This document shows positions 1 through 64,000 of a DNA stretch of 64,000 nucleotides, in pieces. The stretch covers positions 4,873,501 to 4,937,500 of the forward strand of contig NZ_JAUSZH010000001.1 in assembly GCF_030817355.1 (NCBI RefSeq), written 5' to 3'. Both the position numbers and the translations under genes were made by a program. The notes under the pieces are model-generated. The model was not told the origin of the DNA. It saw nothing but the letters and a program-made list of their open reading frames with translations, and ran no database searches. How positions within the stretch are numbered: the first letter of the stretch is position 1; each line of letters opens with the position of its first letter. The DNA comes from Streptomyces sp. V1I1. GTDB lineage: Bacteria > Actinomycetota > Actinomycetes > Streptomycetales > Streptomycetaceae.

Positions 1-57
1 TGACGGCAGCGGATAAGGAGTCGATGCTCACGCAGTGCGGCGGCTAGCCTGCCCCGC

Positions 58-804
58 ATGCAGCTGATCATCACGACGCTCGCCGAGCGGCCCGAACTCC
101 AGGGCCCCATGTGGCAGATGCTCGACACCTGGCCGAAGTTCGTGATCAACGACCCGGTGGGCTGGGCGAACATCGGGCGGATCGTTGCCGAACTGCCGGA
201 GTACGTGCTGGTCGCGACCGACCCGGACGGCCAGGTCGTGGGCCGGGCGTTCAGCGTGCCGTTCCTGATGGCGGTGGAGGGGCGCGGCGGGCTCCCCGAA
301 GGCGGCTGGGACCAGGTGATGCTGTGGGCCTTCTCCGATCTGCGGCACGGGCGTACGCCGGACACGGTGAGCGCGATCGAGATCACCGTCGCCGAGGACC
401 GGCAGGGTCAGGGCATCTCCGGCCGGATGCTGGCCGCGCTGCGCGAGAACGTCCGCAGGCTCGGCTTCCAGGAGCTGGTCGCGCCGGTGCGGCCGAGCGC
501 GAAGAGCGGTGAACCGTACGCCCTGATCGAGGAGTACGCGCACCGCACCCGGGCCGCCGACGCTCTGCCGTACGACCCCTGGCTGCGGGTCCATGTCCGG
601 GCCGGCGGACTCGTGGAGTCGGTGGCGGCGGCCTCCATGACGGTCTCGGGGTCGCTGAAGCAGTGGCGTGAGTGGACCGGGCTGCCCTTCGAGGAGTCCG
701 GTCCGGTGGAGGTGCCGGGCGCGCTCGTGCCGGTGCATTGCGACGCCGAGCGCGGGTACGCGGTGTATGTGGAGCCCAATGTGTGGGTGCGGCACCGGGT
801 TTGA
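58..804 (+). CDS. GNAT-family N-acetyltransferase-like protein
   Basis: Encodes 248 residues. The middle part (about residues 95-150) carries the acetyl-CoA fold pattern: a beta strand IEITVAED followed by RQGQGISGRML, the Q/RxxGxG/A-type pyrophosphate loop of GNAT enzymes. The C-terminal 80 residues, with a YDPWLRVHVRAGG stretch, are typical of a larger actinobacterial GNAT-like subgroup of unknown substrate. A TAGCCT -10 box at 47-52 lies only about 6 nt before the ATG and no Shine-Dalgarno is seen, so the transcript is probably leaderless. It converges on the lipoprotein gene downstream. Family call is firm, acceptor substrate unknown. Confidence 0.85.
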   Translation: MQLIITTLAERPELQGPMWQMLDTWPKFVINDPVGWANIGRIVAELPEYVLVATDPDGQVVGRAFSVPFLMAVEGRGGLPEGGWDQVMLWAFSDLRHGRTPDTVSAIEITVAEDRQGQGISGRMLAALRENVRRLGFQELVAPVRPSAKSGEPYALIEEYAHRTRAADALPYDPWLRVHVRAGGLVESVAAASMTVSGSLKQWREWTGLPFEESGPVEVPGALVPVHCDAERGYAVYVEPNVWVRHRV

Positions 805-810
805 CGCGAA

Positions 811-833
811 GAGGCCGCCTCACGGGCGGCCTC
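811..833. terminator. Bidirectional terminator hairpin
   Basis: Perfect 9-bp inverted repeat (GAGGCCGCC / GGCGGCCTC) with a 5-nt loop, placed between the convergent acetyltransferase and lipoprotein genes. No T-tract, as usual in Streptomyces. Confidence 0.75.
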
Positions 834-866
834 CAGCTGTTGTGTTTCACTGCTCGCGGCTGTACG

Positions 867-1688
867 TCACTGCTCGCCGAGCTTGTCCAGGTCGAGGATG
901 TCCTTGGCCGCGGGCTTCTTCGCCGCGACCGGCTTGTTGTACGCGGAGAAGGTCATCGTGCCCGGCTCCTCGCCGCCCACCTGCTCGACCTTCAGCAGAT
1001 ACGGCTCGCCCTCGGTGGCGACGTACAACGTGTAGGTCGCCTCGCCGTCCGACTCGGTGAGCTTCAGCGCCTTCTGGCCGTTGACCGTGGTCTCCTCGGC
1101 CTTGCGGGCGGCGGTGTCGTTCGCCTCGAGGTCGGACAGCACGGTGTCGAGGTCGCAGAGTTCGAGGCTGTCCTTGGCCTCGGGGTCGGAGACGTCCGTC
1201 CGCATCCAGCGGCCCTTGAGCGTCTTGATCACGGCGTCGGCCTCCGCGGCCGGTTCGCCCTTGCTCTGCTCCCGCAGGAAGGCCTCGTCGAACCGCATGT
1301 ACGCGGTGTTCCCCGTCTTGATCAGCTCGACGGTGCCGTCGGTGCCGACGGAGAGCGTGCCCTTGCAGTCGCCCTTGGTGCTGATGGCCATGAAGCCCTT
1401 GGTGGGACCGTCGGCCGTCTTCATCGTGATGTCGAGGGTCAGGGAGGTGGCTGCCTTGGTGGCTCTGGCCGCTCTGTTGGCTATCTCGGGGCCGGACAGG
1501 CCCGCGAACGGCTCGGCGGCCTTCTTGTCCTTGGCGTTCTCCTTGGCGCCCTTCGAACTCGAGGAGCTCTTCGACCCCTTGGAGGCGGGCTCCGGGTCGA
1601 GCGGTCCGCAGGCCGCGCAGCCGAGGGCGACAACGGCGGCGAGTACGGCGAAGGCGGTGCGGCGGCGGGCGGGAGCGATGGCGTGCAT
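867..1688 (-). CDS. Secreted lipoprotein, LppX/LprG-like
   Basis: Encodes 273 residues. The N-terminus has an Arg-rich n-region, a hydrophobic core and overlapping lipobox cysteines (VALGC and CAAC around residues 24-28), so it should be lipidated and anchored on the outer face of the membrane. A Ser/Lys-rich linker (about 36-57) leads to a beta-rich domain with segments such as SLTLDITMKTADG and EATYTLYVATEGEPYLLKVEQ. That pattern resembles actinobacterial LppX/LprAFG or LolA-like lipid-binding lipoproteins; this is a resemblance, not a proven match. GGAG lies 7 nt before the ATG. It follows the DUF4190/DUF4352-type membrane protein by 50 nt on the same strand and probably shares its transcript. 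Confidence 0.8.
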   Translation of the reverse strand: MHAIAPARRRTAFAVLAAVVALGCAACGPLDPEPASKGSKSSSSSKGAKENAKDKKAAEPFAGLSGPEIANRAARATKAATSLTLDITMKTADGPTKGFMAISTKGDCKGTLSVGTDGTVELIKTGNTAYMRFDEAFLREQSKGEPAAEADAVIKTLKGRWMRTDVSDPEAKDSLELCDLDTVLSDLEANDTAARKAEETTVNGQKALKLTESDGEATYTLYVATEGEPYLLKVEQVGGEEPGTMTFSAYNKPVAAKKPAAKDILDLDKLGEQ

Positions 1689-1738
1689 GGCGTGTTCTCC
1701 GGGTGGAAGGGGGGTGGGTCAGGGACGGGTGTGGCGGA

Positions 1739-2578
1739 TCAGAGCTTCAGCTCCCACTGCGAGGCGTCGTACGTCAGACCCGGGCTGACCTCGACCGTCA
1801 GCTCCTTGGCGGCGGTCGGGGCGTCGAAGGCGAAACGTACCGTGGACTTCTTGCCGGGCAGGATCGTGCCGCTGAAGCCGCTGCCGACCTTCTCGTCGAA
1901 GATCTGCTCGGCGTTGACGCCGTCCTTCCCGGCGCGGGCGTCCGTCGTCAGCAGCGTGGTGTCGAACTTCTTCTTGCCGCCGTTCTCGACGACCACGGTC
2001 ACCTCGTACGCCTTGTTGCCCGCGGTGTGACCGGCGGCGAACTCGCTCGGGGTGTACGCCTTGGGTGCGGAGACCGTGATCTTCAGGTCGTCGTCGTAGA
2101 CGGCGGTGTCACCGGCCGCGAGGCCCGCACCTTTGCCCTTGGCGTCGCCCTTCGCGGCACCGTCGCCCTTCGCCGCGCCGTCGCTCTTGCCGGCGGCCGG
2201 CTCCTTCGACGCGGTGGTGCCGGTGGCCGCCTTGTTGATCTCGTCGACCGCCTCGTCCACGGCCTTGAAGGTGAGTACCGCGCCGACCACCGAGAGGATC
2301 AGCGCGACGAGTCCGAGGATCGCGCCGGTGGTGGTCACGCCCTTGTTGGCGGCCTCGCCGCGCTTGACGCGGCCCCGTCCCGACAGGCCCAGGATCAGGG
2401 CGATCAGGCCGAGGATGCCGGCCAGCCAGAAGAAGAACGGGATCAGACCCGAGACGGTGCCGATGATGCCGAGCACCAGCGCGGCCGTGCCGAGGCCGTT
2501 GCGCATCGGGACCGGGGGCGGTGCCTGCTGCCCGAACTGCGGGGGGCCGTACTGCGGCTGCTGCATGGAATGGGACAT
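1739..2578 (-). CDS. DUF4190/DUF4352-type membrane protein
   Basis: Encodes 279 residues. A Pro/Gln-rich cytoplasmic start (1-25) is followed by two hydrophobic segments (about 29-66 and 83-104) matching the DUF4190 two-helix module. Next comes an Ala/Lys/Gly linker (about 118-150), then an extracytoplasmic beta domain (about 155-279) with the KITVSAPKAYTPSEFA and VTVVVENGGKKKFD pattern of the DUF4352 (telokinin-like) fold. GGAGG sits 6 nt before the ATG. It is divergent from the DNA methylase gene and likely heads a two-gene unit with the lipoprotein at 867-1688. Role unknown; probably envelope associated. Confidence 0.85.
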   Translation of the reverse strand: MSHSMQQPQYGPPQFGQQAPPPVPMRNGLGTAALVLGIIGTVSGLIPFFFWLAGILGLIALILGLSGRGRVKRGEAANKGVTTTGAILGLVALILSVVGAVLTFKAVDEAVDEINKAATGTTASKEPAAGKSDGAAKGDGAAKGDAKGKGAGLAAGDTAVYDDDLKITVSAPKAYTPSEFAAGHTAGNKAYEVTVVVENGGKKKFDTTLLTTDARAGKDGVNAEQIFDEKVGSGFSGTILPGKKSTVRFAFDAPTAAKELTVEVSPGLTYDASQWELKL

Positions 2579-2791
2579 GGATGTCCTCCGGGGACGTGGA
2601 GTGTGGTGCGGACTTGCCGAAAGTTTCGTGTAGCGACGGGTTAATGAGAACAGAGGCTGTGAACCGAGTCAACACGATTCACGAGATTCAGGTTTACTCA
2701 CGCTGTGAAGGGATGCGTCTTTCGTGCGCCGGTATGCTCGGCGACACAGCAGGCGGGCAGACCGGCTGGCGTGGGAGAGGGAGGCGGCCAG

Positions 2792-4861
2792 GTGCCGGAG
2801 AACGCAAGCGAGGTGACCGCCGCCGGGATTGCCCGGCTGGCAGGAGTCGGACGGGCCGCGGTCAGTAACTGGCGGCGACGGCACGCGGACTTCCCCAAAC
2901 CCGTGGGCGGGACCGAGACCAGTCCGTCGTTCGCCCTGGCAGAGGTCGAGCAGTGGCTGCGTGACCAGGGGAAACTCGCCGAAGTCCCGCTGCGCGAACG
3001 GGTCTGGCAACTACTCGCCGACCACCCGGCGACGGCCGCCACCGCGCTGGTCCAGGCCGGCTGCACCCTGCTGCTCGTACGGGACAGGCCGAGCTTGTGG
3101 CAGGAGCTGTCGGCGGCCTCCGACAAGCGCATGGCGGAACTGCTGCCGACCGCGATGGAGCCGGTGCTGGGGGGGCGCTTCGGCGAGGACCGAGGTGACC
3201 TCTTCCGTGAGCTCGGGGCCTTGGAAGGCTCTTCGGGCGTGCCCTCGATCGCCGGAGGGGTTCACAGCGTGCCCCTGCTGCGCTCGGTCGCCGAGCTCGC
3301 CGCCGAGCTGGGCCACCGGGAGACCTACGAGTTCCTGTTCGGGCGCTTCCTCGACACCAACCTCCGCCAGTACACCCTCACGCCGCCCGGCCCCGCCGCC
3401 CTCATGGCTGCCGTCGCCGGGCCCGCCGCGACCGTGCTCGACCCGGCCGCCGGAGCAGGCACCCTGCTGCGCGCCGTCGAGAACCCCGCCGCCCTGTACG
3501 CCCAGGACGCCGACCCCGACCTCTCCGCGCTCACCGCGCTGCGCCTCGCCCTGCACTGCGACGCCACGGTCCGCGCCCGCTGCGGTGACACCCTGCGCGC
3601 CGACGCCTTCCCCGAGGCCTCCGTCGACGCCGTGCTCTGTCACCCGCCGTTCAACGAGCGCAACTGGGGCCACGACGAACTCGCCTACGACCCGCGCTGG
3701 GAGTACGGCTTCCCGGCCCGCACCGAGTCCGAACTGGCCTGGGTGCAGCACGCGCTGGCCCGACTGCGCCCCGGCGGCACCGCCGTCCTGCTGATGCCGC
3801 CGGCCGCCGCGTCCCGCCGCTCGGGACGCCGTATCCGCGCGGGCCTGCTGCGCCGCGGCGCGCTTCGGGCCGTCGTCTCGCTGCCGGCCGGCGCCGCGCC
3901 CCCGTACGGCATCCCCCTCCACCTCTGGGTGCTGCGCAGGCCCGAGGCGGGCAAGCCGTCCGCGTCCGAACTGCTGCTCGTGGACACCGCCGAGCTGGCC
4001 GGAGCCGGCGGCGGCCGCGACAAGCTCGACTGGCAGGCCGTCCAGAGTGCCGTACTCGACGCCTGGCAGCCCTTCGACCGGCACGGCACGGCCGAGGAGC
4101 GTCCGGGTGTCAGCCGCGCGGTCCCGGTCATCGAACTCCTCGACGACGACGTGGACCTGGCCCCCGCCCGGCACCTCCCGCCCCCGGCCGCGGGCGGCGG
4201 GGCGGCCGAGCTGCTGCGCGTACGGGACCGGCTCGCCGACACCCTCCGGCTGACCGGCGAACTCACCCCGGCGCCGTCCGCCCACGACCGGCCCGCGCCC
4301 TGGCCCGCCACCACGGTCGGCGAACTGGCACGCGCGGGCGCGCTGGTGATCCGGGCCGGCGGCACGGGCGCGTTGTCCGGTGCATCCGTACCCGTACTCA
4401 GCGAGCAGGACGTCCTCGCCGGCACCGCGCCCTCGGGCACGCTCCCCGAAGGACCCGACGAGGAGGCCGTGCTCGTCGCGGAAGGCGATGTCGTCGTGCC
4501 CGTGCTCGGTGGCGGTTCGGTCGTACGCGTCGTCGACGCGGCGACGGCGGGCGCGGCGCTCGGCCGCAACCTCCAGCTGCTGCGCCCTGATCCGGCGGCG
4601 CTCGACCCGTGGTTCCTCGCCGGGTTCCTGCGTGGCACCGCCAACACCCGGCAGGCCAGCAGCTATGCGTCCACCTCGACCCGGCTGGACGTACGCCGAC
4701 TGCAGCTGCCCCGGCTGCCGTTGGCCGACCAGCGGCGGTACGGTGAACGCTTCCGCGCACTGGCCGCGTTCGAGGACGCGCTGCGACTGACGGGGCGACT
4801 GGGGGAGCAGCTGGTCCAGGGTCTGTACGACGGTCTGGCGGACGGCAGTCTCACGGCGTGA
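2792..4861 (+). CDS. Orphan HTH - N6 DNA methylase - HsdS-like fusion protein
   Basis: Encodes 689 residues from a GTG start preceded by a GGGAGG-type site at about 2778-2784; an upstream in-frame ATG at 2705 has no such site. Residues about 8-60 form a helix-turn-helix (GVGRAAVSNWRRRHADFP). Residues about 130-420 resemble the HsdM-type N6-adenine methylase fold, with motif I as LDPAAGAGTLL near residue 216. Motif IV reads C-H-P-P-F at about 283-287, with His where active enzymes have Asn or Asp. The C-terminal third (about 500-689) resembles an HsdS target-recognition half with the characteristic LPLADQRRYGE ending. No restriction subunit is nearby. It may be a DNA-binding regulator derived from a methylase rather than an active enzyme. 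Confidence 0.8.
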   Translation: MPENASEVTAAGIARLAGVGRAAVSNWRRRHADFPKPVGGTETSPSFALAEVEQWLRDQGKLAEVPLRERVWQLLADHPATAATALVQAGCTLLLVRDRPSLWQELSAASDKRMAELLPTAMEPVLGGRFGEDRGDLFRELGALEGSSGVPSIAGGVHSVPLLRSVAELAAELGHRETYEFLFGRFLDTNLRQYTLTPPGPAALMAAVAGPAATVLDPAAGAGTLLRAVENPAALYAQDADPDLSALTALRLALHCDATVRARCGDTLRADAFPEASVDAVLCHPPFNERNWGHDELAYDPRWEYGFPARTESELAWVQHALARLRPGGTAVLLMPPAAASRRSGRRIRAGLLRRGALRAVVSLPAGAAPPYGIPLHLWVLRRPEAGKPSASELLLVDTAELAGAGGGRDKLDWQAVQSAVLDAWQPFDRHGTAEERPGVSRAVPVIELLDDDVDLAPARHLPPPAAGGGAAELLRVRDRLADTLRLTGELTPAPSAHDRPAPWPATTVGELARAGALVIRAGGTGALSGASVPVLSEQDVLAGTAPSGTLPEGPDEEAVLVAEGDVVVPVLGGGSVVRVVDAATAGAALGRNLQLLRPDPAALDPWFLAGFLRGTANTRQASSYASTSTRLDVRRLQLPRLPLADQRRYGERFRALAAFEDALRLTGRLGEQLVQGLYDGLADGSLTA

Positions 4862-4963
4862 CCGGTTCGACAACGGTTCCGTACAACCCGGCAGCCGTTG
4901 CCCGTGTCGGTGTATACGCTCGTCCTCGCATACCGCCTCGTCCCCAGGCCTTCAGGAGCACCA

Positions 4964-5590
4964 ATGCATGGCCCCGGCTATATGCCGCCGCAGCCTCCGC
5001 GCGACATACCGACGTCGGTGATCGTGCTGCGGGTGCTCTTCGCGATACTCCCCGTCTTCAGCTGCGGGATGCTGGCCTGGGGCACGATGCTGCGGCTCGC
5101 GCTCGTCACCAAGCGCGCGCTCGACTGGGTGCTCTTCGCGGTGGTGCTGGTCTCCTTCATTGCCTGCTTCGGCGTGTTGCTGTCGGACCCCACCGAAAAC
5201 CTGACCATGACCCGGTCGGATGTGTCGATCGGCATCATGCTCGCCGTTGCCTTGGCCGTCGAGCCCTACTTCCTGTACGCGGACATCAAGCACTTCTCTT
5301 CCCGGGTCGCGCAGCCGTACTACGGGCCCACCGTGCCCTACGGCCTGCCGCCGCAGGCACAGCCGCTGCCGCCGAAGCCGCCCGTGGCCGGATACGGCTA
5401 CCCGACGGTCCCGCACCAGCCGCAGCCGCAGTCCCGGCCGCAGCCGCAGTCCCGGCCCCAGCCGCAGCCGCAGCCGCACTCCCCGTCCGACAAGCCCCGC
5501 ATCGACCAGGTACGCGCCGAGCTCGACGAGCTCAGCGACTACCTCCGCAAGGAGCAGGGCCGGGAGCAGCGCCCGGAGCAGGGCCGGTGA
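4964..5590 (+). CDS. Membrane protein with Pro/Gln-rich tail, coupled to kinase
   Basis: Encodes 208 residues, starting at the ATG with AGGAG 5 nt upstream. Three hydrophobic segments (about residues 14-37, 46-72 and 85-105) are followed by a proline/glutamine-rich repeat tract (PQPQSRPQPQS, about 140-175) and a charged C-terminal helix (IDQVRAELDELSDYLRKEQ). The stop overlaps the kinase GTG start by 4 nt, so the two are translationally coupled. The tail is cytoplasmic by the positive-inside pattern and could be a docking region for the soluble kinase; that is inference. No family recognised. Confidence 0.8.
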   Translation: MHGPGYMPPQPPRDIPTSVIVLRVLFAILPVFSCGMLAWGTMLRLALVTKRALDWVLFAVVLVSFIACFGVLLSDPTENLTMTRSDVSIGIMLAVALAVEPYFLYADIKHFSSRVAQPYYGPTVPYGLPPQAQPLPPKPPVAGYGYPTVPHQPQPQSRPQPQSRPQPQPQPHSPSDKPRIDQVRAELDELSDYLRKEQGREQRPEQGR

Positions 5591-7110
5591 ACGGACGCGT
5601 CATCGCGAGCCGTTACGAGCTCTCCACCGTCATCGGCCAGGGCGGAATGGGCCAGGTCTGGACGGCGTACGACAATCGCCTCGACCGCCGCGTCGCCGTC
5701 AAGCTGCTCCGCCCCGACCACATGGCCGCGGCCGCCGCCGCCGACGACATGCGCCGCCGCTTCGTCCGCGAGTGCCGGGTCACCGCCCAGGTCTCGCACC
5801 CCGGTCTGGTCACCGTCCATGACGCGGGCAGCGACGGCGAGGAGCTCTTCCTCGTCATGCAGTACGTCGAGGGCGCGGACCTCGCCGACCATCTCGCCGA
5901 GCAGGAGCCGTACCCCTGGCCGTGGGCCGTCTCGGTCGCCGCCCAGCTGTGCGCGGTGCTCGCCGCCGTGCACGCCGTGCCGATCGTCCACCGCGACCTC
6001 AAGCCGCGGAACGTCATGGTGAAGCCCGACGGCACGGTCACGGTCCTCGACCTCGGCGTCGCGTCCGTCATCGACGTGGACACCACCCGCCTCACGCACA
6101 CCGGATCGCCGATCGGCAGCCCCGCCTATATGGCCCCCGAGCAGGCGATGGGCGGCGCGGTCGGCCCGTACACCGATCTCTACGCCCTCGGCGTGCTGTT
6201 GCACGAACTACTCAGCGGGAACGTCCCGTTCGCGGGCTCCACCGCACTCGGTGTGCTGCACCGCCATCTCTACGAGCCGCCGCTCCCGGTCCGCCAGCTG
6301 CGCCCCGACATCCCCGAGCCGCTCGAAGCACTGGTCCTGCGGCTGCTGGCCAAGGACCCGCAGCACCGCCCGACGGGCGCGCAGGAGGTGTACGAGGCGC
6401 TCGCCCCGCTGCTGCCCAGCCGCGGCGCGCCCGCAGGACCGCTCGACCCGACCCGGCCCTTCCTGCGCCCGCACGCCCCCTGGCCGGACCGTGTCACCGC
6501 CCCGCCGCCGCCCATGACACCCCCGACTCCGCCGGCGCCACGCCCCGATGTCGCGGCCGCCGTCGACGAGGTCAAGCGCCTCCTCGGCGAGGGCAGCATC
6601 ACCCGTGCCGTGGACATCCTCGGCGGGATCCTCCCGGCGGCCGCCGCCGAACACGGCGAGCACTCGCCGGTCGTACGGATCCTGCGCAAACAGTACGCGA
6701 CGACGCTGATGGACGACGGGCAGTACCGCCGTGCGCTTCCCGAGCTGCGGCGGCTTGCCGACGACCGGGCCGCCGAGGCGGGCCCGGCCGACCCGCAGAC
6801 GCTGCAGTACCGCTACGACGCCGCGCAGTGCCTGGAACAGCTGGGCGAGGCGGCCGCCGCGCTCGCCGAGTACCGCGCCGTCCTGCCGTACTACGAAAAC
6901 AAGCAGTCGGGCGGCGCGGACACGGCCCGCGCCTTCGACGTCCGCCACCGGATCGGGAATCTGCTGCTCGCCGTGGGCGACCACACGGCGGCGAGCCACC
7001 AGTTGCAGGGCCTGCTGTACGACGCCGAGCGGGCGTTGGGGCCGTACCACCAGCTGCCGGTCGAGCTGCGACGCGCGCTCAACCGGCAGCAGCAGTTCCA
7101 CAGCAAGTAA
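5587..7110 (+). CDS. Hanks-type serine/threonine protein kinase (soluble)
   Basis: Encodes 507 residues from a GTG overlapping the previous stop. The kinase domain spans about residues 10-275: glycine loop GQGGMGQVW (17-25), catalytic Lys39 in AVKLL, catalytic loop HRDLKPRN with Asp137, DLG in place of DFG at 155-157, and APEQ in the activation segment. A proline-rich linker (about 310-325) leads to an alpha-helical region (about 330-507) with TPR-like ALPELRRL and AALAEYRAVL repeats. There is no transmembrane segment and no PASTA domain, so it is cytoplasmic and presumably localised through partners such as the membrane protein just upstream. All residues for activity appear present. Confidence 0.95.
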   Translation: MNGRVIASRYELSTVIGQGGMGQVWTAYDNRLDRRVAVKLLRPDHMAAAAAADDMRRRFVRECRVTAQVSHPGLVTVHDAGSDGEELFLVMQYVEGADLADHLAEQEPYPWPWAVSVAAQLCAVLAAVHAVPIVHRDLKPRNVMVKPDGTVTVLDLGVASVIDVDTTRLTHTGSPIGSPAYMAPEQAMGGAVGPYTDLYALGVLLHELLSGNVPFAGSTALGVLHRHLYEPPLPVRQLRPDIPEPLEALVLRLLAKDPQHRPTGAQEVYEALAPLLPSRGAPAGPLDPTRPFLRPHAPWPDRVTAPPPPMTPPTPPAPRPDVAAAVDEVKRLLGEGSITRAVDILGGILPAAAAEHGEHSPVVRILRKQYATTLMDDGQYRRALPELRRLADDRAAEAGPADPQTLQYRYDAAQCLEQLGEAAAALAEYRAVLPYYENKQSGGADTARAFDVRHRIGNLLLAVGDHTAASHQLQGLLYDAERALGPYHQLPVELRRALNRQQQFHSK

Positions 7111-7148
7111 CCGCGGGAGCACCTAACCGCGGGACTCTCGCCGAACGA

Positions 7149-8078
7149 TCAGTTCGCGCGCAGATACGCCGAGGTGGACACCCGCCCCAGCAGGCTCAGC
7201 CGCGAAGTCCCGCTCGCCAGGTGCTTGTCCAGGGCGTCCTGCACCCCGGGCCACGCCTTGTCGCCGTAGTCGTCGAGGACCACGATCCCGCCCGGGGCCA
7301 CGATCTGCTCGGCCCATTCCAGATCGGCACGCACCCCGTCCAAGGAGTGATCGCCGTCCACCACGATCACTCCGTACTCCCGGTCGGAGACGGCGGCCCG
7401 CACCTCCGGATCACCCGAGAAGCCCTGCTGGATTCGCGCGTCGATCACCGAACCGACGCCGCCGAGCGCCAGATTGGCCCGTACGACGTCCTCGCGCACC
7501 GGCGTGCCGGTGGGATCCGCGCCCTGCGGGGCGGCACCGGGCTGAAGCTGCGCGCCCGCCAGCGGATCGACGATCGTCAGATGCGGTTCGAGCCCGGACC
7601 GGTGCAGCATCCGCAGCAGTCCCGCGGCGAACATCCCGTACAGAGTGCCGATTTCGAGGACATTGCCGTTCGGCGGGGAGAGCAGCGGCACCGTGGCGAG
7701 CTTTCCGCACACGTTGGAGGTGGACCCGGCCAGCCTGCCCACGCCGAGCGACTCCAGGGCGATCACCGTGCGATAGGCGACGGTCACATTGCGGAGAGCG
7801 TGTTCACTGCCGTTTGCCACGCCCTGGATCTGACGCGCGAGGGTGTCGATCTGGGCGGCGGTGGGCGTCCGGTGGCCGCTTCGACCCGTCCCGTCGACGA
7901 GCAGGCCGAGTCCGTACTGCGGGTTCTGCAGGGCGGCCACTTTTCGGTGGAGAGCGTCGAGATCGGTCTGCAAGGCCTGCGTGGCATGCTTCACATGCTG
8001 CTCGATGCGCCGTTCGATCATGGTGTCGGCTGGGCTCAAGACCCACTTCGCCAGCCGGTTCCGAAGGAGAGAGGGCAT
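7149..8078 (-). CDS. Class I SAM-dependent methyltransferase
   Basis: Encodes 309 residues from the ATG at 8078; an in-frame GTG 39 nt upstream (8117) is an alternative, and neither has a clear ribosome site. The N-terminal 80 residues are helical. The SAM domain follows with NVLEIGTLYGMFAAGLL as motif I, TIVDPLAG as the acidic strand, and VIVVDGDHSLDGVRADL with GGIVVLDDYGD further on. This arrangement resembles the Methyltransf_24 and cephalosporin-hydroxylase-like group. It converges on the kinase gene and sits next to the YfhO-type glycosylation genes, which could suggest a sugar or envelope substrate, but nothing in the sequence proves that. Confidence 0.8.
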   Translation of the reverse strand: MPSLLRNRLAKWVLSPADTMIERRIEQHVKHATQALQTDLDALHRKVAALQNPQYGLGLLVDGTGRSGHRTPTAAQIDTLARQIQGVANGSEHALRNVTVAYRTVIALESLGVGRLAGSTSNVCGKLATVPLLSPPNGNVLEIGTLYGMFAAGLLRMLHRSGLEPHLTIVDPLAGAQLQPGAAPQGADPTGTPVREDVVRANLALGGVGSVIDARIQQGFSGDPEVRAAVSDREYGVIVVDGDHSLDGVRADLEWAEQIVAPGGIVVLDDYGDKAWPGVQDALDKHLASGTSRLSLLGRVSTSAYLRAN

Positions 8079-8200
8079 GCCGGGGAAGCTACGCCGGAGC
8101 GCCGCCGCGCGGGCCACGGCGGGATGCTGCGCAGATGAAGTCCTGATGGCTTTGCGGCGGCGGAATTGTGACGTCGTTACGACGGAATGCCGCGTCCCCC

Positions 8201-10615
8201 TTAGGGGGCTCCGCCCCCGTTACCCGGTCCTGGGGCGCCGGACGGCTGGACTTGCCGTCCGGTCCGGCGCGCCCGCAGCAGGGGCAGCAGAGCCAGGCCC
8301 CCAAGTGCCAGCAGCCCCGCAGCTCCGATCGCCGCGCCCGCCTTCAGGCCCGGCGGGCGGAACGAGCAGTCGACCGTCGTCGCCTTGCCCTCCAGAGGTA
8401 CGGCGACGAGCCCGAGGTAGGAGTCCGCGAGCTTGCCGTTGCAGCTCCAGCCCGCGATCCGGGGCGCGGCGAGGACGGCCGTCCCCCGGGTGCCGGGCGG
8501 GAGTTCGGCCCGTACTCCGCTGTCGGTGACTTTGAGAGACACCGGCCCTGTCGTCTTCAGCCGGTCCACGGCGGCGGTGAGTTTCGCCCGGTCCAGACAG
8601 CCCACGGTCGTGCGAGGATTGCCACGGCTGTAACTGATCGTCGTACCTGGGGAGTTCACTGTTCCGAGCGAGGTGAGCGCGGCACGCCGCTTGGGCTGTC
8701 CGCCGCGCAGCGTCACCTGCTCGTTGTCGCCGAGGCGGGCCTTGCCGGTGTAGTTCGGCGCCCAGAGGAAGACTTCGCTGCCGACCGGGCAGGAGCCGTT
8801 CACCGGAGAGTCGTAGGCCTGCGAGCCGAGCAGCAGCTCCTGGTTGCGGAACGGGTTCCAGTTGTAGCGCCCCGCCGGACCTGCGGGCCGCACCGTCAGC
8901 AGCGGCGGCGTCCGGTCGGCCCGAGTCACCTCCGGGTGCTGTCCCGGCTTGGTGCGTACCCGTGCACCGACGGCGAAGATCGCGTCCGTGACCGGGTTGT
9001 CCAGGGACTGCACACTGCGGCCGTTGGACGTCCAGCCCGCGCCGAGCGCGGCCAGCGTGCGGGTGTACACATCGGGCGTGTGGCTGCTGTAGTACGAGCC
9101 GCCCTGGCCGCCCATCAGGATCGGATCGTTGCCGGTGATCTGGTCGCGGCCCGGGTCGGTGCGGTAGCGCGGCCAGCCGTCGGCCTTCGCCACGGCCGCC
9201 GCCCGCTCGCTCTGCGGCTCGCCCCATGCCGGGTAGTCGTCCAGCCTGCCGAGCCGCTGCCGGTCGGCGTAGGCGGTGGTCGCAGCTGCCTGCCCGATCA
9301 GAGCGCCGCTGAGCAGCAGCGCCGCGAGCACGGCGTACTTGCCGCGCCTGGCGAGCAGCAGACCGCCCGCCACCGCCGCGATCCCGGCCGCGAACAGCGG
9401 GAAGGTCCAGTCGGTGACGAGGTCGCTGGTGGAGGCGGTGAGTGCGATCACGGCCACCACGGCGCCGCCGCCGAGCAGGGCGCGCCGCCCCGGCCAGTCG
9501 TACGAGAGGCAGATCCAGGCGGCGATCACGAGCATCCCGGCGAAGACGAAGGTCTGCCGGTACGGGCTGCCGTTGGGCGTCGCGAAGACATGCCACACCA
9601 GATGCGTCGGCGCCCACTGGAGTGACACCAGGGTCGCCGCCGCGAGACCCGTCCACAGCCACCGCTCGCGCCGCGGCACCGCGCTGTTGAAGGCGAGCGT
9701 GCAGGCCAGCAACAGCGCGCCGCTGCCGAGGAAGACCGCGGGCGTGAAGAAGCTGTACGTCGCCGGCAGCGTGCGGGCGAACACATCGGCCCAGCCGGCC
9801 GGCGCGAACTCCTTCGTCCACCCCGGATAGGCGTGCTTGGAGCCGAGGAAGACGGGGATCAGGACGGGCGCGGCCAGCGCGATGCCGAGCAGTACGGCCC
9901 GCGCGGCCCGCAGCAGCGCCCGCATCCGGTCCCGTACCGCCGTCTCCTCCAGCAGCAGCCGCACGAGAAGCACCAGCGCGGCTCCGATGGTCGCCATGTA
10001 GGCGGTGTAGAAGTTGGCGATCCACGCCACCGCGACGACCACCGGGCCGAGAACCGGCCGACGTGCCGTGCGTGCCCACTCGCCGACCAGGCACAGCAGC
10101 GGGAAGGCGACGAGGCCGTCCATCCACATCGGGTTGTACGAGGCCTCGACGACCGACCAGCCGCACAGCGCGTACGAGCCGCCGAGCACCGCCGCCATCC
10201 ACCAGCGCCCGCCCGTGTCCTTGCGCAGTGACAGCAGCAGCCAGGTCATGGCCGCGGCCGCGGTCGCCATCTTCAGCAGCGTGATCACATAGACGGCGAG
10301 GTCGATCCGGTCCCGTGGGAAGAGTCCGACCAGCATCGAGTACGGGCTGGTCAGATAGGTCCCGAGGTCGGGCAGAAAGCTGGTGCCGTATCCGGACTGC
10401 CAGTTCAGCAGCAGTCCGCCGTCGGCCCGCCCGTGCAGCAGATCCCACAGATGCGCATGAAATGGCACAAACTGATTGCCGAGGTCGTTCACGCTGCGGG
10501 TGTGCGGTCCGAAGGGGAAACTGCGAGCGACGGCGTCACCGGCGCACACGGCTCCCACGGTGATCAGCGCGGCGAGGGCGGCGGCGCGGCCGCGCGCGGA
10601 TTGCAGAGTCGACAT
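8201..10615 (-). CDS. YfhO-family multi-spanning membrane glycosyltransferase
   Basis: Encodes 804 residues, with about a dozen hydrophobic segments between residues 10 and 460, a large extracytoplasmic domain (about 465-740) and a final transmembrane helix near 760-780. The early loop with NDLGNQFVPFHAHLWDLLHG and SLGTYL-type residues matches YfhO proteins (GT-C fold). In Bacillus and Listeria, YfhO moves sugars from a lipid carrier onto teichoic acid, together with a CsbB-type transferase and a GtcA-type flippase. Both partner types are encoded divergently just upstream. The last codons include a GC-rich palindrome of a repeat family seen elsewhere in this window. Confidence 0.88.
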   Translation of the reverse strand: MSTLQSARGRAAALAALITVGAVCAGDAVARSFPFGPHTRSVNDLGNQFVPFHAHLWDLLHGRADGGLLLNWQSGYGTSFLPDLGTYLTSPYSMLVGLFPRDRIDLAVYVITLLKMATAAAAMTWLLLSLRKDTGGRWWMAAVLGGSYALCGWSVVEASYNPMWMDGLVAFPLLCLVGEWARTARRPVLGPVVVAVAWIANFYTAYMATIGAALVLLVRLLLEETAVRDRMRALLRAARAVLLGIALAAPVLIPVFLGSKHAYPGWTKEFAPAGWADVFARTLPATYSFFTPAVFLGSGALLLACTLAFNSAVPRRERWLWTGLAAATLVSLQWAPTHLVWHVFATPNGSPYRQTFVFAGMLVIAAWICLSYDWPGRRALLGGGAVVAVIALTASTSDLVTDWTFPLFAAGIAAVAGGLLLARRGKYAVLAALLLSGALIGQAAATTAYADRQRLGRLDDYPAWGEPQSERAAAVAKADGWPRYRTDPGRDQITGNDPILMGGQGGSYYSSHTPDVYTRTLAALGAGWTSNGRSVQSLDNPVTDAIFAVGARVRTKPGQHPEVTRADRTPPLLTVRPAGPAGRYNWNPFRNQELLLGSQAYDSPVNGSCPVGSEVFLWAPNYTGKARLGDNEQVTLRGGQPKRRAALTSLGTVNSPGTTISYSRGNPRTTVGCLDRAKLTAAVDRLKTTGPVSLKVTDSGVRAELPPGTRGTAVLAAPRIAGWSCNGKLADSYLGLVAVPLEGKATTVDCSFRPPGLKAGAAIGAAGLLALGGLALLPLLRARRTGRQVQPSGAPGPGNGGGAP

Positions 10616-10721
10616 GATTCCTCGAATATGCCAGCGTGGATGGTGAAAACATGTCGTGGGAAGCCCAGTTCACGAAATGGTCGCCTGAGCGTCATGCAGG
10701 GAATCCGCATGGGACATTCGG

Positions 10722-11717
10722 GTGGGTTGTTGTTCTTCCGTGCTGATCTCGATAGTTGTTCCGTGCTTCAACGAAGAGGAGATCATCGGCCGCTTCCATG
10801 AACATGTGACCGCAGAACTCTCCCTGCTCGGGCAGGAATTCGAGCTGGTCTATGTGGACGATGGAAGCCAGGACCGGACGCTCCCTCTCCTCGAGGAGAT
10901 CGCCGAGGCCGACCCTCGTACCCGCTATGTCTCCTTCAGCCGCAACTTCGGCAAGGAGGCGGCGATGCTCGCCGGGCTCCAGCATGCCGAGGGCGACGCC
11001 GTGGTCATCATGGACGCCGACCTCCAGCACCCGCCGGAGCTGGTCAGGCGCATGCTGCAGCTTCATGAGGAGGGCTTCGACCAGGTCATCGCCCGCCGCA
11101 CCCGCAAGGGTGACCGGGTCACCCGCACGGTCACCGCCCGCGCCTACTACTGGCTGATCAACCGGCTCGTCGACGTCGAACTCGTCGACGGCGTGGGCGA
11201 TTTCCGGCTGCTGTCGCGCCGCACGGTGGACGCGATCCTCGAACTCACCGAGTACAACCGCTTTTCCAAAGGCCTGTTCGCCTGGGTCGGTTTCCGCACC
11301 ACGACCTTCGAGTACGAGAATGCGCTGCGTGAGCAGGGCCGCTCCAAGTGGAGCTTCGGAAAACTGCTCAACTACGGCCTCGACGGCCTGCTCTCCTTCA
11401 ACAACAAGCCGCTGCGGGCCGCCGTCTATCTCGGGCTGCTGCTTGTCACGCTCGCCATGGCGTATGCCGCCTGGATTGTCGGTGTCGCCCTGGTAAACGG
11501 CGTGGACACCCCCGGGTATGTCACCCTTCTGGTGGCGGTCACGGCACTCTCCGGCGTGCAGATGCTGATGCTGGGGGTGGTCGGCGAGTACGTCGGCCGT
11601 ATCTACTACGAAGTGAAGCGGCGACCGCACTTCCTGGTGAAGGCCACCAACGCCGGCCTTCCGCGCCAGCAGGAAGATGAGCGGCACAAACGCAACGGGG
11701 AGCTCGTAAGACGATGA
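10722..11717 (+). CDS. CsbB/GtrB-type family 2 glycosyltransferase
   Basis: Encodes up to 331 residues. The GT-A domain shows VVPCFNEEEI, YVDDGSQD, SRNFGKEAAMLAGLQHA and MDADLQHPPEL, the last carrying the D-x-D nucleotide-sugar site. Two transmembrane helices follow (about 225-285). This is the architecture of polyprenyl-phosphate sugar transferases (dolichol-phosphate mannosyltransferase, GtrB, CsbB), which load undecaprenyl phosphate with a sugar on the inner face. The start is uncertain: a GTG at 10722 and a GTG at 10740 (giving the usual M-L-I-S-I-V-V-P start) both lack a strong ribosome site. It overlaps the gtrA-like gene by ATGA. Confidence 0.92.
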   Translation: MGCCSSVLISIVVPCFNEEEIIGRFHEHVTAELSLLGQEFELVYVDDGSQDRTLPLLEEIAEADPRTRYVSFSRNFGKEAAMLAGLQHAEGDAVVIMDADLQHPPELVRRMLQLHEEGFDQVIARRTRKGDRVTRTVTARAYYWLINRLVDVELVDGVGDFRLLSRRTVDAILELTEYNRFSKGLFAWVGFRTTTFEYENALREQGRSKWSFGKLLNYGLDGLLSFNNKPLRAAVYLGLLLVTLAMAYAAWIVGVALVNGVDTPGYVTLLVAVTALSGVQMLMLGVVGEYVGRIYYEVKRRPHFLVKATNAGLPRQQEDERHKRNGELVRR

Positions 11718-12127
11718 CGGTCCAGGTCCAGCTGGTCAGGTTCGCCCTGGTGGGGGTGGTGAACACCGGGACGTACTACGGCCTGTATCTGGCCCTGCTC
11801 ACCTGGCTGCCCTATGTGGCGGCGCATGTCGTCGCCTTCGCGCTGAGCATGGTCGGGTCCTTCTTCCTGACCTCGTACTTCACATACAGGACCCGCCCCA
11901 CCTGGCGGAAGTTCCTGCTCTTCCCGCTCACCAACGCGGCGAACTTCGTCGTCACCACGAGCGGCGTCTATCTCCTGGTGGACGTGTTGCACTTCGGCAG
12001 CCGCTACGCCCCGCTGATCGCGGCGGGTGCCGCGGTCCCGATCACCTTTGTCGTGTCCCGGACGATCATGCTGCGCCCGGAGCCGGCCCCGCGCGAGCGT
12101 GAGCCGGAGCGGGTACCCCAGGCGTGA
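11714..12127 (+). CDS. GtrA-family membrane protein (putative lipid-sugar flippase)
   Basis: Encodes 137 residues with four transmembrane segments and the GtrA hallmarks: FALVGVVNTGTYYGLY at the start, VAFALSMVGSFFLTSYFTYR in the middle and the closing helix with FVVSRTIML. GtrA/GtcA proteins are thought to flip polyprenyl-phosphate sugars across the membrane. Its ATG overlaps the stop of the glycosyltransferase, so the pair is coupled, and the YfhO-type acceptor transferase is divergent. A degenerate second copy of the middle of this gene lies 4 kb downstream at about 16138-16328. Confidence 0.92.
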   Translation: MTVQVQLVRFALVGVVNTGTYYGLYLALLTWLPYVAAHVVAFALSMVGSFFLTSYFTYRTRPTWRKFLLFPLTNAANFVVTTSGVYLLVDVLHFGSRYAPLIAAGAAVPITFVVSRTIMLRPEPAPREREPERVPQA

Positions 12128-12142
12128 CGCGGGGAGGCATTC

Positions 12143-12166
12143 GGGGGCGGCCTGGTGGCCGCCCCC
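12143..12166 (+). terminator. Terminator after gtrA-like gene
   Basis: Perfect 10-bp GC stem (GGGGGCGGCC / GGCCGCCCCC) with TGGT loop, 15 nt after the gtrA stop, followed by TTGT. Confidence 0.85.
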
Positions 12167-12242
12167 TTGTCGTAGGCGGGATCAGTCGGTGGGGTCGGCC
12201 GTCCTGGATGGCGCAGAGGAATCCACCAGCATCACCTGAGCG

Positions 12243-12521
12243 TTGGCCCACTCGGCGGCGTAGCACGGATTCGTTGACGATTGCGGTGACCTTCAACGGC
12301 GCCTGCGCCCGGCGCAGGACCTGCTGCCGCGTCATGCGGACTTCGACGAGACGGTCGATCTCCGTGGAGCCGATCCCGGCGTGGGCACGCTGATGAATGG
12401 CACGGACATACGCCTCCGTCTGCAGCAGTCCGGGGACGACCTCCCACTCGTAGGCGTGGAGCTGAGTGGCGATGGCCTCAAGGCTCAGGAACCCCGACGC
12501 CCGGGCTGCCAGCGCCTGCAA
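12243..12521 (-). pseudogene. Relic of HTH/DUF5753 (Scr1-type) regulator
   Basis: About 93 codons read IATQLHAYEWEVVPGLLQTE, then a segment ending LVEVRMTRQQVLRR and KVTAIVNESVLRR. That is the DUF5753 module found at the C-terminal side of Streptomyces XRE regulators of the Scr1 type. The N-terminal HTH and the last third of the domain are missing, and the frame then runs into unrelated sequence, so this is a truncated relic. It marks the left edge of the island between the gtrA-like gene and the SurA-like lipoprotein. Confidence 0.7.
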
Positions 12522-12958
12522 AGGAAGCGTGTGCTGTGTCGTGGCTCAAAACAATTGTCGGAAAAACGCCGCTGGCCTTGGGCGATCACACCGCCATTTG
12601 CCTGCTGAGTAGATGCTTTCCGGTTCGTTCCATTACAGAGACCCGGAGGGTGACCGTCATCACACCCAGGAATAGCGCTTGCTGTATCTCGGTATGACAA
12701 CGTAACTTTGCAGCGCACGCAAGTGGGGGTCTTGTGTGAGCCGGGGGTGAAATAAGAAAGAAGATTGCGACCATCACGGTGGTCGCCTCGCTCTCCGCGC
12801 GAGCCAAAAACTCTATCGAGCCACGACGGCTCCATTCGCGCCCTGGGTAGGCGAAACTGAGGTTTCGTCTGGGCCCGTTCATTTCGTGCGCAATCTTCAA
12901 GGCGGTGCGATGTTACGGCACCGTCTCACTCGTCTGTAAGCGGAATGGGAGACTCACG
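12522..12958. other. Gene-free, lower-GC intergenic stretch
   Basis: 437 nt of visibly lower GC than the flanks, with no reading frame I can support. It should hold the promoter of the secreted-protein gene. Around 12755-12800 one frame reads RKKIATITVVASLSA, which looks like a signal-peptide core, but it has no start codon and no continuation. Confidence 0.5.
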
Positions 12959-13366
12959 GTGGCGAAACTTCGCGGTCGGACTCAACAGCGGGCGGCTACG
13001 GTTACCGCACTCGCTGCGACAATAGCGTTAGCTGGTGCTATACCGGCTCAAGCTGAAGGCAGCAGGGCTACATACATTTCCGCATGGCGCTACGGTGCGG
13101 AGTCCCAGCGTTGGGGTGACGCAAACAACGATGCAGCCGCGACCAGGGTTGTGTTCGCCCTGAACTGTGACTCGGATAAAGCTGGCGGATTCTCGGCGCC
13201 AATCACTCTGTATCGGGTGAGAGGGGGAATCCCCGATGAGGACATGGGGACAAGGATCAACACTTGCAATGCCAGCAGCTGGGGGGATGTGAAAAGTGGG
13301 ACCTACTACTTCGCGTACGAAGGTCCTTACGTAATCTCTGTGAGGAACGTCGGGATCTACTGGTAA
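12959..13366 (+). CDS. Small secreted two-cysteine protein, unknown
   Basis: Encodes 135 residues from a GTG with GGGAG 7 nt upstream; an ATG at 12910 is less likely. Residues 1-31 form a Sec signal peptide (KLRGRTQQR n-region, hydrophobic ALAATIALAGA, predicted cut after A-Q-A). The mature part of about 102 residues has exactly two cysteines, one in FALNCDSD and one in RINTCNASS, which could form a disulfide, and is rich in aromatics (WRYG, YYFAYEG) ending in I-Y-W. One TTA codon lies at 13028-13030. Low-GC codon use differs from the core genes. The end and the W-x-Y-G motif faintly recall lactococcin 972, but cysteines and length differ. Function unknown; secreted effector or bacteriocin-like role is inference from the ABC genes that follow. 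Confidence 0.8.
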   Translation: MAKLRGRTQQRAATVTALAATIALAGAIPAQAEGSRATYISAWRYGAESQRWGDANNDAAATRVVFALNCDSDKAGGFSAPITLYRVRGGIPDEDMGTRINTCNASSWGDVKSGTYYFAYEGPYVISVRNVGIYW

Positions 13367-13389
13367 CCGTCACTCAGCGAACCACCCTG

Positions 13390-13415
13390 CGGGGCTTGCC
13401 TATTGGCAAGCCCCG
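13390..13415 (+). terminator. Hairpin between secreted protein and ABC genes
   Basis: Perfect 11-bp stem (CGGGGCTTGCC / GGCAAGCCCCG) with a TATT loop, 24 nt after the secreted-protein stop and 21 nt before the ATPase ATG. It could stop most transcripts so that the secreted protein is made in excess over the transporter. Confidence 0.75.
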
Positions 13416-13435
13416 ACTTCATCACTTGAGGCCCT

Positions 13436-14179
13436 ATGAAACTCGAGATCAGTCACTGTACTTTTGGATATCGGCGCACGCGACGCGTGCTCGATGGTCT
13501 GTCACTTACCTTTGATTCGGGCTGCACTGTCCTGCTCGGTCCTAACGGTGCAGGTAAATCCACCCTACTCGGAATCGCAGCCACGGCTCTGAGTCCTGCG
13601 TCCGGGCACGTCAGCCTCAACGGGCTGACGCCCAGCTCCAGAAAATTCCGCAAGGAATACCGCAAGGCGGTTGGCTGGCTGCCTCAGTATGTCAAACCTG
13701 TCGCTGGATTAAAGCTCCGCGAGCAGGTCGCTTATGCAGGCTGGCTGAAGGGCATGAGCAGGCGGGATGCGTGGGATGCCGCCGCAGGCGCGCTCCATCG
13801 CGTTGGACTGGCGGAACTCACGAACCGAAGTGGGCGTGAGGTGTCCGGCGGTCAGTTGAGGCGTCTCGGGATTGCGCAGACGCTTGTTCATGGCGCTGAC
13901 GTCGTCCTCATGGACGAACCGACGGCTGGGCTGGATCCGCACCAGCGTGGCGTATTCCGCGATCTCCTGTCAGAGCTTTCCGAGGACACGAGTTTCATCG
14001 TTTCCACTCATCAGACGGAAGACCTGGCGGACATATTCGATACGGTGATCGTGCTGGACGGAGGGGTAGTTCGCTACCAAGGAACAGTTCCTCGCTTCCT
14101 TGCCGAAGCGCCCCCCGATGCTGCTCCAGGGCGGCTGGCCGAGGCTGCGTACATCGGGTATATAAGCAGGGAGGTCTGA
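13436..14179 (+). CDS. ABC transporter ATP-binding protein
   Basis: Encodes 247 residues with GPNGAGKST as Walker A (near 37-45), Q-loop around WLPQY, VSGGQLRRLGIA as the signature, VVLMDEPTAGLDP as Walker B and a STH switch histidine. It belongs to the ABC-2/DrrA/CcmA-like exporter ATPases. GAGG lies 6 nt before the ATG. The next gene, a membrane protein, starts 1 nt after its stop, so they form an operon. Codon 92 (13709-13711) is TTA, which predicts dependence on the bldA tRNA. Likely powers export of, or immunity to, the small secreted protein just upstream. Confidence 0.93.
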   Translation: MKLEISHCTFGYRRTRRVLDGLSLTFDSGCTVLLGPNGAGKSTLLGIAATALSPASGHVSLNGLTPSSRKFRKEYRKAVGWLPQYVKPVAGLKLREQVAYAGWLKGMSRRDAWDAAAGALHRVGLAELTNRSGREVSGGQLRRLGIAQTLVHGADVVLMDEPTAGLDPHQRGVFRDLLSELSEDTSFIVSTHQTEDLADIFDTVIVLDGGVVRYQGTVPRFLAEAPPDAAPGRLAEAAYIGYISREV

Positions 14180-14180
14180 A

Positions 14181-15434
14181 ATGCCCTGGCGATCACTGCT
14201 ACGCACGTCGGGTGCGGTGTGGGGCTTCATGCCTGTCGCTGCTTGGATGTGGCTCATTTCGCGCTCTCCCGACTTTACTTTCACCGTTGGATACTGGGAA
14301 GCGGCGACGGCTCAGATATCCTATATCGGCATCTTTCCTGTGGCCCTTTGTGCGGCAGCGGGAACTTGGGAGGCCGTCCGGCTCAAGCGTTCGCAGATAG
14401 CAGCAGACGGAGGCGCAGCAGTACGCTCGCCGGTCGCCGTGATGTTGCAGCAATTGGGTGTCGTCGGGGCCGTAGGGATGCTCTGCATCGCGTGGGCCCT
14501 CTTCTGTGTAGCCGAGGGGGCCAAGGGAGCCCCGGGAGTTCCGGACTTCAGGGTCATTGCATTGCTGGCATTCTTGGTCTGCACATACGCGTCTCTGGGG
14601 TATGCCGTGGGCTGGCTCCTGCCTGGAATCCTCGCGGTGCCTGCGGTAGCTGTCGGAACCTTTCTGTGGCTTGCCTACCCTGTGGCCATGGACCCGCTGT
14701 GGCTGCGGCGCTTGAACGGCACCAACTTGGACTACTGCTGTGCAGTTGACCGCACATTGGACCCACGCGCGCTCCAGGCTCCGGCCATCGTCGCTTTGGG
14801 ACTCTTCGTGGCGGCTCTCGTCATCATCGGCGGGCGTAGCGCGATGAGCCGTTTGCTCGCGCTTGCGCCGGTGGCGGTGGCCTGTGCCGTCGCCGTGCCG
14901 CTGGTGATGCCCATGGGGTACGACCCGACCCGGAATCGTGATGTCAGCGCCCTGAGTTGTTCTTCGGGTACGCCTCGCATCTGTCTCTGGCCGGAACAAC
15001 AGCATGACGCCAGTAAGTTCAGGATGTGGCTGGAAGAAGGAACGAAGCGCCTCAAAGAAGCTGGCGTTGATCTGCCAGAGACCTATACGCCGTCATTCGT
15101 TGGCCCAACACGGGCCAGGGTCCTCGCTTCCTTGGTGGGCAGCGTTATGCCGAAGGATGCGCCGAGTTGTGCTCAGAAGGGCGCTGCATGGCCTGGCGGT
15201 CGGGCGGGTGCGCCGGTGGCGACGTGGCTTGAACTTACGGCTGGAGGCCGGGCGGACGACGTGGCACAGCGTGTCCTCGGCGACGGAGGCAAGACCCTGT
15301 CTCTTGTCCAGCAGGTACGTGCTCTCCCCGCCGAAGCCCAACTGAACTGGTACCGGACAAACCGAGCGGCACTGACCGACTGCGTGACACAGCCCCAGAT
15401 CGATCCGTCGGCTTATGCGGGAAGTGCCGAGTGA
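14181..15434 (+). CDS. Multi-spanning membrane protein, putative ABC permease subunit
   Basis: Encodes 417 residues with GGGAGG 6 nt before the ATG. About seven hydrophobic segments lie between residues 10 and 250 (for example VAAWMWLISR, VGAVGMLCIAWALF, GILAVPAVAVGTFLWLA, AIVALGLFVAALVIIGG). After them comes an extracytoplasmic C-terminal domain of about 165 residues containing several cysteines (ALSCSS, RICLWPEQ, SCAQKG, TDCVTQ). No full family is recognised; the context next to a lone ATPase makes a permease the best guess. It contains no TTA codon, unlike its three cassette neighbours. The stop overlaps the next GTG start. Confidence 0.8.
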   Translation: MPWRSLLRTSGAVWGFMPVAAWMWLISRSPDFTFTVGYWEAATAQISYIGIFPVALCAAAGTWEAVRLKRSQIAADGGAAVRSPVAVMLQQLGVVGAVGMLCIAWALFCVAEGAKGAPGVPDFRVIALLAFLVCTYASLGYAVGWLLPGILAVPAVAVGTFLWLAYPVAMDPLWLRRLNGTNLDYCCAVDRTLDPRALQAPAIVALGLFVAALVIIGGRSAMSRLLALAPVAVACAVAVPLVMPMGYDPTRNRDVSALSCSSGTPRICLWPEQQHDASKFRMWLEEGTKRLKEAGVDLPETYTPSFVGPTRARVLASLVGSVMPKDAPSCAQKGAAWPGGRAGAPVATWLELTAGGRADDVAQRVLGDGGKTLSLVQQVRALPAEAQLNWYRTNRAALTDCVTQPQIDPSAYAGSAE

Positions 15435-16021
15435 GCTGGTGGCTACGGGTACGCGCGGCGCCGGCCATCTTCGGGTCGCTGCTTCTCGTCGGCTGCGTGG
15501 CAGTCGTCATCCCGTCATCTTCTGTACCGCTGCCGTCGATTGCAGGTGCCTTGGGTACGGGGCTGCCGTTACGTTATCTAGCCCCCATACTGCCAACACT
15601 TATCGTTCTCTACGGGCAGAGTCGTGCCGACCATGCTGCGGAAAAGGTCGCCGTCCGGTCTGTCCCCGTCATGGATGCGATCTTCGTGGTGACAGTGGCA
15701 GTGGTCGCGCTGGTCTCTGCCCCAATAGTCCCCGATGGCATTGCGGTCGGCCGTAATGTGGTGGGGTACCTGGGTCTCGGGTTGACGATCCGCTGGCTGA
15801 CGAATTACCGGGTGGCTGCTGCTGTCAGCACCTTCGTGCCTTTTTTCATCGCGTCGCTCGGTATGCAGGGGCATCGACCGGTGTGGTGGGCATGGGCACT
15901 CCATGAAGGCGGCGATCTGTTCTCCGCAGGATGCGCGCTGGGGCTCTTTTGTATGGGAACAGCTTTACTGTTCCGCGCCCCTCTGTTGCGCAGCAGCGAG
16001 CAGAACGAGGAGAGTTCCTGA
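15431..16021 (+). CDS. Six-helix membrane protein of the ABC cassette
   Basis: Encodes 196 residues from a GTG overlapping the preceding stop (GTGA). About five or six hydrophobic segments run through almost the whole length (LLLVGCVAVVIPSSS, PVMDAIFVVTVAVVALVSAP, FVPFFIASLGM and others), with a short charged tail ending EQNEESS. No conserved family recognised. Two TTA codons occur (15569-15571 and 15965-15967). By position it is the second membrane component of the exporter or an immunity protein for the secreted product at 12959. It is the last gene before the scar with the broken gtrA piece. Confidence 0.75.
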   Translation: MSWWLRVRAAPAIFGSLLLVGCVAVVIPSSSVPLPSIAGALGTGLPLRYLAPILPTLIVLYGQSRADHAAEKVAVRSVPVMDAIFVVTVAVVALVSAPIVPDGIAVGRNVVGYLGLGLTIRWLTNYRVAAAVSTFVPFFIASLGMQGHRPVWWAWALHEGGDLFSAGCALGLFCMGTALLFRAPLLRSSEQNEESS

Positions 16022-16137
16022 CCTCTCAGCTTCCCTGCCCGTGCGGGCGGGATCGCTCAGCCCACGGTGATCACGGGCAGCGGGCCGACCGCACCGGCCG
16101 GCATCGGGACCCGGCCGACCGTCGACGGTTCGCCCTG

Positions 16138-16328
16138 ACCCTGCTGACCCCGCATGTGGCGGCGCATGTCGTCGCCTTCGCGCTCAGCATGGTCGGGTCC
16201 TTCTTCCCGACCTCGTACATCACGTACAAGACCCACCCGAGCTGGCGAAGGTTTTCCTCTTCCCGCTCACCGACGCCGCGAACTTCGTGGTCACCACGAG
16301 CGGCGTCTATCTGCTGGTGGATGGCCAC
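16138..16328 (+). pseudogene. Broken second copy of the gtrA-like gene
   Basis: This stretch matches 11797-11990 of the intact gtrA-like gene closely (shared runs such as GTGGCGGCGCATGTCGTCGC and CACGAGCGGCGTCTATCT). It lacks both ends, has lost a base around 16250 so the frame is broken, and carries other point changes. It is a scar of a duplication or of a recombination that placed the ABC cassette between the two copies. Confidence 0.85.
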
Positions 16329-16499
16329 GGGGTGGACGCCGACGTTCGTCGGTGCCCAGGTGACCCCGAAGTCGGGCAGCTCTCCGGTGGTCCGGGCGAG
16401 GGCGAGGGCGCGGGCCTCGGCCAGGCGGGCGTCCGCATGTTCCAGGTCCTTCATCCGTCCCGCGATCACCGTAGCCCGCAGGTGCATCACGCCCGTCAT
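16329..16499 (-). pseudogene. Relic of an XRE/TPR-type regulator C-terminus
   Basis: About 57 codons read MTGVMHLRATVIAGR, then ADARLAEARALALARTTGE, then FGVTWAPTNVGVH. This is the pattern of the last TPR-like repeats in Streptomyces helix-turn-helix regulators (LAEA-LA-RTGE-xDFG-xxxGPTNVxxH). It abuts the broken gtrA copy directly and lacks the rest of the gene on both sides. Confidence 0.65.
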
Positions 16500-16699
16500 G
16501 GCTTCGATGCCCGCTGGGCGGCGCGCGTCGAACGCGAGGTGAAGGTCGGCCGGGCCGGGCTGACGGCTGCCGGGTGTATCGCAACTTCCGGCGAATCGTC
16601 GGTCGAATCAGTGGCCCAGGCCAGGGAGACTGCCTAACATCGATCACCGCAGGGTCTTGTGCATCGTCGCACAATCACGCCGCACGCCGGGAGGCTCCT

Positions 16700-17350
16700 T
16701 TGCACCGCCGCCGTCGCACCGCGCTCACCGTCTCAGCCGCGCTGCTCGTCGCCGCGCCCCTCCTCGCCGCCTGCGGCAGTGAGGCTCACCCAGGGGCCGC
16801 CGCCGTCGTCGGTGGGGAGCGGATCGAGGTGTCCACCGTCCAGGCGAAGGTGAAGGACGTGCGTGCCGCCCAGCAGCGCTCCCCCCAGTCCGCCCAGCTC
16901 ATCAAGGACAGCGGGCAGCTCAGCCGCGCCAAGCTCTACGACCTGATCGTCGAGCGGGTCGTCCAGCGCGCCGCCGACGACGCCGGGGTCGAGGTCAGCC
17001 GCAAGGAGATCCAGGACGGGCGGGCCGCCCTCGTGCAGCAGTCCGGTGGCGAGGAGCAGCTCGCGGCCATGTATCTGCAGCAGCGCGGCGTGGCCCCCGA
17101 CCAGCTGGGCGACGTCGTACGCCGCGACATCCTGGTCAGCAAGCTCGCCGAAGCCCTCGGCGCGACCAACACCCCCGAGGGCCAGCAGAAGCTGAACCAG
17201 GCATTCACCACCGCCGCCAAGGCGCTGGACATCGACGTCAACCCCCGCTTCGGCACCTGGGACGACCGGAAACTCGAGCTCGGCAACTACAAGGCCCCGT
17301 GGATCACCCAGGTCAGCAAGGAGCCGGAGCCCGTCGAGGCGGGTGCGTAA
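16700..17350 (+). CDS. SurA N-terminal-domain lipoprotein
   Basis: Encodes 216 residues from a TTG start with GGGAGG 5 nt upstream; the longer frame from 16574 has no ribosome site and no signal peptide. The leader is RRRRTALTVSAALLVAAP with lipobox LLAAC, so the protein is a lipid-anchored extracytoplasmic protein. The mature part is helical (VSTVQAKVKDVRAAQQ, YDLIVERVVQRAADDAGVEVSRKEI) like the N-terminal chaperone domain of SurA/PrsA. No parvulin PPIase domain follows. Probably assists folding of secreted proteins. It lies 23 nt before mazG, but mazG appears to have its own -10 box. Confidence 0.88.
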   Translation: MHRRRRTALTVSAALLVAAPLLAACGSEAHPGAAAVVGGERIEVSTVQAKVKDVRAAQQRSPQSAQLIKDSGQLSRAKLYDLIVERVVQRAADDAGVEVSRKEIQDGRAALVQQSGGEEQLAAMYLQQRGVAPDQLGDVVRRDILVSKLAEALGATNTPEGQQKLNQAFTTAAKALDIDVNPRFGTWDDRKLELGNYKAPWITQVSKEPEPVEAGA

Positions 17351-17360
17351 CGGCGCGAGG

Positions 17361-17366
17361 TAGGTT
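17361..17366 (+). promoter_or_regulatory. -10 box of leaderless mazG transcript
   Basis: TAGGTT ends 6 nt before the mazG GTG, the spacing expected if transcription begins at the start codon. The sequence between shows no proper Shine-Dalgarno spacing. Confidence 0.5.
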
Positions 17367-17372
17367 CGAGGG

Positions 17373-18356
17373 GTGACCACAGAAGCACCAGTCGCCCCCG
17401 GCCGAATCGTTCTGCTCACCGCAAGCCACCGCGTCGCGCCCGGGCTGCTGTCCTGGCCCGCGTGGCAGACGCTGCACGCCGCCGACCGGGTGCTCTGCGC
17501 CGACGGGGCCCACCCCCAGCTGCCGTATCTCCGCGAGGCCGGTGTCGCCGTGGAGATAACGGCCGTCACCGCGCAGGAGCTGGTCGACGCCTGCGCCGGG
17601 GGGCGCACCGTCGTGGTCGTCCCCTCCGGCGAGGGCGATACGGCCCTGACCGACGGGCTCGCCCGGCTCGCCGGGTCCGGGCGGGTGCAGATGCCGGACC
17701 TGGAGCTGCTCCCCGGCTCGTACGACCTGCCCGGCGCCCGTCTCCTCGACCTCGTCCAGGTCATGGACCGGATCCGCGCCGAGTGCCCCTGGTCGTCGAC
17801 CCAGACCCACAAGGGCCTCGCCAAATACGGCATCGAGGAGGCGTACGAACTCGTCGAGGCGATCGAGGACGGCGACCGCGACGAGCTGCGCGAGGAGCTC
17901 GGCGACGTACTCCTGCAGGTCATCTTCCACGCGCGCATCGCGCAGGAAGGCCGCGATGAGGACGGGGCCGAGGCGTTCTCCATCGACGACGTCGCCGGGA
18001 CGATCGTCGAGAAGCTCATCCACCGCCACCCGCACGTCTTCGGCGACGAGCACGCCGAGACGCCGGAGGACGTGAAGGAGCACTGGCTCCGCACGAAGGC
18101 GATCGAGAAGCAGCGCGACTCCGTGACGGACGGCGTGCCGCTGGGCCAGCCCGGCCTCGCCCTCGCCGCGAAACTCGCGGGCCGGGTCCGTACCGCCGGC
18201 CTCGACGTCCCGCTCCCCGCCGGCCCGGGCACCGGCTACGAACTGCTCGCCCTGGCCGTCCGGGCGGAGGAGTCCGGCACCGACCCCGAGGCCGCCCTGC
18301 GCGCAGCGGCCCGCGCCTACCGGGACGCGATCCGCGCCGCCGAGGGGCAGGAGTGA
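17373..18356 (+). CDS. mazG: Nucleoside triphosphate pyrophosphohydrolase MazG
   Basis: Encodes 327 residues. The N-terminal 110 residues are an actinobacterial extension with a weak tetrapyrrole-methylase-like pattern (VPSGEGDTALTDGLARL). The MazG domain (about 120-235) has CPWSSTQTHKGL, then the metal-binding EEAYELVEAI, EELGDVLLQVIFHARI and the downstream HRHPHVFGD and KAIEKQ motifs. MazG hydrolyses (d)NTPs to monophosphates as house-cleaning and in some bacteria lowers ppGpp. The stop overlaps the P450 GTG start by 4 nt. Confidence 0.95.
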   Translation: MTTEAPVAPGRIVLLTASHRVAPGLLSWPAWQTLHAADRVLCADGAHPQLPYLREAGVAVEITAVTAQELVDACAGGRTVVVVPSGEGDTALTDGLARLAGSGRVQMPDLELLPGSYDLPGARLLDLVQVMDRIRAECPWSSTQTHKGLAKYGIEEAYELVEAIEDGDRDELREELGDVLLQVIFHARIAQEGRDEDGAEAFSIDDVAGTIVEKLIHRHPHVFGDEHAETPEDVKEHWLRTKAIEKQRDSVTDGVPLGQPGLALAAKLAGRVRTAGLDVPLPAGPGTGYELLALAVRAEESGTDPEAALRAAARAYRDAIRAAEGQE

Positions 18357-19588
18357 GCGCTCAGCCCGAGCTGTTCACCTGGGAGTTCGCCACCGACCCC
18401 TACCCCGCCTATGCGTGGCTCCGGGAAAACTCGCCGGTCCACCGGACCACCCTCCCCAGCGGGGTCGAGGCATGGCTGGTGACGCGGTACACCGATGCCA
18501 AGCAGGCCCTCGCCGACCAGCGGCTCAGCAAGAATCCCGCGCATCACGACGAGCCCGCCCACGCCAAGGGGAAGACGGGGATCCCCGGCGAGCGCAAGGC
18601 CGAGCTGATGACCCATCTGCTGAACATCGACCCGCCGGACCACACCCGGCTGCGGCGGCTGGTGTCGAAGGCGTTCACCCCGCGCCGGGTCGCCGAATTC
18701 GCCCCGCGCGTACAGGAGTTGACGGACCGGCTCATTGATGGGTTCGTGGAGAAGGGGGAGGCGGACCTGATTCATGAGTTCGCGTTCCCGCTCCCCATCT
18801 ATGCCATCTGCGACTTGCTCGGCGTCCCGCGCGAGGACCAGGACGACTTCCGCGACTGGGCCGGGATGATGATCCGCCACGGCGGCGGGCCGCGCGGCGG
18901 CGTCGCCCGTTCTGTGAAGAAGATGCGGGGCTATCTCGCGGAGCTGATCCACCGAAAGCGGGAGGAGCCCGGGGACGACCTGATCTCGGGGCTGATCCGG
19001 GCCAGCGACCACGGCGAGCACCTCACCGAGAACGAGGCCGCTGCCATGGCCTTCATCCTTCTCTTCGCGGGTTTTGAAACTACCGTGAACTTGATCGGCA
19101 ATGGGGTATATGCCCTGCTTCGCCATCCGGAACAGCGGGAGCGGCTCCAGACGTCCCTCGCCGCCGGTGAGACCGAGCTGCTGGCCGCCGGTGTCGAAGA
19201 ACTCCTGCGCTACGACGGGCCCGTGGAACTCGCCACCTGGCGGTTCGCCACCGACGCGCTCGTCGTGGGCGGGCAGCGGATCGCGGCGGGCGATCCCGTA
19301 CTCGTCGTACTCGCGGCCGCCGACCGGGACCCGGAGCGGTTCGCCGACCCGGACAGCCTCGATCTGTCCCGGCGCGACAATCAGCATCTCGGGTACGGGC
19401 ACGGCATCCACTACTGCCTCGGCGCGCCCCTCGCGCGTCTTGAGGGGCAGACCGCGCTCGCCACGCTGCTCAGGAGAATGCCGGACTTGCGGCTTGCGGG
19501 CGATCCGGCCGATTTGCGGTGGCGTGGGGGTCTCATTATGCGCGGATTGCGCACCCTGCCGGTTGAGTTCACCGCTCGACAGATCTGA
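18353..19588 (+). CDS. Cytochrome P450, CYP107U-like
   Basis: Encodes 411 residues from a GTG overlapping the mazG stop. The I-helix oxygen motif reads FAGFETTVN, the K-helix E-x-x-R is E-L-L-R, and the heme loop LGYGHGIHYCLG puts the axial cysteine at about residue 355. The first aromatic position of that loop is Leu rather than Phe. No membrane anchor, so a soluble class I enzyme needing ferredoxin. Position beside mazG and the rpf pair matches S. coelicolor CYP107U1, reported to matter for sporulation and antibiotic production; the subfamily call is from context and motif, not alignment. Confidence 0.93.
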   Translation: MSAQPELFTWEFATDPYPAYAWLRENSPVHRTTLPSGVEAWLVTRYTDAKQALADQRLSKNPAHHDEPAHAKGKTGIPGERKAELMTHLLNIDPPDHTRLRRLVSKAFTPRRVAEFAPRVQELTDRLIDGFVEKGEADLIHEFAFPLPIYAICDLLGVPREDQDDFRDWAGMMIRHGGGPRGGVARSVKKMRGYLAELIHRKREEPGDDLISGLIRASDHGEHLTENEAAAMAFILLFAGFETTVNLIGNGVYALLRHPEQRERLQTSLAAGETELLAAGVEELLRYDGPVELATWRFATDALVVGGQRIAAGDPVLVVLAAADRDPERFADPDSLDLSRRDNQHLGYGHGIHYCLGAPLARLEGQTALATLLRRMPDLRLAGDPADLRWRGGLIMRGLRTLPVEFTARQI

Positions 19589-19607
19589 CGCATTGTCAAG
19601 ACTGTGA

Positions 19608-19692
19608 CTTTCACGTGATCTCCGCTGCATCGACTTGTGACTCGCGTTCGAATGCGGCTACGTTCACCGTCGTCTCACCAGTCACGTGAAAG
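19608..19692 (+). promoter_or_regulatory. Long-range inverted repeat covering the rpf ribosome site
   Basis: CTTTCACGTGA at 19608-19618 is repeated exactly in inverse as TCACGTGAAAG at 19682-19692. The right arm contains AAAGG, the apparent Shine-Dalgarno of the ATG at 19701. In RNA the arms could pair over a 63-nt loop and hide the site; in DNA both arms centre on a CACGTG palindrome and could be a paired operator. Confidence 0.45.
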
Positions 19693-19700
19693 GCAACCGC

Positions 19701-20597
19701 ATGCGTTCCGGGAACGGGCGACACCGCCGACCTCGTCAGGCTCCTGCCCTTGTTGTCGCGGCAGGGGTGACGGGATCGGCCATCGCCATCCCCCTTCTCG
19801 GCGCCGGTTCGGCCTCCGCCGCCGACGCCTCCGTGTGGGACCGCGTCGCGGAGTGCGAGAGCGGCGGCATGTGGAGCGCCGACCTCGGCAACGGGCACTA
19901 CGGCGGGCTTCAGTTCTCGCAGGAGACCTGGCAGGACTTCGGCGGTACGGACTACGCGGCCCGCGCCGACCTCGCCAGCCGCTCGCAGCAGATAGCGGTC
20001 GCCGAGAAGGTCCTCGACGCGCAGGGCCCCGCGGCGTGGCCCGGCTGCGCGGAACTCGCCGGCCTGAAGAACGACGGCGCCGCGACCGGCGTCGACCCGG
20101 GCATCGTGCCGTCGCCCGGGCAGAGCGCCCCGGTCGAGTCGCTCATACCCACGAACCCCTCCGCCGAGCCCACCACGGCGGCGTCTGCCGAGCCGACCGC
20201 GGGCCCTGCCGGGTCGGCCGAGCCCGACGAGTCGGCGGGCTCGGACGCGTCGCTCGGCGCCGACAGCGGCAGCGGCAAGCACCGCGGCGAGGCCGCCCCG
20301 GAGCAGACCGAGCCGGGCAATACGGACAATGAGCGCGAAGCGGGCCGCCATGCCTCGCGAGGTGACGGTTCGGCACGCGACAATGCGGGCAACCCGGATG
20401 AGGCGGGCGAGACGGGCAATGCGGACGCCGCGCCCGGTGAGTACACCGTCCGGCCGGGCGACAGTCTGTGGGTCATCGCCGACGAGCAGAAGCTCTCCGG
20501 CGGCTGGACCGCGCTCTATGAGGCGAACCAGCAGACCGTCGGCGCCGACCCCGACCTCATTCTTCCTGGCCAGAGCCTCGATCTGGGCGTGAAGTAG
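19701..20597 (+). CDS. Resuscitation-promoting factor with LysM domain
   Basis: Encodes 298 residues from an ATG with AAAGG 7 nt upstream (an in-frame GTG 15 nt earlier lies over that site). A signal peptide ends at A-S-A near residue 38. The Rpf catalytic domain (about 40-115) has SVWDRVAECESGGMW with the conserved Glu, NGHYGGLQFSQETW and [11 protein letters not shown] long acidic, Ser/Thr/Glu-rich linker (about 125-245) leads to a C-terminal LysM module (YTVRPGDSLWVIADE to GQSLDL). Rpfs cleave peptidoglycan and speed spore germination and outgrowth. A similar protein follows, but this gene has no riboswitch. Confidence 0.93.
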   Translation: MRSGNGRHRRPRQAPALVVAAGVTGSAIAIPLLGAGSASAADASVWDRVAECESGGMWSADLGNGHYGGLQFSQETWQDFGGTDYAARADLASRSQQIAVAEKVLDAQGPAAWPGCAELAGLKNDGAATGVDPGIVPSPGQSAPVESLIPTNPSAEPTTAASAEPTAGPAGSAEPDESAGSDASLGADSGSGKHRGEAAPEQTEPGNTDNEREAGRHASRGDGSARDNAGNPDEAGETGNADAAPGEYTVRPGDSLWVIADEQKLSGGWTALYEANQQTVGADPDLILPGQSLDLGVK

Positions 20598-20766
20598 GGG
20601 TAATTCGCCGCCAGTTCGAGGTCAGTTTCGCGGGCTTATGTCCGAGTCTGTGCAAGTGAGACAAGGGTCTCTTTGTCCCAACTGCCGTGACTTGCCCGGC
20701 GGAACCACTCATTCCGCCCTTCACCTGCGGAAACGGGAGTGACTGGGGCGGCGAGATGGGCGATTT

Positions 20767-20798
20767 CTCCCCGATGTTCACCTTTGAACATCGGGGAG
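20767..20798 (+). terminator. Terminator after first rpf gene
   Basis: Perfect 14-bp stem (CTCCCCGATGTTCA / TGAACATCGGGGAG) with a CCTT loop, 170 nt after the stop and before the riboswitch of the next gene. Confidence 0.8.
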
Positions 20799-20848
20799 AG
20801 GTGTGTTTACGGTCTGACCGCTCGCCACCGCGGGCACCGCTGACCGTC

Positions 20849-21731
<883 letters not shown>

Positions 21732-21798
21732 CCCCGCTCCGCCCGAGTCGGCTGACCCGGTTCCCCCGAGTCGGCCGACCCGGCTCCGCCCGAGCTGA

Positions 21799-23328
<1,530 letters not shown>

Positions 23329-23425
23329 TAAGCACAGCAAGGGCTGACGCTCTCCCTTACGTACGTCCCCGGCCGCGGTCCCGTACCGTGTCCGGGGACG
23401 TAGGTACGTAATGGGGAGGCGGGAC

Positions 23426-23899
23426 ATGGCCGGGCAGGACCGCGATCGGTTCTCCACCGCGACCAGGATTCGGCTGCTCGGCGAGCAGACCGCGGCTCGC
23501 GTCTACCGGTCGCAGAACCGCAGGCAGGCCCGCCGCTCCCGGCTCACCGGCCGCGCGGCCTTTCTGGCCCTGGTGGTCTGCTCGCTGGCCGTCGCGCTCG
23601 CCTATCCGATGCGGCAGTACGTCTCCCAGCGCGCCGACATCGCCGACCAGGAGCGGCGGATGGCGGACGCCGAGGAGCAGGTAGAGCGGCTGAGGGACGA
23701 GAAGGCGCGGCTCCAGGACGACATGTACATCCGGCGCCTCGCCCGCGAGCACCTGCATCTCGTGCTGCCGGGAGAGACCGGCTACATCATGATCAACCCC
23801 GAGGCCGCCGAGAAGCGCCGCACCGAAGAGGGGGCGACCGACCGCCCCTGGTACTCGAACGTCTGGGACGGCGTCGACAACGCCGACCGCACCAAGTAG
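23426..23899 (+). CDS. divIC: Septum formation initiator DivIC/FtsB-like
   Basis: Encodes 157 residues; ATG at 23426 has GGGGAGG 6 nt upstream, better than the ATG at 23411. A basic cytoplasmic part (1-43) precedes one transmembrane helix (about 45-65, AAFLALVVCSLAVALAYPM), then a coiled coil (about 75-105, ADQERRMADAEEQVERLRDE) and the YIRRLAREHLHLVLPGE motif of the DivIC/FtsB family. It acts with FtsL and FtsQ in the divisome; in Streptomyces it supports sporulation septation. Confidence 0.95.
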   Translation: MAGQDRDRFSTATRIRLLGEQTAARVYRSQNRRQARRSRLTGRAAFLALVVCSLAVALAYPMRQYVSQRADIADQERRMADAEEQVERLRDEKARLQDDMYIRRLAREHLHLVLPGETGYIMINPEAAEKRRTEEGATDRPWYSNVWDGVDNADRTK

Positions 23900-23961
23900 C
23901 AGCCGCGGCAAGCAGCAGCCACACAGAAGCACCGCTGGAACCAAGTAGAACCAAGGCAGGC

Positions 23962-24499
23962 ATGGAAACGCCCCCTCCCACCACCGCCCCGACCGAGCCC
24001 ACCGACGCGGACATCGACCGCCGCGTTCAAGAAGCAGCTCGGCCGTCCGCCGCGCGGACTGCGCGCCATCGCGCACCGCTGCCCGTGCGGTCAGCCCGAC
24101 GTCGTCGAGACCGCGCCGCGGCTTCCCGACGGCACCCCCTTCCCGACGCTGTACTACCTGACCTGCCCGCGGGCCGCCTCGGCGATCGGCACGCTGGAGG
24201 CCAACGGCGTGATGAGGGAGATGAACGAGCGCCTCGCGACCGACCCTGAGCTGGCCGCCAAGTACCGCGCCGCCCACGAGGACTACATCGCACGCCGTGA
24301 CGCCATCGAGGTGCTGGAGGGCTTCCCGAGCGCGGGCGGCATGCCGGACCGGGTGAAGTGCCTGCACGTCCTGGTCGGCCACTCGCTCGCGGCGGGACCC
24401 GGCGTCAATCCGCTGGGCGACGAGGCGATCGCGATGCTGCCCGAGTGGTGGCGCAAGGGCCCGTGCGTCACGCCGTTCGAAGAAGGGGACGAGAAGTGA
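23962..24499 (+). pseudogene. DUF501 gene split by a one-base frameshift
   Basis: The ATG at 23962 begins METPPPTTAPTEPTDADID in one frame. From 24020 the family sequence continues one base out of phase: AAFKKQLGRPPRGL, AHRCPCGQPDVVETAPRLP, FPTLYYLTCPRAASA, then NGVMREMNERLA and VKCLHVLVGHSLA to the stop at 24499. Removing one C at about 24019 restores a continuous DUF501 protein of about 178 residues. The second frame has no usable start close by. Either a real null mutation or a sequencing error. The stop overlaps the ppx GTG, so translation of ppx may depend on it. Function of DUF501 is unknown; it is near-universal between divIC and ppx in actinobacteria. Confidence 0.85.
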
Positions 24500-25410
24500 C
24501 CCGGGTCGCCGCCATCGACTGCGGTACGAACTCCATCCGGCTGCTTGTCGCCGACGCGGACCCGGCCACCGGTGAGTTGGCCGATCTCGACCGGCGGATG
24601 ACGATTGTCCGGCTCGGCCAGGGCGTGGACCGGACCGGGCGCCTCGCACCCGAGGCGCTGGAGCGGACCTTCGCGGCCTGCCGCGAGTACGCCGCAGTGA
24701 TCAAGAAGCACGGCGCGGAGAAGATCCGCTTCGTGGCCACCTCCGCCTCGCGCGACGCGTCCAACCGGGACGACTTCGTCCGCGGAGTGCTCGACATCCT
24801 GGGCGTCGAACCCGAGGTGATCACCGGGGACGAGGAGGCGGAGTTCTCCTTCACCGGCGCCACGAGGGAGCTGCCGGGCCATGAGGAGCGCCTGGTGGTG
24901 GACATCGGCGGCGGCTCGACCGAGTTCGTCGTCGGCCATGAGGAGGTCGAGGCCGCGCGGTCCGTGGACATCGGCTGCGTACGGCTGACCGAGCGGCACA
25001 TCCGGCACGACCCGCCGACGCCCGCTGAGGTCGCCGCGATTCGCGCCGACATCGAGGCCGCGCTCGACCTCGCCGAGGAGACCGTCCCGATCCGCGAGGC
25101 GCAGACCCTGGTCGGCCTCGCCGGGTCGGTGACGACGGTGGCGGCGATCGCGCTCGGTCTCGACGAGTACGACCCGACGAGGATCCACCACTCGCGGATC
25201 CCGTACACCCGGGTCAAGGCGATCAGCGACGCGCTGCTGAAGGCCGACCACGAGCAGCGAGCCGCACACCCGGCGATGCACCCGGGGCGGGTTGACGTCA
25301 TCGGGGCCGGGGCGCTCGTACTGCTCGCGATCATGGAGCGGATCGGGGTGCCGGAGGTGGTCGTGAGCGAGCACGACATCCTGGACGGGATCGCCTGGTC
25401 GATCGCTTAG
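24496..25410 (+). CDS. ppx: Ppx/GppA-family exopolyphosphatase
   Basis: Encodes 304 residues from a GTG overlapping the DUF501 stop (GTGA). The ASKHA phosphate loops are clear: AAIDCGTNSIRLLVAD at the start, FVATSASRDASN, VVDIGGGSTEFVVG and GLAGSVTTVAA, ending with the EVVVSEHDILDGI motif. It is the short actinobacterial form without the HD domain. It would degrade polyphosphate or hydrolyse pppGpp to ppGpp. Expression could be reduced if the upstream frameshift is real and coupling matters. Confidence 0.93.
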   Translation: MTRVAAIDCGTNSIRLLVADADPATGELADLDRRMTIVRLGQGVDRTGRLAPEALERTFAACREYAAVIKKHGAEKIRFVATSASRDASNRDDFVRGVLDILGVEPEVITGDEEAEFSFTGATRELPGHEERLVVDIGGGSTEFVVGHEEVEAARSVDIGCVRLTERHIRHDPPTPAEVAAIRADIEAALDLAEETVPIREAQTLVGLAGSVTTVAAIALGLDEYDPTRIHHSRIPYTRVKAISDALLKADHEQRAAHPAMHPGRVDVIGAGALVLLAIMERIGVPEVVVSEHDILDGIAWSIA

Positions 25411-25454
25411 AAGCGGCCTCTGAAACACCCTCTGAATCAGCCTCGGAACGAACT

Positions 25455-25472
25455 TCGTGAAGTTCTTCACAA
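25455..25472. promoter_or_regulatory. Rex operator-like palindrome, distal
   Basis: TCGTGAA-GTTC-TTCACAA matches the redox-sensor Rex consensus TTGTGAA-N4-TTCACAA at 13 of 14 positions. It lies 45 nt after the ppx stop and 309 nt before ndh. Confidence 0.55.
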
Positions 25473-25497
25473 GGAAAAGGCCCCTGAGGGGTGCTGT

Positions 25498-25517
25498 GGG
25501 GGGCCGAAAGGCCCCTC
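25498..25517 (+). terminator. Terminator after ppx
   Basis: GGGGCC-GAAA-GGCCCC stem extended by a G-T and a G-C pair, 90 nt after the ppx stop. Confidence 0.65.
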
Positions 25518-25728
25518 CGGCCCGTTCGCCCCGCCCCGCTGGGTGTGTTCGGGGCGGCGCGGGGCGCGTTACGGAGGTGTGAAGCGGGCCGCTGGTTCAC
25601 CTACGGGAGGTCCCTTAGGGTCCAGCTCACGAGGGGTGAACAACGTTTCCCCTTATACCGTGGTTCCCCCGCCGCGCCATGACCTCGGTCACGTGGGCCG
25701 CGCAGTGTAGCAGAGGTGGGTCGACAGC

Positions 25729-25746
25729 TTGTGAAGGGGCTCACGA
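25729..25746. promoter_or_regulatory. Rex operator-like palindrome, proximal to ndh
   Basis: TTGTGAA-GGGG-CTCACGA matches the Rex consensus TTGTGAA-N4-TTCACAA at 12 of 14 positions, with a perfect left half. It ends 34 nt before the ndh ATG, a good place for repression. ndh genes are known Rex targets in several Gram-positives. Confidence 0.55.
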
Positions 25747-25747
25747 G

Positions 25748-25767
25748 CACCCCCCCTGAGGGGGGTG
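25748..25767 (+). promoter_or_regulatory. Hairpin hiding the ndh ribosome site
   Basis: CACCCCCC at 25748-25755 pairs perfectly with GGGGGGTG at 25760-25767 around a CTGA loop. The right arm is the only purine-rich ribosome-binding stretch before the ndh ATG, so the stem could block translation. Confidence 0.5.
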
Positions 25768-25780
25768 GATACTCGATGGC

Positions 25781-27166
25781 ATGAGCACCACGGAGCGTCC
25801 CAGGATCCTCGTTGTAGGCGGTGGGTACGTAGGCCTGTACGCAGCTCGTCGCATTCTGAAGAAGATGCGCTACGGCGAGGCGACCGTCACGGTCGTCGAC
25901 CCGCGCTCGTACATGACGTACCAGCCCTTCCTCCCCGAAGCTGCCGCCGGCAGCATCTCGCCTCGGCATGTCGTCGTCCCGCTGCGACGCGTGCTGCCCA
26001 AGGCTGAGGTGCTCACCGGCCGGGTCACCACCATCGATCAGGACCGCAAGGTCGCCACGATCTCGCCGCTGGTCGGCGAGGCGTACGAGCTGCCCTTCGA
26101 CTACCTGGTCGTCGCGCTCGGCGCGGTCTCCCGCACCTTCCCGATCCCCGGCCTCGCCGAGCAGGGCATCGGTATGAAGGGCATCGAAGAGGCCATCGGC
26201 CTGCGCAACCACGTACTCGAGCAGCTCGACAAGGCCGACTCGACGACCGACGAGAACGTCCGCCGCAAGGCACTGACCTTCGTCTTCGTGGGCGGCGGCT
26301 TCGCCGGCGCGGAGACCATCGGCGAGGTGGAGGACCTGGCGCGCGACGCGGCCAAGTACTACACCAGCGTCAAGCGCGAGGACATGCGCTTCATCCTGGT
26401 CGACGCGGCCGACAAGATCCTTCCCGAGGTGGGCCCGAAGCTGGGCAAGTACGGCAAGGAGCACCTCGAGGGCCGCGGCATCGAGATCTACCTGTCGACC
26501 TCGATGGACTCCTGCGTGGACGGCCACGTGGTGCTGAAGAACGGCCTCGAGGTCGACTCCAACACCATCGTGTGGACGGCCGGCGTGAAGCCGAACCCGG
26601 CGCTGGCGCGCTACGGCCTGCCGCTCGGCCCGCGCGGCCATGTGGACTGCACCGACAAGCTCCAGGTCAAGGGCACCGACTACATCTGGGCCGCGGGCGA
26701 CAACGCGCAGGTCCCGGACATGGCGGCCCGCAAGGCCGGCGTCGAGAACGCCTGGTGCCCGCCGAACGCCCAGCACGCGCTGCGTCAGGCGCGGGTCCTC
26801 GGCGACAACGTCATCTCCGGCATGCGGGGCTTCCCGCAGAAGGAGTACAGCCACGCCAACAAGGGTGCGGTGGCCGGTCTCGGCCTGCACAAGGGCGTCG
26901 CGATGATCGTCATGGGCAAGATGAAGATCAAGCTCAAGGGCCGTCTGGCGTGGTACATGCACCGTGGCTACCACGGCCTGGCGATGCCGACGTGGAACCG
27001 TAAGATCCGGGTCTTCGCGGACTGGACGCTGGCGATGTTCCTCAAGCGCGAGGTGGTCTCGCTGGGCGCGATCGAGACGCCGCGCGAGGAGTTCTACGAG
27101 GCGGCCAAGCCGGCTCCGGCTCCGGCGGCGGCAGCGCCGGCCCCGGAGAAGGCGAAGGCCTCCTAG
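25781..27166 (+). CDS. ndh: Type II NADH dehydrogenase (NDH-2)
   Basis: Encodes 461 residues. The FAD loop is ILVVGGGYVGLYAARRI (about 10-26), followed by DPRSYMTYQPFLPEAAAG typical of NDH-2. The NADH loop is FVFVGGGFAGAETIGEVED (about 166-184), and AAGDNAQVPD binds FAD near 307. A C-terminal amphipathic stretch and an Ala/Pro tail (AAPAPEKAKAS) suit peripheral membrane binding. It oxidises NADH and reduces menaquinone without pumping protons. Two Rex-like operators and an RBS hairpin upstream suggest redox control. A two-codon frame (ATG GCA TGA) overlaps its start. Confidence 0.95.
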   Translation: MSTTERPRILVVGGGYVGLYAARRILKKMRYGEATVTVVDPRSYMTYQPFLPEAAAGSISPRHVVVPLRRVLPKAEVLTGRVTTIDQDRKVATISPLVGEAYELPFDYLVVALGAVSRTFPIPGLAEQGIGMKGIEEAIGLRNHVLEQLDKADSTTDENVRRKALTFVFVGGGFAGAETIGEVEDLARDAAKYYTSVKREDMRFILVDAADKILPEVGPKLGKYGKEHLEGRGIEIYLSTSMDSCVDGHVVLKNGLEVDSNTIVWTAGVKPNPALARYGLPLGPRGHVDCTDKLQVKGTDYIWAAGDNAQVPDMAARKAGVENAWCPPNAQHALRQARVLGDNVISGMRGFPQKEYSHANKGAVAGLGLHKGVAMIVMGKMKIKLKGRLAWYMHRGYHGLAMPTWNRKIRVFADWTLAMFLKREVVSLGAIETPREEFYEAAKPAPAPAAAAPAPEKAKAS

Positions 27167-27180
27167 CTCCAGGCAAGCCC

Positions 27181-27224
27181 GCGAAGGGGCCGCCCGCCAT
27201 CCGTGGTGCGGGCGGCCCCTTCGC
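27181..27224 (+). terminator. Strong terminator after ndh
   Basis: Perfect 17-bp stem (left arm 27181-27197, right arm 27208-27224; arms begin GCGAAGGGGCC and end GGCCCCTTCGC) with a 10-nt loop, 14 nt after the ndh stop. Confidence 0.9.
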
Positions 27225-27453
27225 TGTGTCCGGGCTCGTTTGCTGTGTCCGGGCCAGCCCGCGCGCCCGTCCCCATCCTCGAACGCGTGGCCGTTCCGCC
27301 AGGTATATGTGGGGAGCATGTATTTTGCCTGGGCATTGCGCGCCGCCGGGAAGCACGCACAGTGGTCGGATTGTTCTCAGGAGTGCACCGCGCTGTCCAC
27401 CGCAGCCTGGTGCAGGAGCATTTCTGGGATCCATCGTCACGGAGGTGTGCGCC

Positions 27454-28743
27454 ATGGGCGACGCCGCGCTGCGGCTGACCACTCTTGCCGAGGAGTTGCT
27501 GGGGACCCCGCTCCCGGTCCGTATCCGGGCCTGGGACGGTAGTGAATCCGGACCTCCAGGCGCTCCCGTACTCGTCATCAGGCACCGCCGCGCCCTGCGC
27601 CGGCTGCTGTGGCGGCCTGGGGAGCTCGGGCTCGCCAGGGCCTGGGTGGCCGGCGAGATCGATGTCGAGGGGGATCTGTACCACGTCCTCGATCTGCTCT
27701 CCGGGCTGATCTGGGTTCGCGGCGACGGGGCCGAGGACAGCGGCAATCCGCTTCTCGACCCCAGGCTGCGCGCCGCGGCCCGCGGGCTGTTGAAGATCGG
27801 CGGGGCGCTGCCCCCGCCGCCACCGCCCCCCGAGGAAGTCCGACGGCGCGCCGGGCCGTTGCACACCAGGCGCCGTGACAAGAAGGCCATCAGCCACCAC
27901 TACGACGTCGGCAACAACTTCTACGAGCTCGTCCTCGGGCCTTCCATGGTCTACTCCTGCGCCTACTGGCAGGACGGCGGCACCCTCGAAGAAGCGCAGC
28001 GCGACAAGCTCGACCTCATCTGTCGCAAGCTCGCCCTCAAGGAGGGCGACCGGCTCCTCGACGTCGGCTGCGGCTGGGGCTCCATGGCGGTCCACGCCGC
28101 ACGCGAGTACGGCGTTCAGGTCACCGGCGTCACCCTCTCCCGCGAGCAGGCCGCCTACGCCCGCAAGCGCATCGCCGAAGAGGGCCTCACCGACCGGATC
28201 GAGATCCGCGTTCAGGACTACCGGGACGTCAGGGACGGCCCGTACGACGCCATCTCCTCCATCGGCATGGCCGAACACGTCGGCCAGGTCCGCTACCACG
28301 AGTACGCCGACCAGCTCTTCTCCCTCCTCAAGCCCGGCGGCCGGCTGCTCAACCACCAGATCGCCCGCCGTCCCGAAAGAGACGAATCCGCCTACCACGT
28401 CGATGAGTTCATCGACCGATACGTCTTCCCCGACGGCGAACTCGCTCCCCTCGGCCGTACCGTCAGCACCCTGGAGGAAGCCGGTTTCGAAGTCCGCGAC
28501 GTCGAGTCGATCCGCGAGCACTACGCCCTCACTCTGCGCCGCTGGGTCACCAACCTGGAGGCGAACTGGCGCCAGGCCGTGCGGCACAGCTCGCCGGGCC
28601 GGGCCCGCGTCTGGCGGCTCTACATGGCCGCGTCCGCGGTCTCCTTCGAGCGGAACAGGATCGGCGTCAACCAGATCCTGGCCGTGAAGACCCCCGAGAG
28701 CGGGGAGTCCGGGCTTCCGCTGCGGGCCCGCGACTGGCACTGA
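27454..28743 (+). CDS. cfa: Cyclopropane-fatty-acyl-phospholipid synthase
   Basis: Encodes 429 residues from an ATG with GGAGG 8 nt upstream. Residues about 1-125 form the N-terminal lipid-binding domain; the catalytic part has HHYDVGNNFYELVLG, SCAYWQDGGTLEEAQ, then the SAM motif LLDVGCGWGSMAVHAA and SIGMAEHVG with the conserved catalytic residues. It adds a methylene bridge from SAM to membrane unsaturated fatty acids or, in some actinomycetes, methylates them. It sits between ndh and a convergent ABC transporter, as in other Streptomyces. Confidence 0.94.
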   Translation: MGDAALRLTTLAEELLGTPLPVRIRAWDGSESGPPGAPVLVIRHRRALRRLLWRPGELGLARAWVAGEIDVEGDLYHVLDLLSGLIWVRGDGAEDSGNPLLDPRLRAAARGLLKIGGALPPPPPPPEEVRRRAGPLHTRRRDKKAISHHYDVGNNFYELVLGPSMVYSCAYWQDGGTLEEAQRDKLDLICRKLALKEGDRLLDVGCGWGSMAVHAAREYGVQVTGVTLSREQAAYARKRIAEEGLTDRIEIRVQDYRDVRDGPYDAISSIGMAEHVGQVRYHEYADQLFSLLKPGGRLLNHQIARRPERDESAYHVDEFIDRYVFPDGELAPLGRTVSTLEEAGFEVRDVESIREHYALTLRRWVTNLEANWRQAVRHSSPGRARVWRLYMAASAVSFERNRIGVNQILAVKTPESGESGLPLRARDWH

Positions 28744-28756
28744 GCGCGTACGCAAA

Positions 28757-28789
28757 GGGCCCCGCGACCGACTCCCGGTCGCGGGGCCC
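28757..28789. terminator. Bidirectional terminator cfa / ABC permease
   Basis: Perfect 14-bp stem (GGGCCCCGCGACCG / CGGTCGCGGGGCCC) with ACTCC loop, between convergent genes. Confidence 0.9.
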
Positions 28790-28805
28790 CTCACATCCCG
28801 TACTG

Positions 28806-31355
28806 CTACTCCGTCTTGATCGCCGTCAGCATGTTCAGCTTCGCCGCACTGCGGGCCGGCCACAGCGCGGCCAGCACCCCGACCACTCCGGCGAGCAGCA
28901 GGAAGATCCCGATCCGGTCCCACGGCACGACCAGCGCGTACCCGGGGATCTCCGACTTGATCGTCTCGCCGATCGCCCAGGCCAGGAAGGAGCCGAGCGC
29001 AACACCGATCACCGCGCCGAAGAGCGAGATCACCACCGCCTCCAGGCGGATCATGCGCTTGACCTTCCGGCGGTCCAGGCCGATCGCCCGCAGCATGCCG
29101 ATCTCCTGCTGACGTTCGAAGACGGACATCGCGAGGGTGTTGATGACACCGAGCACCGCGATGATCAGAGCCATCGCCAGCAGTCCGTACATGATGTTCA
29201 GCATGGTGTTGATCATGCCGCCGAACATGTTCCGGATGTCCTGCCGGTCCATGATGCTCATCGCCGGGTTGTCACCCAGCGCGTCCACCAGCGCCTGCTC
29301 GTTCGCCTTGCTCGCGCCGCCGTCCATCTTCACCCAGACCTCGGGGATGTACGGCTTCGGCTCGTAGGGAGCGACCAGCGACGTCGACAGCAGGACCGGC
29401 GAGAGGAACTCGTTTTCCTTGTAGACCGCGCCGACCGTCAGGGTCTTCGTATCCGCCTTGCCGCCGTCGCTGTCGTAGCCGAACTTGACCGCGACCGTGT
29501 CGCCGGCCTTCCAGCCGTTCGACTTGGCGGTCTTCTCGGCGACCGCGATCTGGCCCTTGCCGAGCGTGGCCATGGAGCCGGAGACCGTCTGCAGATCGAA
29601 GACCTTCTCCACGTCCCCGGGAGTGACCGCCGAGGCGGAGTGGAACTCGTCCTTGATCTCCACCGAGGTGGCCTGCTGCGGGGAGACGGCGCTGACGCCC
29701 TTCGCCTTCTCCAGCGCGGTGAGCGCCGACTTGTCGAGGGCGCCGCCGCCCGCCATGGTGACCATGTAGTCGGCGCGGATGTTGTCCGTGGTCAGCTTGT
29801 CGATGGCCCCGCCGAGCGTGACACCGATGACCGTGAGGCCGGTGACCAGCGTGAGGCCGATCGCCAGCGCCGAGGCGGTGGCTCCGGTACGGCGCGGATT
29901 GCGGACCGCGTTCTGCCCGGCCAGCTTGCCGGACACCCCGAACACCCGGTGCAGCAGCGGCCGTACCAGCGCGATGACCGGACGGGACAGCAGCGGGATC
30001 AGCACGATGATGCCGATCAGCGTCAGGAACGCGCCTGCGCCGATCACCATCCGGCCTGCTTCCTTGCCCATCGCCGCACCGGCGAGGATCGCCCCCGCAC
30101 CCGCCAGCGTGATGACACTGCCGAGGGTGTTGCGTACGACGAGGGACTTGGTGGTCGCGGGCAGATGGGCGCTGCCCATCGCCGCCACCGGCGGGATCTT
30201 CGCGGCCCGGCGGGCGGGCAGCCACGCGGCGAGCACGGTGACCAGTACACCGACGGCGAGTGCGGAGGCGATCGCGGTGGGCGAGACGACCAGCGGACCG
30301 GCGGGCACCTTCGCGCCGAAGGAGCCCATCGCGGAACGCAGCCCGGTCGCCAGCCCGATACCGAGGACGAAGCCGATCACGGCGGCGAGCGCGCCCACGA
30401 CCAGCGCCTCGAGCATCACCGAGCGCTTGACCTGTCGGCGCGAGGCTCCGACGGCGCGCATCAGGGCCAGTTCCCTGGTGCGCTGGGCGACCAGCATGGT
30501 GAAGGTGTTGGCGATCAGGAAGACGCCGACGAAGAGGGCTATGGCCGCGAAGGCGAGCAGCATCGTGTTGAGGTTGGACAGGCCTTGCTCGATCTCCCGG
30601 GCCTGGTCGTCGGCGAGCTGCTTGCCGGTCTGCGCCTCGGCGTCCTTGGGCAGCAGCGGCTTGACCTCGTCCAGGATCTTCTGGTCGGAGGCGCCGGCCG
30701 CGGCGGCGATCGTGACGTCCTTGAAGTAGCCGGGCTGCAGATAGAGCTTCTGGGCGACCGGAGTGTCGAAGAGGACGAGGCTGCCGCCCGCGTTGACGGC
30801 GCCGTCCTCAGTGGTGAAGACACCGGAGAGGGTGTACTCCTTCGCCGGGCCGTTGGTCGCCACCCGCACGGTGTCCCCGACCCGGTACTTGCCCTTGTCC
30901 GCGGAGTCCTTGTCGAGGGCGATCTGACTGTCCTTCACCGGGCCCGAGCCGTCGGTGAAGGTGTACGCGGCGTCCTTGCCGTCCTTGCCGGGGGCGAAGT
31001 TGGCGCCGGTGTTGGACCAGCCGTTGCCGATCAGCTTGCCGTCCTGGTCGGCGACCCCGGCGAAGCCGGAGACCCGCCCGGTGGCCTCGGCGACCCCGTC
31101 CAGACTCCGGATCTTCTCCAGGGTCTTGGCGTCGATGTTGGAATTCTTCTGGCCGTCGGTCTGGTCGGCGTATGTCGTGACGGCGACCGCGACGTTGTCG
31201 TAACTCTTGGCCGACTGCTTGCGGTAGGCGTTGCCGAGGGTGTCGGTGAAGACCAGGGTGCCGGAGACGAAGGCCACGCCGAGCATCACGGCGAGCACGG
31301 TCATCAGCAGCCTGGCCTTGTGCGCGAGCACATTGCGCAGGGCGGTTCGGAACAT
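28806..31355 (-). CDS. ABC transporter permease, MacB/FtsX type
   Basis: Encodes 849 residues. An N-terminal helix (about 18-38, MTVLAVMLGVAFVSGTLVF) is followed by a large extracytoplasmic MacB_PCD-like domain, then three helices of a first FtsX domain (about 255-390). Two more central helices, a second periplasmic-type domain (about 500-710) and a second FtsX domain (about 720-840) with FERQQEIGMLRAIGLDRRKVKRMI complete it. The duplicated FtsX architecture fits mechanotransmission or extrusion-type transporters for lipoproteins, peptides or drugs. Its ATPase is encoded 50 nt upstream on the same strand. Confidence 0.93.
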   Translation of the reverse strand: MFRTALRNVLAHKARLLMTVLAVMLGVAFVSGTLVFTDTLGNAYRKQSAKSYDNVAVAVTTYADQTDGQKNSNIDAKTLEKIRSLDGVAEATGRVSGFAGVADQDGKLIGNGWSNTGANFAPGKDGKDAAYTFTDGSGPVKDSQIALDKDSADKGKYRVGDTVRVATNGPAKEYTLSGVFTTEDGAVNAGGSLVLFDTPVAQKLYLQPGYFKDVTIAAAAGASDQKILDEVKPLLPKDAEAQTGKQLADDQAREIEQGLSNLNTMLLAFAAIALFVGVFLIANTFTMLVAQRTRELALMRAVGASRRQVKRSVMLEALVVGALAAVIGFVLGIGLATGLRSAMGSFGAKVPAGPLVVSPTAIASALAVGVLVTVLAAWLPARRAAKIPPVAAMGSAHLPATTKSLVVRNTLGSVITLAGAGAILAGAAMGKEAGRMVIGAGAFLTLIGIIVLIPLLSRPVIALVRPLLHRVFGVSGKLAGQNAVRNPRRTGATASALAIGLTLVTGLTVIGVTLGGAIDKLTTDNIRADYMVTMAGGGALDKSALTALEKAKGVSAVSPQQATSVEIKDEFHSASAVTPGDVEKVFDLQTVSGSMATLGKGQIAVAEKTAKSNGWKAGDTVAVKFGYDSDGGKADTKTLTVGAVYKENEFLSPVLLSTSLVAPYEPKPYIPEVWVKMDGGASKANEQALVDALGDNPAMSIMDRQDIRNMFGGMINTMLNIMYGLLAMALIIAVLGVINTLAMSVFERQQEIGMLRAIGLDRRKVKRMIRLEAVVISLFGAVIGVALGSFLAWAIGETIKSEIPGYALVVPWDRIGIFLLLAGVVGVLAALWPARSAAKLNMLTAIKTE

Positions 31356-31405
31356 GTCTGTGTCAGTCCTGGGGTGAGAGCCGGAGGGTGGGGAACAGCG
31401 GTCGT

Positions 31406-32176
31406 TCAGCTGGTCCGGCCCTTGGCGTCGAACTCCTTCATCCGGTCGAGGACCCCGTCGGCGGTGGGGTGCAGCATCTCGTCGACGATCCGGCCGTCCG
31501 CCAGGAAAATCACCCGGTCGGCGTAGGAGGCGGCCACCGGGTCGTGGGTGACCATGACGACGGTCTGACCGAGCTCACGTACGGAGTTGCGCAGGAAGCC
31601 CAGCACCTCCGCGCCCGAGCGCGAGTCCAGGTTTCCGGTCGGCTCGTCACCGAAGATGATCTCCGGCTGCGAGGCGAGGGCGCGGGCGACGGCGACGCGC
31701 TGCTGCTGGCCGCCGGAGAGCTGCGTGGGGCGGTGGCTGAGCCGGTCCTGCAGGCCCACCATTTCGATGACCTGCTGCAGCCACTGCTTGTTGGGCTTAC
31801 GTCCCGCGATGTCCATCGGGAGAGTGATGTTTTCCAGTCCGGTCAGCGTCGGCAGCAGGTTGAACGCCTGGAAGATGAAGCCGATTTTGTCCCGGCGCAG
31901 CTGGGTCAGCTGCTTGTCCTTGAGGGAGCCGAGCTCGGTCTCACCGATCCGTACGGACCCGGAGCTGAAACTGTCCAGGCCGGCCACGCAGTGCATCAGC
32001 GTGGACTTGCCGGAGCCCGAGGGGCCCATGATCGCGGTGAACTCCGCCTGCCGGAAGTCCACGGTGACCCGGTCGAGCGCGACCACCTGGGTCTCGCCCT
32101 GTCCGTACACCTTGGACAGATCCGTGGCGCGGGCGGCCACTGCGGTGGCGCGGTGAGCGAGGGGGGTCGTGGTCAC
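31406..32176 (-). CDS. ABC transporter ATP-binding protein (LolD/MacB type)
   Basis: Encodes 256 residues from a GTG with AGGAGAG about 9 nt upstream. Walker [12 protein letters not shown]-loop [10 protein letters not shown], signature [16 protein letters not shown], Walker [13 protein letters not shown] and the VTHD switch are all intact. The EPTGNLD form is typical of LolD/MacB/FtsE-like ATPases that pair with FtsX-type permeases, matching the next gene. The N-terminal 25 residues are an Ala-rich extension. Confidence 0.95.
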
Positions 32177-32566
32177 GAGTGGGCTCTCCTGTCGAGGTGG
32201 TCTGCGGGAACGAGACCATCCTTTCCGCCATCCGGCGGCGAGTCGTCAGCCCCGGTGCCCGTTCCTGGGGCCCTCTTCAGTCGGACCGCAGCGCCGGATC
32301 GTCCTCCTTTGGTATGACGGCGTCCCTGAGATCCGGCGAGGGGGAGGGGCCGGTGGAGGAGACGGCGGAGGGGGCGGCGACTTTCCGTCAATCCCGCGCG
32401 CGGACGGTGGCGGCCACGGGCCGGGCGGGGCGGGTACGAATGCCCTCTTACCTGCACTGACACACCCTCAGAAGTCAATAAAATAAGACAACATCGGGCC
32501 ACTGGTGCCACGGACCGGGGGGTCTACCCGGATAGGCTCAAGTGCCAACGCGGACCCGCGCGCCAC

Positions 32567-32652
32567 GCCCGGATGGTGGAATGCAGACACGGCGAGCTTA
32601 AACCTCGCTGCCCCTCGGGGGCGTACCGGTTCAAGTCCGGTTCCGGGCACCA
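32567..32652 (+). tRNA. bldA: tRNA-Leu(UAA), bldA
   Basis: Complete class II tRNA. The acceptor stem GCCCGGA pairs with TCCGGGC at 32642-32648, then A plus an encoded CCA. The anticodon stem GCGAG/CTCGC encloses loop CTTAAAC with anticodon TAA at 32599-32601. A long variable arm (GCCCCTCGGGGGC) and the GGTTCAAGTCC T-arm follow. It reads the rare UUA leucine codon; in Streptomyces this is bldA, whose late accumulation holds back translation of TTA-containing developmental and antibiotic genes. Targets inside this window include 12959, 13436, 15431 and 58650. Confidence 0.97.
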
Positions 32653-32802
32653 CACCGCCCTCTGCACCTGGCGGTGCCCGCCCCGGCGGACGCCGCTGCG
32701 GTCACGATCGCGGAAAGATCCTCCCCGAGCACTAGGGTGCTTCTTTTGCTCCCGCATTACTCTTGACCCCAAGGCCGCGCAGGGTGGCCATGGAGGAGTG
32801 AG

Positions 32803-33693
32803 ATGAGGAGCAGTAACCCGGTCTTCTCGCGACGGGGGTTCAGCCGCGACAATGGCTACGCGGGGTTCAACGCGCAGCAGCCGCAGGCCGGGGGCCCCGC
32901 CGTAGGAAACAACCCCTACGCCCAGGGCGCGGCCGCCCCGTACGCGACCAACCCGTACGCACCCGCGGACACGCAGTTCGGCGCGGGTCCGCAGGCCCCC
33001 GCCCGTCCCAATGTGATGACCATCGACGACGTCGTGGCGCGCACCGCCATGACGCTCGGCACGGTCGTCCTCACCGCCGTACTCTCCTGGGTCCTGCTGC
33101 CCGTCGACGAGGCCAACATCGGCAAGTCGTACGGCATCGCGATCGGCGCGGCCCTGGTGGCCATGGTCCTTTCGCTCATTCAGGCCTTCAAGCGCAAGCC
33201 GGTGCCGGCGCTGATCCTGGCCTACGCCGCCTTCGAGGGTGTCTTCCTCGGAGTGATCTCCAGCGCGGTCAGCACCTACATCAGCCCGGGCACAGTGATG
33301 CAGGCGGTGCTCGGCACCATGTGCGTCTTCGCCGGTGTGCTCATCGCGTACAAGACCCGGCTCATCCGGGTCAACCGCCGCTTCTACGGCTTTGTGATGG
33401 CCGCGGCCATGGGCTTCATGCTGCTCATGGTGGTCAACCTGCTGTTCGCCGTCATCGGCGGCGGTGACGGCCTCGGCTTCCGCAGCGGCGGCCTCGGCAT
33501 CCTCTTCGGTGTCATCGGCATCATCCTCGGTGCGTGCTTCCTGGCCCTCGACTTCAAGCAGGTCGAGGACGGGCTCGCGTACGGCGCTCCGCGCGAGGAG
33601 TCCTGGCTGGCGGCCTTCGGCCTCACCCTGACCCTGGTGTGGATCTACCTGGAGATGCTGCGACTGCTGTCGATCCTCAACGGCAACGACTGA
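32803..33693 (+). CDS. Bax inhibitor-1/YccA family membrane protein
   Basis: Encodes 296 residues with GGAGGAG 5 nt before the ATG. A Gln/Pro/Ala-rich cytoplasmic start (about 15-70, with NPYAQGAAAPYATNPYAP) precedes seven hydrophobic segments (about 85-290). The AYAAFEGVFLGVIS segment and the C-terminal FKQVEDGLAYGAPREESW with conserved acidic residues are BI-1/YccA hallmarks. Members form pH-sensitive calcium leak channels or interact with FtsH. Stands alone between bldA and a terminator. Confidence 0.94.
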   Translation: MRSSNPVFSRRGFSRDNGYAGFNAQQPQAGGPAVGNNPYAQGAAAPYATNPYAPADTQFGAGPQAPARPNVMTIDDVVARTAMTLGTVVLTAVLSWVLLPVDEANIGKSYGIAIGAALVAMVLSLIQAFKRKPVPALILAYAAFEGVFLGVISSAVSTYISPGTVMQAVLGTMCVFAGVLIAYKTRLIRVNRRFYGFVMAAAMGFMLLMVVNLLFAVIGGGDGLGFRSGGLGILFGVIGIILGACFLALDFKQVEDGLAYGAPREESWLAAFGLTLTLVWIYLEMLRLLSILNGND

Positions 33694-33739
33694 CCGTCCG
33701 GGACCGGCTCTGTCCGGGACCGGCCGTCCAGGCCGTGAC

Positions 33740-33772
33740 GAAGGGCCCGCGGGGATTGCCCGCGGGCTCTTC
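33740..33772. terminator. Bidirectional terminator
   Basis: 14-bp stem with one G-T pair (GAAGGGCCCGCGGG / CCCGCGGGCTCTTC) between the BI-1 gene and the convergent DUF4287-like gene. Confidence 0.85.
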
Positions 33773-33785
33773 GGCGTCTCGGGAC

Positions 33786-34016
33786 CTAGAGCAGTTTGCG
33801 CGCGGCGCGCCTCAGGTCGTACTCATGGATGATCGCTTTGGCATGTCCGTATGCGAGGTTGTGCTCGCTCCGGAGCCAGCTGACCTTCTCCTCGAAGCGG
33901 AAGAGGGAGGGGCCTTCATCGACGGTGCGGAGCCAGTCGGAGATTTCACGACCGGTGCAGTGGGGGATTCTGGAGAGCAGGTTGCGATGGGTCTCTTCGG
34001 AGAAGACTTGGGACAT
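33786..34016 (-). CDS. Small DUF4287-like protein
   Basis: Encodes 76 residues from an ATG with GGAGG 5 nt upstream. The sequence FSEETHRNLLSRIPHCTGREI and KVSWLRSEHNLAYGHAKAIIHEYDL follows the DUF4287 pattern (short helical domain ending in GH-x-hydrophobic-AIVHE-like residues). No membrane segment or signal. Function unknown. Divergent from the 108-residue gene at 34116. Confidence 0.8.
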   Translation of the reverse strand: MSQVFSEETHRNLLSRIPHCTGREISDWLRTVDEGPSLFRFEEKVSWLRSEHNLAYGHAKAIIHEYDLRRAARKLL

Positions 34017-34078
34017 CGGCGCCTCCGGACGCTTTGCGCGTGTGGTCCTTAACGCCACCGTGCCTGAGGGTTCGCGGA

Positions 34079-34109
34079 TTGGCAACAGTGCCGGGGTGGC
34101 GCGTAGGGT
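34079..34109 (+). promoter_or_regulatory. Promoter for leaderless transcript at 34116
   Basis: TTGGCA at 34079-34084 and TAGGGT at 34104-34109 with 19-nt spacing; the -10 ends 6 nt before the GTG start, so translation likely begins at the mRNA 5' end. Confidence 0.5.
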
Positions 34110-34115
34110 CGCGGA

Positions 34116-34442
34116 GTGCTTGATACGACTGAGCTGACGGCCGCCGTCGACCGCTTCGCCGACCGTCTGCGGGCCGCCCCGCAGAGCCGGCTGAGCCGGG
34201 GTGCGGCGGCCGAAGGGCTGGCGCTGGCCAGGGAGTTGGCGGTGCGGGCCCAGCGGATCGAGACGCCCGGGGAGGCCCCGCGGATCATGCCGGAGGCGGG
34301 CCTGTTCGCAGTTGCGGATCAACTTAACGTCGCCGGGAACGATTTGGCCGAAGCGCTGCGAACGGCCCCGTCCCGGTCCCTGGGGGAGGTGGACGAGGCC
34401 GTGGGTCTCGTTGAAGCGGCCGCCCGGCGGGCGGGGCTGTAG
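34116..34442 (+). CDS. Conserved hypothetical protein, 108 residues
   Basis: Starts at GTG with no ribosome site but a well-placed -10 box, as for a leaderless mRNA. The protein is all-helical by pattern (TELTAAVDRFADRLRAAPQSRL, then GLALARELAVRAQRIETPG), has no cysteines, signal or membrane segment. I do not recognise the family. It converges on the gene at 34456 with a 13-nt gap. Confidence 0.7.
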   Translation: MLDTTELTAAVDRFADRLRAAPQSRLSRGAAAEGLALARELAVRAQRIETPGEAPRIMPEAGLFAVADQLNVAGNDLAEALRTAPSRSLGEVDEAVGLVEAAARRAGL

Positions 34443-34455
34443 CCCGCGGGCGGGT

Positions 34456-35280
34456 CTACAGCGACGCGATGACGCGGTCCGCGAGGATATAGACGCTCTC
34501 CTCGCCGCACGCGAAAGTCAGGGCATAAGCGCCCGCGACGCCGGAGCCGCCCAGCAGCACCGGGGTGTCGCCGGCCCGCAGTGCCTCGGCGAGCTGCTCG
34601 GCGGTCTCGCGGTGGCCGGGGGTCATACAGAGCGTCGTGCCGTCTGCGAAGACGTACACATCGAGCGTGCCGAGCGGTCCCGGCCGTACGTCGGCGAGGG
34701 CCGTGCGCGTCTCGGCGAGCTCCTCGAGGCGGGCCACGGTGCGCTCGTGGTCGGTGATCACCGGGGTCTGGACCGGGACGAAGTCCGGGTGCGAGGGATG
34801 GCGGCGGCGGGCCGCGGCCAGCTCGGGGGAGTCCTCGGCGAACTCCGTCACCTCGGGCAGGTCCGCCAGCTCGTCGAGCGCCTCGGCCGCCTCGAAGTCC
34901 ATCGCCTCGAGGCCGGCGAAGTCGGAGTGGCGCGGGACGTAGAAGGGCAGCTCGTCGCCCGGGGCGGCCAGGCCGCCCAGCAGGGAGGGAGCGTCCGCCG
35001 CGTCGCGGGACTCCTGCGCGGCCCAGAAGGCGCGCGCCTCGGCCAGTTCGCGCTCCCGCTCCTCGGCGAGCGCCTCGGCGACGGCGGCGCGTATCTCGGC
35101 AGCCGGGGCGGTGCGGGCCTGTGGTACGGAGGCGATGCGGCTGGTGCCGTGCGCGGTGACCAGTTCGGTGCGCAGGGCCGTGACCTGCTTACGGAGCCCG
35201 TGGGCGGCGTGCAGGGCAGCGGCACCCACGGCCGTGGCTGCGGCCGTGGTCAGCAGCAGGGCAAGAGACATGGCGCTCAC
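34456..35280 (-). CDS. Conserved membrane-anchored hypothetical protein
   Basis: Encodes 274 residues from a GTG with GGGAG 7 nt upstream (an ATG lies 9 nt further in). One N-terminal hydrophobic segment (about 4-26) acts as anchor. It is followed by a helical, Glu/Ala-rich stretch (about 60-90), an acidic region with FEAAEALDELADLPEVTEF, and a C-terminal alpha/beta part containing DVYVFADGTTLCMTPGHRET and YALTFACGEESVYIL. Not recognised beyond being a typical Streptomyces hypothetical. Confidence 0.7.
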   Translation of the reverse strand: MSAMSLALLLTTAAATAVGAAALHAAHGLRKQVTALRTELVTAHGTSRIASVPQARTAPAAEIRAAVAEALAEERERELAEARAFWAAQESRDAADAPSLLGGLAAPGDELPFYVPRHSDFAGLEAMDFEAAEALDELADLPEVTEFAEDSPELAAARRRHPSHPDFVPVQTPVITDHERTVARLEELAETRTALADVRPGPLGTLDVYVFADGTTLCMTPGHRETAEQLAEALRAGDTPVLLGGSGVAGAYALTFACGEESVYILADRVIASL

Positions 35281-35430
35281 TGACTTACTCCCGGTTTCAC
35301 TCGATCCCCCCGACTTCCTACATCAGCTTGCGGTCAGCGCGCGCCCCCTGTCAGTGCATTACGTCACGAATTGGACAGGACTTTGTGTCCTGTGTTTAGC
35401 GTGAAAGCAGTGCTGACCTGGGGAAAGGGC

Positions 35431-35465
35431 TCTCCCCCAGGAGGTAGGTCACATCCTGGGGGAGA
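35431..35465. repeat. Perfect 12-bp inverted repeat in a gene-free gap
   Basis: TCTCCCCCAGGA / TCCTGGGGGAGA with an 11-nt loop, in the 323-nt gap between the 34456 gene start and the thiolase 3' end. It may terminate thiolase transcription. I see no gene in the rest of the gap (35281-35603). Confidence 0.6.
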
Positions 35466-35603
35466 TTCGGTCACGACTCGAGTTCCGCGCAGGCCCGAAA
35501 GCTCTAGCAGAGGCGCTCGCTCTCTTGGTCGCGTTCCGCTTCGCCTCCGCTTCGGGCAAGTGCCGCCTTCGTACCTCAGGCGACCCGTACCCTCCGCTGC
35601 CGC

Positions 35604-36824
35604 TCAGCTCAGCCGCTCGATGACCATGGCCATGCCCTGGCCACCGCCCACGCACATGGTCTCCAGAGCGAACTGCTTGTCGTGGAACTGGAGGCTGTTG
35701 ATCAGCGTGCCGGCAATCCTGGCGCCCGTCATGCCGAAGGGGTGGCCGACGGCGATGGCGCCGCCGTTGACGTTCAGCTTGTCCAGGTCGACGCCCAGGT
35801 CGCGGTAGGACGGGATGACCTGCGCGGCGAAGGCCTCGTTGATCTCGACCAGGTCGATGTCGCCGATGGTCAGCCCCGCGCGGGACAGCGCCTGCTTGGA
35901 GGCCTCGACGGGTCCGTAGCCCATGATCTCGGGGGAGAGGCCGGAGACGCCGGTGGAGACGATGCGGGCCAGCGGGGTCAGGCCCAGCTCGCGCGCCTTG
36001 GTGTCGGACATGATCACGAGAGCCGCGGCACCGTCGTTCAGCGGGCAGCAGTTGCCGGCGGTGACCAGGCCGTCGGGGCGGAACACCGGCTTGAGGCCCT
36101 GGACGCCCTCGAGGGTGACGCCCGCGCGCGGGCCGTCGTCCTTGGAGACGACTGTGCCGTCGGGGGTGGTGACCGGGGTGATCTCGCGCTCCCAGAAGCC
36201 GTTCTTGATGGCCTCCTCGGCGAGGTTCTGGGACCGCACGCCGAACTCGTCCATGTCCTGGCGGGTCACGCCCTTGAGGCGGGCCAGGTTCTCGGCGGTC
36301 TGGCCCATCGAGATGTACGCGTCCGGGATCAGGCCGTCCTCGCGCGGGTCGTGCCAGTCCGCACCCTCCTGCTCGGCGCGGGCGGCGGTACGTGCCTCGG
36401 CCTCGGCGAAGAGCGGGTTGTGGGTGTCGGGCAGGGTGTCGGAGTTGCCCTTGGTGCTGCGCGAGACCGTCTCGACGCCGGCGGATATGAAGACGTCGCC
36501 CTCGCCGGCCTTGATGGCGTGCAGCGCCATGCGGGAGGTCTGGAGGGACGAGGAACAGTAACGGGTGATGGTGCAGCCCGGGAGGTGGTCCATCCCCATC
36601 TGCACGGCCACGATGCGGCCGAGGTTGTGCCCCTGCTCGCCGCCGGGCAGGCCGCAGCCGAGCATCAGGTCGTCGATGTCCTTGGGGTCGAGCTCAGGGA
36701 CCTTGGCGAGCGCGGCCTGGATGATCGTGGCGGTCAGGTCGTCGGCGCGCAGCTCCTTGAGGGAGCCCTTGAAGGCCCGGCCGATGGGGGAGCGGGCAGC
36801 AGAGACAATCACGGCTTCGGGCAT
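35604..36824 (-). CDS. Acetyl-CoA C-acyltransferase (thiolase)
   Basis: Encodes 406 residues from an ATG with GGAG 5 nt upstream. Catalytic Cys90 lies in [18 protein letters not shown], the histidine is in [12 protein letters not shown], and the second cysteine is in [14 protein letters not shown], so the active site is complete. It performs thiolytic cleavage of 3-ketoacyl-CoA in fatty acid degradation, or acetoacetyl-CoA formation. No hydratase/dehydrogenase partner is adjacent. A TetR-type palindrome sits 105 nt upstream. Confidence 0.95.
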
Positions 36825-36928
36825 CACAGCTCCATGAGGGGCGAGGCGGTTCGGGCAGGACTGTCTGGGAAGTTACCCGTCCGTATCGCTGGGGTCACGG
36901 GCCGGGTCGTGTGAGACGGACCTCTTTT

Positions 36929-36944
36929 CTAAGCGATCGCTCAG
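36929..36944. promoter_or_regulatory. TetR-type operator palindrome
   Basis: CTAAGCGATCGCTCAG is a 16-bp palindrome with a single mismatched pair, centred on AGCGATCGCT, upstream of the thiolase start. Such sites are typical operators of TetR regulators of lipid genes. Confidence 0.45.
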
Positions 36945-36990
36945 CTCCTCCATTATGCGCCTGCGCGGCGCGGGCGACGGCGGCAACTTC

Positions 36991-37100
36991 CCGCCGCCCC
37001 GCGTCGCCCGGGATGTGCCCGCGCCGCCCCGCGTCGCCCGGGATGTGCCCGCGCCGCCCCGCGCTGCCCGGGATGTGCCCGCGCCGCCCCGCGCTGCCCG
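36991..37100. repeat. Tandem 30-bp repeat, about 3.7 copies
   Basis: Units at 36991-37020, 37021-37050, 37051-37080 and a partial one to 37100, each CCGCCCCGCG then TCGCCCG or CTGCCCG then GGATGTGCCCG. Located just beyond the SGNH hydrolase stop in noncoding DNA. Confidence 0.9.
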
Positions 37101-37104
37101 CGCC

Positions 37105-38136
37105 CTACGCCCGCCGTACTTCGGACGGCGACGGTGCCGGTGCCGGTTCGGTCGTCGGGGGCGGCTCCGGGAGGCGACGGCGACGGCGGTGCTTCAGGAG
37201 CGCCCACGGGGCCCTCGCGCCCGTGACCTCCGTGCCCGCCTCCGCTGCCGCCGTGGCCGCCGCCCGCGCCACCGGGAGCATGCCCTCGTCGCGGTCCGCG
37301 TCCAGGTGGTCGGTCTCCGGCCACAGGCCCAGCACCGCGCACAGGGTCGGCAGCATCGCCATTGCCGCCGTCGCGTAGCCCTCCGCCGACGGGTGGTAGT
37401 TGTCCGCGCCGAACATCTCCCGCGGGTTCGCAGCGAACTCAGGGCCCAGCAGGTCGCCCAGCGACACCGTACGGCCGCCCTGCTCCACCACCACGATCGT
37501 CTGTGCCGCCGCCAGCTGGCGCGAGACCCGGCGGGCCAGATAGCGCAGCGGCTGGTACACCGGCTCGATAGTGCCCAGATCAGGGCAGGTGCCCACCACC
37601 ACCTCCGCGCCCGCCGTACGCAGCCTGCGCACCGCGGAGGAGAGCAGCCGGACGGAGTGTGTGGGCGGCATCCGGTGCGTCACGTCATTCGCGCCAATCA
37701 TGATCACGCAGACGTCCGGGGCCCGGGACCGGTCCGCGAGCAGCACCGTGACCTGGCGCTCCAGATCGTTCGACTGCGCGCCCGGCAGGGCCACATTGCA
37801 CACCTCCACCGGCCGCTCGGCCACCGCCGCGAGTCCGGACGCGAGCAGCGCCCCCGGCGTCTGGCCCGCCCTGCGTACGCCCTGCCCCGCCGCCGTGGAG
37901 TCCCCGAGCACGCCGAGGAGGAGCGGATCACTGTGCCCGAAGGCCAGTCCGTACAGGCCGTCACCGCGCGGCGGGAGCGGGGCCGTGCCCCCGCCCACCG
38001 AGCGTTTCGCCAGCTGGACCTCCGCCAGTACCAGCCCCACGGTCGCCGCTCCGAGCAGCCCGATGCTGCCGCCGCCGTAGGCCGCGCCCGCGGCGATGCG
38101 TCGTGCCACCCTCGCCCTCGACACAGTCCGAGCCAC
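37105..38136 (-). CDS. SGNH/GDSL-family esterase-like hydrolase
   Basis: Encodes up to 343 residues. An N-terminal hydrophobic helix (about 18-40) anchors or exports it. The SGNH blocks are clear: GVLGDSTAAGQGV (block I Ser), ALPGAQSNDL (block II Gly), MIGANDVTHR (block III Asn) and GADNYHPSAEGYA (block V Asp/His). A basic, Pro/Glu-rich tail ends the protein. Likely a deacylase or esterase on the outer face. The GTG at 38136 directly abuts an AGGAG, so the in-frame GTG at 38124 may be the real start. Divergent from the cystathionine beta-synthase gene. Confidence 0.9.
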   Translation of the reverse strand: MARTVSRARVARRIAAGAAYGGGSIGLLGAATVGLVLAEVQLAKRSVGGGTAPLPPRGDGLYGLAFGHSDPLLLGVLGDSTAAGQGVRRAGQTPGALLASGLAAVAERPVEVCNVALPGAQSNDLERQVTVLLADRSRAPDVCVIMIGANDVTHRMPPTHSVRLLSSAVRRLRTAGAEVVVGTCPDLGTIEPVYQPLRYLARRVSRQLAAAQTIVVVEQGGRTVSLGDLLGPEFAANPREMFGADNYHPSAEGYATAAMAMLPTLCAVLGLWPETDHLDADRDEGMLPVARAAATAAAEAGTEVTGARAPWALLKHRRRRRLPEPPPTTEPAPAPSPSEVRRA

Positions 38137-38272
38137 CTCCTCGTAGCCGCCTCGTAGCTCTGCGTCGCAGCTCTACGTCGTCATCAGCTAACTGCCCCGT
38201 GGCTACCGTCGCCCAATCACGCGCTGCTCCGCTTACGCTGGCCGCATCACTACGGAGATCCCGGAGAACATT

Positions 38273-39661
38273 GTGCGCATCCACCACTCGATGATCAGTC
38301 TCGTCGGCAACACCCCGCTGCTGAAGCTGAACAGCGTCACCGCAGGCATCCAGGCGACCGTCCTGGCCAAGGTCGAGTACTTCAACCCTGGCGGGTCGGT
38401 CAAGGACCGGATCGCCCTGCGCATGATCGAAGCGGCCGAGGAGAGCGGAGCGCTGCAGCCCGGCGGCACGATCGTCGAGCCGACCAGCGGGAACACCGGC
38501 GTCGGACTTGCCATCGTGGCCCAGCAGAAGGGCTACAAGTGCATCTTCGTCTGCCCGGACAAGGTGTCCACGGACAAGATCAATGTGCTGCGTGCGTACG
38601 GCGCCGAGGTCGTCGTCTGCCCCACGGCCGTCGACCCCGAGCACCCCGACTCGTACTACAACGTCTCCGACCGGCTGGTGCGGGAGACGCCCGGCGCCTG
38701 GAAGCCCGACCAGTACTCCAACCCGAACAACCCGCGCTCGCACTACGAGACCACCGGCCCCGAGCTGTGGGAGCAGACGGACGGGCGGATCACCCACTTC
38801 GTCGCGGGCGTCGGCACCGGCGGCACGATCTCCGGCACCGGCCGCTACCTCAAGGAGGCCAGCGACGGCAAGGTCAAGGTCATCGGCGCCGATCCGGAGG
38901 GGTCCGTGTACTCCGGCGGTTCCGGCCGGCCCTACCTCGTCGAGGGCGTCGGTGAGGACTTCTGGCCGTCCGCGTACGACCGGACCGTGACCGACGAGAT
39001 CGTCGCCGTGTCCGACAAGGACTCCTTCCAGATGACGCGCCGGCTCGCCAAGGAGGAGGGGCTGCTCGTCGGCGGCTCCTGCGGCATGGCGGTGGTCGCG
39101 GCGCTGCGTGTGGCCGAGGGGCTCGGCCCGGACGACGTGGTGGTCGTGCTGCTGCCGGACAGCGGCCGCGGCTATCTCTCCAAGATCTTCAACGACGAGT
39201 GGATGGCGGACTACGGCTTCCTGGAGGACTCGGGCCCGTCCGCGAGCGTCGCGGATGTGCTGCGGCACAAGGAAGGCGGCAAGATCCCGAGCCTGGTGCA
39301 CATGCACCCGGAGGAGACGGTCGGCGAGGCGATCGAGGTGCTGCGCGAGTACGGCGTCTCCCAGATGCCGATCGTGAAGCCGGGCGCCGGTCACCCGGAC
39401 GTGATGGCCGCCGAGGTCATCGGCTCGGTCGTCGAACGGGAGCTGCTGGACGCGCTGTTCGCGCAGCGCGCCTCGCTGGGCGACCCGCTGGAGAAGCACA
39501 TGAGCGCGCCGCTCCCGCAGGTGGGGTCGGGCGAGCCGGTCGGCGACCTGATGTCGGTGCTCGGCGCGGCGGACGCGGCGATCGTGCTGGTGGAGGGCAA
39601 GCCGACGGGTGTGGTGAGCCGTCAGGACCTGCTGGCGTTCCTCGCGGGCGGCGGCAAGTAG
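38273..39661 (+). CDS. cbs: Cystathionine beta-synthase
   Basis: Encodes 462 residues from a GTG with GGAG about 9 nt upstream. The fold-type II PLP domain (about 1-320) has VGNTPLLKL, GGSVKDR with PLP Lys44, TSGNTGVGLA and VGTGGTISGTGRYL. Two CBS domains (about 335-460) follow, with SLVHMHPEETVGEAIEVL and PTGVVSRQDLLAFL. The paired C-terminal CBS domains distinguish it from plain cysteine synthase. It condenses serine and homocysteine in reverse transsulfuration. Monocistronic by context. Confidence 0.94.
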   Translation: MRIHHSMISLVGNTPLLKLNSVTAGIQATVLAKVEYFNPGGSVKDRIALRMIEAAEESGALQPGGTIVEPTSGNTGVGLAIVAQQKGYKCIFVCPDKVSTDKINVLRAYGAEVVVCPTAVDPEHPDSYYNVSDRLVRETPGAWKPDQYSNPNNPRSHYETTGPELWEQTDGRITHFVAGVGTGGTISGTGRYLKEASDGKVKVIGADPEGSVYSGGSGRPYLVEGVGEDFWPSAYDRTVTDEIVAVSDKDSFQMTRRLAKEEGLLVGGSCGMAVVAALRVAEGLGPDDVVVVLLPDSGRGYLSKIFNDEWMADYGFLEDSGPSASVADVLRHKEGGKIPSLVHMHPEETVGEAIEVLREYGVSQMPIVKPGAGHPDVMAAEVIGSVVERELLDALFAQRASLGDPLEKHMSAPLPQVGSGEPVGDLMSVLGAADAAIVLVEGKPTGVVSRQDLLAFLAGGGK

Positions 39662-40446
39662 CAGCCGGAGGGCGGGAGTTCGCTCTGTGCGCGACCGGGG
39701 CGCTCCCGGCTGCGACCCCCGCTGCGCCTTCCGGGGGTGACCCCCGGCCCCCGCGAAGTGCCCTGGTCGCGAAAACGGTACGAGCGCGACACGTACGCGC
39801 AGCACCCGCTTAACACGCGTCCGGCACATTGGTGGATGTCGGCAGGGGGCCCGGGCAGGGATCCCGGCCGGCACCCAATGCGGCGTCTAGGACCTCCGGA
39901 GCGGCTCCCGGACCTCCCAAGACGCCCTGGACGCGGAGACCGGCCCTGACCCGGGACCGTGTCCCACGCGGGGACCGCCGTCGTCCCGCCCCCCGGTTCG
40001 CCGGGGGTGCGGCGGTCCCCGCGCACAACTCTTTTTTGGCGCTCGGGTTCTCCCCCTACCTTCGGCGGGGGGACCCCCACGGGGCGCCGCTGTGCCCATC
40101 AGCGGCCTCCGGCCGCGGATGGTGTCGACGGTCGATCGTGCTCGACACCTCGTTCCTCGGCGCCTCCGCGCTCCCCCAGCTACCGCTGGGAGGTACCCCC
40201 ATCCCTTTCGACACCTCCGCGCCCCTTCGGCTCACTCGCCAGGCGGTCGGGGCGGAGCCCCGTGGCGGGGCTCGGCCCCGAACCCCGGACGCCCTTCGGG
40301 CGTGTCCTCAATCTCCCCCCAGACTTCGTCCGGATGGACCCCCCAGCGGGCTTGAATTTCCGCCGGTCCGGCTTGATCTTCCGGCGGACGAGGCGAAAAC
40401 AGCCCCGCCGGCGATTGAGGCGCGGGGTCCGGGGCGGAGCCCCGGG
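39662..40446. other. Repeat-rich gap with no supported gene
   Basis: 785 nt with no frame showing a recognisable protein. It contains GC-rich palindromes including GGGGCGGAGCCCC at 40249-40261 and again at 40431-40443, and a CTCAAT...CCGG module, the inverse of elements at 51602 and 54288. The last copy runs up to the stop of the gene at 40447. Confidence 0.75.
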
Positions 40447-40869
40447 TCAGTCCTCCCAGCCGGACTTGTCGCGCTCGCGCGACCCCCGCATCCACGGCCA
40501 GCCCCGCGCCGCATGCACCGCGTTCACGCCGACGATCCCGAACCAGGCAACGACCAGGCCCGGCAGGTCGGCATTGACCACGGCGATCGCTGAGAGCGGG
40601 ACGGCGAGGATCATCGAAATGATCCCGAAGCCGAACCGCTCCCCGAAATTGGCCTCCGCGGACTGCGGCGGGTGGGCGCCCCGGGCGACCACCATCTGCT
40701 GTTCGGCCAGCTGGCGCCGGACACGGCGGTCCACCGTGCCGTCGAGGCGCTGCTCGACCTTCTCCAGAAATGATTCGACGAGCGCGGAGTCGTACTCCTC
40801 CCCCAGCTCGCGGCGGGCGTGCAGGGTGGCGTCGAGCTCCTTTTTGAGCTCAGGGTCGCGGGCTTCCAT
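40447..40869 (-). CDS. Small membrane protein with coiled N-terminus
   Basis: Encodes 140 residues. Residues 1-75 are charged and helical (RDPELKKELDATLHARRELGEEYD, VESFLEKVEQRLD); two hydrophobic segments follow (about 84-101 and 106-122), ending in a short basic tail. No signal peptide, so the charged part is cytoplasmic. Widespread in Streptomyces without known function, as far as I can judge. No good ribosome site distinguishes the ATG. Confidence 0.8.
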   Translation of the reverse strand: MEARDPELKKELDATLHARRELGEEYDSALVESFLEKVEQRLDGTVDRRVRRQLAEQQMVVARGAHPPQSAEANFGERFGFGIISMILAVPLSAIAVVNADLPGLVVAWFGIVGVNAVHAARGWPWMRGSRERDKSGWED

Positions 40870-40982
40870 AACCGTTCACGCTACGGACGGGCGGCGCCCG
40901 CGTCAGTGGGGGTAGCCCCACTGTTCGTCCCTAGGGCTACCTGGGGGGTGAGGGTCGTACGGTCCGCGATGCGCCGTCGGTT

Positions 40983-41924
40983 TCAGCTTCCCTTCTTCGC
41001 GAGCCCGTGCTGCTTCGCCCAGGCGTTCGCCACGTCCTCCGGGTCCTTCTTGTCCTTGTCGACCTGCCGGTTGAGCTCGGTCAGCTGCTCCGTGGTCAGT
41101 ACGGCGCCGAGCCGGGCCAGCGCCTTGCGCACGGTCGAGTCGGCCTTGCGGTCCGCGATCAGCGGGACCACATGCTGACCGGGGATCAGGTTCTTGGGGT
41201 CGGCGAGGACCACCCAGCCCTCGGCGGCGATGTCGGTGTCGGTGGTGAAGAGGTTGGCGACGTGTACGTCGCCCTTCTTCAGCGCGCCCTTGACCAGCGG
41301 CCCGGAGGAGTCCAGCGACTTGAACTCCTTGAATTCCACGCCGTATTCGTCCTTCAGGCCGACGACGCCTACGACCCGCTTCTTGACCTCCGGGGCCGCA
41401 CCTATGACCAGCTTGCCGTTCTGCTTGGCGAGGTCGCCGAGGGTTTTGAGGCCGTACTTGTCGGCGGTCTCGCGGGTGACGGCGAAGGCGTCGGAGTCCT
41501 CGGCCAGGCCGTAGGGGAGTATCTGCAGGCCCTTGGGGAGGACTATGGCGAGGGCGTTCTGCATCTCGCCCTCCTCGGTGCCCTTCGCCTTCGGGTCGAG
41601 GTAGTGCAGCAGCGCGCCCTGGTACTCGGGGAGCAGATCGATGTCGCCGCCGCGGAGGGCGGGGATGAGGATCTCGCGGGTGCCGAGGTTGGGGCGGACC
41701 TTCGTCTTCACACCGGCGGCTTCGAGCACGGCCGCGTACAGGTAGCCGAGTATCTGGTTCTCGGTGAAGTTGGCGGTGCCGATGGTGACGCCGTCCTTGC
41801 TGGAGCCGCCTCCTGACACGTTGCCGCCTTCGCCTTCGAGGGAGGTGATGCCGCTGCTACAGGCGGCGAGAGCGGGGACGGAGGCCGCGGCGAACAGGCC
41901 GCCGAGGAGGGTACGTCGGTTCAT
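40983..41924 (-). CDS. Osmoprotectant ABC transporter substrate-binding lipoprotein
   Basis: Encodes 313 residues. The leader MNRRTLLGGLFAAASVPALAAC has a lipobox (LAAC), giving an outer-face lipoprotein. The mature domain matches the ProX/OpuBC/OpuCC type: TIGTANFTENQILGYLYAAVLE, LGTREILIPALRGGDIDLLPEY and the NLFTTDTDI region. It should bind glycine betaine, choline or similar quaternary amines. It is the last gene of a four-gene unit ATPase - permease - permease - binding protein (44432 down to 40983). Confidence 0.93.
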   Translation of the reverse strand: MNRRTLLGGLFAAASVPALAACSSGITSLEGEGGNVSGGGSSKDGVTIGTANFTENQILGYLYAAVLEAAGVKTKVRPNLGTREILIPALRGGDIDLLPEYQGALLHYLDPKAKGTEEGEMQNALAIVLPKGLQILPYGLAEDSDAFAVTRETADKYGLKTLGDLAKQNGKLVIGAAPEVKKRVVGVVGLKDEYGVEFKEFKSLDSSGPLVKGALKKGDVHVANLFTTDTDIAAEGWVVLADPKNLIPGQHVVPLIADRKADSTVRKALARLGAVLTTEQLTELNRQVDKDKKDPEDVANAWAKQHGLAKKGS

Positions 41925-41936
41925 GGCTGAAGCTCC

Positions 41937-42605
41937 TCAGTGAGCGGCGGTGCGGTGGCGGAAGAGGACACGCTGGAGGGCGGCGAGCCCCAGGTCGAGT
42001 ACGACGGCGACGATCGCGACGAGTACGGCTCCGCCCAGGACCTGGACGAGGTCGCGCTGGGCGAGGCCGTCGAAGACGTACCGGCCCAGTCCGCCGAAGC
42101 TGACGTACGCGGCGATGGTTGCCGTCGCCACGACCTGGATCAGGGCGAGCCGCAGCCCGCTCATGATCAGCGGCAGCGCGAGCGGGATCTCGACCTGGAA
42201 CAGGACCTGGTGGCCGCGCATGCCCTGGCCGCGGGCGGCGTCCTTCACCTCGGGGTCGACGGCGGTCATGCCGGCGTAGGTGTTGGTGACGATCGACGGG
42301 ACGGCGAGGGCGACCAGCGCGACGTACACCGGGGTCATGGACAGGCCGCTGGCCAGGAACACCAGGACGACGAGGCCGACGGTGGGCAGGGCCCGGCCGA
42401 ACGACGAGAGGTTGATGGCGAGGAACGCGCCGCGGCCGGTGTGCCCGATGAGCAGGCCGACGGGCAGCGCGATGACGGCGGCGATGAGGGTCGCGAGGAG
42501 CGAGTACTGGAGGTGCTCGGTCAGTCGGTGGCCGATGCCGTCGGGTCCCGTCCACTGCTCGCCGCTGACCAGCCAGGAGCCGAGGTTCTTGAAGAGCTCG
42601 TACAT
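41937..42605 (-). CDS. Osmoprotectant ABC transporter permease
   Basis: Encodes 222 residues from the ATG just after the preceding permease stop; GAGAGGG is 10 nt upstream. Five or six helices, with the EAA-like loop VDPEVKDAARGQGMRGHQVLFQVEIPLALPLIM cut here for length as PEVKDAARGQGM and EIPLALPLIMSGLR. Typical OpuBB/OpuCD permease size. Pairs with the second permease at 42610 and the ATPase at 43266. Confidence 0.93.
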   Translation of the reverse strand: MYELFKNLGSWLVSGEQWTGPDGIGHRLTEHLQYSLLATLIAAVIALPVGLLIGHTGRGAFLAINLSSFGRALPTVGLVVLVFLASGLSMTPVYVALVALAVPSIVTNTYAGMTAVDPEVKDAARGQGMRGHQVLFQVEIPLALPLIMSGLRLALIQVVATATIAAYVSFGGLGRYVFDGLAQRDLVQVLGGAVLVAIVAVVLDLGLAALQRVLFRHRTAAH

Positions 42606-42609
42606 GTCG

Positions 42610-43269
42610 TCAGGCCCTCTCACGCTTTGAATGTTGCAGCCTGGTCCAGGGGGTGAGGACGTACTGCACGGCGACGAGCAGCGTGTCCGCGATCAGCGCG
42701 AGGAGGAGGGTGAGGACGACGCCGACGACCACGGGGGTGGGGAAGTTGCGCTGGAAGCCGTCGGTGAAGAGCTGGCCGAGGCCGCCGTCGCCGATGTAGG
42801 TGGCGACGCTGACGAGCGAGATCGACATGACGGTGGCGATGCGCACGCCTGCCATGATCACGGGCAGCGCGAGGGGCAGCTCGACGGTCAGGAGAGTACG
42901 CAGGGGGCGTGTCCCCATCGCTTGGGCGGCCTCCTTCGTCTTGGCCGGCACGGAGTCGAGGCCCTCGACGGTGTTCCGGAGCAGGACGACGAGGGTGTAG
43001 ATCGTCAGGCCGATGACAGTGGTGGTGCGGGTCAGTCCGGAGACCGGGAGTAGCAGCACGAATACGGCGATGGAGGGGATGGTGAACAGGACGTTGGACA
43101 GCCCGAGGAGGAATCCGCGGAGCGGCTTGATCCGGTGGGCGACGACGGCCAGGGGGAGGGAGATGAGCAGCCCGAACAGGACTGCGGAGAGGGCGGCTTG
43201 GAGGTGGGAGAGAGTGAGGGTGGTGAGGTCGCCGGCGTGGTCGGATATCCACGACCATTCGATGGTCAT
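42610..43269 (-). CDS. Osmoprotectant ABC transporter permease
   Basis: Encodes 219 residues from the ATG that overlaps the ATPase stop (ATGA), so translationally coupled. Five or six transmembrane helices with SVPAKTKEAAQAMG and VELPLALPVIMAGVRIAT as the ATPase-docking loop. The earlier in-frame GTG region belongs to the ATPase gene. Same OpuBB/OpuCB family as its neighbour; the two form a heterodimeric channel. Confidence 0.93.
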   Translation of the reverse strand: MTIEWSWISDHAGDLTTLTLSHLQAALSAVLFGLLISLPLAVVAHRIKPLRGFLLGLSNVLFTIPSIAVFVLLLPVSGLTRTTTVIGLTIYTLVVLLRNTVEGLDSVPAKTKEAAQAMGTRPLRTLLTVELPLALPVIMAGVRIATVMSISLVSVATYIGDGGLGQLFTDGFQRNFPTPVVVGVVLTLLLALIADTLLVAVQYVLTPWTRLQHSKRERA

Positions 43270-44432
43270 GAGGTGCCGCCCTTGAGGGGGGTGGTCGCGG
43301 TGTCCGTCGCGGACCCGGCCGGCTCCGGCCCGGTCGCGGTCGCCGCCGAGCCGTGCCACTCGCCCGCCTTGTCGTGGATCACCTCTCGTGCGCTCACGCC
43401 CGTCAGGACGCCGTCCGCGTCGACCCGGGCCACCAGGCCGGCCGGGGATGCGACCGACTCGTTGAGTGCCGAGAGCAGCGAGTCACCGTCGCGCAGCGCG
43501 CGTACGGGGAGCAACTGCGCGTCACCGGCCACGCCTTGTGCGGGCAGCGCGTCCGTGTCGAGCCAGCCCTGCGGCTCGCCCTTGGGCGAGACCACGAGTC
43601 GCCAGCGGCCGTCCGCGGCCGCCGCGGCGACCGGCTCGTCCGACCGCAGCGCGGCGGCCCGCTGCTGCGGGACGCCCGCCAGTGTCGAGAGCGACAGCAG
43701 CTTCAACCCCCGCTCAGCGCCCAGGAAGTCGGCCACGAAATCGTCCGCCGGGCGCGCCAGCAGTTCCGCCGGGGTCGCGCACTGGACCAGATGGCCGCCC
43801 GTGCGGAACACCGCTATCCGGTCGCCCAGCCGGACCGCCTCGTCGATGTCGTGCGTGACGAACACGATCGTCTTGCCCAACTCCTGCTGAAGACGGAGCA
43901 GTTCGTCCTGGAGCTGGGTGCGGACGACCGGGTCGACCGCGCCGAACGGCTCGTCCATCAGCAGCACCGGCGGGTCCGCCGCCAGCGCGCGGGCCACGCC
44001 CACCCGCTGCTGCTGTCCGCCCGAGAGCTGGTGCGGGTAGCGCTTGCCGGCGTCGGCGGTGAGACCGACCGTCTCCAGCAGTTCGGCGGCCCGCGCCCGC
44101 GCCTTGCGCCGGCCCCAGCCCAGCAGCAGCGGCACCGTCGCGATGTTGTCGAGGATCGTGCGGTGCGGGAACAGGCCGGACTGCTGGATGACGTATCCGA
44201 TGGAGCGGCGCAGCTGAGCCGCGTCCTGCTTCAGAACATCCTTGCCGCCGACGTGGATCGTGCCCGAGGTCGGTTCGACCATTCGGTTGATCATGCGGAG
44301 CGTTGTGGTCTTACCGCATCCGGAGGAGCCGACGAGGACGGTGATACCGCCGTCGGTCATCTCCAGGGTGAGGTCGTGGACTGCCGTCGTGCCGTTGGGG
44401 AAGCGCTTGTTCACTGCTTCGAATTTGATCAT
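43266..44432 (-). CDS. Osmoprotectant ABC transporter ATP-binding protein
   Basis: Encodes 388 residues from an ATG with AAGGG 7 nt upstream (an adjacent ATG at 44435 is equally in frame). Walker A GSSGCGKTTT, Q-loop VIQQSGLFPHRT, signature [16 protein letters not shown], Walker B VLLMDEPFGAVDP and FVTHDIDEA are intact. The C-terminal 130 residues hold a single weak CBS-type regulatory part (PVRALRDGDSLLSALNESV, VDADGVLTGVSAREV), as in OpuCA/ProV, which sense ionic strength. Heads the transporter operon and is divergent from the HAL-like gene. Confidence 0.93.
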   Translation of the reverse strand: MIKFEAVNKRFPNGTTAVHDLTLEMTDGGITVLVGSSGCGKTTTLRMINRMVEPTSGTIHVGGKDVLKQDAAQLRRSIGYVIQQSGLFPHRTILDNIATVPLLLGWGRRKARARAAELLETVGLTADAGKRYPHQLSGGQQQRVGVARALAADPPVLLMDEPFGAVDPVVRTQLQDELLRLQQELGKTIVFVTHDIDEAVRLGDRIAVFRTGGHLVQCATPAELLARPADDFVADFLGAERGLKLLSLSTLAGVPQQRAAALRSDEPVAAAAADGRWRLVVSPKGEPQGWLDTDALPAQGVAGDAQLLPVRALRDGDSLLSALNESVASPAGLVARVDADGVLTGVSAREVIHDKAGEWHGSAATATGPEPAGSATDTATTPLKGGTS

Positions 44433-44573
44433 CATTCGTCCCTTGCCCGGCCTGCATATCGTCATGCAGAGTTCTCGGTGTCTGAATAAGTTGTCAATGC
44501 CCCGGGGTAAATCACTCGTTACGGACGCTCGGAAGGCAGGACAAACCGTCCGAAAAGGAAGGGTTTGCGCGTT

Positions 44574-46088
44574 ATGTCGTCCCACATGGTGGACTCGCCC
44601 ACCGGCATCGTGGTCCTCGACGGACAGAGCCTCCCCGTCGCGGACGTCGTCCGGCTGGCCGTCGGCGCGGCCCGTCCCGTACCCGGCTCGGAAGCGATCA
44701 AGCGCGTCGAGGCCGCCTGGGACGCCGCGCGGGAGCTCGCCGCGTCCGGCCGCGTCTACGGGCGCTCCACCGGCGTCGGCGCCAACCGGAACGAGGACGT
44801 GCCCACCGAGGCCGCCGCCGACCACGGGCTGCGGCTGCTGCGCTCGCACGCCGGTGCGATCGGCGATCCACTGCCCGCCCGCGAGGTCCGCGCCATGCTC
44901 GCCGTGCGGGCGAACCAGCTGCTCGCGGGCGGTGCCGGACTGCGTCCCGGCGTCGTCACCGCGCTCTGCGAGGCGCTGGAGAGCGGCGCATACCCGGTCG
45001 TCAACGAGTTCGGCTCGGTCGGCACCGGCGACATCGCGGCCCTCGCCCAGATGGGGCTCGCACTCGCCGGCGAACAGCCCTGGAATGTCGACGCGGGCGG
45101 CCGGCCCCCCGAGGCGCAGGCCCTCGACAACAACGACGCCCTCGCCCTGATCAGTTCCAACGCCCTCACCCTCGGCCAGGCCGCGCTCGCCCTCGACGAG
45201 CTGCGCGCGCTCGTCTCGGCAACCGAGCTGGTCGCCGCCCTCTCGCTGCTCGCGGTCGACGGCTCCTACGAGGCGTACGCCGAACCCGTGCACGCGGCCC
45301 GCCCGCACCCCGGCACGTACGCAGTCGCCGCCAGGATGCGTCGGCTGCTCGGCGCGCCCGAGCGGCCGACACCGCCGCTCGGCCGGATCCAGGACCCGTA
45401 CGGATTCCGCTGTCTGCCGCAGATCCACGGGCCCGCGCAGGACGCGGCGGACGCGCTGGAGCGGACCCTCGCGGTTGAGATCAACGCGGCCGCCGAGAAC
45501 CCGCTGATCCGGGCCACAGACATGGCCGCCTACCACCACGGCGGCTTCTACATGGCGCAACTCGCCCTGGATCTCGACCACTTCAGGCTCGCCATCACCC
45601 AGACCGCGCGGCTGTCCACCTCCCGGCTCTCCGCACTGAACGAGCCGGCCTTCACTCGGCTGCGGCCCTTCCTCGCCGACGCGGAGGCCGCGAGCTCCGG
45701 CGTGATGATCCTCGAGTACGCGGCGGGCGCGGCCCTCGGCGATCTGCGGGCCTTCTCCGCGCCCGCGTCGCTCGGCCACGCGGTACTGTCCCGGGGCGTC
45801 GAGGAGCAAGCCAGCTTCGCCTCGCTGGCCGCGCGCCAGACGCTGCGGGCGGGGGGCGCGTACCGTCTTGTGGTCGGCTGTGAACTCGTCGCGGCGGTAC
45901 GGGCGTTGCGCCAGCGCGGGCTGCGGCCAGACCCGGAACTCCCGGTGGGCCGCGCCTTCGAGCTGGCCGAGTCGGTCCTCGACGAGGACGTCGCCGACCG
46001 GCCGCTCACCGACGATGTGACGCGGGCGGCCGAGCTGCTCGACCGGTTCACGGACCTGATGAGGGACACGACGAGGGGGATGGCATGA
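44574..46088 (+). CDS. Histidine/phenylalanine ammonia-lyase family protein with altered MIO triad
   Basis: Encodes 504 residues, the full family length. Conserved family stretches are VYGRSTGVGANRNE, RANQLLAGG, IQDPYGFRCLPQIHG and NAAAENPLI. The segment that should be Ala-Ser-Gly and cyclise into the MIO electrophile reads Gly150-Thr151-Gly152 (G-S-V-G-T-G-D-I-A-A-L; codons 45021-45029). The neighbouring Asp is kept. HAL with Ser to Thr at this site has been reported inactive, so this is probably not a normal HutH. Start could also be the ATG at 44586. It overlaps the RpiR gene by ATGA. May be a lyase variant, aminomutase-like or a binding protein. Confidence 0.85.
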   Translation: MSSHMVDSPTGIVVLDGQSLPVADVVRLAVGAARPVPGSEAIKRVEAAWDAARELAASGRVYGRSTGVGANRNEDVPTEAAADHGLRLLRSHAGAIGDPLPAREVRAMLAVRANQLLAGGAGLRPGVVTALCEALESGAYPVVNEFGSVGTGDIAALAQMGLALAGEQPWNVDAGGRPPEAQALDNNDALALISSNALTLGQAALALDELRALVSATELVAALSLLAVDGSYEAYAEPVHAARPHPGTYAVAARMRRLLGAPERPTPPLGRIQDPYGFRCLPQIHGPAQDAADALERTLAVEINAAAENPLIRATDMAAYHHGGFYMAQLALDLDHFRLAITQTARLSTSRLSALNEPAFTRLRPFLADAEAASSGVMILEYAAGAALGDLRAFSAPASLGHAVLSRGVEEQASFASLAARQTLRAGGAYRLVVGCELVAAVRALRQRGLRPDPELPVGRAFELAESVLDEDVADRPLTDDVTRAAELLDRFTDLMRDTTRGMA

Positions 46089-46921
46089 ACGACAGCCCTG
46101 CCGCGCGACTGCAGCAGCTTTTCGAGGGCCACCGGCTCACCCCGACGCAGCGGCGGATCGCACACAGCATGGTGCGGCGGGCGGCCGATGTGCCTTTCCT
46201 GTCCAGCGTGGAGCTCGCCGAGCTGGCCGGTGTCAGCCAGCCGTCCGTCACCCGCTTCGCCGTCGCGCTCGGCTTCGACGGCTACCCGGCGCTGCGCCGG
46301 CATCTGCGGGAGGTCGCGCCGGCGGAGAGCGAGGCGGGCCCGGACGCGTACAACGAGTACCAGCAGGCGGTGTACGCCGAGATCGAGAACCTGCGCCACC
46401 TGGCCGAGCTGCTCGCCGACCCGTCTCCGGTCGAACGCGCGGGCCGGCTCCTCGCCGCGTCCCGCCCGCTGCCGGTGCTCGGCCTGCGCGCCGCGTCCTC
46501 GCAGGCCAGGGGCTTCGCGTACTTCGCGGCCAAGGTCCACCCGGACGTACGCCTGCTCGACGAGGGCGGCACGATGCTCGCCGACCGCATCGACGCGGCC
46601 CGCCGCGCGGGCGCGAGCGCGCTGATGTGCTTCGCGCTGCCGCGGCACCCCAAGGAGGTCGTGGAGGCACTGGCGTACGCACGCTCCGCGGGCCTGACGT
46701 TGGTGACGGTCGCGGACTCGGCCTTCGCCCCGGTGGCCGGCCACAGCGACCTGCTGATCCCGGCGGCGGTGGGCACCGGCCTGGCCTTCGACACGGCGTG
46801 CGCGCCGATGCTGCTGGGCCGGGTGCTTCTGGAGGCGATGTGCGACGACCTGCCGGACGCACAGGCGCGCCTGGAGGAGTTCGACGCGAGGGCGGCGGCG
46901 CGGGGGCTTTTCGTGGAGTAG
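46085..46921 (+). CDS. MurR/RpiR-family regulator (HTH + SIS)
   Basis: Encodes 278 residues, coupled by ATGA to the HAL-like gene. The N-terminal RpiR helix-turn-helix (about 18-75) has LTPTQRRIAHSMV and VELAELAGVSQPSVTRFAVALGFDGYP. The C-terminal SIS domain (about 125-260) has VLGLRAASSQARGFAYF and LTLVTVADSAFAPVAGHSD. Such proteins sense phosphosugars or related ligands. Here it likely controls the HAL-like gene, and possibly the PLP enzyme/permease unit; that is inference. Confidence 0.92.
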   Translation: MNDSPAARLQQLFEGHRLTPTQRRIAHSMVRRAADVPFLSSVELAELAGVSQPSVTRFAVALGFDGYPALRRHLREVAPAESEAGPDAYNEYQQAVYAEIENLRHLAELLADPSPVERAGRLLAASRPLPVLGLRAASSQARGFAYFAAKVHPDVRLLDEGGTMLADRIDAARRAGASALMCFALPRHPKEVVEALAYARSAGLTLVTVADSAFAPVAGHSDLLIPAAVGTGLAFDTACAPMLLGRVLLEAMCDDLPDAQARLEEFDARAAARGLFVE

Positions 46922-46982
46922 TAGCCCGTTCGGGTGGGCGATGGCAGAGCCTCGCCGGGGGCGATCGGTGCTGCCGGTGGCC

Positions 46983-48338
46983 TTACTCCTCGCCGCGTAC
47001 CTTCATCACCACCTTGTTGATCGCCCACAGCACGAGCCCGATCGCGAGCAGCACCCCGGCCCGGATGTAGACGTCCGCAGCCCGGTCCGAGAGCGGGCTG
47101 GCCAGGATGATTGAGGTGATCGCGCCGAGCACGGGCAGCGGCGTCCAGGTGCGGAAGTGCGGGTGGTCCACGTGGTCCTTGCGCAGGACCAGTACGGCGA
47201 CGTTGACCACCGCGAAGACACACAGCAGCAGGAATGCCGTGGTGTCGCCGAGCCCCTCGATCTCGCCGGTGCACACCAGCCCGATGGCGATCACCGTGAC
47301 GAAGATGATCCCGGTGACGGGGGTGCGGCGGTTGCGCAGCACCCGGCCCATGCCGCGCGGCAGCACCTTCTCGTTGGCGAGGCCGTAGCAGAGCCGCGAG
47401 GCCATCATGATGTTGATCAGCGCGGAGTTGGTGACGGCGAAGAGCGCGATCAGGGCGAAGAGTCTGGGCGGGAAAGCGACCCCGCCGGCCTTGACGACCT
47501 CCAGCAGCGGGCCGCTGGACTTCTCCAGCACGGTGTACTCGACCAGCAGCGACGACACCAGCGCGACCAGCACATAGATCGTGCCGGTGACGGCGACGCC
47601 GATGAAGATCGCCTTGGGGAAGGTGCGGGCCGGGTCCTGCGTCTCCTCGGCCATGTTGACCGAGTCCTCGAAGCCCACGAAGGCGAAGAAGCCGAGCGCG
47701 GTCGCCCCCAGCACGCTGGTGAGCAGCGCGAACCCGGTTCCTTCGGCCTGGAACTCGCCCAGCCGGGACGGTTCGCCGTCGCCCGCCAGCACGGCGTACA
47801 GGCCGATCGCGAGGATCACCAGCAGGCCCGTCAGCTCGACCAGCGTCAGCACCACGTTGGTCTTCACCGACTCGGACACGCCGCGCAGCGCCAGGCTCGC
47901 CAGGGCCAGGATGAAGATGATCGCGATCAGCGTCGACGGGATGGCGTCGGTGAACTCCTGGAAGTAGTCGCCGCTGAAGGCACGCGCGGCGGCGCTCGCG
48001 GACGAGAGCCCCGAGCACATCACCATGAAAGCGACGATGAAGGTCAGGAAGTGGACCTTGAATGCCTTCTGTGTGTAGAGCGCGGCGCCCGCGGCCTTCG
48101 GGTACTTGCCGACCAGTTCGACGTACGACGCCGCGGTGAGGATGGCGACCACGAAGCCGATGGCGAACGGCAGCCACAGCGCCCCGCCGACCTTCCCCGC
48201 GACCTTGCCGGTCGTGGCGTAGATGCCGGTGCCCAGGATGTCGCCGATCACGAACAGGATCAGCAGCTTCGGGCCGATGGCCCGCTTGAGCGGCGGCTGG
48301 TCGAGCGGCGTCGTGGCCGGTGTGCCGGTCGTGGACAT
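46983..48338 (-). CDS. APC-family amino acid permease
   Basis: Encodes 451 residues with GGAGG 7 nt before the ATG. Twelve hydrophobic segments. The helix 1 motif IGDILGTGIYATTGKVAGKVGG is the APC substrate-site GxG region (given here as GDILGTGIYA), and FFAFVGFEDSVNMAEETQDP follows later. It imports an amino acid or related amine. The PLP-dependent enzyme gene ends 60 nt upstream on the same strand, so enzyme and permease probably form an operon acting on the same substrate. Confidence 0.92.
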   Translation of the reverse strand: MSTTGTPATTPLDQPPLKRAIGPKLLILFVIGDILGTGIYATTGKVAGKVGGALWLPFAIGFVVAILTAASYVELVGKYPKAAGAALYTQKAFKVHFLTFIVAFMVMCSGLSSASAAARAFSGDYFQEFTDAIPSTLIAIIFILALASLALRGVSESVKTNVVLTLVELTGLLVILAIGLYAVLAGDGEPSRLGEFQAEGTGFALLTSVLGATALGFFAFVGFEDSVNMAEETQDPARTFPKAIFIGVAVTGTIYVLVALVSSLLVEYTVLEKSSGPLLEVVKAGGVAFPPRLFALIALFAVTNSALINIMMASRLCYGLANEKVLPRGMGRVLRNRRTPVTGIIFVTVIAIGLVCTGEIEGLGDTTAFLLLCVFAVVNVAVLVLRKDHVDHPHFRTWTPLPVLGAITSIILASPLSDRAADVYIRAGVLLAIGLVLWAINKVVMKVRGEE

Positions 48339-48398
48339 GGGGCCCTCCGGTCGGTGGGATGACAGAGAAGATCTGCCCCATGCGCGGTACGGAATACC

Positions 48399-49721
48399 TC
48401 AGACGTCGCCGGTCAGCGCATCCGGGTGATCGCCGCCGGACTCGTTGACGATCTCCGCCAGGCTCTGCGGAGCCCGTACGGTCGCGAACCGCACCGACCC
48501 GTCCGCACCGGCCCCGAAGCCATAGACCCCGGGCCGCGGAAGACTGTTGTAGCCGTAGTGGTTCGAGAAGTAGTACGCGCCGGTGTCCAGCGCCGCGATC
48601 ACATCGCCCTGCTCCAGCAGCGGCAGCGGCCGCGCCTCGGCGAGCAGGTCGCCCGCGAAGCAGGCCGGTCCCGCGACGTCCTGCCGGACGTCCGCACCGG
48701 CCTTCGGGACGCCCTTGGAGTCGTACGCGGCGATGCGTAGCGGCCAGGAGATCGGGTCGTAGACGGTACGGGTGGCGACCTGCACGCCGGCGTGGGTGAC
48801 CGCGATGGGGCGGGAGCCTGCCGTCTTCGCGTACTCGACGCGGGCGAGGACCGTGCCGTGCTTGGCGAGCAGGGACCGGCCGAACTCGGTGACCAGACCG
48901 TAGCGCCCGTCGAGCAGCCCGGGGACCTGCTCCCTGAGGAGCCCGGCGTACTCGGCGAACGTCGGGGTCTCCTCGTCGGCGGCGAAGTTGACCGGGAGGC
49001 CGCCGCCGATGTCGATGGTGTCGATCTGTTGCCGCCCGGCCGCGGCGTTGATCTCCTCGGCGAGCTCGTACACCGCCCGGATGCCCTGGGCCATGAGGGT
49101 CAGCGGCATCCCCTGAGAGCCGGAGTGGGTGTGCAGCCGGGTCAGCCAGGGGCGGTCGAGATACGCGCGTACGACCCAGTCGCGAGCCCCGTCGTCGCGC
49201 AGCGCGACCCCGAACTTCGAGGTGGGGGTGGCCGTGGACAGCGCCCCGATGGCACCGCGGCCGATTTGCGGATTGACGCGCAGGCCCAGCGGGGAGCGGC
49301 TGTGGGCGGACGAGACGAGGGCGTCGATGCGCGCGAGCTCCTGCGGATTGTCGGCGTTGACCGCGATCCCGAGGGCGAGGGCTTCGCGCAGCTCGGAGGG
49401 GGTTTTCGCGGGGGAGTCGAGGACCGTGCGGTCGGCGCCCACACCAGCGGCCCTGGCCAGCGCCAGCTCGCCCGGGCTCGCGACCTCCGCCCCGATGCCC
49501 TCGGCGCGCAGCAGCGCGAGTACGGGAACGAGGGGTGAGGCCTTCACGGCGAAGGCGTGCAGCACGGGTGCGTCGGTGACGGCATCGAATGCCGCCCGCA
49601 GCGAGGCGGCGGAGGCGCGAATGCCGGCCACGTCGAGGAGGGCGGCGACCGGCTGCGCCTCGCTGAGAAGTCCCTGCCCCACGGCCGCTCGTACGGCCTG
49701 ATCCCGACGGTCTGAAGCCAT
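48399..49721 (-). CDS. Fold-type III PLP enzyme (decarboxylase/racemase-like)
   Basis: Encodes 440 residues from the ATG at 49721. The TIM barrel has LHAFAVKASPLVPVL with the PLP lysine, ASPGELALARAAGVG, LRVNPQIG, LHTHSGSQG, IDTIDIGGGLPVNF with the phosphate-binding glycines, and a C-terminal part with the conserved Cys region (GPACFAGDLLAEA) and AYYFSNHYGYN. This is the ornithine/DAP/arginine decarboxylase-2 fold (LysA, Y4yA group); the exact reaction is not evident. The frame stays open upstream (residues like LRRSLPDDWLADM) without a start codon, so the start is uncertain. Confidence 0.85.
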   Translation of the reverse strand: MASDRRDQAVRAAVGQGLLSEAQPVAALLDVAGIRASAASLRAAFDAVTDAPVLHAFAVKASPLVPVLALLRAEGIGAEVASPGELALARAAGVGADRTVLDSPAKTPSELREALALGIAVNADNPQELARIDALVSSAHSRSPLGLRVNPQIGRGAIGALSTATPTSKFGVALRDDGARDWVVRAYLDRPWLTRLHTHSGSQGMPLTLMAQGIRAVYELAEEINAAAGRQQIDTIDIGGGLPVNFAADEETPTFAEYAGLLREQVPGLLDGRYGLVTEFGRSLLAKHGTVLARVEYAKTAGSRPIAVTHAGVQVATRTVYDPISWPLRIAAYDSKGVPKAGADVRQDVAGPACFAGDLLAEARPLPLLEQGDVIAALDTGAYYFSNHYGYNSLPRPGVYGFGAGADGSVRFATVRAPQSLAEIVNESGGDHPDALTGDV

Positions 49722-49760
49722 GTCCGCCAGCCAATCATCCGGGAGGCTGCGACGCAGCTG

Positions 49761-49797
49761 TTGACTAAGACTATTCAGCCAGACAGGATGTGAATAG
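49761..49797 (+). promoter_or_regulatory. hut operon promoter with operator-like inverted repeat
   Basis: TTGACT (49761-49766), 17-nt spacer, CAGGAT (49784-49789): a good vegetative-type Streptomyces promoter. CTATTCA at 49771-49777 and TGAATAG at 49791-49797 form a perfect inverted repeat 13 nt apart, bracketing the -10 box, so a bound repressor would block transcription. Confidence 0.6.
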
Positions 49798-49839
49798 ATG
49801 AGCCAACAGTCATGGTCGCAGTCGCGAGGAGGCATTGCC

Positions 49840-51504
49840 ATGTCAGGACCCCGCCCCGTACGGGCACCGCGCGGTACGGAACTGAGCGCCCTGGGATGGC
49901 AGCAGGAGGCCGCCCTCCGTATGCTCCAGAACAACCTCGACCCCGAGGTCGCCGAGCACCCGGACAAGCTCGTCGTCTACGGCGGCACCGGCAAGGCCGC
50001 CCGCGACTGGCGCTCCTTCGACGCGATGGTGCGCACGCTGCGGACGCTGAAGCAGGACGAGACGATGCTCGTCCAGTCCGGCCGCCCGGTCGGCGTGATG
50101 CAGACGCACGAGTGGGCGCCGCGCGTGCTCATCGCCAACTCCAACCTGGTCGGCGACTGGGCGAACTGGGAGGAGTTCCGGCGGCTCGAGGCCCTCGGAC
50201 TCACCATGTACGGCCAGATGACGGCCGGTTCGTGGATCTACATCGGCACGCAGGGCATCCTGCAGGGCACGTACGAGACGTTCGCCGCGGTCGCCGCGAA
50301 GAAGTTCGGCGGCACGCTGGCCGGGACGATTACTCTCACCGCCGGTCTGGGCGGGATGGGCGGCGCGCAGCCGCTCGCCGTGACCATGAACGACGGCGTC
50401 GCGATCTGCATCGACGTCGACCCGCGCGCGATCGAGCGCCGTATCGAGCACCGCTACCTGGATGTGCGCGCGAACTCGCTGGAGCACGCCCTCCAGCTTG
50501 CCGTCGAGGCCCGCGACGCCCGCAAGCCGCTCTCCATCGGCCTGCTCGGCAACGCGGCGGAGCTGCTGCCGCGGATGCTCGCCGAAGGCGCGCCGATCGA
50601 CATCGTGACCGACCAGACGAGCGCCCACGACCCGCTGTCGTACCTGCCGATCGGTGTCGACTTCGACGAAATGCAGTCGTACGCGGAGGAGAAGCCGGCG
50701 GACTTCACCCAGCGCGCGCGTGAGTCCATGGCCAAGCATGTGGAAGCCATGGTCGGCTTCATGGACGCGGGCGCCGAGGTCTTCGACTACGGCAACTCGA
50801 TCCGTGGCGAGGCCCAACTGGCCGGTTACGACCGGGCGTTCGCCTTCCCCGGCTTCGTCCCGGCGTACATCCGGCCGCTGTTCTGCGAGGGCAAGGGCCC
50901 GTTCCGCTGGGCCGCCCTGTCGGGTGAGGAGTCGGACATCCACAAAACCGACAAGGCGATGCTCGAGCTCTTCCCCGAGAACGAATCCCTGCACCGCTGG
51001 ATCAAGATGGCCGGCGAGCGCGTCCACTTCCAGGGCCTGCCGGCCCGTATCTGCTGGCTCGGCTACGGCGAGCGGGACCGCGCGGGCGAGCGCTTCAACG
51101 ACATGGTGGCGTCCGGCGAGCTGGCCGCCCCGCTGGCGATCGGCCGCGACCACCTGGACTGCGGCTCGGTGGCGTCCCCGTACCGCGAGACGGAGGCCAT
51201 GCTCGACGGCTCGGACGCGATCGCCGACTGGCCGCTGCTGAACGCGATGGTCAACGTCGCGTCCGGCGCGAGCTGGGTCTCCATCCACCACGGCGGCGGC
51301 GTCGGCATGGGCCGCTCCATCCATGCGGGCCAGGTCTCGGTGGCGGACGGCACGAAGCTGGCGGGCGAGAAGATCCGCCGGGTGCTGACGAACGACCCGG
51401 GCATGGGCGTCATCCGGCATGTGGATGCGGGCTACGACATCGCGGAGTCGGTCGCGGACGAGCGGGGCGTGCGGGTTCCGATGCGGGAGGGCGGGACCGC
51501 GTGA
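49840..51504 (+). CDS. hutU: Urocanate hydratase
   Basis: Encodes 554 residues from an ATG with GAGGAGG 6 nt upstream (in-frame ATG at 49798 lacks one). Starts [23 protein letters not shown] as in all HutU, has [11 protein letters not shown], the NAD-binding [31 protein letters not shown] with the active-site Cys and Tyr-type loop, and [17 protein letters not shown]. It hydrates urocanate to imidazolonepropionate using tightly bound NAD. First gene of the operon hutU - amidohydrolase - hutF - hutI. Confidence 0.98.
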
Positions 51505-51524
51505 CCGAGGAGACTTTCCCCCCA

Positions 51525-51720
51525 CCCCGCCCTCCCCCAGAGCTTCGCCTGGGTGGGGGTGCCCCCGGCGCAGCCAGGGGGAGTACCCCCATCCCGTGGC
51601 CGGGGCTCCGCCCCGGACCCCGGTCCTCAAACGCCGGACGAGCCGGGTGGGCCGGACGGGACCGGTGGTGGGCCGGACGGGGGCGGTGTTGGGTCGGACG
51701 GGGGCGGGGCTGGGGAAAGC
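51525..51720. repeat. GC-rich intergenic repeat inserted at a gene start
   Basis: Contains GGGGCTCCGCCCC (51602-51614) followed by GGACCCCGGTCCTCAAACGC-type sequence, plus CCCAGAGCTTCGCCTGGG and CCCCCGGCGCAGCCAGGGGG palindromes and then degenerate GGGCCGGACGG repeats. Closely similar modules occur at 54288-54333 and, inverted, at 40405-40443. It separates a plausible original start (GTG at 51501) from the amidohydrolase body. Confidence 0.75.
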
Positions 51721-51738
51721 TCCCCCTCCTTCCACGAA

Positions 51739-52944
51739 ATGTGGCGGGACCTCGCGCCCATCGGGCGCGACGCCGACACCCGCGGGTACAGGAGGTACGC
51801 GTGGACCGAGGCCGATCGCGATTGCCGTGCCTGGTTCCAGGCGCAGGCCGAGTCCCGCGGCCTCACCTACGAGGTCGACCGCAACGGCAACCAGTGGGCC
51901 TGGCTCGGCGCTGCGACATATAAGGACGTCGCCGCCGGGGACGCCGTCGTCACCGGCTCGCACCTCGACTCCGTCCCCGACGGCGGCGCGTTCGACGGCC
52001 CCCTCGGCGTCGTCTCCTCCTTCGCCGCGCTCGATGAACTCCGCCGCAGAGGAGCGGAGTTCACCCGGCCCCTCGCCATCACCAACTTCGGTGACGAGGA
52101 GGGCGCCCGCTTCGGCCTCGCCTGCGTCGGTTCGCGCCTCGCGGCCGGACAGCTGACCGTCGAAGCGGCCCACCGGCTGCGCGACGCCGACGGGATCACC
52201 CTCCCGCAGGCCATGGAGGCCGCCGGGTACGACCCGGACGCCATCGGCCCGGACCCCGAACGGCTCGCTCGTATCGGCGCGTTCGTCGAGCTCCACGTCG
52301 AGCAGGGCCGTGCCCTCGACCTGTCCGGCGACCGGGTCGGCATCGCGTCCGCGATCTGGCCGCACGGCCGCTGGCGGTACGACTTCCACGGCGAGGCCAA
52401 CCACGCAGGCACGACGCGGCTCGTCGACCGCCGCGACCCGATGCTGACGTACGCGGAGACGGTCCTCGCCGCGCGCCGCGAGGCGGAACTCGCGGGCGCG
52501 GTAGCCACGTTCGGCAAGATCGCCGTCGAGCCGAACGCCGTCAACGCGATCCCCTCGCTGGTGCGCGGCTGGCTGGACTCCCGCGCCCCCGACCAGGCCA
52601 CGCTCGACACGGTGACGGCCGGGATCGAGAGAGCCGCGCGCGAGTACGCAGACCGGCACGGGGTGGACCTGTCGGTCGTACGGGAATCCTTCACCCCCGT
52701 GATCGAGTTCGAGCACGCGCTGCGCGACGAGCTGAACAAGATCCTGGGCGGGGCGGTCCCGGTCCTCGGCACGGGCGCGGGACACGACGCAGGTATTTTG
52801 TCCGGATCCATCCCGACGGCCATGCTGTTCGTACGGAACCCCACGGGCGTCTCGCACTCCCCGGCGGAGTTCGCCGCCGAGAACGACTGCGTGGCCGGGG
52901 TGCTCGCACTCGCCGACGTACTGGAGGGCCTCGCGTGCAGGTGA
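51739..52944 (+). CDS. M20-type amidohydrolase (allantoate amidohydrolase-like) of the hut operon
   Basis: Encodes 401 residues if started at ATG 51739, normal for the family. Metal ligands are in TGSHLDSVPDGGAFDGPLGV, NFGDEEGARFG and ELHVEQG, and the dimerisation lid and GAGHDAGIL are present. The family cleaves allantoate, N-carbamoyl or ureido substrates; within a hut operon lacking HutG it may release formate from N-formyl-L-glutamate. No ribosome site precedes 51739. GTG at 51501 (V-T-E-E-T-F), overlapping the hutU stop, may be the ancestral start now shifted out of frame by the repeat; an in-frame GTG at 51553 lies inside the repeat. Overlaps hutF by 10 nt. Confidence 0.88.
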   Translation: MWRDLAPIGRDADTRGYRRYAWTEADRDCRAWFQAQAESRGLTYEVDRNGNQWAWLGAATYKDVAAGDAVVTGSHLDSVPDGGAFDGPLGVVSSFAALDELRRRGAEFTRPLAITNFGDEEGARFGLACVGSRLAAGQLTVEAAHRLRDADGITLPQAMEAAGYDPDAIGPDPERLARIGAFVELHVEQGRALDLSGDRVGIASAIWPHGRWRYDFHGEANHAGTTRLVDRRDPMLTYAETVLAARREAELAGAVATFGKIAVEPNAVNAIPSLVRGWLDSRAPDQATLDTVTAGIERAAREYADRHGVDLSVVRESFTPVIEFEHALRDELNKILGGAVPVLGTGAGHDAGILSGSIPTAMLFVRNPTGVSHSPAEFAAENDCVAGVLALADVLEGLACR

Positions 52945-54269
52945 CGTACTGGGCGGAGCACGCCTGGCTGGAGACGAACGTCGAGCCGGGCGTCGCGCTG
53001 GAGGTGGCTGACGGCCGGATCACCGCCGTACGCAAGGGGGTCGAGGCCCCTCCGCCTGGCGCGGTGGCGCTGCGCGGGCTGACGGTCCCGGGCCTGGCGA
53101 ACGCGCACTCGCACGCTTTCCACCGGGCGTTGCGCGGGACGGTCCAGGTGGGCTCCGGGACGTTCTGGACCTGGCGCGAGGTGATGTACCAGGTGGCGTC
53201 CCGGCTGACGCCCGACTCGTACTTCTCCCTCGCGCGGGCGGTCTATGCGGAGATGGCGCTGGCGGGAATCACGGCGGTGGGCGAGTTCCACTATCTGCAC
53301 CACGCGCCCGGGGGCGTGGCGTACTCCGACCCGAACGCGATGGGCGAGGCGCTGATCGCCGCGGCGGCGGATGCGGGGATCCGCATCACGCTGCTGGACA
53401 CGGCGTATCTGTCGTCCGGCTTCGGCCAGGCCCCGAACAAGCACCAGCTGCGATTCTCCGACGGCACGGCGGAGGCGTGGGCGGAGCGGGCCTCCGCGCT
53501 GAAGGGCAGCGATCACGCGCTGATCGGCGCGGCGATCCATTCGGTACGAGCCGTCCCGGCCGGCCAGCTGAGCACGGTCGCGGAATGGGCCGCGGCCCGG
53601 CAGGCCCCGCTCCACGTCCACCTCTCCGAGCAGACGGCGGAGAACGACGCGTGCCTCGCCGCGCACGGGTGCACCCCGACGCGGCTGCTCGCCGACCACG
53701 GCGTACTCGGCCCACGTACGACGGGCGTCCACAACACGCATCTGACGGACGAGGACATCGCGCTGCTGGGCGGCACCACGACGGGCACGTGCATGTGCCC
53801 GACGACGGAACGCGACCTGGCGGACGGCATCGGCCCGGCGGCGGCGCTGCAGCGTGCGGGCTCCCCGCTGTCGCTCGGCAGCGACAGCCATGCGGTGATC
53901 GACCTGCTGGAGGAGGCGCGCGCGATGGAACTGAACGAACGCCTGCGCACCCGCACCCGCGGCCATTGGACCGCCGCGGCGCTACTGCGCGCGGCGACGG
54001 CGGACGGCCATGCGTCCCTCGGCCGCCCGGACGCGGGCCGCCTCGAGCCGGGCGCGCTCGCGGACTTCACGACGGTGACCCTGAACTCGGTCCGCACGGC
54101 GGGCCCGGTGCCGCGCCTCGCGGCCGAGACGGCGGTCTTCGCGGCGACGTCGGCGGACGTACGCCACACGATCGTGGGAGGCCGGCAGGTTGTGCGGGAC
54201 GGGGTGCACGCGGTGATCCCGGACGTCGCGCGGGCGCTGGCCGAGTCGATCGCGGCGCTGCGCGAATGA
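52935..54269 (+). CDS. hutF: Formimidoylglutamate deiminase
   Basis: Encodes 444 residues from a GTG overlapping the amidohydrolase end. Amidohydrolase-superfamily metal site: ANAHSHAFHRALRG (HxH), LHVHLSEQ and NTHLTDEDIALL histidines, and LGSDSHA aspartate. The AFHRALRGT run and FWTWREVMY are specific to HutF rather than guanine deaminase. It converts N-formimidoyl-glutamate to N-formylglutamate and ammonia, so this organism uses the five-step hut route. Confidence 0.94.
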   Translation: MQVTYWAEHAWLETNVEPGVALEVADGRITAVRKGVEAPPPGAVALRGLTVPGLANAHSHAFHRALRGTVQVGSGTFWTWREVMYQVASRLTPDSYFSLARAVYAEMALAGITAVGEFHYLHHAPGGVAYSDPNAMGEALIAAAADAGIRITLLDTAYLSSGFGQAPNKHQLRFSDGTAEAWAERASALKGSDHALIGAAIHSVRAVPAGQLSTVAEWAAARQAPLHVHLSEQTAENDACLAAHGCTPTRLLADHGVLGPRTTGVHNTHLTDEDIALLGGTTTGTCMCPTTERDLADGIGPAAALQRAGSPLSLGSDSHAVIDLLEEARAMELNERLRTRTRGHWTAAALLRAATADGHASLGRPDAGRLEPGALADFTTVTLNSVRTAGPVPRLAAETAVFAATSADVRHTIVGGRQVVRDGVHAVIPDVARALAESIAALRE

Positions 54270-54287
54270 CCAGCCCGGGCCACTGCT

Positions 54288-54333
54288 GTGGCTCCGCCCC
54301 AGACCCCCCTCCTCAATCGCCGGAGGGGCTCCC
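54288..54333. repeat. Copy of the GC-rich intergenic repeat
   Basis: GTGGCTCCGCCCC followed by AGACCCC, then CTCCTCAATCGCCGGAGGGG. Between hutF and hutI; matches the module at 51602 and the inverted one at 40405-40443. Confidence 0.7.
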
Positions 54334-54376
54334 TTGGAGCCGCACCACGTGACCGTTCGCCAGTGAAGAGGAACCC

Positions 54377-55549
54377 ATGACCACCACAGTCATCACCAAC
54401 ATCGGCAGCCTCGTCACCAACAACCCCGCCCTCGGCGACGGAACCCCCATCGGGCTCCTCCAGAACGCCGCCGTCGTCATCGACGGCGACCGCATCGCCT
54501 GGACCGGCCCCGCCGCAAGCGCGCCCGACGCCGACGAGGCGTACGACGCCGGCGGCCGCGCCGCCATCCCCGGGTTCGTCGACTCCCACTCGCACCTCGT
54601 CTTCGCGGGCGACCGCACCCAGGAGTTCAACGCCCGGATGTCCGGCCGCGCCTACTCCGCCGGCGGCATCCGCACCACCGTCGCCGCCACCCGCGCCGCC
54701 ACCGACGACGAACTGAGCGCCAACGTCGCGAAGTACATGGCCGAGGCCCTCCGCCAGGGCACCACCACCTTCGAGACCAAGTCCGGCTACGGGCTCACCG
54801 TCGAGGACGAGGCCCGCGCCCTGCGCATCGCCGCGCTGCACACCGACGAGGTCACCTACCTCGGCGCGCACATCGTCTCGCCCGACTACGCCGACGACCC
54901 CGCCGCATACGTCGCCCTGGTCACCGGCGAGATGCTCGACGCCTGTGCTCCGTACGCCCGTTGGGTCGACGTCTTCTGCGAGAAGGGCGCCTTCGACGGC
55001 GACCAGGCCCGCGCGATCCTCACCGCCGGCAAGGCGAAGGGCCTGCACCCCCGCGTGCACGCCAACCAGCTGAGCTACGGCCCCGGCGTGCAGCTCGCCG
55101 TCGAGCTCGACGCCGCGTCCGCCGACCACTGCACGCACCTTACCGACGCGGACGTCGACGCCCTCGCGAGCGGGAACACGGTCGCCACGCTGCTGCCCGG
55201 CGCGGAGTTCTCCACCCGCGCCGAGTGGCCGGACGCCCGCCGCCTGCTCGACGCGAGCGTGACCGTCGCGCTGTCCACGGACTGCAACCCGGGCTCGTCG
55301 TTCACGTCCTCCGTCCCGTTCTGCATCGCCCTCGCCGTACGGGACATGAAGATGACCCCGGACGAGGCCATCTGGTCCGCGACGGCGGGCGGCGCGGCGG
55401 CCCTGCGCCGTGACGACGTCGGCCGCATCACCCCCGGCGCCCGCGCCGACCTGGTGCTGCTGGACGCCCCGAGCCATGTCCACCTCGCCTACCGGCCGGG
55501 CGTCCCGCTCGTCTCGGACGTATGGCGTCAGGGCAAGAGGTGCCCGTAG
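54377..55549 (+). CDS. hutI: Imidazolonepropionase
   Basis: Encodes 390 residues with GAAGAGG about 6 nt before the ATG. Metal and substrate residues appear in [20 protein letters not shown] (split here as [15 protein letters not shown]), [30 protein letters not shown] and STDCNPGSS, all diagnostic of HutI. It opens the imidazolone ring to give N-formimidoyl-glutamate, feeding hutF. Last gene of the operon; its 3' end overlaps the convergent reductase gene by 22 nt. Confidence 0.96.
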
Positions 55550-56394
55550 CTGTCCGGGTTCTCCCTCACATACTCGGCGAAGGTCTTCGCCGGGTGCCCG
55601 GTCAACCGCGGTACGGCATCGGAGACGGTGGCCATCTCCCCGGCGGCGATCGCCTCGTACGAGGACACCCAGCCGGTGACCTCCCAGTCCTCGACGCCGT
55701 AGTGGGCCCGTGAGGCATACGCCCCCTCGCGCGTCTCGGCCACATAGGTGACCGTACGCCCGGTGACCCGGCTCAGTTCCGCGGCCACCTCGTCGAGGGA
55801 TTGCGCGACGGGCCCGGTGACGTCGTACGTCGCCCCGTCGTGCCCATCGCCCAGCAGCACGGCAGCGGCCACGTCCGCGATGTCCTCGTGCGCGACGGCG
55901 GCCACCCGCCCCTCGCCCGCGGGCCCGCGGATCACCCCGTCCGCCCCGGCCATCGCCAGCAGCTCGGCCAGATAGAAGCTGTCCCGCAGGAAGGTGTACG
56001 CCGACCCCGTGCCCCGGATGTACTGCTCGGTGTGCCAGTGGTCGCGGGCATACGTGAACGTCGCGGCGGGCGCGGCGCCGAGGAAGGACACGTACACGAT
56101 GCGCTCGATCCCCGCCGCAACGGCCGCGTCGACGGCGCTGGTGTGCACCCGCACCCGTTCGCGCGCCTCGTGCGCGGAGACGAGAAACAGCGTCTGCGCC
56201 CCGTCGAGGGCCCGCCGCATCGCTTCCCCGTCCCGGTAATCGGCGGCGGGCGCGATGTCGGCCCCCGCCAGCGCGGGCAGCCGCCCCGGATCCCGCCCAA
56301 GCAGCCGAACGGCGGCCCCGGCCCCGACAAGCCGACGGGCAACCCGTCCCCCGACGCGGCCACTGGCTCCGGTGACGGCGATGACAGGTGGCAT
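55528..56394 (-). CDS. NmrA-like NAD(P)-binding oxidoreductase
   Basis: Encodes 288 residues from an ATG with GAGAGGA 7 nt upstream. Rossmann loop [19 protein letters not shown] at the N-terminus, then [21 protein letters not shown] and [11 protein letters not shown], ending with the [11 protein letters not shown] and [18 protein letters not shown] region seen in atypical SDR5/NmrA and QOR2-type proteins. The Tyr-x-x-x-Lys of classical SDRs is not kept in place. Substrate unknown. Confidence 0.88.
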
Positions 56395-56429
56395 GGGGGT
56401 GTCCTCTCGTCGTGCTGCTTGCTCCGAGG

Positions 56430-56520
56430 CTACGGCCGGGCTTCGCCGATTCCGCTGAGCAGCACCTCGACCGCGAAGCGGCAGTGCTCCGCGTCGTCCA
56501 CTCCGGCTCCGGGGCGGCGG
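56430..56520 (-). pseudogene. Relic of a TetR regulator C-terminus
   Basis: The frame ends G-V-D-D-A-E-H-C-R-F-A-V-E-V-L-L-S-G-I-G then a stop, the usual closing pattern of a TetR ligand domain (RFEFGLDVLLDGL-like). Nothing upstream restores a full regulator. Such a regulator would normally sit divergent from the NmrA-like gene. Confidence 0.4.
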
Positions 56521-56534
56521 GGCAGTGCCGCCGG

Positions 56535-56714
56535 TCAACCGCCGTACTTCGCGCCGACGAACATCAACGCCACAAAGATCAGCAGCACGAACCCGAGGAT
56601 GCAGCCGCACCCTGAGCTATCAAGTGACTGAACCGAGGTTTTGTTTGATTCACGCAGGAACAACCACGCGGCGATCCCAAGCACCAGAAGTATCGGAACA
56701 ACTGCATCAACCAT
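56535..56714 (-). CDS. Small two-helix membrane protein
   Basis: Encodes 59 residues from the ATG at 56714 with a GGGGGA site 5 nt upstream; a GTG 12 nt earlier is also possible. Two hydrophobic segments (about 3-19 and 38-55) flank a polar loop with a C-G-C pair (SSGCGCILG). No family recognised. Confidence 0.6.
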   Translation of the reverse strand: MVDAVVPILLVLGIAAWLFLRESNKTSVQSLDSSGCGCILGFVLLIFVALMFVGAKYGG

Positions 56715-56851
56715 GGCGTCCCCCACCGCTCGCCGTTGGGCTACCGCCCAACATGCCTATCACTGAGCGCCAGAGAGCTTACTGATTCCGCTGGATTCCT
56801 CCCAGCGCAGCCGTGTCGGGCAATGCCTCTCCGCGCCCCGCGCCCGAATTG

Positions 56852-57649
56852 TCAGGCGGCGCGCGGCGCAGGCGGGCAGTCCCGGCAGCGGCCCGGCTCC
56901 GGGGCGCGGAAGGCTCGCTCGCAGCCGTCGCATGTTTGGAACGGGTCGGGCTTGGCGGCCGACGATGGAGCCGCAGGCAGCACAGGTGGCAGCCACTCCG
57001 TGAGCCGGTGCCGCAGTAGCCCCGCCGGGCGGCGGATGATCCCGACGGGGAGGTCCGCGGTGAGCGTGCGGGCGACCTGAGTGGGGGAGACGCCGCGGTC
57101 CAGCCAGGTCCGGACGGCAGGGGCGAGGCGGCGTACATCCCGCTCGGAGAGCAGCACGCGGGGGTCCTGGCGGCGGAGCCCGGCGAGGAGCTCGGCGGCG
57201 AGGGGGTCGGCGTGCTCCGGTTCTGGCTGCGATGCCTGTACGGGTTCGGGTGCGGGCTCCGGCTCGGCCGGGGCGTCCGCGGCGACGGGCTGGGCGCCCG
57301 GCCGCTCGTACCACGTCGTACGGGTCACGACCTGCCCGCTCGGGACCCGCCTGAGCCGCCGCTCCAGGTACCCCGCGGCCTCCAGCTCTCGCAATGCGCG
57401 GGCGATGCGGACCTCGCCCTCCGGGAAACGCTCGACGAGCTTGCCGATGCTGACGCGGGCGCCGTCCGGGAGGGACTGGATGTGGACGCCGATTCCGATC
57501 GCGACGGCGGACAACTCACGGTGCTGGGCGAGGTGGTTGCCGACGACGGTGAACTCGGAGTCGTGGCGGTGCCGTACGTGCATCACTCCGGCATGCGAGC
57601 CGGTCTCGGCGCGCGCGGACACGGGCGCGCTAAACTGCGTCGCAGTCAT
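56852..57649 (-). CDS. Helix-turn-helix protein with C-terminal zinc ribbon
   Basis: Encodes 265 residues from an ATG with AAAGG 7 nt upstream. The N-terminal part (about 20-100) is a winged helix-turn-helix (LSAVAIGIGVHIQSLPDG, VSIGKLVERFPEGEVRIARALRELEAAGYLERR cut here as EVRIARALRELEAAG). A Pro/Glu-rich linker (about 120-145) follows, then a helical region with RTWLDRGVSPTQVARTLTADLP, and a closing C-x2-C...C-x2-C ribbon (CDGCERAF...CRDC). Common in multiple copies in Streptomyces; regulator of unknown genes. Confidence 0.85.
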   Translation of the reverse strand: MTATQFSAPVSARAETGSHAGVMHVRHRHDSEFTVVGNHLAQHRELSAVAIGIGVHIQSLPDGARVSIGKLVERFPEGEVRIARALRELEAAGYLERRLRRVPSGQVVTRTTWYERPGAQPVAADAPAEPEPAPEPVQASQPEPEHADPLAAELLAGLRRQDPRVLLSERDVRRLAPAVRTWLDRGVSPTQVARTLTADLPVGIIRRPAGLLRHRLTEWLPPVLPAAPSSAAKPDPFQTCDGCERAFRAPEPGRCRDCPPAPRAA

Positions 57650-57901
57650 CGGGAAGCCTTTTCTTCCTGGATGAACAGGCCCTCGTCCGGGATGCCAGTC
57701 CCGGCGGGGGCCGTCGTCATATGCGGTTGGTATGCGCGACCGTACCGCCCGTCCCCGAACATCTGCCACTTCGTCACCTGAACGAGTGAGAAGTCCGGTT
57801 GGGTGAGGGAAGTTCTTTCCCAAGTTCTTTAAAGGGGCATCCAGCAAGGCCAGTTGGTGGTCCACCGGTGCCCGGATTTCCCACGCCCGGCGCAAGGAGC
57901 C

Positions 57902-58564
57902 TCAACTTGCAACAGCGCGCACTATCAGTGTGCCGATGTGGCCGGTCACCGGAGCATCCAGGACGTGCGCTTCGACACTTCTGAGACCACTCTTGACCAG
58001 CAGGCTCGACCACCTTCGGGGCGTGTAGCTGTAGCGGTAGGTGAACATTGCCTTGCCGGCGAATCCCCCTTTGTACATTCCCTGCGGACCGTATGCTCCA
58101 GGGATGGCCGGTGGCTGGGAGAAGACCAGGACTCCACCGGGGTTCAGCCGCTCGGCGATCAGCGGGAACAGCTTGACCGGATCGGTGAACCATGCGGCCC
58201 CGAAGATCGAATAGATCGCGTCGTAGGTTTTCGTGCTGGCGCGCAGGTGGTCGAGTACCTCGGCGCAGACGAACTGCGCACCCATCGGCCCCCAGCGCTC
58301 GGTGGTGTGCTCCACCATCACGGGCGAGAGGTCGACGCCGGTCACCTTGACGCCCTGCTGAGCGAGAAAGGCCAGAGCACGCCCCGTGCCGCACCCGATC
58401 TCCAGCGCGGACTCCGGGTTGCCCAGGAGCTCCGTGCCTGGCCCGTGTCCGGCGTACTGGGTCCAGCAGAAGACGGGATCGGAGTCGAACACATCGCCTT
58501 TGGTGCTCTGGGCGTACGCATCCCAGAGTTCGCGTTCGGCGTCGACGTCGTGTCGTGCAGGCAA
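57902..58564 (-). CDS. Class I SAM-dependent methyltransferase
   Basis: Encodes 220 residues from a TTG with AGAGGA 7 nt upstream. SAM motif I is ALEIGCGTGRALAFLA, the acidic loop is VTGVDLSPVMVEHTTER, motif II YDAIYSIFGAAWF and motif III LNPGGVLVFSQPPA. Resembles Methyltransf_11/25 small-molecule enzymes. It is adjacent to an HTH protein and upstream of small accessory genes; substrate unknown. Confidence 0.85.
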   Translation of the reverse strand: MPARHDVDAERELWDAYAQSTKGDVFDSDPVFCWTQYAGHGPGTELLGNPESALEIGCGTGRALAFLAQQGVKVTGVDLSPVMVEHTTERWGPMGAQFVCAEVLDHLRASTKTYDAIYSIFGAAWFTDPVKLFPLIAERLNPGGVLVFSQPPAIPGAYGPQGMYKGGFAGKAMFTYRYSYTPRRWSSLLVKSGLRSVEAHVLDAPVTGHIGTLIVRAVAS

Positions 58565-58649
58565 CGTGCATCCTCTGCGTGAGTAGTGGGAGTGCGCCCT
58601 GCCCCTGCCATCCTGAAGAGAGTGGCAGGGGGCAGGACTTTACTGCCGC

Positions 58650-59132
58650 TCAGTGGCTGTCGGGCACCTTGTTGTCACACGGTGAGCAGGTGGCCTCGTC
58701 CTTGGCCCAGAGTTCGTCGTCCACCTCGAAGCCGTTGTCCCGAAGAAGCTCGGCCGTGCGTAACACGGTGCCGTCGCAGCGTCGGCGAATGAGCGGCGCG
58801 TGGTGCTTGTAGGTGCCGTTGTTGTACTGGTCGCACATCGCGAAAAAGAGCCAGGTGTCCAGGATGAGCTGGTGCACGGCTACGTCGACCGTGTAGCCGA
58901 CGCCCATGTCCACGCCGGGCCGCTCCATGGCGGTGATCGTGTAGGCGATGGCCTGGCCGAGCAGCCGCTGGGCGGTGGCCCGGGTCATGATCGGGTTGTC
59001 GCGGACCAGGAGCGCGACCTCGCGATCCCACAAGGTTGGCTCTTCTTCGGTGATCAGGTTGGGTACCCGGTCAGCGAGTGCGTTGAGGATGACGCGCGGA
59101 TCGCGGGTCCGGATCTGAACGGCTGTGCTCAT
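58650..59132 (-). CDS. Accessory protein, glycine-rich-domain-like; contains TTA codon
   Basis: Encodes 160 residues from an ATG with AGGAGG 8 nt upstream. The core VDVAVHQLILDTWLFFAMC followed by HHAPL, a D-G-T repeat and GFEVDDELW, then a Cys pair (ATCSPCDN), parallels Streptomyces proteins annotated as glycine-rich domain-containing (VDxxWHxFILxTxxYxxFC...HHxP...GYxVDxELW...CSQC). That match is from memory. Codon 124 is TTA (complement of 58761-58763), so translation may need bldA. It is followed upstream by the gene at 59206 on the same strand. Confidence 0.75.
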   Translation of the reverse strand: MSTAVQIRTRDPRVILNALADRVPNLITEEEPTLWDREVALLVRDNPIMTRATAQRLLGQAIAYTITAMERPGVDMGVGYTVDVAVHQLILDTWLFFAMCDQYNNGTYKHHAPLIRRRCDGTVLRTAELLRDNGFEVDDELWAKDEATCSPCDNKVPDSH

Positions 59133-59205
59133 AGTGCGGTCCTCCTGTGTGAAGGGATGGGTGCCTGGTGCGTGGAGCCGCCCCGACAGCTCGGTTTGTC
59201 GTTCT

Positions 59206-59580
59206 TCACGGGGTGGCATTGCTCGCCTCCTCGTTCAGCTCGCGGTAAACGGAGGCGAACCGCTTCGTGAGCCGCGCAACTTCCCGCATGTACTCGTACG
59301 CGCCGAACCGAGTGGCTTGGCGAGTAGGCCGGCGGCTCAGTTCCAGAAGCCGATACGCCTGCTGGTACATCGCTCGGACATCGGGGTCTTCGTCGAATCC
59401 GAGGTCCTCCAGCAGGAGCTCGTCGAGGTGCCCGATCAAGGTTCGGGTCGTGGCGTCGATCAGCGGGCGCTCAGGCATCGAGAGCCGGATGGCGAGCGCG
59501 TTGGCCACGGTGACGCCGATGGTTTCCAGATCGACAGGAAGCTGCTCCCCTTCAGACGCTCCGGCGTTCGTCGTCTCCAT
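59206..59580 (-). CDS. Small helical protein beside XRE regulator (DUF6415-like)
   Basis: Encodes 124 residues from an ATG with AAGGGG 7 nt upstream. All-helical pattern with RTLIGHLDELLLEDLGFDE, VRAMYQQAYRLLELSRRP and ARLTKRFASVYREL, similar in layout to the DUF6415 proteins that accompany XRE regulators in Streptomyces. It is divergent from the XRE gene at 59747 and 73 nt upstream of the 58650 gene, probably in one unit with it. Function unknown. Confidence 0.65.
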   Translation of the reverse strand: METTNAGASEGEQLPVDLETIGVTVANALAIRLSMPERPLIDATTRTLIGHLDELLLEDLGFDEDPDVRAMYQQAYRLLELSRRPTRQATRFGAYEYMREVARLTKRFASVYRELNEEASNATP

Positions 59581-59746
59581 GCCCGTACCCCTTGCTGGCG
59601 TCGACCGGTTCCACTTGCTGACAACATCCAGGGAACCGCCCGGAGGTGGGGCTCTCCACGGCATCCATGCGGCAGTCTTGATGCATATCCGATGCACGGG
59701 GTGCGCCACCTGCGTAAAGGCGACCGCCGCGTGGAAAGGGGTCGGT

Positions 59747-61003
59747 ATGGGTCTTGCTGAACGGCGGAAAGTCCTGGGTTACAGTCAGGAAGGCCTTGCC
59801 CATGCGCTCGGCGTCGACCGCACAACAGTTGGCCGCTGGGAGAGCGGACGGACCGTGCCTCAGCCGCCGTTACGGCCGAACCTGGCCGAGGCACTACAAG
59901 TCGACCTTGCCGAACTCGACACCCTGGTGGCGCAGTCAAGAACCACCCCCCAGGCGTCCGCAGGGCCGCCGCCAAGCGACCACCACGGCTCGGGGGACAT
60001 CGACGACATGATGCGACGCGAATTCCTGCGCGTGATTGCTGTAACCGGCGCCCTTACAGCCCTCCCCCTCGACGAGGCTGAAGCGCTCGCTGAAGGAGTG
60101 CACCAGGGAGCATCCGACGACTTCCTACGCATGAACACTCACCTTTGGCAGGTGTACCAGCTCGCTCGATCGAAAGGCTCCGTCTATCCGATCGTGTGCG
60201 AGCAACTCGCGTCACTGAACAAGACGCTGGACGGCCGATCGGACAGGGAGGTTGGTTCCCTGTGCAGGGCTGCGGGCGACCTCTTCCAACTCGCGGGGGA
60301 ATTGGCCTTCGACAGCAATCGCTACACGGATGCCGCAGCCTCCTACACGCTCGCCGCGTCGGCGAGCCGGGATGCCGGTTCCTTCGACCTCTGGGCCTGC
60401 GCTCTCGTGCGGCACGCGTACGTCGAGATGTCCGGGCACCAGTACAAGGAGGCCGTTGGTATCTTGTCGGCCGCCGAGAGGATCGCGAAGCGAGGGGACA
60501 GCTCGCTCTCAACGCGCCACTGGATCGCCTCCGTGCAGGCTGAGGCGCATGCCGGTCTCGGCGATCTGTACGCCTGCGAGCGCGCACTCGACGAAGCGGA
60601 GAAGGTCAGTGACCTTGGCAGGCCCGCCCACAATGGCGGCTGGCTCCGTTTCGACGGTTCGCGGCTGGCTGAGGAACGCGGGGCCCGATACGTTCACCTC
60701 GGCCGCCTCGATCTCGCCGAGACGGCTCTCTTGAGCGCCCTGAATCAAGGCGCCCTTGCCCAGGGACAGTCGTTCCGTCGACGCGGAGCAGCCCTCACGG
60801 ACCTAGCCGCGATCGGAGCGAAGCGCCGCGATATCGAGCAGGTCGTCACGTTTGGCCGCGAGGCTCTACAGCTTGCCCGGGAATCCTCCTCCGGGTACGT
60901 CGCACGTAGACTTCTGGGCCTACGAGACGAGTTCGGCTCCCTTGCCCGTGATTGCCGTGTGGCCGAGCTGGGAGTCGAGATCGCGGCTTTGAGTACGACG
61001 TGA
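59747..61003 (+). CDS. XRE-family regulator with TPR-like C-terminus
   Basis: Encodes 418 residues from an ATG with GGAAAGGGG 5 nt upstream; the frame is open 480 nt further but without coding character. The HTH (about 3-60) has LAERRKVLGYSQEGLAHALGV and RTTVGRWESGRTVPQP. Residues about 88-110 are hydrophobic-helical (MMRREFLRVIAVTGALTALPL), and the rest (about 125-418) is TPR-like with DRYTDAAASYTLAASASRDAG-type repeats. It is the common Streptomyces XRE regulator type. It is divergent from the 59206 gene and followed 14 nt later by the small protein at 61018. Confidence 0.88.
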   Translation: MGLAERRKVLGYSQEGLAHALGVDRTTVGRWESGRTVPQPPLRPNLAEALQVDLAELDTLVAQSRTTPQASAGPPPSDHHGSGDIDDMMRREFLRVIAVTGALTALPLDEAEALAEGVHQGASDDFLRMNTHLWQVYQLARSKGSVYPIVCEQLASLNKTLDGRSDREVGSLCRAAGDLFQLAGELAFDSNRYTDAAASYTLAASASRDAGSFDLWACALVRHAYVEMSGHQYKEAVGILSAAERIAKRGDSSLSTRHWIASVQAEAHAGLGDLYACERALDEAEKVSDLGRPAHNGGWLRFDGSRLAEERGARYVHLGRLDLAETALLSALNQGALAQGQSFRRRGAALTDLAAIGAKRRDIEQVVTFGREALQLARESSSGYVARRLLGLRDEFGSLARDCRVAELGVEIAALSTT

Positions 61004-61017
61004 CAAGAGGGGTAGGC

Positions 61018-61383
61018 ATGTCGCAGACCGAGGGCGCTCGACTGTTCCGGGAAGCATGGATCGCGGGCGTGCGGAAGCACTTCCCCGGCGAGCCGAAGCC
61101 TGGCTACGTGACCCCCTGGGAGGACACCCCGGAATGGGAGCGCCAGGCTGCGAGTGCCGTGTACGGGCAGGTGCGCCAGTTCCTCGAGGCGAGCGGCGGA
61201 CACGCTTCGAGGCTGACGCGCGAGCAGAAGAGCCGCTTCGTCGCGACGTGCTGGACGGCCCAGATGTTCAAGCACTTCGAGGACCCCAAGCCGGGCTATG
61301 TGGCCGACTGGCCCGAGCTGCCGGACTGGCAGAAGGAGACCGACTCGGATGTCTTCGAGGCGATCGAGGACTCCCTGACCTGA
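61018..61383 (+). CDS. Small protein with an internal duplication
   Basis: Encodes 121 residues from an ATG with AAGAGGGG 6 nt upstream, directly after the XRE gene. Two halves repeat the same pattern: AWIAGVRKHFPGEPKPGYVTPW with TPEW (about 12-39), and CWTAQMFKHFEDPKPGYVADW with LPDW (about 78-105), sharing W, KHF, PKPGYV and xxW...P-x-W. The protein is acidic, with no signal or membrane helix. Probably cotranscribed with the regulator. No known function. Confidence 0.75.
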   Translation: MSQTEGARLFREAWIAGVRKHFPGEPKPGYVTPWEDTPEWERQAASAVYGQVRQFLEASGGHASRLTREQKSRFVATCWTAQMFKHFEDPKPGYVADWPELPDWQKETDSDVFEAIEDSLT

Positions 61384-61604
61384 ACCGCCGAGGGGCGCCG
61401 ATCACGGATAGGCACCCCTCGGCGGTGCACGCACATGCGGTGCATTGAACTTGGCAACCACATAATTCTGTCCGGGGTGGAGCGGCTACTGACCGAAGGC
61501 ACCGCAAGCTATTCACGCACTTTCAGGGCAAAATGAGGAAACCCGGGTCAAAGCTGGTTGACGGCTCACCGGGCCTGGAAACCAATGCCCCGGCGCAAGG
61601 AGCC

Positions 61605-62048
61605 TCAGGCCGCCCGCAGTTCGGCGATCACCTTGATCGCCTCGGCGGTCAGATCGGCGGGGCATCCCCAATAGTCGTAGATGCCGCCACGGCCGCGGTT
61701 GCTGCCGCAGACGACGAAGACTCCCGTGCCCAGCTGCGCCTTGAGGTGCGTGGCCAGCCAGCCGACGAAACCGCTGTTGTCCGCCCCGTCCGGGAAGTGG
61801 AAGGAAAAGATCCCGAACCGTTCGGCGCCGCCGGCATCGCCGCCGCTTCCCGCGGCGGGAACCAGGCGGCTCCAGCTGTCCTCGTCCCGGACCACGGCCA
61901 GCGTGTCCGAGGTGAGAGCCGGCGGCCGGTCGGCCGGGAACTCCTCAAAGAGCCACAGGCCCTCATGGATCACGAAGTCGGCTCCGGCGATCACGCGTTG
62001 GAGGCGCTCTTCGGTCTGCTGGGCGGTCTCGACACTGACACTGACCAT
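61605..62048 (-). CDS. Conserved hypothetical protein, 147 residues
   Basis: ATG with GAGGAG 7 nt upstream. Alpha/beta pattern: TEERLQRVIAGADFVIHEGLW, LAVVRDEDSWSRLVPA, RFGIFSFHFPDGADNSGFVGW, and a C-terminal GIYDYWGCPADLTAEAIKVI. No signal, no membrane helix, two cysteines. Probably one of the actinobacterial DUF6196-like cytosolic proteins, but I am not sure of the name. The 222-nt gap before it (61384-61604) holds nothing recognisable. Confidence 0.7.
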   Translation of the reverse strand: MVSVSVETAQQTEERLQRVIAGADFVIHEGLWLFEEFPADRPPALTSDTLAVVRDEDSWSRLVPAAGSGGDAGGAERFGIFSFHFPDGADNSGFVGWLATHLKAQLGTGVFVVCGSNRGRGGIYDYWGCPADLTAEAIKVIAELRAA

Positions 62049-62129
62049 GAGCGTGCTCCTCGATGCCTGAGATCTCGATGGGCGGACGTCCCTTGTCGGC
62101 GGCCGCGTGACCGGTCTTCTGAGCCAGTC

Positions 62130-62591
62130 CTACACCTGAGGCTTCCAGACGTAGCGGACGTCCGGCTCATGTTCCTCATTGCACAGTCCGTCGGTGCGCT
62201 CAACCGCGATGAAGCCGTGCCGCTCGTAGAACCGTTGTGCCGATCCGTTGACCTGGAACGTCCACAGTCCCAGCCCGTCGGGCCGCTGCTCCTTCGCCAA
62301 GTCCACGAACCGGTCGCCCACACCCCGGCCGCGCCAAGACGGATCGAGGTAGAGCTGTTCCAGCTCCCCGCCGTCGAGTACCAGGAGCCCGACCACGGAG
62401 CCCTCTGCGACGGCCACCCAGGTCTCGTACTGCGGCACGACCACGTAGGTGAACCATTCCCGCACCTCGTCGTCGCCGTGCGCGCGGCGCACCGTCGGCA
62501 GCGCAGCGGTGAAGGAGCGCAGCCACACGTCGGCCATGTCGGCCGCGTCAGAGTCATCCGCACGCCGAAAGACAAGCTCAGCACTGTTCAC
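62130..62591 (-). CDS. GNAT-family N-acetyltransferase
   Basis: Encodes 153 residues from the GTG at 62591; a longer form from 62678 is possible and no ribosome site decides. GNAT order is complete: FRRADDSDAADMADVWLRS, WVAVAEGSVVGLLVL, LEQLYLDPSWRGRGVGDRFVDLA with the acetyl-CoA loop RGRGVG, and SAQRFYERHGFIAVERTDG. Acceptor unknown. It stands alone on the minus strand. Confidence 0.9.
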   Translation of the reverse strand: MNSAELVFRRADDSDAADMADVWLRSFTAALPTVRRAHGDDEVREWFTYVVVPQYETWVAVAEGSVVGLLVLDGGELEQLYLDPSWRGRGVGDRFVDLAKEQRPDGLGLWTFQVNGSAQRFYERHGFIAVERTDGLCNEEHEPDVRYVWKPQV

Positions 62592-62698
62592 AGCGCGCGA
62601 CTGTCGCAGATGAGTGATCCTGACGCATCCGAATTTAAGGTCGCTGCCCCGCACCGGGCTGCTCGTCGGCCTGGTCACTGGCTTCTGCTCAGCGGATA

Positions 62699-63394
62699 TC
62701 AGCTCGCCCGCCCCTCACCTTCCCGCACGCGCGCGTTCAGGATCAGCAGCACCCCCGCCCACAGCATCCACAGCGCCAGCAGTAGCGGCGTGAACCAGGC
62801 GCTGACCGGACCCGCCAGCGACAGCACGGCCACCACGAAGCCCGCCCAGCCGAGCCAGGCCGGTACCGCGCGGGTCTCCTGTGCCGCCCGCCAGATCGCG
62901 AAGAGCATCACCGCCGCGCCCGCCATCGCCGCGACCATCGCGCCGTACGCCACGTGCAGCAGCAGGATCGCAGCGAGCGAGGTCGCCGGGACGACCGGAA
63001 AGACGTCGGAGTGGTCCACCGTGATCGCGAAGATGTTCCCGGCGAGCGCCGCGACCATGAGGAACACGGTGAACACAGTGCCGCCCACCAGCACCAGATG
63101 CGAGCGGTTGCCGGCCAGCCGGGAAAGTGCGACCAGGAGGAACAGGAACAGCAGGCCCGCCGCCAGCAGGATCAGTGTCGCCGCTTCCGAGAGGTCCCGG
63201 TTGCTGTCCTTGGCGTAGAAGAGCACGACCCTCCTGATCGCGCCCCTCCCCTCGATGTCGGGTGTGCGCATCCACAGCACATGCCCGGTGATCAGCAATG
63301 CCGCGGCCGTCAGACCGGCGATCCCCGGCCACAGGTCTCTGTGCGGGGCGGGTTCCGCGTGCGGGGCGGGTTCCGTGCTCTGCGACGCCATCAT
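62699..63394 (-). CDS. Multi-spanning membrane protein, unknown
   Basis: Encodes 231 residues from an ATG with GGGAGG 5 nt upstream (a second ATG follows immediately). A short duplicated leader (EPAPHAEPAPH) precedes six or seven hydrophobic segments (about 22-42, 74-92, 104-125, 140-163, 176-194, 198-216). No conserved motif that I recognise. Divergent from the racemase gene. Confidence 0.75.
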   Translation of the reverse strand: MMASQSTEPAPHAEPAPHRDLWPGIAGLTAAALLITGHVLWMRTPDIEGRGAIRRVVLFYAKDSNRDLSEAATLILLAAGLLFLFLLVALSRLAGNRSHLVLVGGTVFTVFLMVAALAGNIFAITVDHSDVFPVVPATSLAAILLLHVAYGAMVAAMAGAAVMLFAIWRAAQETRAVPAWLGWAGFVVAVLSLAGPVSAWFTPLLLALWMLWAGVLLILNARVREGEGRAS

Positions 63395-63500
63395 CGTGGC
63401 CTCCCACGCGAGCATCCCCGAGAAGGGCTCTCTGTGGCTCTTTGTTCCATTTTGACACTTGCCCGCAGAGGTCGTACGGCGGGCGTGGCACGGTGGGCCG

Positions 63501-64000
63501 ATGAAGACCATCGGGCTGATCGGCGGCATGAGCTGGGAATCCAGCGCGGAGTACTACCGGCTCCTCAACGAGCTTGTACGTCAGCGTCTCGGCGGGCTGC
63601 ACTCCGCCAAGTGCCTTCTCCACTCCCTCGACTTCGCCGAGATCGAGGAGCTCCAGGCCGCGGGCGAGTGGCAGCGTGCCGGCGAGATTCTCGCCGAGGC
63701 CGCCAGAGGGCTGCAGGCCGCGGGCGCGGGCTTGCTGCTGATCTGCACGAACACCATGCACAAGGTCGCGGGCCAGGTGGAGGCCGCCATATCGGTCCCG
63801 CTGCTGCATCTCGCGGATGCCACCGCCGATGCCGTACGGGCCGCGGGCATCGGCCGCGTCGGGCTGCTCGGGACCGCCTTCACCATGGCGCAGGCCTTCT
63901 ACCGGGACCGGCTGGCCGGGCACGGGCTGGACGTGCTCACGCCGGACGGCGAAGGGCGTGCGCTGGTGCACCGGGTGATCTACGAGGAGCTGTGCCTCGG
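63501..64000 (+). CDS. Aspartate/glutamate racemase-family protein, 5' part
   Basis: The gene runs off the window after 166 codons. It starts KTIGLIGGMSWESSAEYYR, the signature of the RacX/YgeA-type broad-specificity amino acid racemases, and shows LLLICTNTMHKVA with the first catalytic cysteine (CTNTM). LLGTAFTMAQAFYRDRL follows. The second cysteine would lie beyond the window. Interconverts L- and D-amino acids, possibly for wall remodelling. Confidence 0.92.
   Translation, partial: MKTIGLIGGMSWESSAEYYRLLNELVRQRLGGLHSAKCLLHSLDFAEIEELQAAGEWQRAGEILAEAARGLQAAGAGLLLICTNTMHKVAGQVEAAISVPLLHLADATADAVRAAGIGRVGLLGTAFTMAQAFYRDRLAGHGLDVLTPDGEGRALVHRVIYEELCL

Follow-up and report, generated by a model that had tools for sequence, protein, structure and literature searches.

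The window analyzed here, a stretch of 64,000 nucleotides from Streptomyces sp. V1I1, contains a recurring and mobile set of four genes, in which a gene for a small secreted protein with two cysteines is followed by three genes for an ABC transporter. We infer, with moderate confidence, that this cassette encodes a Sec-exported antibacterial protein and a dedicated ABC operon providing immunity to it. The cassette is genuine, widespread and mobile, and appears to be undescribed within the reach of our literature searches, including the titles and opening abstract lines of the papers listed for Streptomyces bacteriocins and secreted antibacterial proteins. If the proposed function is correct, approximately one in six of the sampled Streptomyces genomes (69/392) carries an unrecognized protein weapon together with an immunity operon of its own; the genus is otherwise best known for antibiotics that are small molecules. 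The many immunity-only loci would then constitute ready-made pairs for specificity tests, and the DUF7224 permeases would acquire a function.

Gene layout and insertion site in the window

All four genes lie on the forward strand. The secreted protein gene (12959..13366) begins with GTG and encodes a putative antibacterial precursor of 135 aa, with a mature form of 103 aa. It is followed by the genes for the ABC ATPase (13436..14179; 247 aa), membrane subunit 1 (14181..15434; 417 aa, ending in a DUF7224 outer domain whose model starts at 14904) and membrane subunit 2 (15431..16021; 196 aa, no Pfam family). The original prediction had placed four reading frames at these positions and with this spacing, and all of them are present. 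It had also described a tight operon, which is true of the transporter genes, with 1 nt between the ATPase gene and subunit 1 and a GTGA overlap between the two subunits, but not of the secreted gene, which ends 69 nt before the ATPase gene. Within this gap lies a hairpin with an 11-bp stem (13390..13415, forward strand; CGGGGCTTGCC-TATT-GGCAAGCCCCG).

Judged by eye, the secreted protein carries a signal peptide, and signal peptides were likewise seen by eye across the alignment of its family. The protein would be exported by the Sec pathway and lose its signal peptide after AQA. The mature form (11.3 kDa, pI 5.2) has cysteines at positions 38 and 71 of 103. Its model, an eight-strand beta-sandwich (pLDDT 94.8), was built from an alignment that omitted L179, L182, L185, L190-L192 and some further matches; once folded, this beta-sandwich would bear a disulfide. 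Neither the secreted protein nor subunit 2 retrieved anything from Pfam or NCBIfam at E<=1. With the model of the secreted protein, Foldseek gave no match at E<=0.001 and VIA-align gave only common beta-sandwiches, with a weak likeness to carbohydrate-binding and GOLD domains, while a search of PDB sequences with the family profile yielded chance-level matches only (best C1q, E 0.037). Six PHROGs families were matched, each by 1 of the 37 family members (best E 0.0072), and the protein was unmatched in 50,697 phage records.

Regarding the transporter, the window ATPase is a generic ABC_tran protein in Pfam; its PADLOC matches (best mad3, E 1.9e-28) were read as generic P-loop similarity and set aside. 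Subunit 1 exceeds the gathering score of DUF7224 (PF23866), a named but uncharacterized Pfam domain, with 96.3 bits vs 27 (residues 267-401, E 2e-27). The earlier view that only the ATPase belongs to a recognized family thus applies to the secreted protein and subunit 2, which have no Pfam match, but not to subunit 1. Structure and sequence searches with the DUF7224 outer domain gave a best Foldseek E of 2.2 and a best PDB-sequence E of 0.46. Its assignment as an M1-like metallopeptidase domain was rejected, with HExxH, the zinc motif of these enzymes, in 0/34 and 0/19 aligned rows. Subunit 1 was confirmed in none of the viral contigs, and a literature search for DUF7224 found no paper.

The four genes differ from their surroundings in composition. 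GC3 is 0.60, 0.63, 0.69 and 0.68 for the secreted gene, the ATPase, subunit 1 and subunit 2, respectively, compared with 0.89 +/- 0.055 for the other window genes (n=45, simple ORF caller), which corresponds to z values of -5.2 to -3.7 and bears out the lower GC noted previously. Moreover, comparison of seven GtrA regions revealed that three relatives (L197, L198 and L199) have an empty site here. In these, sequence starting at 16592-16604 in the window comes 15-75 bp after GtrA, so that GtrA is directly followed by a SurA-like gene, and they lack approximately 4.5 kb (window positions of about 12106 to 16591). Only the GtrA side is matched in the remaining four regions. Inside the insertion is a second, partial GtrA copy (16154..16321, forward strand). 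Its two pieces share 90% and 89% identity with the window GtrA (11814-11982), but the copy shares only 71-76% with the GtrA of the relatives. Near the left edge stands a fragment of a DUF5753 regulator, presumably of the XRE type (about 12240..12491, reverse strand; residues 11-94 of the ORF 12066-12521). The relic-filled borders that had been proposed are therefore present. No transposase was seen among the listed ORFs of the window, and the structure of the insert may reflect recombination with flank duplication rather than clean transposition.

In addition, the secreted gene was matched on four Streptomyces plasmid records. The three examined are all linear and carry the four genes in window order, annotated as hypothetical with the exception of the ATPase; IS110, IS5 or other transposase genes occur in the plasmid stretch examined, and no kinase or regulator directly adjoins the cassette. 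The empty site, the low GC and the plasmid copies together support the horizontal gain that had been suggested for the cassette.

Recurrence of the secreted gene with ABC transporter genes

Co-occurrence of the four genes elsewhere, on which the original prediction depended, is clearly found across Streptomyces genomes. A profile of the secreted family (37 members), built partly from genomes in which it was afterwards counted, gave at least 90 matches in at least 69 of 392 genomes; as a single query, the window protein was found in 30/392, and genome G035 was dismissed as a false positive of that search. Subunit 1 was present in at least 85 and subunit 2 in at least 72 of the 392 genomes. These counts are lower bounds, since only the best 10 (secreted profile), 4 (subunit 1) and 8 (subunit 2) candidates per genome were scored; a search scoring 27 candidates per genome added one weak genome (G192).

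ABC transporter genes adjoin 87 of the 90 secreted-gene matches. For 73 of them a subunit 1 match lies within 3.5 kb, the rough chance rate being 0.0014 per match, and 14 of the other 17 also have ABC genes beside them. In eight of these all three transporter genes are present in diverged form, with the ATPase gene after the subunits in seven and the window order in one; two have an ATPase gene only or part of one (G015, G145) and four have a different ABC operon, while no ABC genes were found in three (G352, G003, G363). One counted match, on contig 13 of G145, is short and weak and was unrepeated in a local profile search. The secreted gene and subunit 1 share a strand in 68 pairs; in 36 of these they are at least 681 bp apart, so that the ATPase gene fits between them, and in 32 at most 271 bp. 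In some loci two or three secreted paralogues stand beside one transporter. ATPase and subunit 1 were also nearby in 20/20 loci from genome contigs, a sample that favors one subfamily since it was found by a single signal-peptide-junction pattern.

Outside Streptomyces the secreted family is sparse: it occurs in 4/17 genera of the family sample, and the class sample (2/90 genera in all) added one more. In four Microbacteriaceae loci (three Curtobacterium, one Salinibacterium MAG) the secreted gene and the ABC genes are transcribed divergently, and one protein of a Nocardioides MAG also belongs to the family. This concentration in Streptomyces and relatives would suit a protein of the Streptomyces cell surface that has a structural or developmental role and is served by an accessory transporter. 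We regard such a role as very improbable, given that the spread within the genus is patchy, with the family not found in 323/392 genomes, that copies reside on plasmids and that the GC3 of the window cassette is far below that of its neighbors.

The hairpin recurs along with the genes. In most loci with the order secreted gene then ATPase a hairpin occupies the gap, with a mean z of -3.5 from base shuffles over 45 gaps that include near-duplicates (L103/L182, L106/L183, L111/L187 and two L179 pieces). Stems of at least 8 bp occur in 31/45 of these gaps, compared with 10/39 control gaps between other same-strand genes of the same loci (mean z -0.4), and a hairpin score of at least 30 was reached in 26/45 (counted by eye) vs 2/39. 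No such stem is present in 14/45, including L102, L105, L111, L149, L184 and L186. The position of the hairpin is kept, while its sequence varies from subfamily to subfamily. It may act as a partial terminator that keeps the secreted protein well in excess of the transporter.

The four secreted-family genes with a different ABC operon (profile E 5e-12 to 7e-7) stand before it, and for one of their products the alignment with the family profile has a probability of 98.1%. The ATPase of this second type is approximately 33% identical to that of the window. In the two examples scanned, TIGR03740 (lantibiotic protection) was listed first or second, with 182 and 176 of 310 bits, next to a daunorubicin-resistance model. 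What stays constant is the pairing of the secreted protein with a transporter, whichever type that transporter belongs to.

Co-divergence was analyzed in 31 of the 37 complete cassettes, six duplicates having been dropped. The secreted protein had a mean identity of 0.45, the ATPase one of 0.59 and each of the two subunits one of 0.37. With ATPase distance removed, secreted-protein distance correlated with that of subunit 1 and subunit 2 (partial r 0.46 and 0.33), values reached in 0/1000 label permutations each. This fits recognition between the secreted protein and the membrane subunits, although it is confounded by ancestry.

Transporter-only loci and the proposed function

The link between the secreted gene and the transporter is one-sided, the transporter often being kept alone and the reverse being rare (3/90). 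Close matches of subunit 1 (E below about 1e-30, n=40) were divided into 21 with a secreted gene nearby and 19 without, a proportion that holds for close relatives only, since a search with one sequence misses diverged loci. Local profile search found a secreted gene in none of the 19 transporter-only stretches. Nevertheless, 16 of the 19 have both membrane genes and all the ATPase motifs looked for; no ATPase match was obtained in L133, L137 and L140. When all candidates were scored in the 16 genomes that have a transporter-only locus unaccompanied by a complete one, a secreted gene at E<=0.01 was absent from 15, the exception being G334 with three secreted genes at other loci. Two further genomes (G094, G096) contain one complete and one transporter-only locus each.

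Several transporter-only loci follow complete cassettes in sequence as far as the secreted gene. DNA comparison of 17 such loci (16 of the 19 and the plasmid locus L196) with five complete cassettes revealed 85-94% identity through the transporter genes in six (L124, L126, L127, L132, L136, L196). In these the alignment stops near the end of the secreted gene, at most 52 nt ahead of that end and at most 21 nt beyond it. One more locus (L137) aligned over 1.7 kb only, and the other ten had no match of at least 80% identity over 150 nt with the five cassettes. By eye, short remnants of the secreted gene are kept in L124 and L126, and neither a remnant nor a transposase piece was seen in L127 and L136; in L132 and L196, what we take to be transposase pieces lie beside the hairpin.

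Keeping the transporter alone would be odd if the secreted protein were its cargo or binding partner and is expected for immunity, for which enterococci offer a precedent (PMC10598978). For a secreted bacteriocin with an immunity transporter one would expect immunity genes without a toxin, and the toxin rarely without immunity; the counts found here agree with this (19/40 vs 3/90). A role of the ABC transporter as dedicated exporter of the secreted protein is suggested by the adjacency of their genes, as adjacent peptide and transporter genes occur in many peptide bacteriocin loci, and by the listing of TIGR03608, a putative bacteriocin export model, for the window ATPase, albeit far below its cut-off (90 of 255 bits). 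We dropped this option as highly unlikely in view of the signal peptides of the family, the conservation of the transporter without its supposed cargo and the finding of no peptidase domain with Pfam and NCBIfam models. The proposal of a bacteriocin-like unit whose ABC part serves immunity and not export gains indirect support, from the transporter that is often kept alone and from the signal peptide that the protein carries itself.

Two other explanations were considered. The pair might be a unit for defence or envelope stress that involves no toxin, with the protein binding a foreign compound or lipid outside the cell and the transporter clearing it. The weak likeness to carbohydrate-binding and GOLD domains, the constant linkage and the resemblance of the second ABC type to protection and resistance transporters, although below cut-off, speak for it; transporters with intact motifs kept without the protein (16/19), several paralogues beside one transporter and the pairing of the family with a second ABC type speak against it. 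Usual Gram-positive binding proteins carry a lipid anchor, and that none was seen on the secreted protein also counts against this explanation. On balance we find a defence unit unlikely. A signalling pair, with the protein as a species- or strain-specific signal that the transporter senses or removes, would agree with secretion, diversification and linkage, but transporter-only loci are frequent, and no kinase or regulator directly adjoins the cassette in the three annotated plasmid stretches; we regard it as improbable.

Under the antibacterial reading that we prefer, the beta-sandwich protein would act at the cell surface of actinobacterial competitors and harm them. An ABC transporter formed by the ATPase and the two membrane proteins would protect the producer, probably by removing the secreted protein or its complex from the envelope. 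The hairpin after the first gene could allow the secreted protein to be made in excess over the transporter.

Comparison with known systems

In the LanFEG (gallidermin-type, TIGR03740) layout, as in the cassette, one operon encodes an ATPase and two membrane proteins, and TIGR03740 ranks first or second, below cut-off, for the two scanned ATPases of the second ABC type found with the secreted family. In contrast, TIGR03740 is absent among the best 25 models for the window ATPase, and the window subunits match no ABC-2 or lantibiotic-protection model in Pfam or NCBIfam.

The enterocin immunity ABC operon Mr10EFGH is described as accompanying different bacteriocins and as occurring also as an orphan (PMC10598978). 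It differs from the present cassette in belonging to enterococci and to circular or leaderless bacteriocins, and its orphans are described there as infrequent (PMC10598978), compared with 19/40 close matches for the cassette transporter. In Streptomyces, umbrella toxins are presented as secreted antibacterial proteins directed at competing species (PMC11062931). These are protein complexes (PMC11062931), whereas the cassette protein consists of one small domain and is accompanied by an ABC operon.

Membership of the lactococcin 972 family by sequence (PF09683, TIGR01653) was rejected, as Pfam matched 0/37 members at E<=1; the NCBIfam search matched 1/37 (E 0.0095), and profile comparison with one Streptomyces PF09683 protein gave 0.4%. 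The model is a beta-sandwich; the structures 2lgn and 9hkj were not among the 50 structural matches listed, which excludes nothing. Further differences concern size (a 66-aa chain in 2lgn vs a mature form of 103 aa), the two conserved cysteines and the two membrane subunits of the cassette, one of them with DUF7224. Lipid II binding and inhibition of septum formation are attributed to the lactococcin 972 family.

Lactococcin 972 and streptococcin B are nevertheless described as small beta-sandwich bacteriocins thought to be Sec-exported, with downstream genes proposed as an immunity ABC transporter, and the plasmid-borne original lactococcin 972 as aiding plasmid maintenance (PMC4055356, PMC11796350); according to PMC11796350, the B and C functions are unverified in any locus of this type. 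The cassette similarly has the gene for a small secreted protein first and ATPase and membrane genes downstream, and its protein is also a beta-sandwich (in the model) with its own signal peptide (by eye). The best reading, by analogy, is that the cassette may work like lactococcin 972, without sequence homology to it.

Borders of the cassette and the adjoining glycosyltransferase

The cassette (window 12959-16021) separates an intact GtrA gene from a partial GtrA duplicate located at window 16154-16321, and this duplicate is about 90% identical to window 11814-11982 of the intact copy. A fragment of a DUF5753 regulator, covering profile positions 4-85 of 178, was also found on the minus strand at window 12240-12491. 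GtrA is adjoined by a glycosyltransferase gene (window 10722-11717), for which the top NCBIfam model was PgfS, with a score of 407 of 500 bits that is under the cut-off.

A plasmid copy, its close match in G072, and secreted-gene number

The locus of genome G072 (L107) was compared with that on a plasmid of Streptomyces sp. S501 (L195), and the secreted proteins were found to be identical across the compared stretch, with the transporter proteins sharing 96-99% identity. At four loci (L109, L110, L181, and L194) a single transporter operon is accompanied by two or three secreted paralogues. Furthermore, one contig of genome G504 carries two equal-scoring secreted-family matches (L163 and L168), one towards either end, a placement resembling that of terminal inverted repeats.

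Other partners and co-resident families

Secreted-family proteins are accompanied by a different ABC operon at L213, L214, L216, and L218. Finally, genome G010 (L224 and L121) carries both a protein of the lactococcin 972 family and a cassette whose first membrane subunit has the C-terminal DUF7224 domain.
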